DNA of 44,461 bases, taken from Poseidonibacter lekithochrous (GTDB lineage: Bacteria; Campylobacterota; Campylobacteria; Campylobacterales; Arcobacteraceae). The stretch covers positions 1 to 44,461 of the forward strand of contig NZ_JAHKQT010000012.1 in NCBI RefSeq assembly GCF_018861145.1. The letters are read 5' to 3'. The position numbers were made by a program, and so were the translations under genes. The notes under the pieces were generated by a model. The model searched no databases. It was not told where the DNA came from and was given only the letters and a program-made list of their open reading frames with translations. Positions within the stretch are counted from its first letter, which is position 1; every line of letters starts with the position of its first letter. Shown here piece by piece: positions 1 to 44,461 of the stretch.

Positions 1-164
1 GGGTAAAATGCTTTTTGTAATATATGTAACATTACTGAGCTATCTTTCCCTACACTATAAAGCATTCCAGGGTTTTGAAACTCTGCTACTACTTCTTTCA
101 TAATGTGCATAGATTCAGCTTCAAGCTGTTTTAAATGTGTTAATCTTTCTGGGCTTATTTCCAT
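1..164 (-). CDS. cysD: CysD, sulfate adenylyltransferase small subunit (5' part only)
   Basis: Only the first 54 codons lie in the window; the gene continues past base 1. Translation from the ATG at 164 gives the typical CysD start ([14 protein letters not shown]) and then the PP-loop SVGKDS at residues 37-42, which binds ATP in the ATP-pyrophosphatase fold. In the family, CysD with the GTPase CysN makes adenosine 5'-phosphosulfate from sulfate and ATP, and CysC or a CysNC fusion makes PAPS. AGGAAA stands about 7 nt before the ATG, and the start is only 25 bp beyond the kpsE stop, so it is probably cotranscribed with the capsule genes. Together with four sulfotransferase domains upstream, this suggests a dedicated PAPS supply rather than, or as well as, cysteine synthesis. 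The identification is firm; the pathway role is inferred. Confidence 0.93.
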
Positions 165-189
165 ATTTATTTTCCTATTCTTTATTTAC

Positions 190-1287
190 TTATTCTTTAT
201 GATCTCTAATAATTGAACCTAACATTGCAAATATACCATATAGTAAAAGTGTTAATATTAGTATGGTAACAAATACTTTTGGTTTATCTGGATATGTATA
301 TCCATCAGGTAGGTTAGCTTTACTTAAAATACTAAGTGTTTTATTGTTTTTCATCACATCTATCTTTGTAGTTTCAAGTTGTATTAATACATTTTTATAT
401 ACTTCTGTATCAAACTCTGATTGAAGTTTTAGTTTTTCATAAGCAAAAAGAACTTTGTTTAGTCTATTGTCTTGATTTCCTGATAATTTACCTTTTAGGT
501 TTTTCATCGAAGCTTTCATTTCATTGATTTCATTTTTCAAAGATAATAACTCATAACTATTAGTGTTTAAGTAGTTTTTCTTTGTAGAATACTCAATCGT
601 TTTCTTTGTGATTTGAGAATCCAATTGTGAAAGGATACTATTTGACGAGCTAGCTTGAGTACTTGGATCTAGTAAAAGATGCTTGTTTTGATAATCTTCT
701 AGTTTTTTAGAAGAATCTTCCATTTTCTTCTTTGCTGCTAAAAACTCTTTTTGGACAAACTCTAACTCTTTTTTTGCTTTTATTCTATTGAATTCATTGA
801 TTTGAAATTCTACATTTTCTACTAAAAACTCTAGTATCTCTTGAGTTCTTTTAGGTTCTATATGACTAAATGAAATATTTAGTATTCCTGATATTTCATC
901 ATAATTAACATTTAAGTGATTATTATAATACTCAAGTACTTTTTCAACAGTAGCATCACTAGATAAACGTCCTATAAAATCAATATCATCACTCTTATAG
1001 TGTTGTGTTAAGTTGAACTTTTCATCTAGCATTTTAAATACTTCAAGTGATTTTAGATACTCTTCAACTATTTTTGAATCTTGCAGTTGTGATGAGGGTT
1101 CATTTATTCCTAAAAGAGAAAGACCTAAGCTTGAGCCTGCAGTATTTTGAGACATATCTCTAACTATTAGAGCTGTTCTTGATTCATATAGTTCTGTTTT
1201 GATTAGTAAATAGTATATATTTAAGATGATAAATATAAATATAAATAAATACTTGATTCTGTTTTTTTTAAAGTTTGTGTTTTTCAT
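190..1287 (-). CDS. kpsE: KpsE-type capsule export inner-membrane/periplasmic protein
   Basis: The 365-residue protein has a membrane segment at about residues 12-29, a long periplasmic part rich in heptad-like coiled coil (about 165-310), and a second membrane segment near 337-357 followed by a short charged tail. This is the layout of the KpsE/CtrB/BexC polysaccharide co-polymerase family, which links the inner-membrane ABC transporter to the outer-membrane export protein in ABC-type capsule export. It overlaps the end of kpsT by 20 bp and is followed 25 bp later by cysD. The ATG at 1287 is the natural start because the membrane anchor begins about a dozen residues later. Family assignment rests on topology, length and the kpsM-kpsT neighbours. 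Confidence 0.88.
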   Translation of the reverse strand: MKNTNFKKNRIKYLFIFIFIILNIYYLLIKTELYESRTALIVRDMSQNTAGSSLGLSLLGINEPSSQLQDSKIVEEYLKSLEVFKMLDEKFNLTQHYKSDDIDFIGRLSSDATVEKVLEYYNNHLNVNYDEISGILNISFSHIEPKRTQEILEFLVENVEFQINEFNRIKAKKELEFVQKEFLAAKKKMEDSSKKLEDYQNKHLLLDPSTQASSSNSILSQLDSQITKKTIEYSTKKNYLNTNSYELLSLKNEINEMKASMKNLKGKLSGNQDNRLNKVLFAYEKLKLQSEFDTEVYKNVLIQLETTKIDVMKNNKTLSILSKANLPDGYTYPDKPKVFVTILILTLLLYGIFAMLGSIIRDHKE

Positions 1288-2326
1288 AATACTCGCTTAT
1301 ATATTGGAATTTTGTGTTTAGTAGTTTGGAGTCGCCATCTCTTTGTATTACTTCATCTATATGGTGTAGATCTAAGTTGACATTTGGGAAGGCATTTTTG
1401 TAAAAATAGTAAGCTTCTTTTGTACTTGTGAAGACTAAACCATCAGATGCAATAATAGCTTCTTTATCATCTCTTAGCTTTTCCCATACTTTAAACTCTA
1501 TCTTTTCTGAACCTTCGTACCAAAATACTTTTTTTAACCATAAATGAGAACCATTTTTTGTAAGAGCTTGTTGGATACTTTTTGGTCTTACTTTATAGTG
1601 CTTTGCTACTTCTTGAATATTTGCAAAGACTAAATCATCGTTAGAGCATATCTTTTTTGCTTGGAGTTGATTTAGTTTATTATACGCTTGAATAGCATCT
1701 TCTATATGATCATAGTAAGTAACTTGACCTTTATCTATAAGCAGTCCTACATCACAAAGTTCTCTTAGTTCGTCCATTGAGTGACTTACCATCAATATAT
1801 TTGAATGTAGCATTTTTTCTTCTAGGGCTTTTCTAGATTTTTGTTTAAATCCTGCATCACCAACTGAAAGTATTTCATCTATTATTAGATAGTCAAAATC
1901 AAAGGCTAAACTCATACCAAATGTAAGACGGGATTTCATACCATTTGAGTATAAGTTGATAGGCATTTCAAAGTAGTCTTCTAACTCTGAAAACTCTTTT
2001 ACATAGTTACAAACCTCTCTTATCTCATCTTCGTCTTTGCCGTAGATTCTACAGATGAATTTGACATTTTGTCTACCTGTCATAGCTGGCTGTAAACCTT
2101 TTGCTAGACCCATAACCCATGAAAAAGAGTTGTTTGATACTATATGACCTGATGTTGTGAAATCTATACCTGCTAGGATTTTTAGAAAGGTAGATTTTCC
2201 CATACCATTTTTACCGACTATTCCTACATTTACTCCACTTGGGATTGTTAGGCTTACATCTTTTAGGATGTATTTTTTCTCACCTTGAGTTTTGTAGTAT
2301 TTTGTTGCGTTTATTAGTCTAATCAT
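1268..2326 (-). CDS. kpsT: KpsT-type capsule ABC transporter ATPase with a C-terminal repeat extension
   Basis: Residues 1-220 form an ABC ATPase of the polysaccharide-export type: Walker A GKNGMGKST at 38-46, the KpsT-like signature YSNGMKSRL at 126-134, Walker B YLIIDE at 146-151 and the switch histidine at 182. Together with KpsM it energises capsule export across the inner membrane. Usual KpsT proteins are about 220 residues; this one is 352. The extra 130 residues contain two similar units, about 230-270 and 295-342. Each begins D-x-LVF, has an E-[AV] step and a Y-K pair, and ends in K-x-F-x-Y, resembling the short NUMOD1-type DNA-binding repeats of homing-endonuclease-related proteins. 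They do not look like the beta-sandwich carbohydrate-binding domain of Wzt. The gene overlaps kpsM by 4 bp and kpsE by 20 bp. Confidence 0.93.
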   Translation of the reverse strand: MIRLINATKYYKTQGEKKYILKDVSLTIPSGVNVGIVGKNGMGKSTFLKILAGIDFTTSGHIVSNNSFSWVMGLAKGLQPAMTGRQNVKFICRIYGKDEDEIREVCNYVKEFSELEDYFEMPINLYSNGMKSRLTFGMSLAFDFDYLIIDEILSVGDAGFKQKSRKALEEKMLHSNILMVSHSMDELRELCDVGLLIDKGQVTYYDHIEDAIQAYNKLNQLQAKKICSNDDLVFANIQEVAKHYKVRPKSIQQALTKNGSHLWLKKVFWYEGSEKIEFKVWEKLRDDKEAIIASDGLVFTSTKEAYYFYKNAFPNVNLDLHHIDEVIQRDGDSKLLNTKFQYISEYYEKHKL

Positions 2327-3105
2327 GATGCTATAATATTCTCTTCACTTTTTGCATATAAGTATAATCCTAAAAATAGAGGAATAACAGTCCAATAGGT
2401 CATGTATATATAATCAACATACTTAGTATCTAAAACATGAAAATAACTACCATGAAGTAGTTCCATAAAATGTACTACAGGATTATACAAGATATATACT
2501 CTAAACTCAGCAGGTAGCGAATCAACAGTATAAAAAACAGCCGAAGTAAAAAGCAAAGGAAGCATCATAAATCCTAAGATTTTTTTATATGCTTCAAAAA
2601 AGTTTCCAAGAACTGCACTAAGCATTCCTATACCAAAGGAAAAAACAGCCAACCAAAGAACTGCAAGCATCACCATGTTGAAGTCTTTGATACTCAAATC
2701 AAACTCAAAGTACCAACCTATAAAAAGTAGTATAAAAACTGCAAGTATTCTTATGAAGGTATTAAATATAAACTTTGAAATCACTATATCTATAGGCTTA
2801 ATCTGTCTATAATCAAATAGCTTTTTACTAGCTCCTCCAAAAGAGCTCATTAGCATTTGAACTGTGGTTCTAAAGTAGAAAAATGCAGATACATTTATAG
2901 CTAAAAAAACTATACTATCAAGTCCTGGTATATGAAGACCTCGAAGAAAGCCACGAACTCCTGCGAAAATAAAAACTATAAATAGTACATCAAAAAAAAG
3001 CCAAAAATATCCTGACTTTTTGATACCTACTGAGTCGTACATCTCTATAAGAAATAGTGCGAAGATAGAAGACTTGAAAATGGTGAAGGGTTTTCTTTTT
3101 GTCAT
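2323..3105 (-). CDS. kpsM: KpsM-type capsule ABC transporter permease
   Basis: The 260-residue protein has about six hydrophobic segments and a charged N-terminus, matching the ABC-2 permease family to which KpsM, CtrC and BexB belong. Its stop overlaps the kpsT start by 4 bp, a usual sign of a transporter pair made in fixed ratio. With KpsT it would move the lipid-linked capsule chain from the cytoplasm through the inner membrane to KpsE and KpsD. The gene lies 152 bp after the preceding sulfotransferase, the largest gap in this locus apart from the one at 8762-8969, and may therefore have its own promoter. There is no strong Shine-Dalgarno: AGG lies about 10 nt before the ATG. Confidence 0.92.
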   Translation of the reverse strand: MTKRKPFTIFKSSIFALFLIEMYDSVGIKKSGYFWLFFDVLFIVFIFAGVRGFLRGLHIPGLDSIVFLAINVSAFFYFRTTVQMLMSSFGGASKKLFDYRQIKPIDIVISKFIFNTFIRILAVFILLFIGWYFEFDLSIKDFNMVMLAVLWLAVFSFGIGMLSAVLGNFFEAYKKILGFMMLPLLFTSAVFYTVDSLPAEFRVYILYNPVVHFMELLHGSYFHVLDTKYVDYIYMTYWTVIPLFLGLYLYAKSEENIIAS

Positions 3106-3257
3106 ATAAGAACCTATTGGGAGTTATTATGCTACTTCAAGTTTTAAATATAAAACTTGAAGTTATTTTATCTAAAATAGGCTATAATATTAATTAATTG
3201 ATATATATTTCACTCTGGTCATAATTATATCTAAAAAGTTTTTTATAGATATAATAT
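3106..3257 (-). promoter_or_regulatory. Gap between the sulfotransferase and kpsM with two inverted repeats and a possible promoter
   Basis: Two hairpins lie in this gap. The first, 3224-3255, has 10-bp arms plus an inner A/T stem with one bulged base, directly after the stop of the sulfotransferase gene. The second, 3134-3163, has perfect 13-bp arms around a 4-base loop, just upstream of kpsM. Neither is followed by a clear U-run on the minus strand. AT-rich elements such as TATTAT around 3184-3192 (minus) lie between them. I read the gap as a possible terminator or processing site followed by a promoter for kpsMTE-cysD, but the sequence alone does not settle it. Confidence 0.35.
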
Positions 3258-4253
3258 TTATTTACAAAATTTATTATAAGCTTCGATTATATTTTTATCT
3301 TTCACATCTTTACGAGTCACATTAAATTTATATTCACCTTTATATTCACCTTCTAAACTATACCCTTGCATTTGTAGTTTCTTTTTTAATTCATTATAAA
3401 ACTTCTTAGGATTTTCACAAAACTCTTCATAATTTACAATCATCTTTTTGTTCTCTGATACATTATTAAGTCCCGATTCTAGAGCTTTATTTATATGATA
3501 AATTTGTCCAGCAACTTGTTCATATGGATTTAACTCTTTAAGCTCTTCATATTCTGGTATTTTAAATGAGTACCATTCTTCAATGCTTCCTAATTGTTTT
3601 TCTCTTGCTTTTAGAGCTGATTCTATATTTGTAAGGGGATCTCTCTTTGTATATATAAATATTGCTTTTTCAAATATTTTGTCTAAAAAGTCAATATTAT
3701 AGTTTAATATCATTCCTTTCAAAGCAAAAGGTTTTTCAAATACATCTACTATTCCTGCAAATTCTGACTTTAAAATATCTATATCTACTTTTTCAAAAAG
3801 TTCCTCTGTTGGTAAATAGTCTAATTCTTTAAAAGGTAAAAATCTTCTCCAAAAATACCAAAATTCATTGGGTGCTAATGCTCCTTTTGTTTTACCATTT
3901 TCACTGCTAAAATTAATATCACTATTAAAGTCTCTTATTTCATTTCTGTAGTTATATTCTTCATCTGTTAAAAGTCTTTGTATTTTACTAGCTATTATAG
4001 GTGTTTTATAAAACCTTGACATCATATTTGTAGGATATGCCAAGTTTAAGTTTGCTATCCATTGTAGGAATAATGTACTCCCACTTCTATGTGGTCCCAT
4101 TATAAAAATCAGTGGATACTTCGGTTCTTTTATATCTAAAAGGTTCTTTTCTGTATTCCATAAATCATTGTTAACTTCTAAAAGGAAATCTTCTAAAGAA
4201 CTATTTCTTTTGAAACCTTTAACTCTTTTAATCTCTTCATCATTCTTATACAT
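3258..4253 (-). CDS. Sulfotransferase (PAPS-dependent, Sulfotransfer_3-like)
   Basis: The 331-residue protein has the 5'-phosphosulfate-binding loop of PAPS sulfotransferases, GPHRSGST, at residues 53-60. In its middle part it has the matching 3'-phosphate element TKRDPLTNIESALKAR. No signal peptide or membrane segment is seen, so it should act in the cytoplasm on the growing or lipid-linked chain. Its start overlaps the preceding aminotransferase-like gene by 8 bp. It is the last gene of the synthesis block before kpsMTE. Its closest domain type is the bacterial and metazoan carbohydrate sulfotransferase group with a P-x-R-S-G-S/T-[ST] loop. The acceptor sugar cannot be read from sequence. 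Confidence 0.85.
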   Translation of the reverse strand: MYKNDEEIKRVKGFKRNSSLEDFLLEVNNDLWNTEKNLLDIKEPKYPLIFIMGPHRSGSTLFLQWIANLNLAYPTNMMSRFYKTPIIASKIQRLLTDEEYNYRNEIRDFNSDINFSSENGKTKGALAPNEFWYFWRRFLPFKELDYLPTEELFEKVDIDILKSEFAGIVDVFEKPFALKGMILNYNIDFLDKIFEKAIFIYTKRDPLTNIESALKAREKQLGSIEEWYSFKIPEYEELKELNPYEQVAGQIYHINKALESGLNNVSENKKMIVNYEEFCENPKKFYNELKKKLQMQGYSLEGEYKGEYKFNVTRKDVKDKNIIEAYNKFCK

Positions 4254-5211
4254 TTTTATAACTTCCTTTTATAACTTCTACTATTTTATTCATATCATCT
4301 AACCTATATCTATTATCACAAGGTAAAGGTATAATTTTATTTACGAAACTTTTTTCTATTTCAGAAATATTTTTTCTTTCTAAAACTTCATTCCAATATT
4401 TAGCTATGTAAATTTTATTTTTAATAAGTTTTTCTCTTAAACTTTTATCTTCTATCATCAACGGATACACAAATGGAACAAAATCCAAATTATTTTCAAT
4501 ATTCAAAAGATTTATTCCTTTTAACTTATTATGTAAAAAATCAAAATTTTCTCTTCTTATTTTCTTCGCATTTTCATAATCAATAGAAGATAGAATTTTT
4601 TGAGTAAGCTTTGAGATGATTTTAATTGGTTGGTTTATTAGTTTTTGTTCTGCTTTTTGATAATTATCATAAAATGAACTTGCATCTTTATCAAGTCTAC
4701 CTAAAAGTTGAATTGAATGGTTATAAGATTCATCTTGTTCTAAATCTTCATTTAGAAGTTTATTTGTACTTAAATACCCCCCATCGCAAACACCAAAAAA
4801 CTTTCTTGGGCTATATATGGTATCTATATTATTTAAAGGTTTTTCAAAAAATGCTTGCGTATTGTCTATTATCAATTTATTTGAATATCTGTCAGCTAAT
4901 TTTTTTATATATTTTGATTTTAAAGCAAAATAGTTTACATAAAAAAGATTTTCATCTTCTTTTAGACTTATATCTTGGATTATTTCAAAGTTTTCATCTA
5001 TATTATAAAATTCATATTTTATATTTAGTTCTTCAAGTGGTTCTATAACACTGTCACATATATAGTTTGGTATATAAACTTTATTTGGCTTTTGAGCTTT
5101 TAGAATATATTTAAAACAACTTCTTCCACTATTTAGTTTCATTAAATTATTATGATACTCATCACCATTTGGTAATTCTAATTCGAAATATCCACCAATT
5201 TCTTTGATCAT
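4246..5211 (-). CDS. Divergent DegT/DnrJ-like PLP aminotransferase
   Basis: The 321-residue protein follows the fold-type I aminotransferase pattern in shortened form: N-S-G-R-S near residue 28, a PNYICDSV segment near 48, the aspartate that pairs with the PLP pyridine nitrogen in IIDNTQAFF (D116), and the Schiff-base lysine candidate K137 in SPRKFFG. It lacks the usual long H-x-x-K motif of classic sugar aminotransferases, and its N-terminal part is short. It may transfer an amino group to a nucleotide sugar or have drifted to another PLP reaction. It is linked by an ATGA overlap to the ATP-grasp gene upstream and by 8 bp to the sulfotransferase downstream. A run of six G residues (4777-4782 on the opposite strand) encodes its D-G-G-Y turn. 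Confidence 0.7.
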   Translation of the reverse strand: MIKEIGGYFELELPNGDEYHNNLMKLNSGRSCFKYILKAQKPNKVYIPNYICDSVIEPLEELNIKYEFYNIDENFEIIQDISLKEDENLFYVNYFALKSKYIKKLADRYSNKLIIDNTQAFFEKPLNNIDTIYSPRKFFGVCDGGYLSTNKLLNEDLEQDESYNHSIQLLGRLDKDASSFYDNYQKAEQKLINQPIKIISKLTQKILSSIDYENAKKIRRENFDFLHNKLKGINLLNIENNLDFVPFVYPLMIEDKSLREKLIKNKIYIAKYWNEVLERKNISEIEKSFVNKIIPLPCDNRYRLDDMNKIVEVIKGSYKNV

Positions 5212-6404
5212 TCTACTATTACCTTAAGATATTTTTCCATATTATCCATTTTTTCAAGCATTTCTTCTTGAGTTTTAAATTTCATTATCATTGTTCCCAG
5301 AGTATGATTTGAACCATTAAATTTATAAACAATATCACCAATTTTTACATCTATCATTTTTTCAATAATATTCGATTTTATTTTATCACTATACCAAATA
5401 TCTTTTATAATTCCATCTGTTAAAGAATGTAGCATATAGCTAGAATAAAAACTTTTTGTTTCTTTCATTTCTAGATCACTACAATCTAATCCTAAAGCTG
5501 AATCCACTGTATATTTTATTAAATCTACATTTGTTGAATATTTTATAACTTCTGGAATTAGGTTACCACCATTTCTAGGTCCAAGTTCTAAAAATGAAAA
5601 ATCTCCATTTTTATTGTAATGAAAGTCAAAATTCAAAGCACCTATTTTTATGCCAAGTAAATCTAATAACCTTTGAGTTTCCATGTGACATTGTTCTAAA
5701 GTATAATTATTCATAATAGAAGGAAAACTTTCTCCAATAGGTACTAAAGGATTACATAATTTATCAAAGTGTTCATTAGCCCAACATCTAAAAGCTAATT
5801 TACCATCAACTACAAAACCATCACCTGCAACTTGATATCCATCTCTTACAAAAAATTCTTCTAATACAATTTTTTTTTCTCTTGAAAATGTAAGTGCATA
5901 TTCAAAAGCTTTTGAAAGATCATCTTTATTTTCTACTTTTGTTACACCTTTACTTCCTGAAGAATCAACTGGTTTAACAATGATAGGGAAAGTTAACTCT
6001 TCTATCCAATCTTTTCCATCTTTTAGTTTATAAAAACTTTTTGATTTAGGAACAAGAAAATTATGCTTTTCTAAAAAATCTCGAAATAAATCTTTTCTAG
6101 CTAGTATTTCTACTGATTTATATGGATTTGAAGGAAGACCTAATTTATTTCCTACATATGCTTGGGTAGGAGCTGCTGGATCTGATGCATAAGCTACTAT
6201 TCCATCAATATTAAGTTTTTTCGCTAACTCTAATATTGCTTCTTTATCTGTTGTACTAACATTATGATATTCATCTGCATATTTATGACCTGGATTTTCA
6301 GGAAGATAATCACAAGTTATTACATAGTGACCTTGTTCTTTAGCATATTTGATTGGTGGTATTTGAAATTTTGATCCACCTAAAAATAAAATTTTCTTTT
6401 GCAT
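5208..6404 (-). CDS. ATP-grasp ligase (carbamoyl-phosphate-synthase-like)
   Basis: The 398-residue protein begins with a Rossmann-like pre-ATP-grasp domain (ILFLGGSKFQ) and continues into an ATP-grasp fold with K144 (IIVKPVDSSG) and the flexible glycine loop SSGSKG at 148-153. A late E-x-G-P-R-x-G-G segment supplies metal and phosphate ligands. Enzymes of this family join a carboxylate to an amine or other nucleophile by way of an acyl phosphate. Between two aminotransferase genes in a capsule locus, the likely job is to add an amino acid or similar group to an amino sugar or a uronic acid. That step is inferred. It abuts the DegT gene upstream and shares ATGA with the next gene. It carries an A9 tract in the coding sense at 5870-5878. 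Confidence 0.82.
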   Translation of the reverse strand: MQKKILFLGGSKFQIPPIKYAKEQGHYVITCDYLPENPGHKYADEYHNVSTTDKEAILELAKKLNIDGIVAYASDPAAPTQAYVGNKLGLPSNPYKSVEILARKDLFRDFLEKHNFLVPKSKSFYKLKDGKDWIEELTFPIIVKPVDSSGSKGVTKVENKDDLSKAFEYALTFSREKKIVLEEFFVRDGYQVAGDGFVVDGKLAFRCWANEHFDKLCNPLVPIGESFPSIMNNYTLEQCHMETQRLLDLLGIKIGALNFDFHYNKNGDFSFLELGPRNGGNLIPEVIKYSTNVDLIKYTVDSALGLDCSDLEMKETKSFYSSYMLHSLTDGIIKDIWYSDKIKSNIIEKMIDVKIGDIVYKFNGSNHTLGTMIMKFKTQEEMLEKMDNMEKYLKVIVE

Positions 6405-7478
6405 TTAGATATTTTCCTTTATTGTTTTTATAATTTTTTCATAAATCTCTTTTTCAAGTTCAAAATAAACAGGCAAACAAAGTATTCTTTTACTTATATC
6501 TCTTGATATTTTACACTCTTGTTTTGGCTCTATATAATTTAAGGTATCAAGTGATGGATAAAAATATCTTCTTGGGTTTATATCTTTTTCATTTAGTGCT
6601 TTTTGCACTTTTAAAAGTTCTGTTTCACTTTTGAATACTACGGGAAAGTAACTATAATTTTCTGTAGCATTTTGATTTTGTTCTTGAAACTCTACTAAAC
6701 TTTCTAACTCTTTTTGATAATATACTATTACCTCTTTTCTACTTTGTTTTATTTTTTCTATATCATCTAAGATACATAATCCCATAGCTGCTTCAAATTC
6801 ATTCATCTTAGCATTTGTTCCTAAGTGTGGAATAGATTCTGAATTTTGTATACCAAAGTTTATAAGGTATCTTGCTTTTTGAGCGAGTTCATCATCATTG
6901 ATGATTAAGGCTCCTCCTTCTATTGTGTGAAATAGCTTTGTCGCATGGAAACTAAGAGTTGATATATCTCCATAATTTAGTATACTTTTATCTTTGTATT
7001 TTACATCAAAGGCATGAGCTGCATCGTATATAACTTTTAGGTTATGTTTCTTTGCTATTTGTTCTATTTCTTCTACTTCACAAGCATTTCCAAATACATG
7101 AACAGGGACTATAGCACTAGTGTTTGGAGTGATAAGTTTTTCTATATTTTTTGGATTTAGATTTAGTGTTTTTTTATCTATATCTGCAAATATTGGTAAG
7201 ATATTATTTGTCACAAGAGAACTAGTAGTAGCAACAAATGAAAAAGGAGTAGTAATAGCAAAACCTTCTATATCAAGTGTTCTATATGCTATCTCTAATG
7301 CTACTGTACCATTTGAAACTAATACTACATTTTTTACACCTAAGTGCTCGGCAAGTCGTCTTTCTAGTTTTTTTAGTATTGGACCATTGTTTGTAATCCA
7401 ACCACTTTCAAATATCTCATCTACATATTTTTGATATTTTTCTTTGTTTGGTAAATAGGTTTTTGTTACGTTTATCAT
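6405..7478 (-). CDS. DegT/DnrJ/EryC1/StrS nucleotide-sugar aminotransferase
   Basis: The 357-residue protein is a full-length member of the sugar aminotransferase family. It shows SNGTVAL near residue 55 (phosphate binding), PVHVFG at 125-130, the PLP-contacting aspartate D152 in YDAAHAF, and the Schiff-base lysine K181 in SFHATKLFHTIEGGA. These enzymes convert a keto nucleotide sugar to an amino sugar with glutamate as donor. It overlaps the preceding glycosyltransferase by 4 bp and ends one base before the ATP-grasp start. It implies an amino-deoxy sugar in the capsule repeat, although the dehydratase that would make the keto sugar is not in this window. Confidence 0.92.
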   Translation of the reverse strand: MINVTKTYLPNKEKYQKYVDEIFESGWITNNGPILKKLERRLAEHLGVKNVVLVSNGTVALEIAYRTLDIEGFAITTPFSFVATTSSLVTNNILPIFADIDKKTLNLNPKNIEKLITPNTSAIVPVHVFGNACEVEEIEQIAKKHNLKVIYDAAHAFDVKYKDKSILNYGDISTLSFHATKLFHTIEGGALIINDDELAQKARYLINFGIQNSESIPHLGTNAKMNEFEAAMGLCILDDIEKIKQSRKEVIVYYQKELESLVEFQEQNQNATENYSYFPVVFKSETELLKVQKALNEKDINPRRYFYPSLDTLNYIEPKQECKISRDISKRILCLPVYFELEKEIYEKIIKTIKENI

Positions 7479-8761
7479 TTTAAACTTTCCTTAAATTTCT
7501 CGTGTTTATTTATAAATATCTTTGAAAGAAAGTCATTAAACAAGGTATCATTTAGATTAGTTTGAGTAAGTAAATGTTTATAATTCTCCATACCTTTTAT
7601 TTCTATTAAATCAGGATTATTTAATAACTCTTCTAATAAGATGATTCCATCTTCAAAGTTTGGTGCTTTTTTTAGTAATGGTAAACGAGCCTCGCAATCA
7701 GCTTTGTTAAACAGAACAACAGGCATTTTTGCGAGGGAAGCATTAACTCCAGCAACTCTTCCTCCTCCAGATAGAGTTGGTGGCTGAATATAAATATCAA
7801 ACCTTGATATATATTCTTGTATATTTTGAATAGAACCTTTAATTTCTATAATATTATTTAATATGCATTTATCAAGTAAAGGGTTTATATTTAAATAATC
7901 ACTAACATTACTATTGCCAACAATAGTCCAACTGACAAGTTTATTGGAGATTATTAAGTTCAATAATTTGTTCAATAATCTTTTATCTAGTTTTTCTAAT
8001 GCTCTTGCAATTCTATTTGATCCGATAACTGATATTAACTTTATTTTATTTGAAGGCTTAGATTTGAATAGCTTATTATAGTGTTCATAATTTATTTCAT
8101 ACTTATTTAAGACTAAATTATATATACATTTGTATATATATTTATTACCTTTAAATTTTAAGTCAAAATGAGTGAGAACTCCATCAGAATAACTGCTCAA
8201 CAAATTTTCTCGATTAAATGGAATATCAATTATTGGGAAACTTTGAAAAAGCAATGCATCTAAATATAATGTTCTTATATTGTCTCTTGCTAAAAGCAAG
8301 GTTCCAATATTAGATTCTTTTATAATTTCTATTGCTTTAGAATATGCATATGATATAGGTTTCTCATTATTATAATTTTTTATTTTTATTATTGATAATC
8401 TTAATATCTCTTCAAAAGTAAAATAAGATTTTAATAAGTAAATGGATTCTTTATCTGTCATTTTTAATTCATTTGGTTCAACAAACTTTTTATTTTTATA
8501 TGAACCTGTCATAATTATTAATATTTCATTTTGTTTAGAAGCAAGCAATATTTTTTTAACAACTGAAAGAATAACCATCTTAAATGCAGAAAAATTTGAA
8601 AGAGGGATATATGACAGAATAAATGCAAATTTGTGCTTATCATGATTCATATCTTGTAAATAAGAATGAATTTTTTTTTGTGTATTTTTAAGTAACTCTT
8701 CATCTTCAAATTTATTTGAAATTGGATTATTTAATAAATGGTTTTCAATATCAATAAGCAT
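7475..8761 (-). CDS. Probable GT-B glycosyltransferase
   Basis: The 428-residue protein has two Rossmann-like halves. In the second half, after the ISVIGSNRIARAL strand-helix, come a WTIVGNS strand and the segment YIQPPTLSGGGRVAGVNA, then a P-V-V-L strand. This is the pattern of the donor-nucleotide site in GT-B (GT4-like) enzymes. The N-terminal half is poorly conserved and I cannot name the donor. The start lies inside the end of a small upstream ORF (8751-8876), so it may be translationally coupled to it. It overlaps the next aminotransferase gene by 4 bp and holds an A9 tract at 8671-8679 near its start. Confidence 0.68.
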   Translation of the reverse strand: MLIDIENHLLNNPISNKFEDEELLKNTQKKIHSYLQDMNHDKHKFAFILSYIPLSNFSAFKMVILSVVKKILLASKQNEILIIMTGSYKNKKFVEPNELKMTDKESIYLLKSYFTFEEILRLSIIKIKNYNNEKPISYAYSKAIEIIKESNIGTLLLARDNIRTLYLDALLFQSFPIIDIPFNRENLLSSYSDGVLTHFDLKFKGNKYIYKCIYNLVLNKYEINYEHYNKLFKSKPSNKIKLISVIGSNRIARALEKLDKRLLNKLLNLIISNKLVSWTIVGNSNVSDYLNINPLLDKCILNNIIEIKGSIQNIQEYISRFDIYIQPPTLSGGGRVAGVNASLAKMPVVLFNKADCEARLPLLKKAPNFEDGIILLEELLNNPDLIEIKGMENYKHLLTQTNLNDTLFNDFLSKIFINKHEKFKESLK

Positions 8762-8876
8762 TATATTCTCTTTTTAAATTTATTTCTTTTCTAAAGTATG
8801 ATAACAGTTCTAATATAAACTCTTCTTTAAAGTTACTATTTATAGTATCTAAAAGTTTTTTAATCTTGATTTTCAT
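8751..8876 (-). CDS. Small ORF (41 aa), possibly coupled to the downstream glycosyltransferase
   Basis: In the gap between the hydrolase and glycosyltransferase genes, the minus strand has an ATG at 8876 preceded by AGGAATTAAAT. A lysine-rich 41-residue frame (MKIKIKKLLDTIN...) ends at a TGA inside the glycosyltransferase start region, 11 bp past its ATG. The product would be basic and helical with no membrane segment. The ribosome site and overlap look like a real coupled leader ORF, but it could also be the remnant of a longer gene. I recognise no family. The remaining stretch, 8877-8969, holds no gene that I can see. Confidence 0.42.
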   Translation of the reverse strand: MKIKIKKLLDTINSNFKEEFILELLSYFRKEINLKREYNAY

Positions 8877-8969
8877 ATTTAATTCCTATATTTTGTGATA
8901 CGATTTTCTTTTGATATCGGTATAAATTCATCTCTTTTTTTAATTATATGAATATGATTTTCAGAGATC

Positions 8970-10229
8970 TTATTTAAATCTAGCCTTGATTTCCTCAATT
9001 CTATTTTTTTGATTATTATTACTTTTTGAATATATGGATTCAAGAATTTCTAAACCTTGATTTAACTCTCCAATTTCTAATAATGATTCTCCTAAAAGAA
9101 GTTTTGCATGATGATGATTAGGACGATATTCTAAAAAATAATTCATATACTTAATTGTATATTCAAAATTCTTTGTTAAATATAAATTTACTGCATGTTC
9201 ATATAATAGTTCAATTGAAGAATCTAAAATATCAGGGGAATGTAATGTATCTACTAAACTACTGTATTTTAAAGACTCTTCAATATTTTCTTTTCTTAAT
9301 AATCTTACAAGTTCTGGATAAGATTCTGATAAATGCAAGTTATACTTTATTGATTGCATTAAGAAGTATATTGATTCAGAAGGATTTATTAACGCAAGCG
9401 ATTTTCCTAACCAGCAAGCTACAAGTGATTTTATACTACGAGATTTAGTATTCTCAAAAACACCAATAGCTTGAGCTTTTGTATGATTTTTTAATATAGA
9501 CATATGATATTCCATCATTAATCTATATAAAATCTCAATTTCATTTAAATTCGAATTAACTATACTATCCCCAATTTCAAATGAACTTTCTATCTTTTCT
9601 ATTAAATTATTAGTTAAAAATAAGTCAGATAGTTCAAATTTATTCATAAGTACAGGGGGTATTGAATGAGTATGATTTTTTAATGGAATAATTTTTATTC
9701 TATCATCATGATTTATTTTTGCCGCAGAGAAAATATCAATTATATCTCTCTCTCCAAATATAAAAATAGCTTCTTTAAAGCTTGAACAACAAATCAAGTT
9801 ATTTAAATCAGGTATCTCTAGTCCCTTCTTTTTTAGAAAATATTTTTTACTATTGCTATTTTCTAGAAATAACTCGGTTTCAATTCCTGTGCATATAATA
9901 CGATCAAAATTTAAAGCTGTACCAACCAATAATGCTCCATATGCTCCCATAGAACCACCTAAAGCTATTTTTGTACCTTTTAAATTGTATTCTTTTATTA
10001 TATTTTCAACAATATTGTTATAGTACTTAATCCCATCATTTTTACCTAATGGTGATTTTAAATACCATGTATTTTCTGGACAATTAAGATATAAAATATT
10101 TAGGTTAGCATCTTTAAATTGATTGCTAAATGAAAATTTACCAATAGGAACAGTTGCTGCACTAAAAACTACAAGAATATCATTAGATTCATTTTTTTTA
10201 AAAAGAAAAAAATCTTCTTTTTTAATCAT
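8970..10229 (-). CDS. Alpha/beta-hydrolase domain protein with TPR-like C-terminal half
   Basis: I take the ATG at 10229, which shares ATGA with the stop of the upstream gene and has GGAAAA about 7 nt before it. A GTG at 10241 would add four residues. The 419-residue protein has an alpha/beta-hydrolase N-terminal half with the nucleophile elbow GGSMGAYGAL (S93), an acid candidate at D162 or D165 (FGERDIIDIF) and a histidine candidate at H186 or H188 (KNHTHS). From about residue 230 it becomes all-helical with TPR-like units near the end. Hydrolases of this type act as esterases or acyltransferases, so adding or removing O-acyl groups on the capsule is possible. The lack of a signal peptide points to the cytoplasm. 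Substrate unknown. Confidence 0.66.
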   Translation of the reverse strand: MIKKEDFFLFKKNESNDILVVFSAATVPIGKFSFSNQFKDANLNILYLNCPENTWYLKSPLGKNDGIKYYNNIVENIIKEYNLKGTKIALGGSMGAYGALLVGTALNFDRIICTGIETELFLENSNSKKYFLKKKGLEIPDLNNLICCSSFKEAIFIFGERDIIDIFSAAKINHDDRIKIIPLKNHTHSIPPVLMNKFELSDLFLTNNLIEKIESSFEIGDSIVNSNLNEIEILYRLMMEYHMSILKNHTKAQAIGVFENTKSRSIKSLVACWLGKSLALINPSESIYFLMQSIKYNLHLSESYPELVRLLRKENIEESLKYSSLVDTLHSPDILDSSIELLYEHAVNLYLTKNFEYTIKYMNYFLEYRPNHHHAKLLLGESLLEIGELNQGLEILESIYSKSNNNQKNRIEEIKARFK

Positions 10230-11770
10230 GATATTTTCCACTTCTCATGCCAAATCCCAATTTCTTTAAGTTGTTTCATTTCATCTGAAAGTTTTATTTT
10301 CATATATTCCATCCATTCTTCAGGTAACTCAAACTCTTTGGTTTTATTTACTTTCTTTTCTAGATTTTCTGTAGTTGGTTCTATTTCTTCGACACCTAAA
10401 AACCTTTGTACTTCTAAAAGCATTTTTACAGGGTCTTCTCTAAAGTCTTCAAAATAAAGTATCATCAACTCATCATCCTTTAGATTTTCTTTGAGTAGTT
10501 TATAGTTTCTTGTATACTCAGCATTTATCCAAAAAAAGTGTTTGTCTAAAAGTTCTTTAAAGTGTTCAAACCCAACTTCAAGTGCTTCGTCCTCTCTATT
10601 TACCCATTTCATGTGAAACTTATAATGTGACCATAATCTTTTTAGTGGATCTCTTAGTGTATATATTACTTTTATATTTTTCCCAATTTTTCGTACATTA
10701 TCCCAACCATCTTTATCCATTTGGCAATAAAGATTAGAAAAATCTGCATTAAACTTCCTGTCTTTATTTAGTGAAAAAAGACTTTGATACCAATCATTAT
10801 CTATCTCTTTTGGTCTTGCATAATTAGAATACCAATAAATCTCTTCCATATTTTGAGAAATAAAAGCTGGATTACCTTTTGCATATTTCTCCATTATGGG
10901 TTTAAATTTTAAAATTCTATTACGATGATTTAATTGATTTTCTATACCTACTTTATTTGCAAAATAGTGTATCTCTTTTTCTGGCGTAAAATAAATCTCA
11001 GGATGGTCTTTTAGTTGCTCATACAACCAAGTTGTTCCAGCTTTCATCGCACCAACACTTAAAAATAAATTTTCAATCATAACTTCCCTTTTTTCTTTTA
11101 TTTTATATAAAACACTAAAACGATTATATTTATCATGTTTACAGTTTATCTCTTCTCTTTGTTCCAATTTATCTTTCGAAAGATCATATGGGCTAATATC
11201 CAAATTTATAAGATGAAAATACCAATTTGGGATATTATTATTTTTTTTTATATTTTCTTCATCATGATTTTTATCAATATCATAAGTAGTTGTAAGAAAA
11301 TATTTTGAATCTGCTGAATATATTTTATCTAATACTTCTGTTATTATGCTAGGTTTCATATGAAATAAAACATCCCTACAAATAATCAAATCAACTTTTG
11401 GATACTCTTCAGTAACAATATCTTTTAGTTGAAAAGTAGTATTTTTATTTCCATACTTTTTATTTAATTCGTCTATTAATTTAGGATGAGAGTCCCAACC
11501 AATATAATTAAAATCTTCAAATCCTTTTTCTTTACGTATTTGGTCTATAAGTATAGAAAACCAATTCCAATCTCCACAACCTAAATCAAGAAGAGATTTA
11601 ATATTATATTTTTTTACAATTTGAAGTATAAATTCTGATACTTCTTTTGTGTTATTTATATAACTTCCTGGTCCAGATGCAGATTCTCTATGTCCGACTT
11701 TTTTTTCATTTAATCCAAATTCAACAAATTGTTTTGCAGAATCAAAATTTGTATTGTTTTTTTCAATCAT
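10226..11770 (-). CDS. Fusion of SAM-dependent methyltransferase and sulfotransferase
   Basis: The 514-residue frame joins two enzymes. Residues 1-225 are a class I methyltransferase with motif I LLDLGCGDWNW at 60-70 and a post-motif acid and strand (DLIICRDVLFHM). Residues 231-514 are a sulfotransferase with the 5'-phosphosulfate loop VGAMKAGTTW at 239-248 and the 3'-phosphate element YTLRDPLKRLWSHYK. The second part begins with Met231 (ATG at 11080), preceded by AGGGAAG, so it could also be made alone as a 284-residue protein. The two domains are joined with almost no linker, as expected from loss of a stop codon between two adjacent genes. It overlaps its neighbours by 8 and 4 bp. An A9 tract at 11241-11249 lies in the methyltransferase part. 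Confidence 0.85.
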   Translation of the reverse strand: MIEKNNTNFDSAKQFVEFGLNEKKVGHRESASGPGSYINNTKEVSEFILQIVKKYNIKSLLDLGCGDWNWFSILIDQIRKEKGFEDFNYIGWDSHPKLIDELNKKYGNKNTTFQLKDIVTEEYPKVDLIICRDVLFHMKPSIITEVLDKIYSADSKYFLTTTYDIDKNHDEENIKKNNNIPNWYFHLINLDISPYDLSKDKLEQREEINCKHDKYNRFSVLYKIKEKREVMIENLFLSVGAMKAGTTWLYEQLKDHPEIYFTPEKEIHYFANKVGIENQLNHRNRILKFKPIMEKYAKGNPAFISQNMEEIYWYSNYARPKEIDNDWYQSLFSLNKDRKFNADFSNLYCQMDKDGWDNVRKIGKNIKVIYTLRDPLKRLWSHYKFHMKWVNREDEALEVGFEHFKELLDKHFFWINAEYTRNYKLLKENLKDDELMILYFEDFREDPVKMLLEVQRFLGVEEIEPTTENLEKKVNKTKEFELPEEWMEYMKIKLSDEMKQLKEIGIWHEKWKIS

Positions 11771-14700
11771 TTAAAAATTTCTCTAAACTTTTCACTTGTT
11801 CTTCTACTATAGATACATTTCCTTTTGGTGCTAGGCTTTTGTATCTTATCCAATCTTTATCTATCTCTTCTAGTGTATTTTCTATTGCTGTTTGTGTTGG
11901 TTCTATGACAAAGCCATTTTCCCCATCACTTACATCTTCCCCAATTCCACCTAAGTTACTAGCTACTATCCAACATCCACAAGCGGCTGCTTCTCTTGTA
12001 ACTAGTCCAAAACTTTCAGGCCATATAGAAGGTGCAAAAAGTACATCTATTTTACTATATAAAGCTACCATTTCGTCTTGATTTTGTCTTCCTATAAACT
12101 TCACATCTACTTCACCCCATTTTTCAAAAGAGATATATCCTTCATCTTTTGAGTGGTCTACTATAAGGTATTCTTGGTTTTCAGGTTGTAGTTTGATAAC
12201 TGCTTTTTTAAGTATATCAAAACCTTTATGAGAACTCATACCTCCTATATGACCACATACTACTTTTTGAGTATTTGAGGTGTCTTTTTCTAGCCATTTT
12301 ATCTTACTAGAGATTCCATTTTTAGTTACTTTTATATCTGGTATTCCATTTTTTCTATATATATCTGCAAAAGATTCAGATACAGTTAGTATATGCTGTG
12401 CATCTAGTAAAAGTGACTTTAAATATGCAGATCTTTCTATAGACATATCCAAAGTCATATTTTCATTAAGTACTCTTTTGTAAAATGGATCTGGATGACC
12501 ATCTGGATAGACTTTGTCATTTTTATCTACTAAGAACTGATGGTCAGATATCCACCATGCATCATGAGCTGTGATTATATATGGTATTTTCATATCTTTT
12601 GTAGCTTCTACTATAGATGCAGTTAATCTTTGAACACAATGAAAGTGAACTTTATCAGGAGCTTCAAGCTCTAAAAACTTTGTAAACAAATCATACATAT
12701 TTTCATCTTGTGGGTGCCAATCCATATGTTCTCTATATAATATATTTGCTTTATAAACTCTAGCACCTTTGTAGTTGTATGCAGACATTTTATATGGTTC
12801 TAAACACTCAATTTCAGAGGTAAATACACATATTTCATACTCGTCTTTGTATTTGTCTATTAGTAAATCAAAGTTATCAGCTACTACTCTTGTAGCTCCA
12901 CCGATTGATTCAGGTGGGAAAAATACATTTACCAAGGCGATTTTTTTTCTTTTTTTATCACGTTTTGTGTAGTTTTTATCTACTAATAAGTTTAAGTTTT
13001 CACTTAGTTCTAATCCTAGAGATTCTATACTATATTCGTCTTTTATTCTTTTTGCTACATTTGAGCCTATATTTTTTCTAAGTGTTTTATCTTCTATTAG
13101 TTGTTTTATATTTATATACCATTCTTCAGGTGTATTTGCTATAAAGCCATCTTCTCCTTCTTTTATGACATCTAAATAATTTTGTGTACCACTTACTATA
13201 GAAGGTATATAAAAACATCCCGCTTCAAACCATTTAAGCTCACTTTTTGTATCTGTTATCTCATCTTTATGTAAGACTGCAAGATTTATATCTGCTTGTT
13301 TTAAGTAGTTGTAGTATGCTTTTATATTAACTTTTGGCAAAGTAACAACTTGCTTAGTGTATTTGTCTAAAAATTTTTTTGGAAGAGTTAGATGTCCTAC
13401 TATTACCATTCGTAGATGTTTAAACTCTTTGAAAAGTCTTTCCAATGCTGGCACAACTAAGTCAATAAAGTCTTGATTATGTGCTAGGGTACCACTTCCA
13501 TAAAAAAGATCAATTGTGTTTTTATTAGCTTTCTCTATCTCGCTCACTGTTGAAAAAGAGTCTAATCCATTTCTATGAAGTAAGCAAACTTTTTTACTCA
13601 CAATACTTTGAAGTTTTTCTTGTAAAGGTATAGTTGAAGCCATACCATATTGACAAAGCTTAGCTATTGAGTTCATCTTTGTCATACCTAAAGTTAAACT
13701 ATGATAGGCATCTATATCAACATTTCCTCCGTAATTTTTAATATCATCAGGATAAATAGGATCAAATAGTAAATCATCTATTTCATATATTGAGATTTTA
13801 TTTAGAGCATTTACCTTTGCAAGTGTTTTGATGATATTAACTCTTGAAGGAACTCTGTAAAATATCACTATATCAAAAAATGGAACGATATCTTCCTTTT
13901 CATGAAGCTTTGTCCAGTCTATTGTCTCTACATTGTAATTTTGTGCTTCTAACTGCTCAACTTTTTGATCTATTCTATATCTTACACATTGTTCTACATG
14001 ATAATCAGCTATTATTAAAACATTTTTTTTGTTTATAGTGTTATATTCTTCTAGTTTATCTTCACCTTTATATAGCTTAAAATATGTTTCATAAGTATAT
14101 TTTGTCACATCGTTAATACTATTTAATAACATCGTTCTATCTTGGTTAATAAGATAATTATTGTAATAACTATGTTTTTTTTCTTGATAATATTCTTCCA
14201 ATAAAAAACTAATTTTTTGTTTATAGTGTTCTGCAGATGTAGGTATAGCTAATACACCTTCTAATAGTGTGTCTATAGCATTTTCTAAATCGTTTAAATT
14301 TTCATAACAAACAGCAAGGTTTTCATAGACAAATTTTAATTGTTTATTAAGGGATAATGCTTCTTTATAATAAAGAATTGCATCTTTATAATTTTGATGT
14401 TCAAAATTTATATTACCTTTGTATTCTAAGACTTTATGGTTTTTTGCAAAGTATAAAGATAGATTAAGATACTTATCAGCTACACTTATATTTTTCATAA
14501 TAAGAAAGTTTTCTGCTAAAAGTAAATAAAATTCGCTATTGATTATATTGTTATTTGAAATCTTTAATGGATTAAAGTTTATACCAGTTATATTATCTAT
14601 AAATGATTTCATATTAATATCTATAGTATTAAAACTTTGTAATGTTTTATAAAAATCATTTTTTAAATATCTATTTAATTTAATAATTATTTCATCATTA

Positions 14701-15221
14701 AAATTTCTAGATTTTAATAAATCTATAAAACTGATAGACCTATGCTCTTTTTCTCCATATCTTATATAATGAAATAAAAGATCAAAGTTTTCATCATCTA
14801 TTGCTTCTAAATCTTCATAATAGTTTTTATAAAACTCTAAATCAAAACCATTTTTTTGTAGTTTTTCGTAGTATTCTAATTCTTCATCACTATATTCATC
14901 TTCTGTATCTTCAATATCTTTATCAGGATTAGATTCCTTTTCATTTACAAACCTATTTTCATCTCTTCCAAATAAAATATAATGAATAAAAGGATAGCTT
15001 TCATCTTCTTTTACATCAGTGTAAAACTCTCGATACCAAATAGGATCAAAGTGTTCATTTGGTTTTCTGTCTTCTTTCATACCTTTTTGAATATAGTGCT
15101 CCAATGGTGTTATATCTGCTAATCTAACATCACGATATGTTTTTAAGTAAAAGTTTTTATCAAATAATCCACTTTTCTTTATAAGAGTTTTTATATCTAC
15201 TTGTTCTTTATTTTTAGGCAT
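11763..15221 (-). CDS. Large multidomain protein with two GT4-like glycosyltransferase domains
   Basis: The 1152-residue protein has, in order: a repeat module at about 18-92 (FDKNFYL..YRDV..HY..G..EDR, then FDPIWYREFY.DV..HY.LFG..ENR) and a weaker copy at 124-161; TPR-like helices at about 230-345; a first GT-B domain at about 398-735 (VLIIADYHVEQC, VGHLTLP, SELKWFEAGCF); and a second GT4 domain at about 758-1150 with a glycine-rich start (FFPPESIGGATR), GHIGGMSSHKG and the E-x7-E motif in PESFGLVTREAA. It probably adds two sugars in succession. The N-terminal module is strongly similar to that of the next gene downstream of kpsD (15214-17874). It shares 8 bp with that gene and with the fusion gene after it. 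Donors cannot be named. Confidence 0.85.
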   Translation of the reverse strand: MPKNKEQVDIKTLIKKSGLFDKNFYLKTYRDVRLADITPLEHYIQKGMKEDRKPNEHFDPIWYREFYTDVKEDESYPFIHYILFGRDENRFVNEKESNPDKDIEDTEDEYSDEELEYYEKLQKNGFDLEFYKNYYEDLEAIDDENFDLLFHYIRYGEKEHRSISFIDLLKSRNFNDEIIIKLNRYLKNDFYKTLQSFNTIDINMKSFIDNITGINFNPLKISNNNIINSEFYLLLAENFLIMKNISVADKYLNLSLYFAKNHKVLEYKGNINFEHQNYKDAILYYKEALSLNKQLKFVYENLAVCYENLNDLENAIDTLLEGVLAIPTSAEHYKQKISFLLEEYYQEKKHSYYNNYLINQDRTMLLNSINDVTKYTYETYFKLYKGEDKLEEYNTINKKNVLIIADYHVEQCVRYRIDQKVEQLEAQNYNVETIDWTKLHEKEDIVPFFDIVIFYRVPSRVNIIKTLAKVNALNKISIYEIDDLLFDPIYPDDIKNYGGNVDIDAYHSLTLGMTKMNSIAKLCQYGMASTIPLQEKLQSIVSKKVCLLHRNGLDSFSTVSEIEKANKNTIDLFYGSGTLAHNQDFIDLVVPALERLFKEFKHLRMVIVGHLTLPKKFLDKYTKQVVTLPKVNIKAYYNYLKQADINLAVLHKDEITDTKSELKWFEAGCFYIPSIVSGTQNYLDVIKEGEDGFIANTPEEWYINIKQLIEDKTLRKNIGSNVAKRIKDEYSIESLGLELSENLNLLVDKNYTKRDKKRKKIALVNVFFPPESIGGATRVVADNFDLLIDKYKDEYEICVFTSEIECLEPYKMSAYNYKGARVYKANILYREHMDWHPQDENMYDLFTKFLELEAPDKVHFHCVQRLTASIVEATKDMKIPYIITAHDAWWISDHQFLVDKNDKVYPDGHPDPFYKRVLNENMTLDMSIERSAYLKSLLLDAQHILTVSESFADIYRKNGIPDIKVTKNGISSKIKWLEKDTSNTQKVVCGHIGGMSSHKGFDILKKAVIKLQPENQEYLIVDHSKDEGYISFEKWGEVDVKFIGRQNQDEMVALYSKIDVLFAPSIWPESFGLVTREAAACGCWIVASNLGGIGEDVSDGENGFVIEPTQTAIENTLEEIDKDWIRYKSLAPKGNVSIVEEQVKSLEKFLND

Positions 15222-17874
15222 GTATTTTCCCTTTTATCTCAAAGTTTTCTTTTGTCAAAGTTAAGTTGATATTATAAAATGGATCTCCATTTTCAAGTAT
15301 ATCTTTATGTCTGTTTTGCATAAATTTCACTTCCTTATTAAATCTTTCTACTTTTTCAGGATTGTCTTCTGTTCCTCTTGATATTGATTCATGATGATAA
15401 GCTTCACAATAAGGAGTATAAATATTTTTATATCCTTTTTCTTGCACTCTTAGACAAAAGTCTACATCATTGAAAGCGATTTTTAAATCCTCTTGATTTA
15501 GTCCTTTTACTTCGTCATAGATTGATTTCTTTATCATTAGACAAGCTGCTGTTACTGCTGATATATTTTGAATTATAGATTCTCGTCCCATATATCCAGG
15601 AGTATTTTTATCTAAATGTTTGAAATTATGCCCTGCTAAAGTCAATATACCCATTGTAACACCTGCATGTTGAATAGTATCATTTGGATAGTAAAGTTTC
15701 GCTCCAACACATCCTATATCTTTTCTTTGTGCATGCATTAGCATTTCTTCTATCCAGTTTGTAGAAATGATTTCTATGTCATTGTTTAAAAGTAAAATAT
15801 ATTCACCTTTTGCATGATTGTTAACGGCATGATTATTAATATCTGAATAATTAAAAGGTACATTATACTCATAGAAGTTTATTCTTCTATCTAGTTCTTT
15901 TATTCTATTCATTTCATCAAATGTTTCTTTTTCTTGACTATTATTACTTATTCCAATTATTTCAAAATTTTTATATGTAGATTTTTCAAGAATTGACTCA
16001 ATACACATTTTTAATAATTCTGGTTTATCTTTAAAAGGTATGATAATACTCACTAGTGGATCATCTATGATTTTATACTCAACTTTATAAGTCCCTGGAT
16101 ATTTTCCATTAAATACTTCTGCTTGTATATTTCTTCTTTTCATAGCATTTTCTAGTGCCTTTTTCCCTGCTTCTTGAGCATAAGATTTATCACTAAATTC
16201 AGCAGCAGTAGATCCTGGAACCTTTCTCCAATGATATAGTACTTTGGGAATATGAACTATATTATTTGTATGTTCTAATACTTTTAGATATAAGTCATAA
16301 TCTTGAGATCCTTCTAATCCGACAGCCCATCCTCCAACTCTTTCAATAAGTGACTTTCTTATCACCCCTAGATGACTTATATAGTTTTGAGATAAGAACA
16401 TATCAGGAGCAAAATCAGGTTTAAAATGAGGCTCTGAATATGAATCATCCATTTCTAACTTATCTTCATCACTATAAATAAAGTCAGCATTTGTTTTATT
16501 TATAGTTTTTACTACTTCATATAGTGCATTTGGTGTTAGTTCATCGTCATTGTCCATTAGAGCTATATACTCACCATTTGCAAGTTTTAACGCTGCATTT
16601 GATGCACCTGATATATTTACGTTTTTTTCCAAAAACTTAATCTTGATTTTATCATCATTTATATTTTTTAGATAGTTTATCGTCTCTTCTTTTGTACTTT
16701 TATCATCTGCTATACATAGTTCCCAGTTTTTATACCACTGATTATGAAGTGATTTAATAGCTAAATCAATCCATTTTTCATCTACATTATATACAGGCAT
16801 GATAATTGATATTAGAGGTTTACTAGAAAAACTGTTTATTTCACTAATTATTTTATTGTTTATTATAGGTTCTTTATATATATATGTATATGTATTATTA
16901 GGAATAGGTCTTATTCCATTTAACATTTCTTTTAAACCATGGAGCAAAAAATGCTCGTATGGAGAAGTTATAGTATGACTTTTAACAGCTTCTAAAACAT
17001 CCTCAAAATATAATAAATAGATTGATTCACTAATCAATGGAAGTTCTTTATGAATTTTTCTTTTCCCAAATCTAACTTCTGTTATACCATGTTGAATAAA
17101 ATGCTCAAAGCCATTTTGTATTTCTTTTTTTTCTATCGCTTTTTTTACATCATTATTTACCATTAAATATGATTCTTCATCAAAATTGTTTTTTAATTTT
17201 TCTATTAATTCTTTTGTTAATTCAAAAGGATAATATCCCCCAATTTCTCTTTCTAATAATAAAAATTCTTTGTGTCCATATTCTAGAAAATGGTTAAAAG
17301 CAGAAGTATAAACATCATTTTTATTATTAGTTATATATTCTTCTTCATTAAAAAATGGATACTCTATACCTAGTCTTCTTTTTCCTGATTTTATTTCATC
17401 ATATCCAAATGATATAAAGTGAGATTGTGCATCAGGTATAAGACCTTTTTCTATATCTTTTTTTATATCAGGATTAACAGATAAATAGCTATCACTATTT
17501 ATATTTTGAAATAATTCTTTTTTTATAGAAGATTTTATCTCTTCTTGCTTATTTATCTCATCTTTTTTTTTGTTTAAAAATTCTTTTTCATTTCTTGCTC
17601 TATTTTCTTTTTGACCAAAAAGTACATAATGATTAAAAGCATATATATCGCTTTCTTTTACATCTTTATAAAATTCTTTATACCAAATTGGATCAAAATC
17701 TTTATTTGGTTTTCTATCTTCTTTTATTCCATATTTAACATAATGGTCAATTGGTAGAATATCAGCAGCTCTAACATCATGATATGTTCTAAGATAAAAA
17801 ATCTTGTCAAATAAATTGTTTTTTTCAATACGTTTTTTTAGATTTTTTAATCTTTTCTTTTCCTTGTTAAACAT
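15214..17874 (-). CDS. Multidomain protein with two GT2 glycosyltransferase domains and N-terminal repeats
   Basis: The 886-residue protein carries a run of about six short units in residues 20-320, each with Y-[LI]-x-x-N-x-D-V or similar followed by H-[FY]-x-x-x-G-x-x-E. GT2 domain one is at about 353-560 (ISIIMPVYN, metal site DNDD at 441-444, GSQDYDLYLK, YHWR). GT2 domain two is at about 606-840 (VSIIIPFKDK, NNDI at 697-700, FNDVDFCLR). The second domain has N-N-D in place of the usual D-x-D, as is common in this family. Both should transfer sugars from nucleotide donors in the cytoplasm. Its C-terminal half is closely related to the 624-residue protein at 20013-21887. It overlaps the upstream sulfotransferase by one base (TAATG). 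An A9 tract lies at 17563-17571. Confidence 0.88.
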   Translation of the reverse strand: MFNKEKKRLKNLKKRIEKNNLFDKIFYLRTYHDVRAADILPIDHYVKYGIKEDRKPNKDFDPIWYKEFYKDVKESDIYAFNHYVLFGQKENRARNEKEFLNKKKDEINKQEEIKSSIKKELFQNINSDSYLSVNPDIKKDIEKGLIPDAQSHFISFGYDEIKSGKRRLGIEYPFFNEEEYITNNKNDVYTSAFNHFLEYGHKEFLLLEREIGGYYPFELTKELIEKLKNNFDEESYLMVNNDVKKAIEKKEIQNGFEHFIQHGITEVRFGKRKIHKELPLISESIYLLYFEDVLEAVKSHTITSPYEHFLLHGLKEMLNGIRPIPNNTYTYIYKEPIINNKIISEINSFSSKPLISIIMPVYNVDEKWIDLAIKSLHNQWYKNWELCIADDKSTKEETINYLKNINDDKIKIKFLEKNVNISGASNAALKLANGEYIALMDNDDELTPNALYEVVKTINKTNADFIYSDEDKLEMDDSYSEPHFKPDFAPDMFLSQNYISHLGVIRKSLIERVGGWAVGLEGSQDYDLYLKVLEHTNNIVHIPKVLYHWRKVPGSTAAEFSDKSYAQEAGKKALENAMKRRNIQAEVFNGKYPGTYKVEYKIIDDPLVSIIIPFKDKPELLKMCIESILEKSTYKNFEIIGISNNSQEKETFDEMNRIKELDRRINFYEYNVPFNYSDINNHAVNNHAKGEYILLLNNDIEIISTNWIEEMLMHAQRKDIGCVGAKLYYPNDTIQHAGVTMGILTLAGHNFKHLDKNTPGYMGRESIIQNISAVTAACLMIKKSIYDEVKGLNQEDLKIAFNDVDFCLRVQEKGYKNIYTPYCEAYHHESISRGTEDNPEKVERFNKEVKFMQNRHKDILENGDPFYNINLTLTKENFEIKGKIHA

Positions 17875-19028
17875 TATTTACCTCTTAAAGATTTCTGTAA
17901 TTTTCTAATAGGCTTTGTATATAGCCAAGATTTAGATTCTTTCATTGATAGAAAGTCTTTTAGTATTTCATCAATATCTTTATTTAAACTTTCTATTTCT
18001 TGTACTAGTTTTATATTTATATCTTCTTGTGTACTTAGTTTGTTTTTTAGATCATTTATTTCTTGTGTTTTGTTATTTATTATTGATTGTTTTGATTCTT
18101 TTATTTGTTCTAGATCACTTAATATTTCATTTATAGTTTTATTTAAATCAGCTACTTCTTCAGATTCTAAATTGCACTTATTTTTAAATTCTTTCTTTGC
18201 TTTGTTTAAGTTTTGGATATCAATAAGAAGATCTGAATTTTCTTTTTTTACTTTTTCTGAATCATTTTGTATTTTTTTTAAATCATTTAGTAGTTCATCT
18301 ATATTTTTATTTAGAGCTTTAATCTCTAAAACTCTTTGATTATAGTCGTTTTCTAGATTATCTTTTGAAATATTGTGCTTAATATTCTTATCTAAAAACT
18401 GTACTATTTCTTTTTTCGTAGTATCTTCAATATCAAAATTTGTAAAACTTAAAAGTTCTTTTATTGTAGCATCTTGTTTTTTTATAAGATCATCGAAGAA
18501 TATAGTTATTCGATTATATTTTCTACTTAGATACTCTGCATTTAAAAAATACTTACTCCATAGTAGTAGGGATTTTTCTTGAGAAAAATTATTTTTTGTT
18601 TTTAAAGATTGTGCCACTTCTATTGGATTTTTACGAGCTAGGATTACTTTTATATTTATATCTTGTTTACTACAAGCTTCTTCCCAAAGAGGAAATAATA
18701 GGCATATTTTTGGATCTTTTATTACGAAGTTTTCACTATATTTAAACTCATTATCTAAAAGTTTTGTTATATTGTTTATATATATTTCTTTTTTTTCTAT
18801 AGATATTTCATTTATATTAAAATTATAATCATCCCATGATGATTTATTTTCTTTAAGTATATTTTCATTTAGTTCATAGATGAAGTTGTTTTCATAATAC
18901 CCTTTTGGATTATTTTTATCGCCTTGCATTAAATTTGAGCCAAAATCTAATCCCATGATATTTAAAACACCACTTAAAGATGATGCTCCACTTCTATGCA
19001 TTCCTAATATAAAATATGCTGTTTTCAT
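17874..19028 (-). CDS. Sulfotransferase with a long C-terminal coiled coil
   Basis: The 384-residue protein begins directly with the PAPS-binding loop LGMHRSGASS (residues 8-17), then GYYEN, FVIKDPK and the 3'-phosphate element LARKNPIEVAQSLK near residue 123. These are hallmarks of the bacterial Sulfotransfer_3 group. From about residue 215 to 365 it changes to a continuous heptad-rich coiled coil with repeated N-[KE]-x-I-[DN]-E-[IL]-L units, followed by a basic tail. The coiled coil may tether the enzyme to another protein of the synthesis complex. In many capsule loci this kind of tail is seen on glycosyltransferases or chain-length regulators. The gene sits between two related GT2 proteins. 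Confidence 0.85.
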   Translation of the reverse strand: MKTAYFILGMHRSGASSLSGVLNIMGLDFGSNLMQGDKNNPKGYYENNFIYELNENILKENKSSWDDYNFNINEISIEKKEIYINNITKLLDNEFKYSENFVIKDPKICLLFPLWEEACSKQDINIKVILARKNPIEVAQSLKTKNNFSQEKSLLLWSKYFLNAEYLSRKYNRITIFFDDLIKKQDATIKELLSFTNFDIEDTTKKEIVQFLDKNIKHNISKDNLENDYNQRVLEIKALNKNIDELLNDLKKIQNDSEKVKKENSDLLIDIQNLNKAKKEFKNKCNLESEEVADLNKTINEILSDLEQIKESKQSIINNKTQEINDLKNKLSTQEDINIKLVQEIESLNKDIDEILKDFLSMKESKSWLYTKPIRKLQKSLRGK

Positions 19029-19045
19029 ATACTTTCACCTATCTC

Positions 19046-20029
19046 TTATTTTTTAATATTATTTATTTTATATTCGAAACCTACGAAACCATCTCTAGGA
19101 AGGTTATGTTGTACCATACCAGGTCTAAAACTTTTAGCTTTTATATTAGAAGTATTATTTTCTATTTTTATTGTAACTTCTTTGTTATTATCTCTTTGAA
19201 AAGCTATTCCTCTTGTCAGCTCTGGAGTTTTACTTTGTATATATTTATATGTATAAGGTTCTCCCTTTTCTAAACAGTTTTTATGGTTTTCAAAAAGTTC
19301 TTTTGCTTTTTTATAAAGTTTAATATCTTCTTTATTAAGCTCTTTTATTCTTTCAATTATTTTATCATCTAGTGACTCTTTGAAAGTGTTTGATTGTTTA
19401 TTTATATTTGTCTTCAATAGTTTTATATCTGTATTAAAATAATGATTTATTATTTTTATTGATTCATCATACTCTTCTGTCAATCCTATAAAACCAAAAA
19501 GCTCCAATGGCTTCGCTGCTAAGTATTTTGACTGTATGTTTTGAAATCTTTTTTCTTCTATAAACTCTTCAATACTTTTTTTATAATTATGACGTGTTTT
19601 AAAATGTGTAAAATGAGAAACCACTTGAGATATAGGTTCTCTTACAAATGTAATCACATCTAAGGTATTAAATATATGCATATATTTACCAACTGAGATA
19701 TGTCCTGATAAAAATACATTATTATGCTCTTTAAAACATTGTTTTAATTTATAAAAATCATTTTCTTTATATACAAGATTTTTTATTAACTCTGAAGTAT
19801 CAGTAACTTTTTCTCCATAATCAAAAAAAGTATTTTCAAAACCAAATTCTACTTCTGCTGACTTACGAAAGCTTGTGCCTGCAGTTTTTGGAATATGTAC
19901 AAAAAAAATATTTCTATTATATCTAGGTTCTATTTCTTTTTCTTCTTCTTTTTCTTCTTCTTGTATTACATCTGAAGTTTCTATTTCTATTTCTTTCTTT
20001 TTAAATATTTTTTTAAACAAATTTTTCAC
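19046..20029 (-). CDS. Sulfotransferase of the Sulfotransfer_2 (HNK-1/heparan 2-O-like) type
   Basis: The 327-residue frame has the loop FVHIPKTAGTSFR at residues 43-55, which binds the 5'-phosphosulfate of PAPS. Later it has SGHISVG and the 3'-phosphate element ITFVREPISQVVSHF. These motifs match the HIPKTAGT family of carbohydrate sulfotransferases and differ from the three other sulfotransferases here. The first 38 residues are highly charged and precede the fold. About 60 residues after the core, rich in beta-strand-like patterns, have no family that I recognise. The start is uncertain: GTG at 20029 is assumed, but AGGTG is well placed for a TTG at 20020. The frame overlaps the GT2 gene upstream by 17 bp. 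Confidence 0.84.
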   Translation of the reverse strand: MKNLFKKIFKKKEIEIETSDVIQEEEKEEEKEIEPRYNRNIFFVHIPKTAGTSFRKSAEVEFGFENTFFDYGEKVTDTSELIKNLVYKENDFYKLKQCFKEHNNVFLSGHISVGKYMHIFNTLDVITFVREPISQVVSHFTHFKTRHNYKKSIEEFIEEKRFQNIQSKYLAAKPLELFGFIGLTEEYDESIKIINHYFNTDIKLLKTNINKQSNTFKESLDDKIIERIKELNKEDIKLYKKAKELFENHKNCLEKGEPYTYKYIQSKTPELTRGIAFQRDNNKEVTIKIENNTSNIKAKSFRPGMVQHNLPRDGFVGFEYKINNIKK

Positions 20030-21887
20030 CTATTTTTAGAGTAAAGTTTTCATGTTTTAGTGTAAGGTTATTATTATAATACTTATCTTTTAACAAAATA
20101 TTTTCCCACTTATTTTTCATATATCTTACTTCTTTATTGAATCTTTTTATTTTCTTAGGATTGTCTTCTGCACCTCTACTTAAAGATTCATGATGATATA
20201 GTTCAACATAAGGAGTCCATAGATTTCTATATCCACATTCAAGAAGTTTTAGACAAAAGTCTACGTCATTGAAAGCTACTCTTAGATTTTGCTCTTCAAG
20301 ACCATTTACTTCTTGGTATAATTTTTTTTCTACTACTATACAAGCTCCAGTTACTGCAGATAGATTTTGTATTATTTTAAGTCTTGAAAAATATCCATTG
20401 TCGCCTTTTTCAAAATATTTATGGCTATGTCCTGCAACTCCACCAATACCTAGTATCACTCCTGCATGTTGAATTGTGTTATTATCATAGTATAACATCG
20501 CACCAACTGCTCCTATCTCTTCTCTTGTAGCATGTGATACCATTTGTGTAAGCCAGTTTTCACTTATAACTTCTACATCATTATTTACTAAAGCTACAAT
20601 TTCCCCAGAAGAGTAATTTACCGCGTAGTTATTTATTGCTGAGTAGTTAAATGGTTTATCATATTTTATAACTTGTACATTTTCAATATTAGAAATGTCC
20701 TTTAAATACTTTAATATCTTTTTTCCATCACTTCCATTATCTACAATTATTATCTCATAGTTTTTATAAGTTGTTTTTTCAAAAATACTTGAGATACACT
20801 TACTAAGTAAAGTGTATTTATTTTTTGTAGGTATTATAATACTTACTTTTGGTTGATTTTCAGCAATTGGATAAGCTATTTTATATGTATTTACAAGTAA
20901 TCCATCTTTTACAAGAATATCTTTATCTTTTTTATGAAAATAGTCTTCTAGTGCTTTTCGTCCAGCTTCATGTGAATAGTCTTTTTCATTTGCATTTAAA
21001 GCTGTTGAACCCTGTATAGCTCTCCAATGATATAGCACTTTTTCAATTCTATCAATTTGATTATAATTTATTTGATTTATGTATCTTAAAAATAAATCAT
21101 AATCTTGACTTCCTTCATATCCTTTTCTAAATCCACCTATACTATCTACTATACTTTTTTTAAGTAATACTAAATGGCAAAGATAGTTTTGAGAGAAAAA
21201 CAAATCAGGGTTCCATCCTGATTTAAAGTGAGGTGAAAATCTATTGTTTTTTTCATCTATTTTATCTTCATCACTATAGATTAGTTTTAAATCATTATTT
21301 TCATTTAGTTTTTTTGCCATTTCATATAAGGCATTAGGTGAAAGTAAATCATCATGATCTAATAAAACTATATATTCTCCCCAGGCTAATGCTAAAGCAC
21401 TATTTGAAGCTTCAGATATATGGCCATTTTCTTTTCTATATGTTACTTTTATATTAGGATATTTTACTTCATATTCTTTTAGGGTTTTGATTGTATTTTT
21501 ATTTTGTGACGCATCATCTGCTATACATAACTCCCAATTTGTATATGTTTGTGCTAACACAGATTCTATCATTTCTACTAGATATTTTTTTTCTGTGTTG
21601 TATGTTGGTGTTATTATTGAAATAAGGGGTGTATATTCTAATTTACTTGTTTCTAAAATATCTATTTCATTTGTTTCTATCCAATTATCATAGGTATTTC
21701 TTTCTTTTGTAGGATTAGCTACTATTGTATTTGAAGATTTTTTATATTCTACATTTAATCTACTCATCATAGGCTTTAGACCATCTTTTTTGTATTTTAT
21801 ATATGCTTTCTTATAAATACAAAAAGGATCACCTTTAAGAGTATCTTTATATACTATATACAGAACCTTTCCAATAGTCTTTATCAT
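20013..21887 (-). CDS. Double GT2 glycosyltransferase
   Basis: The 624-residue protein has two GT2 domains. The first, about 87-300, shows ISIITPTYN, the metal site DHDD at 177-180, YEGSQDYDLFL and LYHWR. The second, from about 347 to 580, shows VSIIIPTKNK, VNNDVEV and FNDVDFCLKL, then a C-terminal tail with H-H-E-S-L-S-R-G. It should make two successive glycosidic bonds using nucleotide sugars in the cytoplasm. The arrangement and many motifs are shared with the C-terminal two thirds of the protein at 15214-17874, so the two are paralogues. It starts 6 bp after the kpsD stop. Confidence 0.9.
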   Translation of the reverse strand: MIKTIGKVLYIVYKDTLKGDPFCIYKKAYIKYKKDGLKPMMSRLNVEYKKSSNTIVANPTKERNTYDNWIETNEIDILETSKLEYTPLISIITPTYNTEKKYLVEMIESVLAQTYTNWELCIADDASQNKNTIKTLKEYEVKYPNIKVTYRKENGHISEASNSALALAWGEYIVLLDHDDLLSPNALYEMAKKLNENNDLKLIYSDEDKIDEKNNRFSPHFKSGWNPDLFFSQNYLCHLVLLKKSIVDSIGGFRKGYEGSQDYDLFLRYINQINYNQIDRIEKVLYHWRAIQGSTALNANEKDYSHEAGRKALEDYFHKKDKDILVKDGLLVNTYKIAYPIAENQPKVSIIIPTKNKYTLLSKCISSIFEKTTYKNYEIIIVDNGSDGKKILKYLKDISNIENVQVIKYDKPFNYSAINNYAVNYSSGEIVALVNNDVEVISENWLTQMVSHATREEIGAVGAMLYYDNNTIQHAGVILGIGGVAGHSHKYFEKGDNGYFSRLKIIQNLSAVTGACIVVEKKLYQEVNGLEEQNLRVAFNDVDFCLKLLECGYRNLWTPYVELYHHESLSRGAEDNPKKIKRFNKEVRYMKNKWENILLKDKYYNNNLTLKHENFTLKIGEKFV

Positions 21888-21893
21888 ATCTTA

Positions 21894-23495
21894 TTATAAC
21901 CTTACTAGTACACCAGCACCAACAGCTATTTGGTACAGTATTTGAGTTATACTTTTTATGATTGGTACACTTTTTGAGTCTAATTTGCCTAGTACTAGTA
22001 CACTATCTCCTGGTTCTATAGTAAGTTCTTGATTTGAAAATAAGCTATTATCATAAGTACTTACACTTCCATCTTGTTTTATCACTAATATATTGTCTTC
22101 ATCTGCACGAGAACTAAGTCCTCCACATTGTTCTAAGTACTTTTCTAAGCTCATTTCTTTTACATAAGAAAGAGATGAAGGTATTTTTACTTCACCTTGT
22201 ACTGTTACTACATGGTTTCTTTTTGGTATATATATTTCATCTTCATCTTCTAAAACTATTTGAGAAAAGTCACTGTTTTTATTTAGGACTACTCGTCCTT
22301 TTGGTTCAACTTTTTTTGCTCTTTCGATAAATTCAAGAACAGATTTTGATTCTTGTATTCTTATAGTAGATTCTTCAGTAGTGATTGAGCCTGTTTTTAA
22401 AACTGACGATTCTAATTCTTGTAAGCTAGCATCGATTAGTTCTTTTTGTAGTTTAGCTACACTTTTTCTAAATAAGTTTATATTTTGCTTTGAAGATAAT
22501 TCTGAGAAATTTAATGTAGAAATTAGTTCTTCTAGAGTTGTGCCTTTTTTTACTATGATATTATTAAGACCGTTGTGTTCACCATCTATTTTAATTTCTA
22601 TTGTTTTTGTATTATTATTTGATACAAACTTTATGTGTTGGTTTGCCTTTATTTTGATATTTTTATTATTTATAGCGTACATTTTCAATATTTTTTCATT
22701 TTGTGCATCAAAATCTGATATTATTACATCACTAGCTTCTGTATAAGGTTGTACAAGTTTAACTATAGTTCTAATATTTAAATAACCATTAGTTTCTATT
22801 TTTAGTGGTCTTTGAACATCTCCATCAACTGTAATATATCCTTTTAGATATTCTATATTTACAATATCTCCTGTTTTAAACTGTATTAAGTCTAGTTTAC
22901 CACTTAATAAGTATTCATAAAGGTCTATATTAGAAATTACTTTATTGTCTCTAATTATAGATATGTTTCTAAAACTTCCGTTTGGTGCTATACCTTTTGC
23001 TTTATCTATAAATTGTAATATAGAATCAGATGATAATCCTTGATAAAGTCCAGGTTTTACAGCTGCACCTGATACGAAAACAGATACAGGTTGAAAATTG
23101 TCAAGATTTGCATAGATATATACATTGTCTTTATACGTTTTTTTAAGAGTTTTTTTGATTTTTCCAGATAAGTCTTTATTTTTTACACCTAATAGCTTAA
23201 TCGCTCCTACTTTTGGTACGAAGATATTACCTTGTTCATCAATAGTAAGCTTCATATCTAAATCAATTGCACCCCAAAGTTTTAGGTTGATAGTATCTGA
23301 AATATTTAGTAGATACTCAGGGTTATATCTGTGTTGTGAAGATTTTGAAAACTCGCCGTTGAAAAGATTCTCACCAAATGTTCTTATTTGTTTGTTATCT
23401 TTTAGTATTATTTCTTCTTTTTTACTCTCTTCACTTGGTATTTCAAGTGCATTTGAAAAGTAGATTAAACTTAGTATTAAAAATATTATCTTCAT
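21894..23495 (-). CDS. kpsD: KpsD-type polysaccharide export protein
   Basis: The 533-residue protein begins with a signal peptide (about 16 residues, ending S-N-A). A polysaccharide-export (Poly_export) domain follows, starting around DTINLKLWGAIDLDMKLTIDEQG, then several SLBB-type beta-grasp repeats such as VFVSGAAVKPGLYQ, ITVDGDVQRPL and VTVQGEVKIPSSL. No lipobox cysteine is present, as in E. coli KpsD. It would form or serve the outer-membrane exit for the capsule, contacting KpsE. It is the first gene of the locus and has GGGAG 5 nt before its ATG. kpsM, kpsT and kpsE lie 19 kb away at the other end of the synthesis block. Confidence 0.88.
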   Translation of the reverse strand: MKIIFLILSLIYFSNALEIPSEESKKEEIILKDNKQIRTFGENLFNGEFSKSSQHRYNPEYLLNISDTINLKLWGAIDLDMKLTIDEQGNIFVPKVGAIKLLGVKNKDLSGKIKKTLKKTYKDNVYIYANLDNFQPVSVFVSGAAVKPGLYQGLSSDSILQFIDKAKGIAPNGSFRNISIIRDNKVISNIDLYEYLLSGKLDLIQFKTGDIVNIEYLKGYITVDGDVQRPLKIETNGYLNIRTIVKLVQPYTEASDVIISDFDAQNEKILKMYAINNKNIKIKANQHIKFVSNNNTKTIEIKIDGEHNGLNNIIVKKGTTLEELISTLNFSELSSKQNINLFRKSVAKLQKELIDASLQELESSVLKTGSITTEESTIRIQESKSVLEFIERAKKVEPKGRVVLNKNSDFSQIVLEDEDEIYIPKRNHVVTVQGEVKIPSSLSYVKEMSLEKYLEQCGGLSSRADEDNILVIKQDGSVSTYDNSLFSNQELTIEPGDSVLVLGKLDSKSVPIIKSITQILYQIAVGAGVLVRL

Positions 23496-23540
23496 ATTAC
23501 TCCCTATGATTTTGTAGCTAAAAGCTTGATGATATAAGCC

Positions 23541-23572
23541 ATTATATTATTGTGATTAATAAGCCAATTATA
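23541..23572 (-). promoter_or_regulatory. Candidate promoter region for the capsule operon with two TATAAT boxes
   Basis: Upstream of kpsD on the minus strand, TATAAT occurs at 23567-23572 and again at 23541-23546. Each is followed by nearly the same bases (TGGCTTATTAATC and GGCTTATATCATC). Campylobacterota sigma-70 promoters depend mainly on the -10 box, so either could drive the operon. The whole divergent gap 23496-23699 holds no other gene. I see no secure operator or Fur-type box in it. Confidence 0.4.
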
Positions 23573-23699
23573 GAGGATTTATCGTTTACTTATACTTAAG
23601 TAATGGGAATGTTTATTAAATAATCACAAAAAATCATAAGTTAACAAAAAATTAACAGCTCTTTGCAATAATTACACAAAATTATTTTAAGGAACCTTT

Positions 23700-25646
23700 A
23701 TGAAAAGAATTATCTCTTTATCTTTATTATCTGCTAGTGTTGTATTACAAGCAAATGAAACAACTGTTTTAGATCAAATTAGTGTAGTTGAAAAAGCTAA
23801 TGGTAAAATAGTAAAAGATATTAGTAACGAGCAAATTAAAAGTGCTGATTTAGCTGAAGCTTTAACAAAAAATATATCATCTATTTCAATAGTTAGAAGA
23901 AGTGGTATTGCAAATGATATCATTTTAAGAGGGCAGAAAAAGGATAATATTAATATTCTAATAGACAATGCAAAAATATATGGTGCTTGTCCAAATAGAA
24001 TGGATCCTGTAACTTCTCATGTTTTATCAAATAATATTGAAAGTGTGAAAGTTATAGAAGGTCCTTATGATGTTGAAAACTTCGGAACCCTAAGTGGAAA
24101 TGTAATAGTAAAAACAAAACAACCAAGTAAAGATTTAAAAGCAGAAGTAAATTTAGGTGCTGGAAGTTTTGGATATAAAAAAGCTAGTGCAATGCTTAGT
24201 GGAGGAACAGATAAGTTTAAACTTCTTGTATCAACTTCAATAGAGAAGGGTGATCAATACGAAGATGGAGATGGAAATGACTTCTTAGAACAGCAACTTG
24301 AAAAAGGTGTTATGACAGGGAATCAATACTCAAAAAGTGATTTAGAGGCATATGAAAAAAAGACAGTTTTAACAAAGGCTATCTTTAATATTACTGATGA
24401 TCAAGATATAAAACTATCATATACAGCAAATAGAAGTGACAATGTACTTTATCCAAATACTCCAATGGATGCAGATTATGATGATTCAGATATTTATACT
24501 ATTGGATATACAGCAAGAGATTTAGGTGCTTTTTCAAAAGAATTAACTTTAGATTATTATTATTCTCATGTTGATCATCCAATGAGTACAAAGCTAAGAA
24601 ATAGTGGAAGTGAAAAATATATGACAAATCATATGAAATCTTCTATTTGGGGAAGTAAATTAAAAAATAGTCTTGAAGTTGCTGATTCATTAGTAACTAT
24701 AGGATTAGATACAAGTGTTAGAAATTGGAGAGGTAAAAAGTATATGACTTCTTCAATGACTGGAATGCAAATGCCATCATTTGCTAGTTTAGATTCTACT
24801 GATACTACAAATAAAGCAGTTTTTACAAGTATTGAAAAATCATTTGGTAAACTAGACTTAGAGATGGGTGCAAGATATGATTATACAGATATTGATTCAA
24901 TAAATGCAGATAAAACAGATAAAAAATATACTTCTTTAAATGCAAATATCTTTGCTATTTATAATGCAGATGAAAATACAAAATATTTTGCAGGTATTGG
25001 AAAGTCTTCAAGAGTTCCAGATGCAAGAGAACTTTATATGGGTGCAAATAATGATTTGGATGATACAAAAAACTATGAAGTGGATTTAGGGTTTGATAAG
25101 ACTATTGGCAATTTTAATATTAAATCAAAGGTATTTTACTCAGTATTAAAAGATTATATTTATAATACAGGAACTTTTGAAAATATTGATGCAAATATTT
25201 ATGGATTAGATATTAGTGGGTTTTATTATATGAATGATAAGTTTTCTATTGATTATGGAGCATCTTATCAAAGAGGGGAAAAAGATGATTCTGCTATTGA
25301 TAAAGATTTAGCCGAAATCCCACCATTAAAAGCTAATATCGCTTTTAACTATGAAGAAAAAAACTCTAGATACACAGCTGAAATCATGGCAGTTGATAGA
25401 TGGAATACTTATGATAGTAGTGCAAAAGAACAAGAATTAGCAGGATATGCACTTGTAAATTTAAAGTATAGTAATCAACTACATAAAAATTTTGGTTTAA
25501 CATTTGGTGTTGATAATGTATTTGATAAAACATATGCTTCAACAAATACATATCAAGATGTTACATATGTTGAAACAGGTGGAGATAGAGTATTATTAAA
25601 TGATCCAGGAAGGTATTTCTATGCAAACTTAAAATATAGCTTTTAA
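23700..25646 (+). CDS. TonB-dependent outer-membrane receptor, OprC/NosA-like (copper)
   Basis: The 648-residue protein has a signal peptide (about 18 residues, ending LQA), a TonB-box-like stretch (TVLDQISVVEK), a plug domain (about 40-140) and a 22-strand-type barrel ending in F. In the plug, C97-P-N-R-M101 forms CxxxM, and in an early barrel loop H293-P-M295 forms HxM. These are the copper-binding elements described for Pseudomonas OprC, and they are also found in NosA. It therefore probably imports copper in a TonB-dependent way rather than a siderophore. AAGGAA lies 6 nt before the ATG. No partner copper genes are adjacent. It is transcribed away from the capsule operon and shares its terminator with the HD-protein operon. 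Confidence 0.88.
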   Translation: MKRIISLSLLSASVVLQANETTVLDQISVVEKANGKIVKDISNEQIKSADLAEALTKNISSISIVRRSGIANDIILRGQKKDNINILIDNAKIYGACPNRMDPVTSHVLSNNIESVKVIEGPYDVENFGTLSGNVIVKTKQPSKDLKAEVNLGAGSFGYKKASAMLSGGTDKFKLLVSTSIEKGDQYEDGDGNDFLEQQLEKGVMTGNQYSKSDLEAYEKKTVLTKAIFNITDDQDIKLSYTANRSDNVLYPNTPMDADYDDSDIYTIGYTARDLGAFSKELTLDYYYSHVDHPMSTKLRNSGSEKYMTNHMKSSIWGSKLKNSLEVADSLVTIGLDTSVRNWRGKKYMTSSMTGMQMPSFASLDSTDTTNKAVFTSIEKSFGKLDLEMGARYDYTDIDSINADKTDKKYTSLNANIFAIYNADENTKYFAGIGKSSRVPDARELYMGANNDLDDTKNYEVDLGFDKTIGNFNIKSKVFYSVLKDYIYNTGTFENIDANIYGLDISGFYYMNDKFSIDYGASYQRGEKDDSAIDKDLAEIPPLKANIAFNYEEKNSRYTAEIMAVDRWNTYDSSAKEQELAGYALVNLKYSNQLHKNFGLTFGVDNVFDKTYASTNTYQDVTYVETGGDRVLLNDPGRYFYANLKYSF

Positions 25647-25660
25647 AAGCTATATTTTAA
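25629..25660. terminator. Bidirectional terminator, 32 bp perfect palindrome
   Basis: The sequence is a perfect inverted repeat centred between 25644 and 25645. GC pairs flank an A/T centre, and T-rich ends follow in both directions. It contains the stop codons of both convergent genes (the receptor on plus and the HD protein on minus), so each transcript would end in the same hairpin. Confidence 0.7.
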
Positions 25661-26883
25661 TCAAAATCCATTCTAACTTGAGTTTGACCAGTTGTTCCAA
25701 AGTCATGGTCTATTTTAGTGGCAATCTCTTTAAAATCAATTCCTTGAATTTCTTTCAGACTTTTTAAAATCTCTTTTTTACCATTAATTAATTCTTTAGA
25801 TTTTATTCCATGTGAAAGAGAAAGACTAGCTTCCACAAAAGCTGATAATTTATCACATTGTTTTAAAGCTAAACCATCTATTGCATTGTATTTATCTTGA
25901 TTGTATTTTGATACATCTTCTACTATTTTGATTTTATCTTCATATATTTTATTTTCAAACTCTTCTTTTTTACCATCATAAAGTCCTAAAATATACGAAA
26001 ATTCATCATGTAATTGCTCTGGTATATTTGGCAAGATATCATCTTCTATTTTTTCTAATTCATACTCAGCAATAATATCAGATAATTCATCTACACAGTA
26101 TTTTACAGGAGTGATAATATCTCTTGTTAAGGCTTCTGGTAAATCATGAAATAGGGCTGTAAAAAAGTTGTTTTGGATTCTTTTATCACATGCATTTACA
26201 TCAATTGAGAAGAAGTATCCAAAAATAGCAACGGTTAACATATGACCTAAAACAGATGTTTCAGGAACTCTTGGAGTTTGAGCCCATCTTTTTTGAAATC
26301 GCAGTCTGCCACTTAAATCTATAACTTTTGCAAGTTTTTTATTTAGTGCAATTTTTCGCACTCCAATTAATTCATAATAATCTTCAATCTCTTCATCAAC
26401 ACTTTTTTTAACATCTTCAATATCTGTTAAAAACTGGCTTGTTTGATAAACTATTGAAAATTCCCATTTTGTAGCTAAATAAGAAGCTGCTTTTAGGATA
26501 AATCTTTCTTTTTTGTATATTTCAGGATTTTCTAAATACTCTTGAAACTTTTGTAAAAAAGTTCCATTGTCTATACTTTCAAGCGATGGAGATAGTTTTG
26601 AGATGACCCAAGTATTTATTTCTTTAGATTTTTTTTGTAAAGCTTTTCTAAATACATCAGGTCTTATATCAGTTACAACTACACGTCGTAAAAACTCAAA
26701 AATACCAGCTTCTATTAAGTGTGTATAATTTATATTTTTTTCTAATTTTGCAATAAAATATGCAATGATAAATTTATGAGCTTGTTTATCAAGCTCAACT
26801 AATTCTACCATTCTTGGATAATCATTCCATCTTTGAATTGAAGCAGATGAAAAAATAGAGTCAATAATTTTAGAATTTATCAA
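25657..26883 (-). CDS. HD-domain phosphohydrolase-like protein
   Basis: The 408-residue protein has an HD-domain pattern: a histidine in PETSVLGHML, the H-D pair in FTALFHDLPEALTRDI, and a later D-K-L-S aspartate. It resembles YfbR-type HD proteins, some of which are 5'-deoxynucleotidases. The first 190 residues form a separate, mainly helical region that I do not recognise. The frame starts with TTG at 26883, which overlaps the TGA of the small ORF upstream and has AAGGA about 7 nt before it. The next Met is residue 25. It lies in an operon with rpiB, lepB and folD. Substrate not known from sequence. Confidence 0.75.
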   Translation of the reverse strand: MINSKIIDSIFSSASIQRWNDYPRMVELVELDKQAHKFIIAYFIAKLEKNINYTHLIEAGIFEFLRRVVVTDIRPDVFRKALQKKSKEINTWVISKLSPSLESIDNGTFLQKFQEYLENPEIYKKERFILKAASYLATKWEFSIVYQTSQFLTDIEDVKKSVDEEIEDYYELIGVRKIALNKKLAKVIDLSGRLRFQKRWAQTPRVPETSVLGHMLTVAIFGYFFSIDVNACDKRIQNNFFTALFHDLPEALTRDIITPVKYCVDELSDIIAEYELEKIEDDILPNIPEQLHDEFSYILGLYDGKKEEFENKIYEDKIKIVEDVSKYNQDKYNAIDGLALKQCDKLSAFVEASLSLSHGIKSKELINGKKEILKSLKEIQGIDFKEIATKIDHDFGTTGQTQVRMDFD

Positions 26884-27002
26884 CTCTTATCCTTTGGCTT
26901 TTTATCATCTTTTTTATCAGAAAAAAACATCATTTTTTTCCCAAGAAGCATCAATGCTACAATAATAAACATCATTAAATATATTTGCCAAGGCTCTCTC
27001 AT
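26880..27002 (-). CDS. Membrane microprotein (40 aa)
   Basis: A minus-strand ATG at 27002 preceded by AAAGGATTATC opens a 40-residue frame. It has one hydrophobic segment (IYLMMFIIVALMLLG) followed by a Lys/Asp-rich tail, typical of a small single-pass inner-membrane protein. It fills the space between rpiB and the HD gene, and its TGA overlaps the TTG start of the latter, so the two are probably translationally coupled. No family is recognised. Confidence 0.6.
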   Translation of the reverse strand: MREPWQIYLMMFIIVALMLLGKKMMFFSDKKDDKKPKDKS

Positions 27003-27026
27003 GATAATCCTTTATTTTAAATATTA

Positions 27027-27482
27027 TTAAACTCTACAACTTCCTATTTTACTAATTGCATTAATTTTTTCAACTCTACCTTCATGTCTTCCACCTGCAA
27101 ATGATGAATCATTCCATGCATCTACAATAGCTTCAACCATTCCAAATCCTGAAACTCTCTCACCTAAACAGATAACATTTGCATCATTATGTTCTCTTGC
27201 CATTTTAGCTGAGTATTCATTATGACAAAGTGCAGCTCTTATTCCATCAAATTTATTTGCAGCCATACTCATTCCAATTCCTGAACCACAGATTAAAATA
27301 CCTTTGCTTCCATCTTCTTCTAGAACACTTTTACATACTTTAGAAGCATAATCAGGATAATCAACTCTATCTTTTGTATTTGGTCCTAAATCAATTACTT
27401 CATGACCTCTTTTTTCAAATAATTCTTTTACGTATGCTTTTATATCTATTCCTGCATGATCTGCGCCAATATAATATTTCAT
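27027..27482 (-). CDS. rpiB: Ribose-5-phosphate isomerase B
   Basis: The 151-residue protein is of normal length for RpiB. It shows the start YIGADHAGIDIK, the catalytic cysteine segment ILICGSGIGMSMAANKF and the R-A-A-L-C-H-N-E-Y element. It interconverts ribose 5-phosphate and ribulose 5-phosphate in the pentose phosphate pathway. It directly abuts lepB upstream (no spacer) and is followed by the 40-residue microprotein. Confidence 0.95.
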   Translation of the reverse strand: MKYYIGADHAGIDIKAYVKELFEKRGHEVIDLGPNTKDRVDYPDYASKVCKSVLEEDGSKGILICGSGIGMSMAANKFDGIRAALCHNEYSAKMAREHNDANVICLGERVSGFGMVEAIVDAWNDSSFAGGRHEGRVEKINAISKIGSCRV

Positions 27483-28265
27483 CTAATATATTCCTTTTTC
27501 ATGATCAAGTTTGATTTTTGTATCCATGTTTTCTTCAATAGTATCTACTTGTTTTAACACTCTATCCCATCTAATTTCTTTATCTTTATCCCAAGAAAAA
27601 TAGATAAGCCATGGAGTTCCAACTACATATTTATAAGGAACCGTTCCCCAAAATCTAGAATCATTTGAATGGTCTCTATTATCACCCATCATAAATGTTT
27701 CATCTTCAGGTACTAAAATAGGTATCATATTAAATAGTTCTTGTGGATTCAAGCCATTATTTACAACTGTTGGATCATTATGAATTCCAGGATGGTCTTT
27801 TTTATATGGATTTACAACCCATAATTTATCTCCAATTTCAATAATACTATCTTTATCAAAATTAGCTTTAACATATTCATTTCCTTCTTTTGGATGAAGT
27901 AATAAATTTTTATCTTTTAATGCAACAATATCACCACCCGTCGCTACTGCTCTTTTTACATAGTGAATAGTTTCATTTTTTGGATATCTAAAAACTACTA
28001 TTTCTCCACGTTTAGGTCTTGGACCTTCGATTAAGTGTCCATTGTCATTAAAATCTGGAAGCATTTTTACTTCTAACCATGGAATTCTAGGAACTGGTAA
28101 TCCATAAGAGAATTTTTTAACAAAAAGCATATCCCCAATTAAAAGAGTATTTTTCATACTTCCACTTGGAATTACAAAGGCTTGAGCAATAAATGACATA
28201 ATAACAAGAACTATTACAATAGTTCCAGTCCATGACGAGGACCAGTTATAAAATTTTTTAAACAT
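27483..28265 (-). CDS. lepB: Signal peptidase I
   Basis: The 260-residue protein has an N-terminal membrane anchor (about 14-31), the nucleophile S36 in the P-S-G-S-M box and the general-base lysine K104 in YVKRAVATGGD. The conserved box E, FMMGDNRDHSNDSRFWG, is also present. It cuts signal peptides on the outer face of the inner membrane. Its stop abuts rpiB, and its start overlaps the folD stop by one base. Confidence 0.96.
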   Translation of the reverse strand: MFKKFYNWSSSWTGTIVIVLVIMSFIAQAFVIPSGSMKNTLLIGDMLFVKKFSYGLPVPRIPWLEVKMLPDFNDNGHLIEGPRPKRGEIVVFRYPKNETIHYVKRAVATGGDIVALKDKNLLLHPKEGNEYVKANFDKDSIIEIGDKLWVVNPYKKDHPGIHNDPTVVNNGLNPQELFNMIPILVPEDETFMMGDNRDHSNDSRFWGTVPYKYVVGTPWLIYFSWDKDKEIRWDRVLKQVDTIEENMDTKIKLDHEKGIY

Positions 28266-29125
28266 TATTTACTTTCTCTAGTTTTTCTCAAATTTGCAGC
28301 TTTAACTGTATTTTTAAGAAGCATTGCAATTGTCATAGGTCCAACTCCACCTGGAACTGGTGTAATAAACGAAGATTTAGTTTTACAATCTTCAAAATCT
28401 GCATCACCTGTTAATTTTCCAGTATCAAGTCTATTTATTCCTACATCAATAACTATAGCACCTTCTTTAATCATATCACCTTTTAAAAGATGAGGAACAC
28501 CAACCGCGATTACTACAATATCAGCAGCCAAAGTATGTGCTTTTAAATCTTTCGTTCTTGAGTTACACACAGTTACAGTTGCTTTTGCATTAATTAAAAG
28601 TGAAGCCATTGGTTTTCCTACAATATCAGAACTTCCAATTATACATACATTTTTTCCAACTACATCAATACTATATTCTTCAAACATTCTCATTACACCA
28701 AAAGGAGTTGCTGGTAAAAATGTATCAAGGTCTGAAACCATTCTTCCTACATTGTAAGGATGGAAACCATCTACATCTTTTAATGGATCTATTGCTTCAA
28801 GTACAGTTGTTGTATCAATATGTTTAGGTAATGGTAATTGAACTAAAATACCATCTAATGATGGATTTTCATTCATTCTTTTAATAGTTTCAAGAAGTTC
28901 TTCTTGAGTAATACTATCTGGCATTTCATGTACTACTGAATAAATGCCTGCATTTTTACACGATTTTGCTTTACTTGCTACATATGTTGCACTTGCTGCA
29001 TCACTTCCAACTAAAATAACAGCTAAACCAGGAGTTACATGCTTTTGTTTTATAAGTTCTTCAACTTCAACTTTTACTTCGTCTTTAATTTTATTAGATA
29101 ATGCTTTTCCATCTAGTATTGTCAT
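28265..29125 (-). CDS. folD: Methylene-tetrahydrofolate dehydrogenase/cyclohydrolase
   Basis: The 286-residue protein is a typical FolD. YVASKAKSCKNAGI carries the catalytic lysine, DGILVQLPLPKHI is the signature, GSSDIVGKP forms the NADP-binding turn and the end holds PVPGGVGPMT. It links one-carbon units of tetrahydrofolate between oxidation states. It is the first gene of the minus-strand operon, divergent from rplY. Confidence 0.96.
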   Translation of the reverse strand: MTILDGKALSNKIKDEVKVEVEELIKQKHVTPGLAVILVGSDAASATYVASKAKSCKNAGIYSVVHEMPDSITQEELLETIKRMNENPSLDGILVQLPLPKHIDTTTVLEAIDPLKDVDGFHPYNVGRMVSDLDTFLPATPFGVMRMFEEYSIDVVGKNVCIIGSSDIVGKPMASLLINAKATVTVCNSRTKDLKAHTLAADIVVIAVGVPHLLKGDMIKEGAIVIDVGINRLDTGKLTGDADFEDCKTKSSFITPVPGGVGPMTIAMLLKNTVKAANLRKTRESK

Positions 29126-29164
29126 GGGATTTGAACCTTCTATTAATATGTTTTATATGTAGAG

Positions 29165-29170
29165 ATAATA
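29165..29170 (-). promoter_or_regulatory. Candidate -10 box for the folD operon
   Basis: TATTAT on the minus strand, with a TTTTTGTAAA stretch upstream, lies about 40 bp before the folD ATG. It is the best -10-like site in the 158 bp gap that folD shares with rplY, but the match is only moderate. Confidence 0.33.
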
Positions 29171-29243
29171 TCTAAATTACATTTACAAAAAGTTAAATTA
29201 CAAATATCTTTAAGTATTAATATAAAATTTAGTAAAACTTAAA

Positions 29244-29249
29244 TATAAT
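29244..29249 (+). promoter_or_regulatory. Promoter -10 box for rplY-pth
   Basis: A perfect TATAAT followed by TGCGCCC, in an A/T-rich periodic upstream stretch without a clear -35, fits the Campylobacterota sigma-70 pattern. The start would be near 29256. AAAGGATC serves as the ribosome site before the ATG at 29284. Confidence 0.65.
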
Positions 29250-29283
29250 TGCGCCCTAAAATAAAAATACAAAAGGATCGTTT

Positions 29284-29820
29284 ATGTTAGAGGGTATCGT
29301 TAGAGATAGTATGACAAAACAAGCAACTAAAACTTTAAGAAGAGATGGATATATTATTGCAAATATCTATGGAAAAGGTTTAGAAAATGTTTCAACTGCA
29401 TTTAAAAACAATGAGTTTATCAAGTTTTTAAGAAATAAAGAAACAATCGCATTTGATGTAACTGTTGCAGGAACAGTTTATAAAGTAGTAGTACAAGAGT
29501 ACCAAAAATGTCCATTAACTTCAACTTTATTACACGTTGATTTAATGGTTGCACAACCAGGAGTAAGAGCATCTTACAAAATTCCTGTTGTTACTACAGG
29601 TTTAGCAGTTGGGATTAAAAACAAAGGTCTTTTAATGATTCACACTAAAAGAGTTCCAGTTAAATGTACAATTGAAGATTTACCAGAAAACATTACAATT
29701 GATGTAACTGATTTAGATGTTGGAAACAATGTTTTAGTTAGAGACTTAACTTTAGGTGATTCAGTTGAATGTTTCTTAGACCCAAGAGTTCCAGTTGTTG
29801 GTATTATTAAAGCTAAGTAA
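29284..29820 (+). CDS. rplY: 50S ribosomal protein L25 (Ctc family)
   Basis: The 178-residue protein has the L25 5S-rRNA-binding domain at the N-terminus ([12 protein letters not shown]) and the C-terminal Ctc beta domain ending PVVGII. This is the two-domain form usual in Campylobacterota. It binds 5S rRNA in the central protuberance. pth follows 12 bp downstream, an arrangement conserved in many bacteria. Confidence 0.95.
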
Positions 29821-29832
29821 TTTAACTTTATA

Positions 29833-30384
29833 ATGCATTTAATAATTGGTCTTGGAAATATTGGTGAAAAATACCAACTAACAAGACATAATGTAGGATT
29901 TATGGTTATCGATGAGATGACCAAAAATCTTACAACTTCAAGTATAAATAAATCAAACTTTCAATCTACACTTTTAAAATCAGGTTATAACTTATTTTCT
30001 AAACCTACTACATATATGAATAATTCAGGTGAGGCTGTGGGCTCTATTATGGATTATTATAAAATACCTCTTGAAGATATTATTGTTATACATGATGATT
30101 TAGATTTACCATTTGGTACAGTTAAGTACAAAATAGGTGGAGGTCATGGTGGACATAATGGATTAAGATCTATTGATGCACATTGCGGAAAAGATTATAT
30201 TCGTGTACGAATTGGAATTGGAAAACCTCAAAATAAAACTGATGTTGCAAATTATGTATTAAGCAACTTTTCAAAAGAAGAATTGAATAAACTACAAGAT
30301 ATAATAACTCATACTATTAAAGCAATCACTGCGCTTAAAACTGAAGAGATTGATCAGGTAAAATCCAAATTTACATTGAAGTAA
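29833..30384 (+). CDS. pth: Peptidyl-tRNA hydrolase
   Basis: The 183-residue protein starts with the family pattern LIIGLGNIGEKYQLTRHNVGF, whose histidine is catalytic. KPTTYMNNSGEAV, HDDLDLPFG and GHNGLRSI also match. It frees tRNA from stalled peptidyl-tRNA in the cytoplasm. It lies between rplY and a permease gene in one transcript. Confidence 0.97.
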   Translation: MHLIIGLGNIGEKYQLTRHNVGFMVIDEMTKNLTTSSINKSNFQSTLLKSGYNLFSKPTTYMNNSGEAVGSIMDYYKIPLEDIIVIHDDLDLPFGTVKYKIGGGHGGHNGLRSIDAHCGKDYIRVRIGIGKPQNKTDVANYVLSNFSKEELNKLQDIITHTIKAITALKTEEIDQVKSKFTLK

Positions 30385-30385
30385 A

Positions 30386-31453
30386 ATGAGCATATTAACA
30401 CAATATATTTTAAAAAAATATTTACTAAATTTTGTCATTGTTCTAATTTCTTTAGAACTATTTTTTGTAGGAATAGATTTTTTACAAAACTTTAAAAAGT
30501 TACCAGATTCTGCTAACTTACAACTTTTATATTTACTATATAATGGATTCTTTACATTAACATTAGCATTACCTTTGTCTATTGTTTTTGGCTGGATAGT
30601 TACACTAGTAATATTTATTAAAAACAATGAATTAGTTGCTTTTAATGCACTTGGAAGTAGAAGTAAAGATATTTATGCACCAGTTGTTAAAATATCAATA
30701 TTTTTAATTACTTTATTAATTTTATTACAAATTACTCCTTTGGCTTATTCCTATGAGCAAAAAAGAAAAATTTTGCATAATGAATATTTTACAAGTACAA
30801 AAGCAGATATTTTTTTAAAATATAATGATAACTATGTATATTTCAAAAAACTTTTACCTTTAGAACAAAAGGCTGAAGATATACATATTTATAAGGTTGA
30901 AAATAGAGATATTGTTCAATCAATTGTTGCAAAAAATGCATATTTTCAAAATAATAAATGGTATATTGTAGATGCTAAAATAATGAATAAACCATCCAAT
31001 ATGGATGGAGAAACTGCAAAACTTGAGATTAGATATGAAAAGTTTTTGAATACATTAGAAGGGTTTAAACCTAAAATTCTTGATAATGTTTATGAATCTA
31101 AATCAAACTTCTCAGTTCTTGATGCCGTTTCTGCATTGATATTATTATCAAACCAAGATATAAATACAGATAAAATTAGAGGAGCTTTATACAATCAAAT
31201 AATAGTTTCATTCTTTGTAATTCCCATACTATTACTTGTATTTGCATATGCATCATTAAATAGTAGATTTTTTAATGTTGGAAAGTTTACCTCATTTTCA
31301 ATCTTTGGAACACTAATTGTTTGGGGCGTATTTTTTATGCTTTTTAAGTTTACAAGCGGTGGAATAGTTATACCAGAAATTTCAATTTTATTGCCATTTA
31401 TTCTATGGATAATTGGTTCTTTAATATTTTATAAAAAGAAAATAGATTCTTAA
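30386..31453 (+). CDS. LptF/LptG (YjgP/YjgQ)-family permease
   Basis: The 355-residue protein has two groups of membrane segments, about 12-34, 50-80 and 97-118, then three near 265-350, separated by a long periplasmic domain of about 140 residues. This is the LptF/LptG pattern of the lipopolysaccharide export transporter. Which of the two subunits it is cannot be told from sequence alone. It begins one base after the pth stop, an order also known in Campylobacter. Confidence 0.87.
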   Translation: MSILTQYILKKYLLNFVIVLISLELFFVGIDFLQNFKKLPDSANLQLLYLLYNGFFTLTLALPLSIVFGWIVTLVIFIKNNELVAFNALGSRSKDIYAPVVKISIFLITLLILLQITPLAYSYEQKRKILHNEYFTSTKADIFLKYNDNYVYFKKLLPLEQKAEDIHIYKVENRDIVQSIVAKNAYFQNNKWYIVDAKIMNKPSNMDGETAKLEIRYEKFLNTLEGFKPKILDNVYESKSNFSVLDAVSALILLSNQDINTDKIRGALYNQIIVSFFVIPILLLVFAYASLNSRFFNVGKFTSFSIFGTLIVWGVFFMLFKFTSGGIVIPEISILLPFILWIIGSLIFYKKKIDS

Positions 31454-31465
31454 AAAAGGTTGATT

Positions 31466-31912
31466 GTGAAATCTCATACAAAAGCATATGGCGTTGTTCC
31501 TTACTTAGTTAGTAAAAATGATATAAAAGTATTATTATGTAAATCAGTTTTAAGTAAAAATAAATGGGGTTGCTTAAAGGGCATGAAAGAAAAAGATGAA
31601 AATCCATTTCAATGTGCTCAGCGAGAACTATTTGAAGAGAGTAGTATTAAAGTTGAAATAGGCCTTTTTGAAGACTATTTTGAGCAAGTAAACCTAGAAA
31701 AAGATATTGCTGTTTGGTTGGTAAATGCTTCAAATATTGAAGGTTTAGATGAGATGTTTTTTGAAGAAAAATTAAAAAGTAATTATCTCTCTTGGGAAAA
31801 TTCAAAAGTTAAGTTTTTTTCTTTAGATAAGTTACCAACTATAAGAAAAAAACAAATAAATTTAATAAATGATATTAAAACCTTTTTAGAAAATAATAAA
31901 CTGTCTTTTTAG
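31466..31912 (+). CDS. NUDIX hydrolase
   Basis: The Nudix box G-x5-E-x7-R-E-L-F-E-E-x-x-I is complete (GMKEKDEN..QRELFEESSI), with serine in place of the usual glycine after E-E-x. The frame is open from a TTG at 31460, but AAGG at 31456-31459 fits the GTG at 31466 much better, giving 148 residues. Substrate unknown; such enzymes cut nucleoside diphosphates linked to other groups. It overlaps the convergent amidase gene by 4 bp, so there is no room for a separate terminator between them. Confidence 0.85.
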   Translation: MKSHTKAYGVVPYLVSKNDIKVLLCKSVLSKNKWGCLKGMKEKDENPFQCAQRELFEESSIKVEIGLFEDYFEQVNLEKDIAVWLVNASNIEGLDEMFFEEKLKSNYLSWENSKVKFFSLDKLPTIRKKQINLINDIKTFLENNKLSF

Positions 31913-33636
31913 TCAAATCTTGCTTTCATTTGAAAGTATGTATCAATTCCATTAGCCATACCTTGTGCTAATAGTTTTTGATAAGAACTGCTGTATAAAC
32001 GCTTACTTTCAATAGGATGTGAGATGTAACCCACTTCTACAAGAATTGAAGCTTGTGGAGCATCTAGAAGTACCCAAAATGGTCCTGGTCTTGAACCTTT
32101 ATCATTTACCTTATATTTTTTACCTACAGATGCTAGCATCTCTCTTTGAACGTCTATTGATAAAAGTCTTGAATGTGTAATTTTTGGTGCATTTAATGAT
32201 GAAAGAAAAGCCTGAGTACTTGAGTTACTCATTTTTCTTATATCAGATTTATTTTCTTTTGCTGCAACTCTTTTAGCCCTTTCTGTTTTTGCTGGACTTA
32301 AATAATATGTTTCAATACCACTTACCTTTGCTGCATTCTTTTTTGCTACAGAGTTTGCGTGAATTGAAATAAATACATCTGCATTTTTCTTTAAGGCTAA
32401 GTCAGTTCTTTTACCAACTTTTATAAAAGTATCTTTATTTCGAGTAAGATAAACTTTATGACCTCTTTGTTTTAAAATATTATATAAATATTTTGCAATT
32501 TTTAGTGTTACTACTTTTTCATATCTTTTATTTGGTCCTACAGCACCTGGATCATGCGCCCCATGTCCTGGATCAATTACAATAGTTTTGCTATGAAAAT
32601 TTGGGTAAGGTTGAGTATTATTTATTTTTTGAGAATTAGTAATACCAGAAATTTTTATTGTTAATTTTCTTTTATTTAAAATATAATATACTTTTAAATC
32701 TTTTTTATTAGAGATTCTAATTCTTGTTGTTTTACTATTTTTATCTGAAACAATAATTCTATTTATTCCATCTATACTTAGTTTTATCGGTTTTGTATAT
32801 TTAAATTTTCCAGTTAAATCAAAAACATCTTCATAGTTACCATTGTTTTTATACGCAACATATGACAAATCTTTTTTTGAAAAGTTTTTATTAAACTCTA
32901 TTTCAATTGAATTATCTTTTGTATTTATTGATCTGATTTCATTTTTTGTATCTATATAATTATTAGATAGAGTTTCTTTTGTAGTAGTTTTAGGTTTTAC
33001 AACTTTTTTTACTTCTTTTATTGTTTTAGTGGCCTTTGTTGCATTTAAATCACGTATATTTATAATAAGTTGTTTATCTTTGATTGTATAGTATGTCTTT
33101 AGATTCTTTTCATTTGCTAGTACAATTCTTAATGTTTTTGCTTTAAATTGACCTATAGTGATTTTTTTTATATTATTAATTTTAAGTACAGTTGGTTGTG
33201 CATCTTTAAAATTACCATTAATATCAAAAACATCTTTATATATATTTCCTTGATGAAGTTCAAAAAATTTAACATAATCTTTTGATATCTTATTATTAAA
33301 ATTTACAATTATTGAATCATTTTTAGTATAAACGGAATTTATTGAATAATTAGAATTATTTGATACTTTTGGTATAGATTGTTTTGTAGTTTTGTTTTCT
33401 CTTTTAAGTAAAATTTCTAATTTTTTTTCATCTGGAGTAGTGTTTTTTTTAAGTTTTTTACCTAAAACAATAATTTTTTCAAGCTGATTAATTTTTTCTT
33501 GAGAGTCTTTTCTTAAAACTGCTTTTAAGTAGCTCATTTTGGCCGAACGATATTCTTCTTTTAAATCAGCAGCACAAAGCGCTGAGATTGAAAAGCTAAT
33601 ATATAGAAGAATTAGAATAAAAAATTTATTAAAAAT
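31909..33636 (-). CDS. amiA: N-acetylmuramoyl-L-alanine amidase, exported, probable ATT start
   Basis: From the first ATG (33537) the protein has no export signal. The same frame is open upstream and encodes a clear signal peptide (FNKFFILILLYISFSISALCA-A). No ATG, GTG or TTG occurs there. An AAGGAG at 33644-33649 is followed after 7 nt by ATT (33634-33636), the best start, giving 575 residues; ATA at 33640-33642 is the alternative. Two AMIN-like beta domains linked by a Lys/Thr-rich stretch precede an Amidase_3 zinc domain with DPGHGAHDPGAVG, a metal glutamate in KRYEKV, SIHANS and the catalytic glutamate in ILVEVGYISH. It cuts septal peptidoglycan in the periplasm. The ATT codon lies 2 nt past the stop of the preceding gene. 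Confidence 0.88.
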   Translation of the reverse strand: MFNKFFILILLYISFSISALCAADLKEEYRSAKMSYLKAVLRKDSQEKINQLEKIIVLGKKLKKNTTPDEKKLEILLKRENKTTKQSIPKVSNNSNYSINSVYTKNDSIIVNFNNKISKDYVKFFELHQGNIYKDVFDINGNFKDAQPTVLKINNIKKITIGQFKAKTLRIVLANEKNLKTYYTIKDKQLIINIRDLNATKATKTIKEVKKVVKPKTTTKETLSNNYIDTKNEIRSINTKDNSIEIEFNKNFSKKDLSYVAYKNNGNYEDVFDLTGKFKYTKPIKLSIDGINRIIVSDKNSKTTRIRISNKKDLKVYYILNKRKLTIKISGITNSQKINNTQPYPNFHSKTIVIDPGHGAHDPGAVGPNKRYEKVVTLKIAKYLYNILKQRGHKVYLTRNKDTFIKVGKRTDLALKKNADVFISIHANSVAKKNAAKVSGIETYYLSPAKTERAKRVAAKENKSDIRKMSNSSTQAFLSSLNAPKITHSRLLSIDVQREMLASVGKKYKVNDKGSRPGPFWVLLDAPQASILVEVGYISHPIESKRLYSSSYQKLLAQGMANGIDTYFQMKARFD

Positions 33637-33638
33637 TT

Positions 33639-34721
33639 TTATTCTCCTTGCGTTAATTTTTCGATTAATTCTTTTACTGAAATAATTTTATTTATTCTAT
33701 ATCCATTTGCGCCAGTAAAAAACAGTCCGGTTTCTTCATCGCCATTATAAGCAGCGCCTAATCTATCTGCAATACAATATCCTACTGCTTTTGCTTCAAC
33801 ACCTCTATTACAAGGAGCTACACAGTTAGAAATACATTGTACTTTTGGTGCTGTATTATTTTCCATAGAGAATTGTAAATTAGTTTTCACAGATCTAGCT
33901 GGTAATCCAACAGGAGATTTCCCTAATTTAATATCTTCTTCTTTTGCATTTAATAATACATTTTTTAAATTTGGATGGGCATCACATTCGTATGTTGCAA
34001 TAAATCTTGTAGCCATTTGTACACCAGTACAACCCATAGCAAGATATTTATCAATATCATTTTTATCCCATACTCCACCAGCTGCAATAATAGGAATATT
34101 CTCTCCCCAGTTTCTTGATTCTTCAATAACAGGGCCAACTATATTTTCTAGTTGGAATTCTTCCTTAAAGCAATCTTCGTATTTAAAACCTTGATGACCA
34201 CCACTTAATGGACCTTCAACAATAATTGCATCAGGAACTCTATTATATTTTTTCCATTTCTTACAAATTAATTTTAATGCTCTTGCACTTGAAACAATAG
34301 GAACTAGTGCAACATCTGGATACTCTTGCGTAAATTCTGGCATATTTGTAGGAAGTCCTGCTCCTGTAATAATAATATTAATTCCAGCTTCACAAGCATC
34401 TTTTACCATTCTTCCATAATCATTACATGCATGTAAAATATTACAAGCTAATGGAGCATCTCCACAAATCTTTCTTGCATTTGCAACAATTTCAAAGAAT
34501 GATTCTCTTGAGTAAAAGTTTAAAGCATCTTTTGGTTTATCTTTTCTCATTACAACGTGAACATCTTCACTTTTATTTCTGTAATAACCTGTACCAACTG
34601 AAGAGATAACACCAAGGCCACCTTCTTTAGATACATTTCCAGCTAATTGATCCCAACTTATTCCTACACCCATTCCACCTTGGATTATAGGGTGTTTTAT
34701 TTCATATTTACCTATTTTCAA
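33639..34721 (-). CDS. NMO/FabK-type flavin oxidoreductase (nitronate monooxygenase family)
   Basis: The 360-residue protein starts with the TIM-barrel pattern PIIQGGMGVGISW, has the FMN-phosphate motif IPIIAAGGVWDKNDI and the active-site segment SGGHQGF. A cysteine cluster near the C-terminus (C-x3-C-x3-C, later another C) is not part of the core barrel. Families with this fold include nitronate monooxygenase and the enoyl reductase FabK, and the sequence does not tell which. It lies in the conserved pyrH-rpoZ-spoT-tyrS-amidase block, 10 bp downstream of tyrS. Confidence 0.82.
   Translation of the reverse strand: MKIGKYEIKHPIIQGGMGVGISWDQLAGNVSKEGGLGVISSVGTGYYRNKSEDVHVVMRKDKPKDALNFYSRESFFEIVANARKICGDAPLACNILHACNDYGRMVKDACEAGINIIITGAGLPTNMPEFTQEYPDVALVPIVSSARALKLICKKWKKYNRVPDAIIVEGPLSGGHQGFKYEDCFKEEFQLENIVGPVIEESRNWGENIPIIAAGGVWDKNDIDKYLAMGCTGVQMATRFIATYECDAHPNLKNVLLNAKEEDIKLGKSPVGLPARSVKTNLQFSMENNTAPKVQCISNCVAPCNRGVEAKAVGYCIADRLGAAYNGDEETGLFFTGANGYRINKIISVKELIEKLTQGE
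33644..33649 (-). promoter_or_regulatory. Shine-Dalgarno that decides the amidase start
   Basis: AAGGAG on the minus strand lies 7 nt before ATT 33636 and inside the last codons of the upstream flavoprotein gene. It is the strongest ribosome site in the area and is more than 100 nt from the first ATG of the amidase frame, so it supports initiation at the non-canonical codon. Confidence 0.7.
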
Positions 34722-34731
34722 AATTAGCCCT

Positions 34732-35937
34732 TTATTTTATAATTATCTTAGCGAAATTCTTTTTACCTTTTTGTAAAATATACTCACCGATTTGTAAATT
34801 TAATTTCTCATCTACAACTTTTTCTTGATTTATTTTAACTGCACCTGCTTTTACATCTCTTCTAGCTTGAGATGTAGAATTTACAAGTTTTGCATCAACT
34901 AGTGCTTGACAAATCCAAATTTCACCTTCAAAAAGGTACTCATCTATATCTGTAGGGATATCTTTTTTAGCAAAAACTTTTTTAAATTCGGCCTTTGCTT
35001 CTTCACCCATTCCAGCTCCATGAAATCTATCAACAATTTCCATTGCTAAAGAATCTTTAACATCTTTTGGATGTAAAGTTTTATTCTCAACTGCTATTTT
35101 TAATTCTTCTATTTCTTTTAATGACTTTGAAGATAAAAGTTCAAAATATCTCCACATTAACTCATCTGAGATTGAAAGTATTTTTCCGAACATATCAAAA
35201 GCTTCATCAGTAACACCAATATAGTTACCTAATGATTTAGACATTTTTTGAATACCATCTAAACCTTCTAATATTGGCATCATTAACACAGCTTGTTGTT
35301 TTTGATTATATGCTTTTTGCAAAGTTCGTCCCATAAGAAGATTAAACTTCTGATCTGTTCCACCTAACTCAATATCTGTTTTCATAGCAACAGAATCATA
35401 ACCTTGAAGTAATGGATATATAAACTCACTTACTGCAATTGGCGTATTTGATTCATATCTTTTTGAAAAATCATCTCTTTCAATCATTCTAGCAACAGTT
35501 AAATTTGATGCTAATGAAATTAATCCACCTGTTCCTAATTCTTTTAACCATTTAGAATTAAACATAACTTCTGTCTTTGATTCATCTAAAATTTTAAATA
35601 CTTGTTCTTTATAACTTTGTGCATTATCTAAAACGTTTTGTTCACTTAAAACTTTTCTTGTTTCACTTTTCCCTGTAGGATCTCCAATTGTTGCTGTAAA
35701 ATCTCCAATTAAAAATTGAACAATTCCTCCGAATTTTTGAAATAGAGCTAGTTTTTGTATTAAAACTGTATGTCCTAAATGCAAATCTGGAGCAGTTGGA
35801 TCAAATCCTGCTTTAACATAGAAGTTTTCACCTGTTTGATAATATCTAGTAATCAATTTTTCAATTGCCTCGATGTCAATTATTTCAGATGTACCTCTTT
35901 GAATTTCTTGTAATGCTTCTTGAACTTTATTTTCCAT
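34732..35937 (-). CDS. tyrS: Tyrosyl-tRNA synthetase
   Basis: The 401-residue protein has the class I signatures HLGHT (residues 53-57) and KMSKS, and a C-terminal S4-like RNA-binding domain ([15 protein letters not shown]). It charges tRNA-Tyr. It follows spoT after 20 bp. Confidence 0.97.
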
Positions 35938-35957
35938 TAATTATTATAACCTTTATA

Positions 35958-38102
35958 CTACTTATTATAGGCATCTTTTTTTGAGAAAAATTCTATAACT
36001 TTTACTTTTTTTTCTACTATTCTTCTTACTTCTTCAATATTAGATTTATTTATTTCAAATTCAATATCACAATATTGTCTATATGAATGTTGTTGTCTAC
36101 CATATTCAACTGAAAGAATATATCCTTCATATTGTGACATATAAGTAAGAACTCTTGCTAGTTCACCTTTTGTATTTGGCATACTAACTACCATTTTGTA
36201 TTGATACAATGTATCTTTTGTCCATTTACAAAATAGCATTTGATGTTTTGTTTTTATTTTATCATAGGCTTTATCACACATTTTGTGATGTATAACCGCT
36301 TCATTTCCATTTCTAAATGCTACCATATCATCACCAAACTTAGGGTGACAACAATGGTCAAATGATACAGAATTTATACTAAAATTTGAATATATTAGGA
36401 TGTTATCAAATTTAAATTCTTTAACTTTACTAGTTAAGATTTTAAACCTTGTCATAATCCCTCTGTCTTTTATAATCTTTTTCTCAATAATCTGCTTTGT
36501 ATGCTTAAAATAATCAAGAACTTCAGCGATTTTATGAGGAGTATCAAGCTCATATTTTCTAGAAACATCTACATTATATCGTGAGAAGACAGTATCAATT
36601 ATATTTCTTCCATACATATCATCAATCTCTTTTTGTCTTTGTGCACATAAAAGTTTGATTTGTTTTTTTGCTCTTGATGTTTGTACCATATCAATCCACG
36701 AACATCTAGCTATTGGTATATCACCTGTTTCAATATTTACAATATCAGTACTTTTTAACTCGGTTAACAAAGGTTTTCTGATTTTATTTATAATACAAGA
36801 TGTAGCATGTTTTCCAACATCACTATGAACTGCAAAGGCAAAATCATAAGCCGTTGAACCTAGAGGTAAATTATAAATAGCACCTTTAGGTGAATACACA
36901 ACTATTTCTTCTGTATATAAATCATCTTTTGTTTCTTGATAGAATTCTTCAACATTTTCATTAGAAAATTCTAGTGATTTTAACCAGTTTAAGTTTGTTG
37001 TTTGTTTTGCTCCTGATTTATACTTCCAGTGAGCTGCAATACCAAATTCAGCTACTTCATTCATTTCAAATGACCGTATTTGAATCTCATATATTTTAGA
37101 ATTATAAAATACTGTTGTGTGTATCGTTTGGTAACCATTTTCCTTAGGAGTTGATACATAATCTTTAAATCTAGAGATTAATGGCTTATATTCAATATGA
37201 ATAGAACCTAATACTTTATAACAGTCAATATCATCATCAACTAAAATTCTAATAGCAAAAAGATCGAGTACTTCATCAATAGAAATACCTTTTCTTTGCA
37301 TTTTTAGATAAATAGAATAATGATGCTTGATTCTACTGTAGATTTTAATTTTGTCTAAATCAAATCCATTCTTTTCTAACAGTTTCTTTGTTGTTGAAAT
37401 AAAACTATTAAAAGTAAGTTGCATAGCATGCTGTTCTTCTATTAAGAAATCATCAATTTTTTTATACTCTTTTGGGTAAATATAATAAAAAGCTAAATCT
37501 TCTAGAGCATTTTTTAAATTAGAAATTCCTAATCTATTTGCAATTGGAACATACACAACGAGTGTTTCTTCGGCTATTCTTTTTTGTTTATTGCTTGGAA
37601 GGGCATCAAGTGTAAGCATGTTGTGTAATCTATCGCATAATTTTACTATTAAGACTCTAACATCATCAATTGATGCAATTAGCATTTTTCTAAATGTAAG
37701 TGCTGAAGAGATTAATTTTGAATCATTTGTACTATCTGATGCAATAAATTCAGTTTCTCGTATTTCTACAATTTTAGTAAGCCCATCAACCATATGAGCA
37801 ATATCACTTCCCCATCTATCTTTAACATAATCAAGTGAAAAGTTTGTATCTTCAACGACATCATGAAGTAGGGCAGTTGCTATTATTGATTCTTCATTTG
37901 AAAAGTGAGCAGTTATACTTGCTACTAATATTGGATGAACACAATACGGTTCGCCACTTTTTCTATATTGACCTCTATGAGCTTCAATAATAAAATCAAT
38001 TAAATCTTTTAATTTGGGAGTTAAGGTAGTTTGAGCTTCAAGCTCTTTGATAGCATCTTCAACATTATTTATATGTTGAACTTTTTTAATAAACGGATCC
38101 AT
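35958..38102 (-). CDS. spoT: Bifunctional (p)ppGpp synthetase/hydrolase
   Basis: The 714-residue protein has, in order, an HD hydrolase domain (ALLHDVVEDT), a synthetase domain (SRIKHHYSIYLKMQRKG and DLFAIRIL), a TGS domain near 390-455 (EEIVVYSPKGAIYNLP) and a C-terminal ACT domain. Both the hydrolase H-D pair and the synthetase pattern look intact, so it can probably make and destroy (p)ppGpp. Campylobacterota usually have only this one long RSH enzyme. There is no clear Shine-Dalgarno before the ATG at 38102, and a hairpin lies between it and rpoZ. Confidence 0.95.
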   Translation of the reverse strand: MDPFIKKVQHINNVEDAIKELEAQTTLTPKLKDLIDFIIEAHRGQYRKSGEPYCVHPILVASITAHFSNEESIIATALLHDVVEDTNFSLDYVKDRWGSDIAHMVDGLTKIVEIRETEFIASDSTNDSKLISSALTFRKMLIASIDDVRVLIVKLCDRLHNMLTLDALPSNKQKRIAEETLVVYVPIANRLGISNLKNALEDLAFYYIYPKEYKKIDDFLIEEQHAMQLTFNSFISTTKKLLEKNGFDLDKIKIYSRIKHHYSIYLKMQRKGISIDEVLDLFAIRILVDDDIDCYKVLGSIHIEYKPLISRFKDYVSTPKENGYQTIHTTVFYNSKIYEIQIRSFEMNEVAEFGIAAHWKYKSGAKQTTNLNWLKSLEFSNENVEEFYQETKDDLYTEEIVVYSPKGAIYNLPLGSTAYDFAFAVHSDVGKHATSCIINKIRKPLLTELKSTDIVNIETGDIPIARCSWIDMVQTSRAKKQIKLLCAQRQKEIDDMYGRNIIDTVFSRYNVDVSRKYELDTPHKIAEVLDYFKHTKQIIEKKIIKDRGIMTRFKILTSKVKEFKFDNILIYSNFSINSVSFDHCCHPKFGDDMVAFRNGNEAVIHHKMCDKAYDKIKTKHQMLFCKWTKDTLYQYKMVVSMPNTKGELARVLTYMSQYEGYILSVEYGRQQHSYRQYCDIEFEINKSNIEEVRRIVEKKVKVIEFFSKKDAYNK

Positions 38103-38114
38103 AGTATATGACAG

Positions 38115-38139
38115 GTTATAAAAGCTAAGCTTTTATAAC
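38115..38139 (-). terminator. Hairpin between rpoZ and spoT
   Basis: Perfect 11-bp arms around a 3-base loop start at the last base of the rpoZ stop and end 12 bp before the spoT ATG. No U-run follows, so it may be an attenuator, a processing site or a structure that limits spoT translation rather than a simple terminator. Confidence 0.45.
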
Positions 38140-38354
38140 TAATCTCTGTCTACTAAACCTTCAATAACTAATAAACCACTTGCAATTTCATCAATAGCAA
38201 TATCAGTATATTTCATTTTTTGAGTGTTTTGTTCTAATAAAGGTTTAGCACCTTTACTTAATTCGTCAGCTCTTTGACCAACAGCAATAGCTAAAATATA
38301 TCTATCATTATCAACTTTTTTTAAAGCTTTTGACATTCTTTCTTCTAATCTCAT
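38139..38354 (-). CDS. rpoZ: RNA polymerase omega subunit
   Basis: The 71-residue protein matches the length and pattern of epsilonproteobacterial RpoZ (MRLEERMSKALKKVDNDRY, AVGQRADELSKGAKPLL). It assists assembly of RNA polymerase. It lies between pyrH and spoT, its usual place in this group. Confidence 0.93.
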   Translation of the reverse strand: MRLEERMSKALKKVDNDRYILAIAVGQRADELSKGAKPLLEQNTQKMKYTDIAIDEIASGLLVIEGLVDRD

Positions 38355-38375
38355 ATTATTTCCTTTTTATAAGTT

Positions 38376-39131
<756 letters not shown>

Positions 39132-39146
39132 CTAATTAATATTAAT

Positions 39147-40214
39147 TTAACTAAGGGCCCATTCATAAAATGGTATAACATTTATTTTAAAATTTGAATG
39201 ATTAATTTTCTCATCATTTGATACAGTGATGATATTTAATTCTTTAATTTCATACTCTTCCATGATTTTATATATCTTTTTTAATGTTGCATTTACTAAA
39301 AAAGTATTGAAAAATGGTATCCCAACTATGGCTATTTTCTTTGATTTAATATAAAAATCAATATTATCTAGGTAATAAATTTCTTTATATTTATCAACTA
39401 ATTCTAAAAAAATCATATTTGCAAATTCATTTTTAAACTTTTTATTATGAGAGATTGCATTTAAAAAAGAGTGATTATATGAATATATTTTTTTTGTAGC
39501 TTTTTCTTGATTATATTTCTTTAGAAAATAAATTGTTTTATTATTTTCAAGAAGTTTGCAAGTTTCATAAAACTTATCTTTTGATATTTTTATCTTTGTT
39601 TTTAATGTTGAAAATAGTTGGTATAAAGATTTTTTTTCATCAATATTTTCAAATAAAAGCTTTAGTATCTCAAAATGTGTATCATTCAAAGCTTGTAATT
39701 TAATTATTTCTTGTAGCCTTTGAACTTTTTTATGTTCATCTATATTTATTATTTCAGGTAAGTTCCCATATTTAAAAAAATTATTAAAACTTTGTGTAAT
39801 ATTTTGATGTCTAATATCTTGAAGTAAATATTCTTCAAAATCTAAAGCACTAACTGTGATATTTTTAAAACCACGTATACTTTTTGGTATATCAGTAGAG
39901 ATAATGATATTATCGCAATAAGGTAAATCAAATTCAAAAGAGAAGTTTTCTAGAACTAAAACTTTAATTTGATTTTGTCTTAAAAATAAATCAATATTTT
40001 TAATTACTTCATTTATATCATTTCTTGAATCATTGAAATCAATATAAATATAATCTTTAGTTTTAAAATTTGACAAAAAATCGTAAATAAGATAACTTTT
40101 TCCTGTTTTACTAGCACCTGTAATAATAGTTTTAGGATGAGTTATTCTTATTTTTCTTTCCATAAAATTAATTTTTGAAAAGTTTAATTCATAACAATTT
40201 TCAAGTGTTTTCAA
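39147..40214 (-). CDS. P-loop ATPase (AAA_14-like), function unknown
   Basis: The 355-residue protein has Walker A GASKTGKS at residues 33-40 and a likely Walker B strand around VLVLENFSF. The C-terminal half contains a winged-helix-like stretch and a strand pattern as in DUF4143/AAA_14 ATPases. It has no signal or membrane segment. Its place between pdxA and pyrH suggests a conserved but uncharacterised Campylobacterota gene. Role unknown. Confidence 0.7.
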   Translation of the reverse strand: MKTLENCYELNFSKINFMERKIRITHPKTIITGASKTGKSYLIYDFLSNFKTKDYIYIDFNDSRNDINEVIKNIDLFLRQNQIKVLVLENFSFEFDLPYCDNIIISTDIPKSIRGFKNITVSALDFEEYLLQDIRHQNITQSFNNFFKYGNLPEIINIDEHKKVQRLQEIIKLQALNDTHFEILKLLFENIDEKKSLYQLFSTLKTKIKISKDKFYETCKLLENNKTIYFLKKYNQEKATKKIYSYNHSFLNAISHNKKFKNEFANMIFLELVDKYKEIYYLDNIDFYIKSKKIAIVGIPFFNTFLVNATLKKIYKIMEEYEIKELNIITVSNDEKINHSNFKINVIPFYEWALS

Positions 40215-40230
40215 TTATAATCACTTAATA

Positions 40231-41154
40231 TTATTTATTTTCTGCTAAAGATATTGCCTCTTTTATAGCATTTATGTAACTTTTTAAGTTGATTTTTTCA
40301 TTTTTATATGCAATATTAAACGCAGTTCCATGATCAACTGATGTTCTAATAATTGGCAAATTTAAACTTACATTTATACTTTCATCAAAATAAAGAGCTT
40401 TTAAAGGAGCTAATCCTTGGTCATGATACATTGCCACAAAATATGTGTAGCTTTTTCTTGACATTGGTGAAAATGCGATATCTGGAACTAGGGGACCTAT
40501 AAATATTTTTTTATCAAGTTCTTTATTTGCATTTTTAATAGCTTTAAATATTTGTACTTCTTCATCACCTAAAACGCCATTATCACTTGCATGTGGGTTA
40601 AGCCCTAAAACACCAATTTTTTTAGATTTTACACTTTTTTGGAAATCAATTAAAAATTTAGTTAAATCTTCTTCTATAATTTTTTTTGGAACCTTCTTCA
40701 AGGGAATATGCTCCGTAAACAATCCTACAAACATCTTTTTACAACCAAGCATCATTATTGCATTTTCACCAAAATAATCTCTTAGTACTTCTGTATGGCC
40801 TTTATATGATATCTTTGCTTTATTCCATGCTTCTTTATTGATAGGAAGTGTACATATAGCATCAACTTCTTTTTTATCTGCAAGTTTAATTGCATCCATA
40901 AAAGAATCAAATGAATACTTACCTGCTTTTTTACTTACAAGCCCTGGTTTTATTACAAAATCACCTTTTGTATCAAAAGTTTTAAAGTCTTTTGGAATAT
41001 CTATTTTTAATTCTTTGCAAGCTACTTTAAGCATTTGTTTATTTATACAATAAATAGGTTTGCAAATTTTCGTGATTTGAGTATGAGCTTTTATGGCAAT
41101 CTCAATTCCAATACCATTCAAATCACCAATACTGATTGCTATTTTTGGTTTCAT
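40231..41154 (-). CDS. pdxA: 4-hydroxythreonine-4-phosphate dehydrogenase
   Basis: The 307-residue protein shows the start ISIGDLNGIGIEI, the metal histidine in YKGHTEVL, MYHDQGLAPLKAL and RTSVDHGTAFNIA, all PdxA signatures. It oxidises 4-phosphohydroxythreonine in the DXP-dependent route to pyridoxal phosphate. It follows pdxJ after 22 bp; the two act in consecutive steps. PLP is also the cofactor of the aminotransferases in the capsule block. Confidence 0.97.
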   Translation of the reverse strand: MKPKIAISIGDLNGIGIEIAIKAHTQITKICKPIYCINKQMLKVACKELKIDIPKDFKTFDTKGDFVIKPGLVSKKAGKYSFDSFMDAIKLADKKEVDAICTLPINKEAWNKAKISYKGHTEVLRDYFGENAIMMLGCKKMFVGLFTEHIPLKKVPKKIIEEDLTKFLIDFQKSVKSKKIGVLGLNPHASDNGVLGDEEVQIFKAIKNANKELDKKIFIGPLVPDIAFSPMSRKSYTYFVAMYHDQGLAPLKALYFDESINVSLNLPIIRTSVDHGTAFNIAYKNEKINLKSYINAIKEAISLAENK

Positions 41155-41176
41155 TTTGAACCTTTTATATTATTTA

Positions 41177-41956
41177 TTATTCTATTAATTCTTTCATATC
41201 TAGTATTGCATTTTCTAATCCTGTAAATACAGATCGTGCAATTATACTTTGCCCAATATTTAATTCACTTATATGTTTTATTGATGAGATTAATGTCACA
41301 TTTTGGTAGTTTAATCCATGACCAGCAGCTACTTTTAATTTCTGTTTTGTTGCAAACTTTGAAGCTTTTTTTAATTCTTTTATTGAACTTTTTAATTTCT
41401 TTTTTAATTCTTTTCTTGGAAGTTCTAATTCTTTAATTGTATGATGAGTATTTCCAAGTTGTGAATTTAACATCGCATAAACATTTGCAAATGAACCTGT
41501 ATGAAGTTCAATCCATTCTACATTTAAATGTGCAGATAGTTCAATAACTTCTTTGTTAGGGTCTATAAATAAAGATACTTCAATTTCATTATCATGTAAT
41601 TTTTTTATTACATTTTGTAACTTTTCAAAGTTACCTTTTACATCTAATCCACCTTCAGTTGTAACTTCTTCTCTATTTTCAGGAACTAAAGTAACACGTG
41701 CTGGTTTCATTTTACAAACAATATTTATAATATCACTATTTATTGAACACTCTAAATTTATAGGAAGTGTAGATTGTTTACATATAATTTTTGCATCATT
41801 ATCATGAATATGTCTTCTATCTTCTCTTAAATGTATAGTGATTTGATCTGCACCTGAAAGTTTACAAATACTTAATGCATCAACAGGGTTAGGGTCGTTT
41901 ATTTTTCTAGCTTCTCTTAAAACTGCAATATGGTCTATATTTACGCCAAGTAACAT
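41177..41956 (-). CDS. pdxJ: Pyridoxine 5'-phosphate synthase
   Basis: The 259-residue protein starts LLGVNIDHIAVLREARK and has DQITIHLREDRRHI and VTLVPENREEVTTEGGLD, the PdxJ pattern. It has an insertion of about 20 Lys-rich residues near 175-195, as in other Campylobacterota. It condenses the PdxA product with deoxyxylulose phosphate to make pyridoxine phosphate. Confidence 0.97.
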   Translation of the reverse strand: MLLGVNIDHIAVLREARKINDPNPVDALSICKLSGADQITIHLREDRRHIHDNDAKIICKQSTLPINLECSINSDIINIVCKMKPARVTLVPENREEVTTEGGLDVKGNFEKLQNVIKKLHDNEIEVSLFIDPNKEVIELSAHLNVEWIELHTGSFANVYAMLNSQLGNTHHTIKELELPRKELKKKLKSSIKELKKASKFATKQKLKVAAGHGLNYQNVTLISSIKHISELNIGQSIIARSVFTGLENAILDMKELIE

Positions 41957-41997
41957 ATTATTTCCTTTAGTTTGTAAAATTTAAATTAAAAAGTATG

Positions 41998-43407
41998 TTA
42001 AGCTAGCTCTTTTAATGTAGCAATATTTGCAGCTAGCTTATTATGAACTTCTTGATATTCATCTTCTGGTTTAGAATCAGCAACAACTCCAGCTCCAGCT
42101 TGGAAAATCACAGTATCATCTGTTAGCATTGTAGTTCTAATTGTAATTGCAGAATCCATATTTCCATCAAATCCAAAATACGCGATACTTCCTGAATAAA
42201 AATTTCTTTTTATTCCCTCAAATTCGGCAATTAATTCCATAGCTCTAATTTTTGGAGCTCCTGTCATCGTACCAGCTGTAAAAGTTGCTGCAAATAAATC
42301 AAACATGTCATATTTATCATCAATAATTGCTTCAACATCAGATACAATATGCATAACATGTGAATATCTCTCAATTCGCATTAAGTCAGTTACTTTTACA
42401 GTTCCTGGTTTTGCAACTCGTCCTACATCATTACGTCCTAAGTCAACAAGCATTAAGTGTTCAGCTCTTTCTTTTGTATCATTAATAAGCTCTATTTCCA
42501 TTTCAATATCTTTTGATAGTGTAGAACCTCTTTTTCTTGTACCTGCAATGGGTCGTAAAAGTAAGTGTCCATCTACAAGTTTAATCATAACTTCAGGTGA
42601 AGATCCTGCAATTGAAAAGTTTTCAAACTCCAAAAAGAAAAGGTATGGACTAGGGTTTTTACTTCGTAGTGATCTATAAAAACTAAAGTGATCAACTTTT
42701 GCTTTTTGAATAAATCTATTAGACATTAAAATCTGGAAAACATCTCCTGATTTTATCATCTCTTTTGATTTTGCAACCATTTCAAAGAATTTCTCTTTAG
42801 AGAAGTTAAACTTTCCTTCATCTAGAAGAACAGCTTTTTTAGGTGCTTTATATGAATATGGAGTATATAAAGATTGTTCAATTTTTTCTAATTCATCTTT
42901 TTTATCTTCAACTGACGTAAGCATTACAAGCTTTGAAGTTTTATGTGAAAATCCTAATATAATATTAGGTCTAATTAAATCTAAATCAGGAATATTTAAT
43001 TGATCTATTAGATTATTCATAGGTTTTTTTAGTTTTGGTTCAAACTCTTTACCTATGTCATATCCAATATTTCCAATAAAGCCATCAACTAAACCAATTC
43101 CAAGTTCTTTTGCTTTTATTTTATACTCTTCTTTGTCAAACTTCTTATAATATTCTTGTAAAAATTTTAATGGATTAAAGTTTACTTCAGTAACTTTTCC
43201 TTCTTCATTTTTATAAAAACATATATTATTCTCATACCAAACTCTCTCTCTAGCTCCAATTACTATAAAAGAGTAGTTCCCATCACTTGAGTTAATTGTA
43301 CTTTCAAAAAGAAAAGTAATTTCATCTTTGTAAGATTCTTTTATCTTTTCATAAATTGAAACAGGTGTAAATTGGTCTAAAAAAAGTTCTTTACTGTAAA
43401 AATTCAT
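41998..43407 (-). CDS. trpE: Anthranilate synthase component I
   Basis: The 469-residue protein has the chorismate-binding core (GTRKRGST, DLGRNDVGRVAKPGTVKV, TGAPKIRAMELI, AGAGVVADSKPEDEY). The N-terminal FTPVSIYEKI and FLFEST segment corresponds to the LLES-type tryptophan feedback site of TrpE. These favour TrpE over PabB. The glutaminase partner is not adjacent. It makes anthranilate from chorismate. Confidence 0.9.
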   Translation of the reverse strand: MNFYSKELFLDQFTPVSIYEKIKESYKDEITFLFESTINSSDGNYSFIVIGARERVWYENNICFYKNEEGKVTEVNFNPLKFLQEYYKKFDKEEYKIKAKELGIGLVDGFIGNIGYDIGKEFEPKLKKPMNNLIDQLNIPDLDLIRPNIILGFSHKTSKLVMLTSVEDKKDELEKIEQSLYTPYSYKAPKKAVLLDEGKFNFSKEKFFEMVAKSKEMIKSGDVFQILMSNRFIQKAKVDHFSFYRSLRSKNPSPYLFFLEFENFSIAGSSPEVMIKLVDGHLLLRPIAGTRKRGSTLSKDIEMEIELINDTKERAEHLMLVDLGRNDVGRVAKPGTVKVTDLMRIERYSHVMHIVSDVEAIIDDKYDMFDLFAATFTAGTMTGAPKIRAMELIAEFEGIKRNFYSGSIAYFGFDGNMDSAITIRTTMLTDDTVIFQAGAGVVADSKPEDEYQEVHNKLAANIATLKELA

Positions 43408-43420
43408 ATGTTTTCAACTT

Positions 43421-44320
43421 TTAAAATTTAAGAATATAAGCACTTGATAAGTTAAGCTTTTTCTTAATGTTTTCTATATTACCAGTTGCACTTGCTCTTG
43501 ATGAATATGGGCCTATTAAAACTTTATTATAAAGTTTTCCTTTTACTTCAACTTGATGAATCTTATATTTTAAATTTGCATTCTTGATTTTTGAAATATA
43601 TGAGTTTGAAGGTTTTTTAGAAAATGCTCCAATTTGAACAAAATAGCCTTTAGGAGAACTACTTGAAATATCATTTACTAAATCCTTAACAGATTGTTTT
43701 GGAGCTTTTTTAACCACTGGTTTTTTAGGAGTAACTTTTTTTGGAACTACTTTTTTCACTTCTTGTTTTTTAGGTTTTATTTCTGCTTCAATTTTTTTGA
43801 TAGTTTCATCTAAAATATCATTCGATGTTTGTTCTTCTTCTTGAATAGGTTCTTTTTTCTCATTGATTGCATCAATTTTTTCTTCAGAACTTATTTCTTC
43901 ATTTTGAGTATTTTTTTGAATTCTTTCATTCATTATTTTTTGAAAGTTTTCTTCAATATTACTATCATCATTTAATGTTTTAGTTTCTATTGGATTAGTT
44001 TTATTTGTAGTAAAAGAATCTTCTTTAGAATCATCAGTTAAAAGGCGAATAACTATAATTGTAAGTAAGAATAAGATTACTAGAATAAGACCTAATATTA
44101 AATATTTTTTCTTATTATTCTCTTCATTAGAACTTGGTGTATCAAGCATAATATTACCAAGTTCTGTATCAACAGGTTCATTAACACTTTCATTATGAAT
44201 AGTAGTGTTTTCACCTATTGTAGTTTGAACTTCTTCTAATTCATTTAACTTTTGTTCTAATTCTTCTCTTTCTTGTTGAAGTTGAACTTTTTTTATAAAC
44301 TCTTCGCCTTTTATTTCCAT
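43421..44320 (-). CDS. SPOR-domain inner-membrane protein
   Basis: The 299-residue protein has a charged cytoplasmic N-terminus (about 70 residues), one membrane segment at about 71-91, a Lys/Glu/Pro-rich linker and a C-terminal SPOR domain (about 222-299, starting KGYFVQIGAFSKK). SPOR domains bind denuded peptidoglycan, often at the division site. AAGGATCAGTT precedes the ATG. The product probably acts in cell division or envelope maintenance. Confidence 0.87.
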   Translation of the reverse strand: MEIKGEEFIKKVQLQQEREELEQKLNELEEVQTTIGENTTIHNESVNEPVDTELGNIMLDTPSSNEENNKKKYLILGLILVILFLLTIIVIRLLTDDSKEDSFTTNKTNPIETKTLNDDSNIEENFQKIMNERIQKNTQNEEISSEEKIDAINEKKEPIQEEEQTSNDILDETIKKIEAEIKPKKQEVKKVVPKKVTPKKPVVKKAPKQSVKDLVNDISSSSPKGYFVQIGAFSKKPSNSYISKIKNANLKYKIHQVEVKGKLYNKVLIGPYSSRASATGNIENIKKKLNLSSAYILKF

Positions 44321-44359
44321 AACTGATCCTTATTGAATAAAAATTTTAATAATTAATTA

Positions 44360-44461
44360 TTAGTAAGTAGACTGATTGTAAATAACAAAATCAGAAGCTA
44401 AAACTTTTAGTTCAGCTTTGATTGTTTTTTGTAATTCAGTATTCTCAATATCATCTAATAC
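44360..44461 (-). CDS. C-terminal end of an unidentified gene
   Basis: The last 33 codons of a minus-strand frame enter the window at 44461 and stop at TAA (44360-44362). The peptide (VLDDIENTELQKTIKAEL... ending YNQSTY) is helical and charged, and I cannot assign a family. It ends 39 bp before the SPOR gene, whose Shine-Dalgarno lies in that gap. Confidence 0.7.
   Translation of the reverse strand, partial: VLDDIENTELQKTIKAELKVLASDFVIYNQSTY

Follow-up and report, generated by a model that had tools for sequence, protein, structure and literature searches.

The window, i.e., the whole stretch of 44,461 nucleotides of Poseidonibacter lekithochrous DNA that was analyzed, corresponds to contig 44 of a 3.0 Mb genome and carries on its minus strand an NMO-family gene followed directly by an amidase gene (Table 1). 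The 3' end of the NMO gene contains the Shine-Dalgarno (SD) sequence of the amidase gene, and 2 nt separate its TAA stop (33641-33639) from an ATT: the junction reads ...ACG CAA GGA GAA TAA in the NMO frame and ...GCA AGG AGA ATA AAA ATT TTT AAT AAA TTT TTT ATT CTA... in the amidase frame. The latter holds no ATG, GTG or TTG between the upstream stop (33688-33690) and the putative signal peptide, the first such codon being ATG 33537, 33 codons past ATT 33636. Translation from the ATT yields the N-terminus (M)FNKFFILILLYISFSISALCA-AD, which resembles a signal peptide by eye, and the stretch from ATT 33636 to ATG 33537 encodes (I/M)FNKFFILILLYISFSISALCAAD, with the putative signal peptide likewise assigned by eye. 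The original prediction, namely that a putative export signal is encoded ahead of the first ATG without any NTG start and that AAGGAG stands 7 nt before ATT 33636, was borne out by inspecting the frame back to the upstream stop and by matching the motif in the sequence, the peptide being recognized by eye and every coordinate it gave proving correct. The hydrophobic core of this N-terminus is kept in relatives. Promoter-like matches ahead of the amidase gene did not exceed chance, and RNA structure at its start gave no special signal (z 0.01).

Table 1. Features of the amidase start region and the adjoining genes, in window coordinates.
Feature	Position	Strand	Basis
ATT start codon	33634..33636	-	sequence; conserved in main clade as ATT/ATA/ATC
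Shine-Dalgarno AAGGAG, 7 nt before ATT	33644..33649	-	sequence; spacing in relatives
Nearest in-frame upstream stop	33688..33690	-	reading frame
ATA triplet overlapping the NMO stop, rejected as start	33640..33642	-	1 nt from SD; GTA or out of frame in relatives
First ATG in frame (codon 34), discarded as start candidate	33535..33537	-	missing from relatives such as L024
Putative signal peptide, ~22 codons	33571..33636	-	by eye
Amidase_3 (N-acetylmuramoyl-L-alanine amidase) CDS from ATT, 575 codons + stop	31909..33636	-	translation, Pfam
Amidase stop-to-stop ORF	31909-33687	-	reading-frame listing
Amidase_3 catalytic domain	31942..32583	-	Pfam PF01520, residues 352-565
NMO-family gene (PF03060), upstream of amidase	33639..34721	-	Pfam

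The encoded protein is a member of the Amidase_3 family, matching PF01520 with an E-value of 6.7e-46 and a score of 156.9 bits (cut-off, 27). It is not classed with the E. coli AmiA/AmiB/AmiC type, as its scores lie below the NCBIfam equivalog cut-offs (AmiC, 123.5 vs 700; AmiB, 109.1 vs 532; AmiA, 103.3 vs 400). It is probably the daughter-cell-separating enzyme of this marine Arcobacter relative. The N-terminal half of the protein contains two copies of a unit of ~96 residues (32650-32937 and 33055-33342, minus strand), 38% identical to each other (E 1e-18) and without a Pfam name; shorter relatives (~460 residues) may carry one copy.

The gene is present in 10/10 Poseidonibacter genomes, all of which show AATAA(A/G)AATT after AGGAG or GGGAG. 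To place this arrangement in the family, 104 Arcobacteraceae genomes were sampled and start regions were obtained for most of them; 74 genomes were scored in the main clade, which comprises 12 genera and the bulk of the family. The NMO gene is the neighbor of the amidase gene at almost all loci compared among relatives. In 73/74 main-clade genomes, the amidase gene begins with AUH (ATT in 66, ATA in 4 and ATC in 3), located 5-7 nt behind GGNG; the exception, L057, has TTG, and neither ATG nor GTG occurs in any of the 74. An in-frame NTG between the upstream stop and AUH was found in 0/73 genomes. The arrangement is thus not attributable to chance, being kept throughout the genus and in 73/74 genomes of 12 genera with no upstream in-frame NTG.

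Since AUH was picked during scoring, the count of 73 isoleucine codons at position 1 is partly circular, and the informative observations are instead the single failing genome, the lack of an upstream NTG in the 73 genomes, and the frame relations between the two genes. Relative to the NMO gene, the amidase frame takes all three possible values (51, 20 and 2 genomes), with AUH always just behind the switch. In-frame stops also close the frame just upstream: L047 and L075 have one immediately adjacent to ATT, and L006 has a TAA a few codons ahead of ATT. An internal isoleucine codon would also be limited to ATT, ATC and ATA, and the third-base pattern is therefore no proof by itself; the case is carried by the stops, the frames and the SD. 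An upstream start, the ATA triplet, a frameshift fusion and an internal isoleucine codon are all hard to reconcile with three frame relations, in-frame stops and AUH at the switch. The site itself is confirmed as a start site by the deeper Arcobacteraceae genera g6, g8, g9, g13 and g20, which have TTG, ATG or GTG at the corresponding position. Judging from these comparisons, the start codon of the amidase gene is very probably AUU at 33636; its location, its retention in relatives and the lack of canonical alternatives can be read directly from the DNA.

Similar starts appear in other families of the order. ATA is found in 15/15 genomes of family f4 (once as ATT-ATA), where an in-frame stop leaves one codon before ATA at the loci L107, L109, L144 and L149; family f18 shows ATT, ATC or ATA in 14/15, and in f11 an ATA directly follows a stop. 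Families f3, f12, f13, f15 and f16 use canonical starts. Families f7, f9, f10 (presumably the Campylobacteraceae), f20, f21 and f22 are ambiguous and were for the most part left out, since their SD region often includes an in-frame ATG (as in ATGGGGAAAATA), 9 nt before AUH; the exception is one f7 locus (L110), where no NTG occurs for 56 codons. On a FastTree phylogeny of the amidase domain, in which many nodes are weak, a minimum of 7 shifts between AUH and NTG, in either direction, and 13 switches among ATT, ATC and ATA are required. The conserved feature is the class AUH, which extends over most of the family and into three or more further families of the order. Searches of the literature, largely outside subscription journals, turned up no account of such starts in Campylobacterales.

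Additional genes with AUH starts were sought in 1.2 Mb of genome G004 and 0.4 Mb of genome G002. The scan of G004 singled out uvrB and an HD-domain gene. Among 30 Arcobacteraceae (L267-L296; L270 is G000:C25:9632-11602, minus strand), uvrB starts with AUH in 17, mostly ATC, with ATG in 9 and with TTG in 4, while the HD-domain gene (L297-L326; L300 is G000:C9:106760-108442, plus strand) has ATA, ATC or ATT in ~26/30, as counted by eye. Comparing 221 ortholog pairs of G004 and G002, with a coding filter against antisense shadow ORFs, about five were found to have in both genomes a conserved 5' edge with SD and AUH and no canonical start. These are the amidase and uvrB together with three genes compared in G004 and G002 and named by eye, for a small zinc-ribbon protein, an unnamed membrane-type protein and an ABC ATPase of glycine-betaine type. 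In the window itself, among 21 ortholog pairs, the amidase is the only gene with an AUH start, two other listed rows being antisense shadow ORFs. The infC gene of the window's genome (L106) has a TTG start behind AAGGAAG instead of AUH, so the classic IF3 autoregulation via AUU is not seen there; its IF3 aligns with E. coli IF3 at 45% identity. The original view that ATT starts are mainly a matter of infC does not apply in this setting, where infC has TTG while uvrB, the HD-domain gene and a few others have AUH.

Two of the three bases of an AUH triplet pair with the CAU anticodon of the initiator tRNA. We infer that the AAGGAG inside the NMO end would place a ribosome at AUU 33636, with coupling or re-initiation the likeliest route when the NMO ribosome terminates at the UAA 2 nt upstream, and that tRNA-fMet would read AUU with a third-base mismatch, leading to weak initiation. 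IF3 should lower initiation at this codon, as it disfavors AUU read by the CAU anticodon, a third-base mismatch, in vitro (PMC10158994); the strong SD and the NMO ribosome terminating 2 nt upstream would offset the mismatch. The expected result is a low, NMO-linked and IF3-sensitive synthesis of the amidase, and selection would keep AUU, AUC or AUA such that a septum-splitting periplasmic hydrolase is made in small, adjustable amounts relative to its operon neighbor. A low dose is plausible for a septum-splitting hydrolase of a kind required for cell separation in C. jejuni, where amiA mutants form unseparated chains (PMC6767375). The retention of a weak start instead of AUG in almost all relatives suggests that low or regulated output is favored; against this reading, the deeper relatives manage with TTG or ATG at the amidase start. 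We assign a probability of roughly 0.7 to the whole explanation, an AUU start with coupled, IF3-sensitive weak initiation that holds a lytic enzyme low, and regard the dose-limiting, IF3-sensitive function of the AUU start as reasonably likely.

The same start position could alternatively reflect simple tolerance: in an AT-rich lineage with strong SD sequences and lenient initiation, AUH would drift in at low cost, without any regulation of the amidase. The use of AUH by other genes (uvrB, the HD-domain gene and the ortholog pairs above) agrees with this account, and the flips of uvrB between AUH and ATG or TTG indicate that an AUH start can come close to neutral in some genes. The amidase gene, however, has drifted to neither ATG nor GTG in the main clade and to TTG once, and its AUH recurs in distant families, unlike that of uvrB, which makes tolerance alone an unlikely explanation.

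The remaining alternatives concern the start position. Initiation at ATA 33642 would give the N-terminus MKIFNKFF with a typical lysine-bearing n-region, and the genus keeps this in-frame triplet; nonetheless, a single nucleotide separates it from the SD, the overlapping GAA-TAA dictates its sequence, and it reads GTA in L022 and is out of frame in L055. With three frame relations and AUH always at the switch, AUH rather than ATA 33642 is taken as the start, and initiation at this ATA is highly improbable; of the two codons originally proposed, a non-canonical start thus holds, with ATT favored and ATA not. A start at ATG 33537, producing a shorter cytoplasmic protein, would be chosen by an annotator limited to ATG, GTG and TTG, as it is the first canonical codon, but no SD precedes it, the conserved hydrophobic N-terminus would be lost, and the ATG is missing in several relatives (e.g., L020-L022 and L024, the latter having no canonical codon for 275 codons). 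This start, impossible in many relatives, can be set aside, as can the sequencing error or point mutation initially considered, because close relatives likewise have ATT. Fusion of the amidase to the NMO protein by frameshifting or readthrough, suggested by genes that touch, is just as remote, since the three frame relations would call in turn for a -1 shift, a +1 shift and readthrough of a stop, inspection by eye showed no slippery heptamer, and the putative signal peptide would be buried.

The preferred reading, a weak AUU start limiting amidase synthesis, has partial counterparts in known systems. To our knowledge, conserved AUH starts have been described for very few genes, above all infC. 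The E. coli infC AUU is a conserved low-efficiency start in a gene that encodes the discriminating factor itself, which provides autoregulation. In E. coli MG1655, infC begins at ggaggaataaggt ATT, i.e., at AUU behind a strong SD, as does the amidase gene; the amidase, however, is an envelope enzyme and not IF3, and infC itself has TTG in this genome. The non-canonical GTC start of Streptomyces sigR is repressed by IF3, and its replacement by a canonical codon leads to overproduction, which sets a precedent for a weak start that establishes the correct dose (PMC5472188). Both sigR and the amidase gene combine a clade-conserved non-canonical start with a strong ribosome-binding site and misannotation by standard tools (PMC5472188), but sigR uses GTC and not AUH, encodes a regulator and not a hydrolase, and its IF3 repression has been demonstrated, whereas that of the amidase is a prediction. 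AmiA of C. jejuni and Helicobacter pylori is a cell-separation amidase of the same order (PMC6767375); in contrast to the gene described here, family f10 has ATG at or near the same site.

Deep AUH conservation in a cell-separation enzyme, together with the further cases, raises a testable question: is initiation fidelity used to adjust how much of a dangerous or rare protein is made? A wider AUH class in the order would be a more interesting lead than the amidase alone. Tentatively, AUH could represent a recurrent, gene-specific expression class in Campylobacterales, above all in Arcobacteraceae, comprising perhaps 2% of genes (among them those for the amidase, UvrB, the HD-domain protein, the small zinc-ribbon protein and the ABC ATPase), sharing control by IF3 fidelity, and clipped or missed by standard annotation. 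Annotation limited to ATG, GTG and TTG clips export signals, and ORF calling in the Arcobacter butzleri genome considered these three codons only (PMC2147049).

Some minor observations accompany these results. The small zinc-ribbon protein (G004:C1 ~751764-751955, minus strand, within L244) starts with ATA in G004 and ATC in G002, has no ATG, GTG or TTG for 49 codons, and is likely missing from annotations. The ABC transporter ATPase, of glycine-betaine type by eye (G004:C1:1077865-1079091, plus strand; L260), has ATT in both G004 and G002. In the window, the start of a Nudix-type gene (31460-31912, plus strand) is probably GTG 31466 and not the listed TTG 31460, judging from its G004 ortholog, which has ATG at the position matching GTG 31466.
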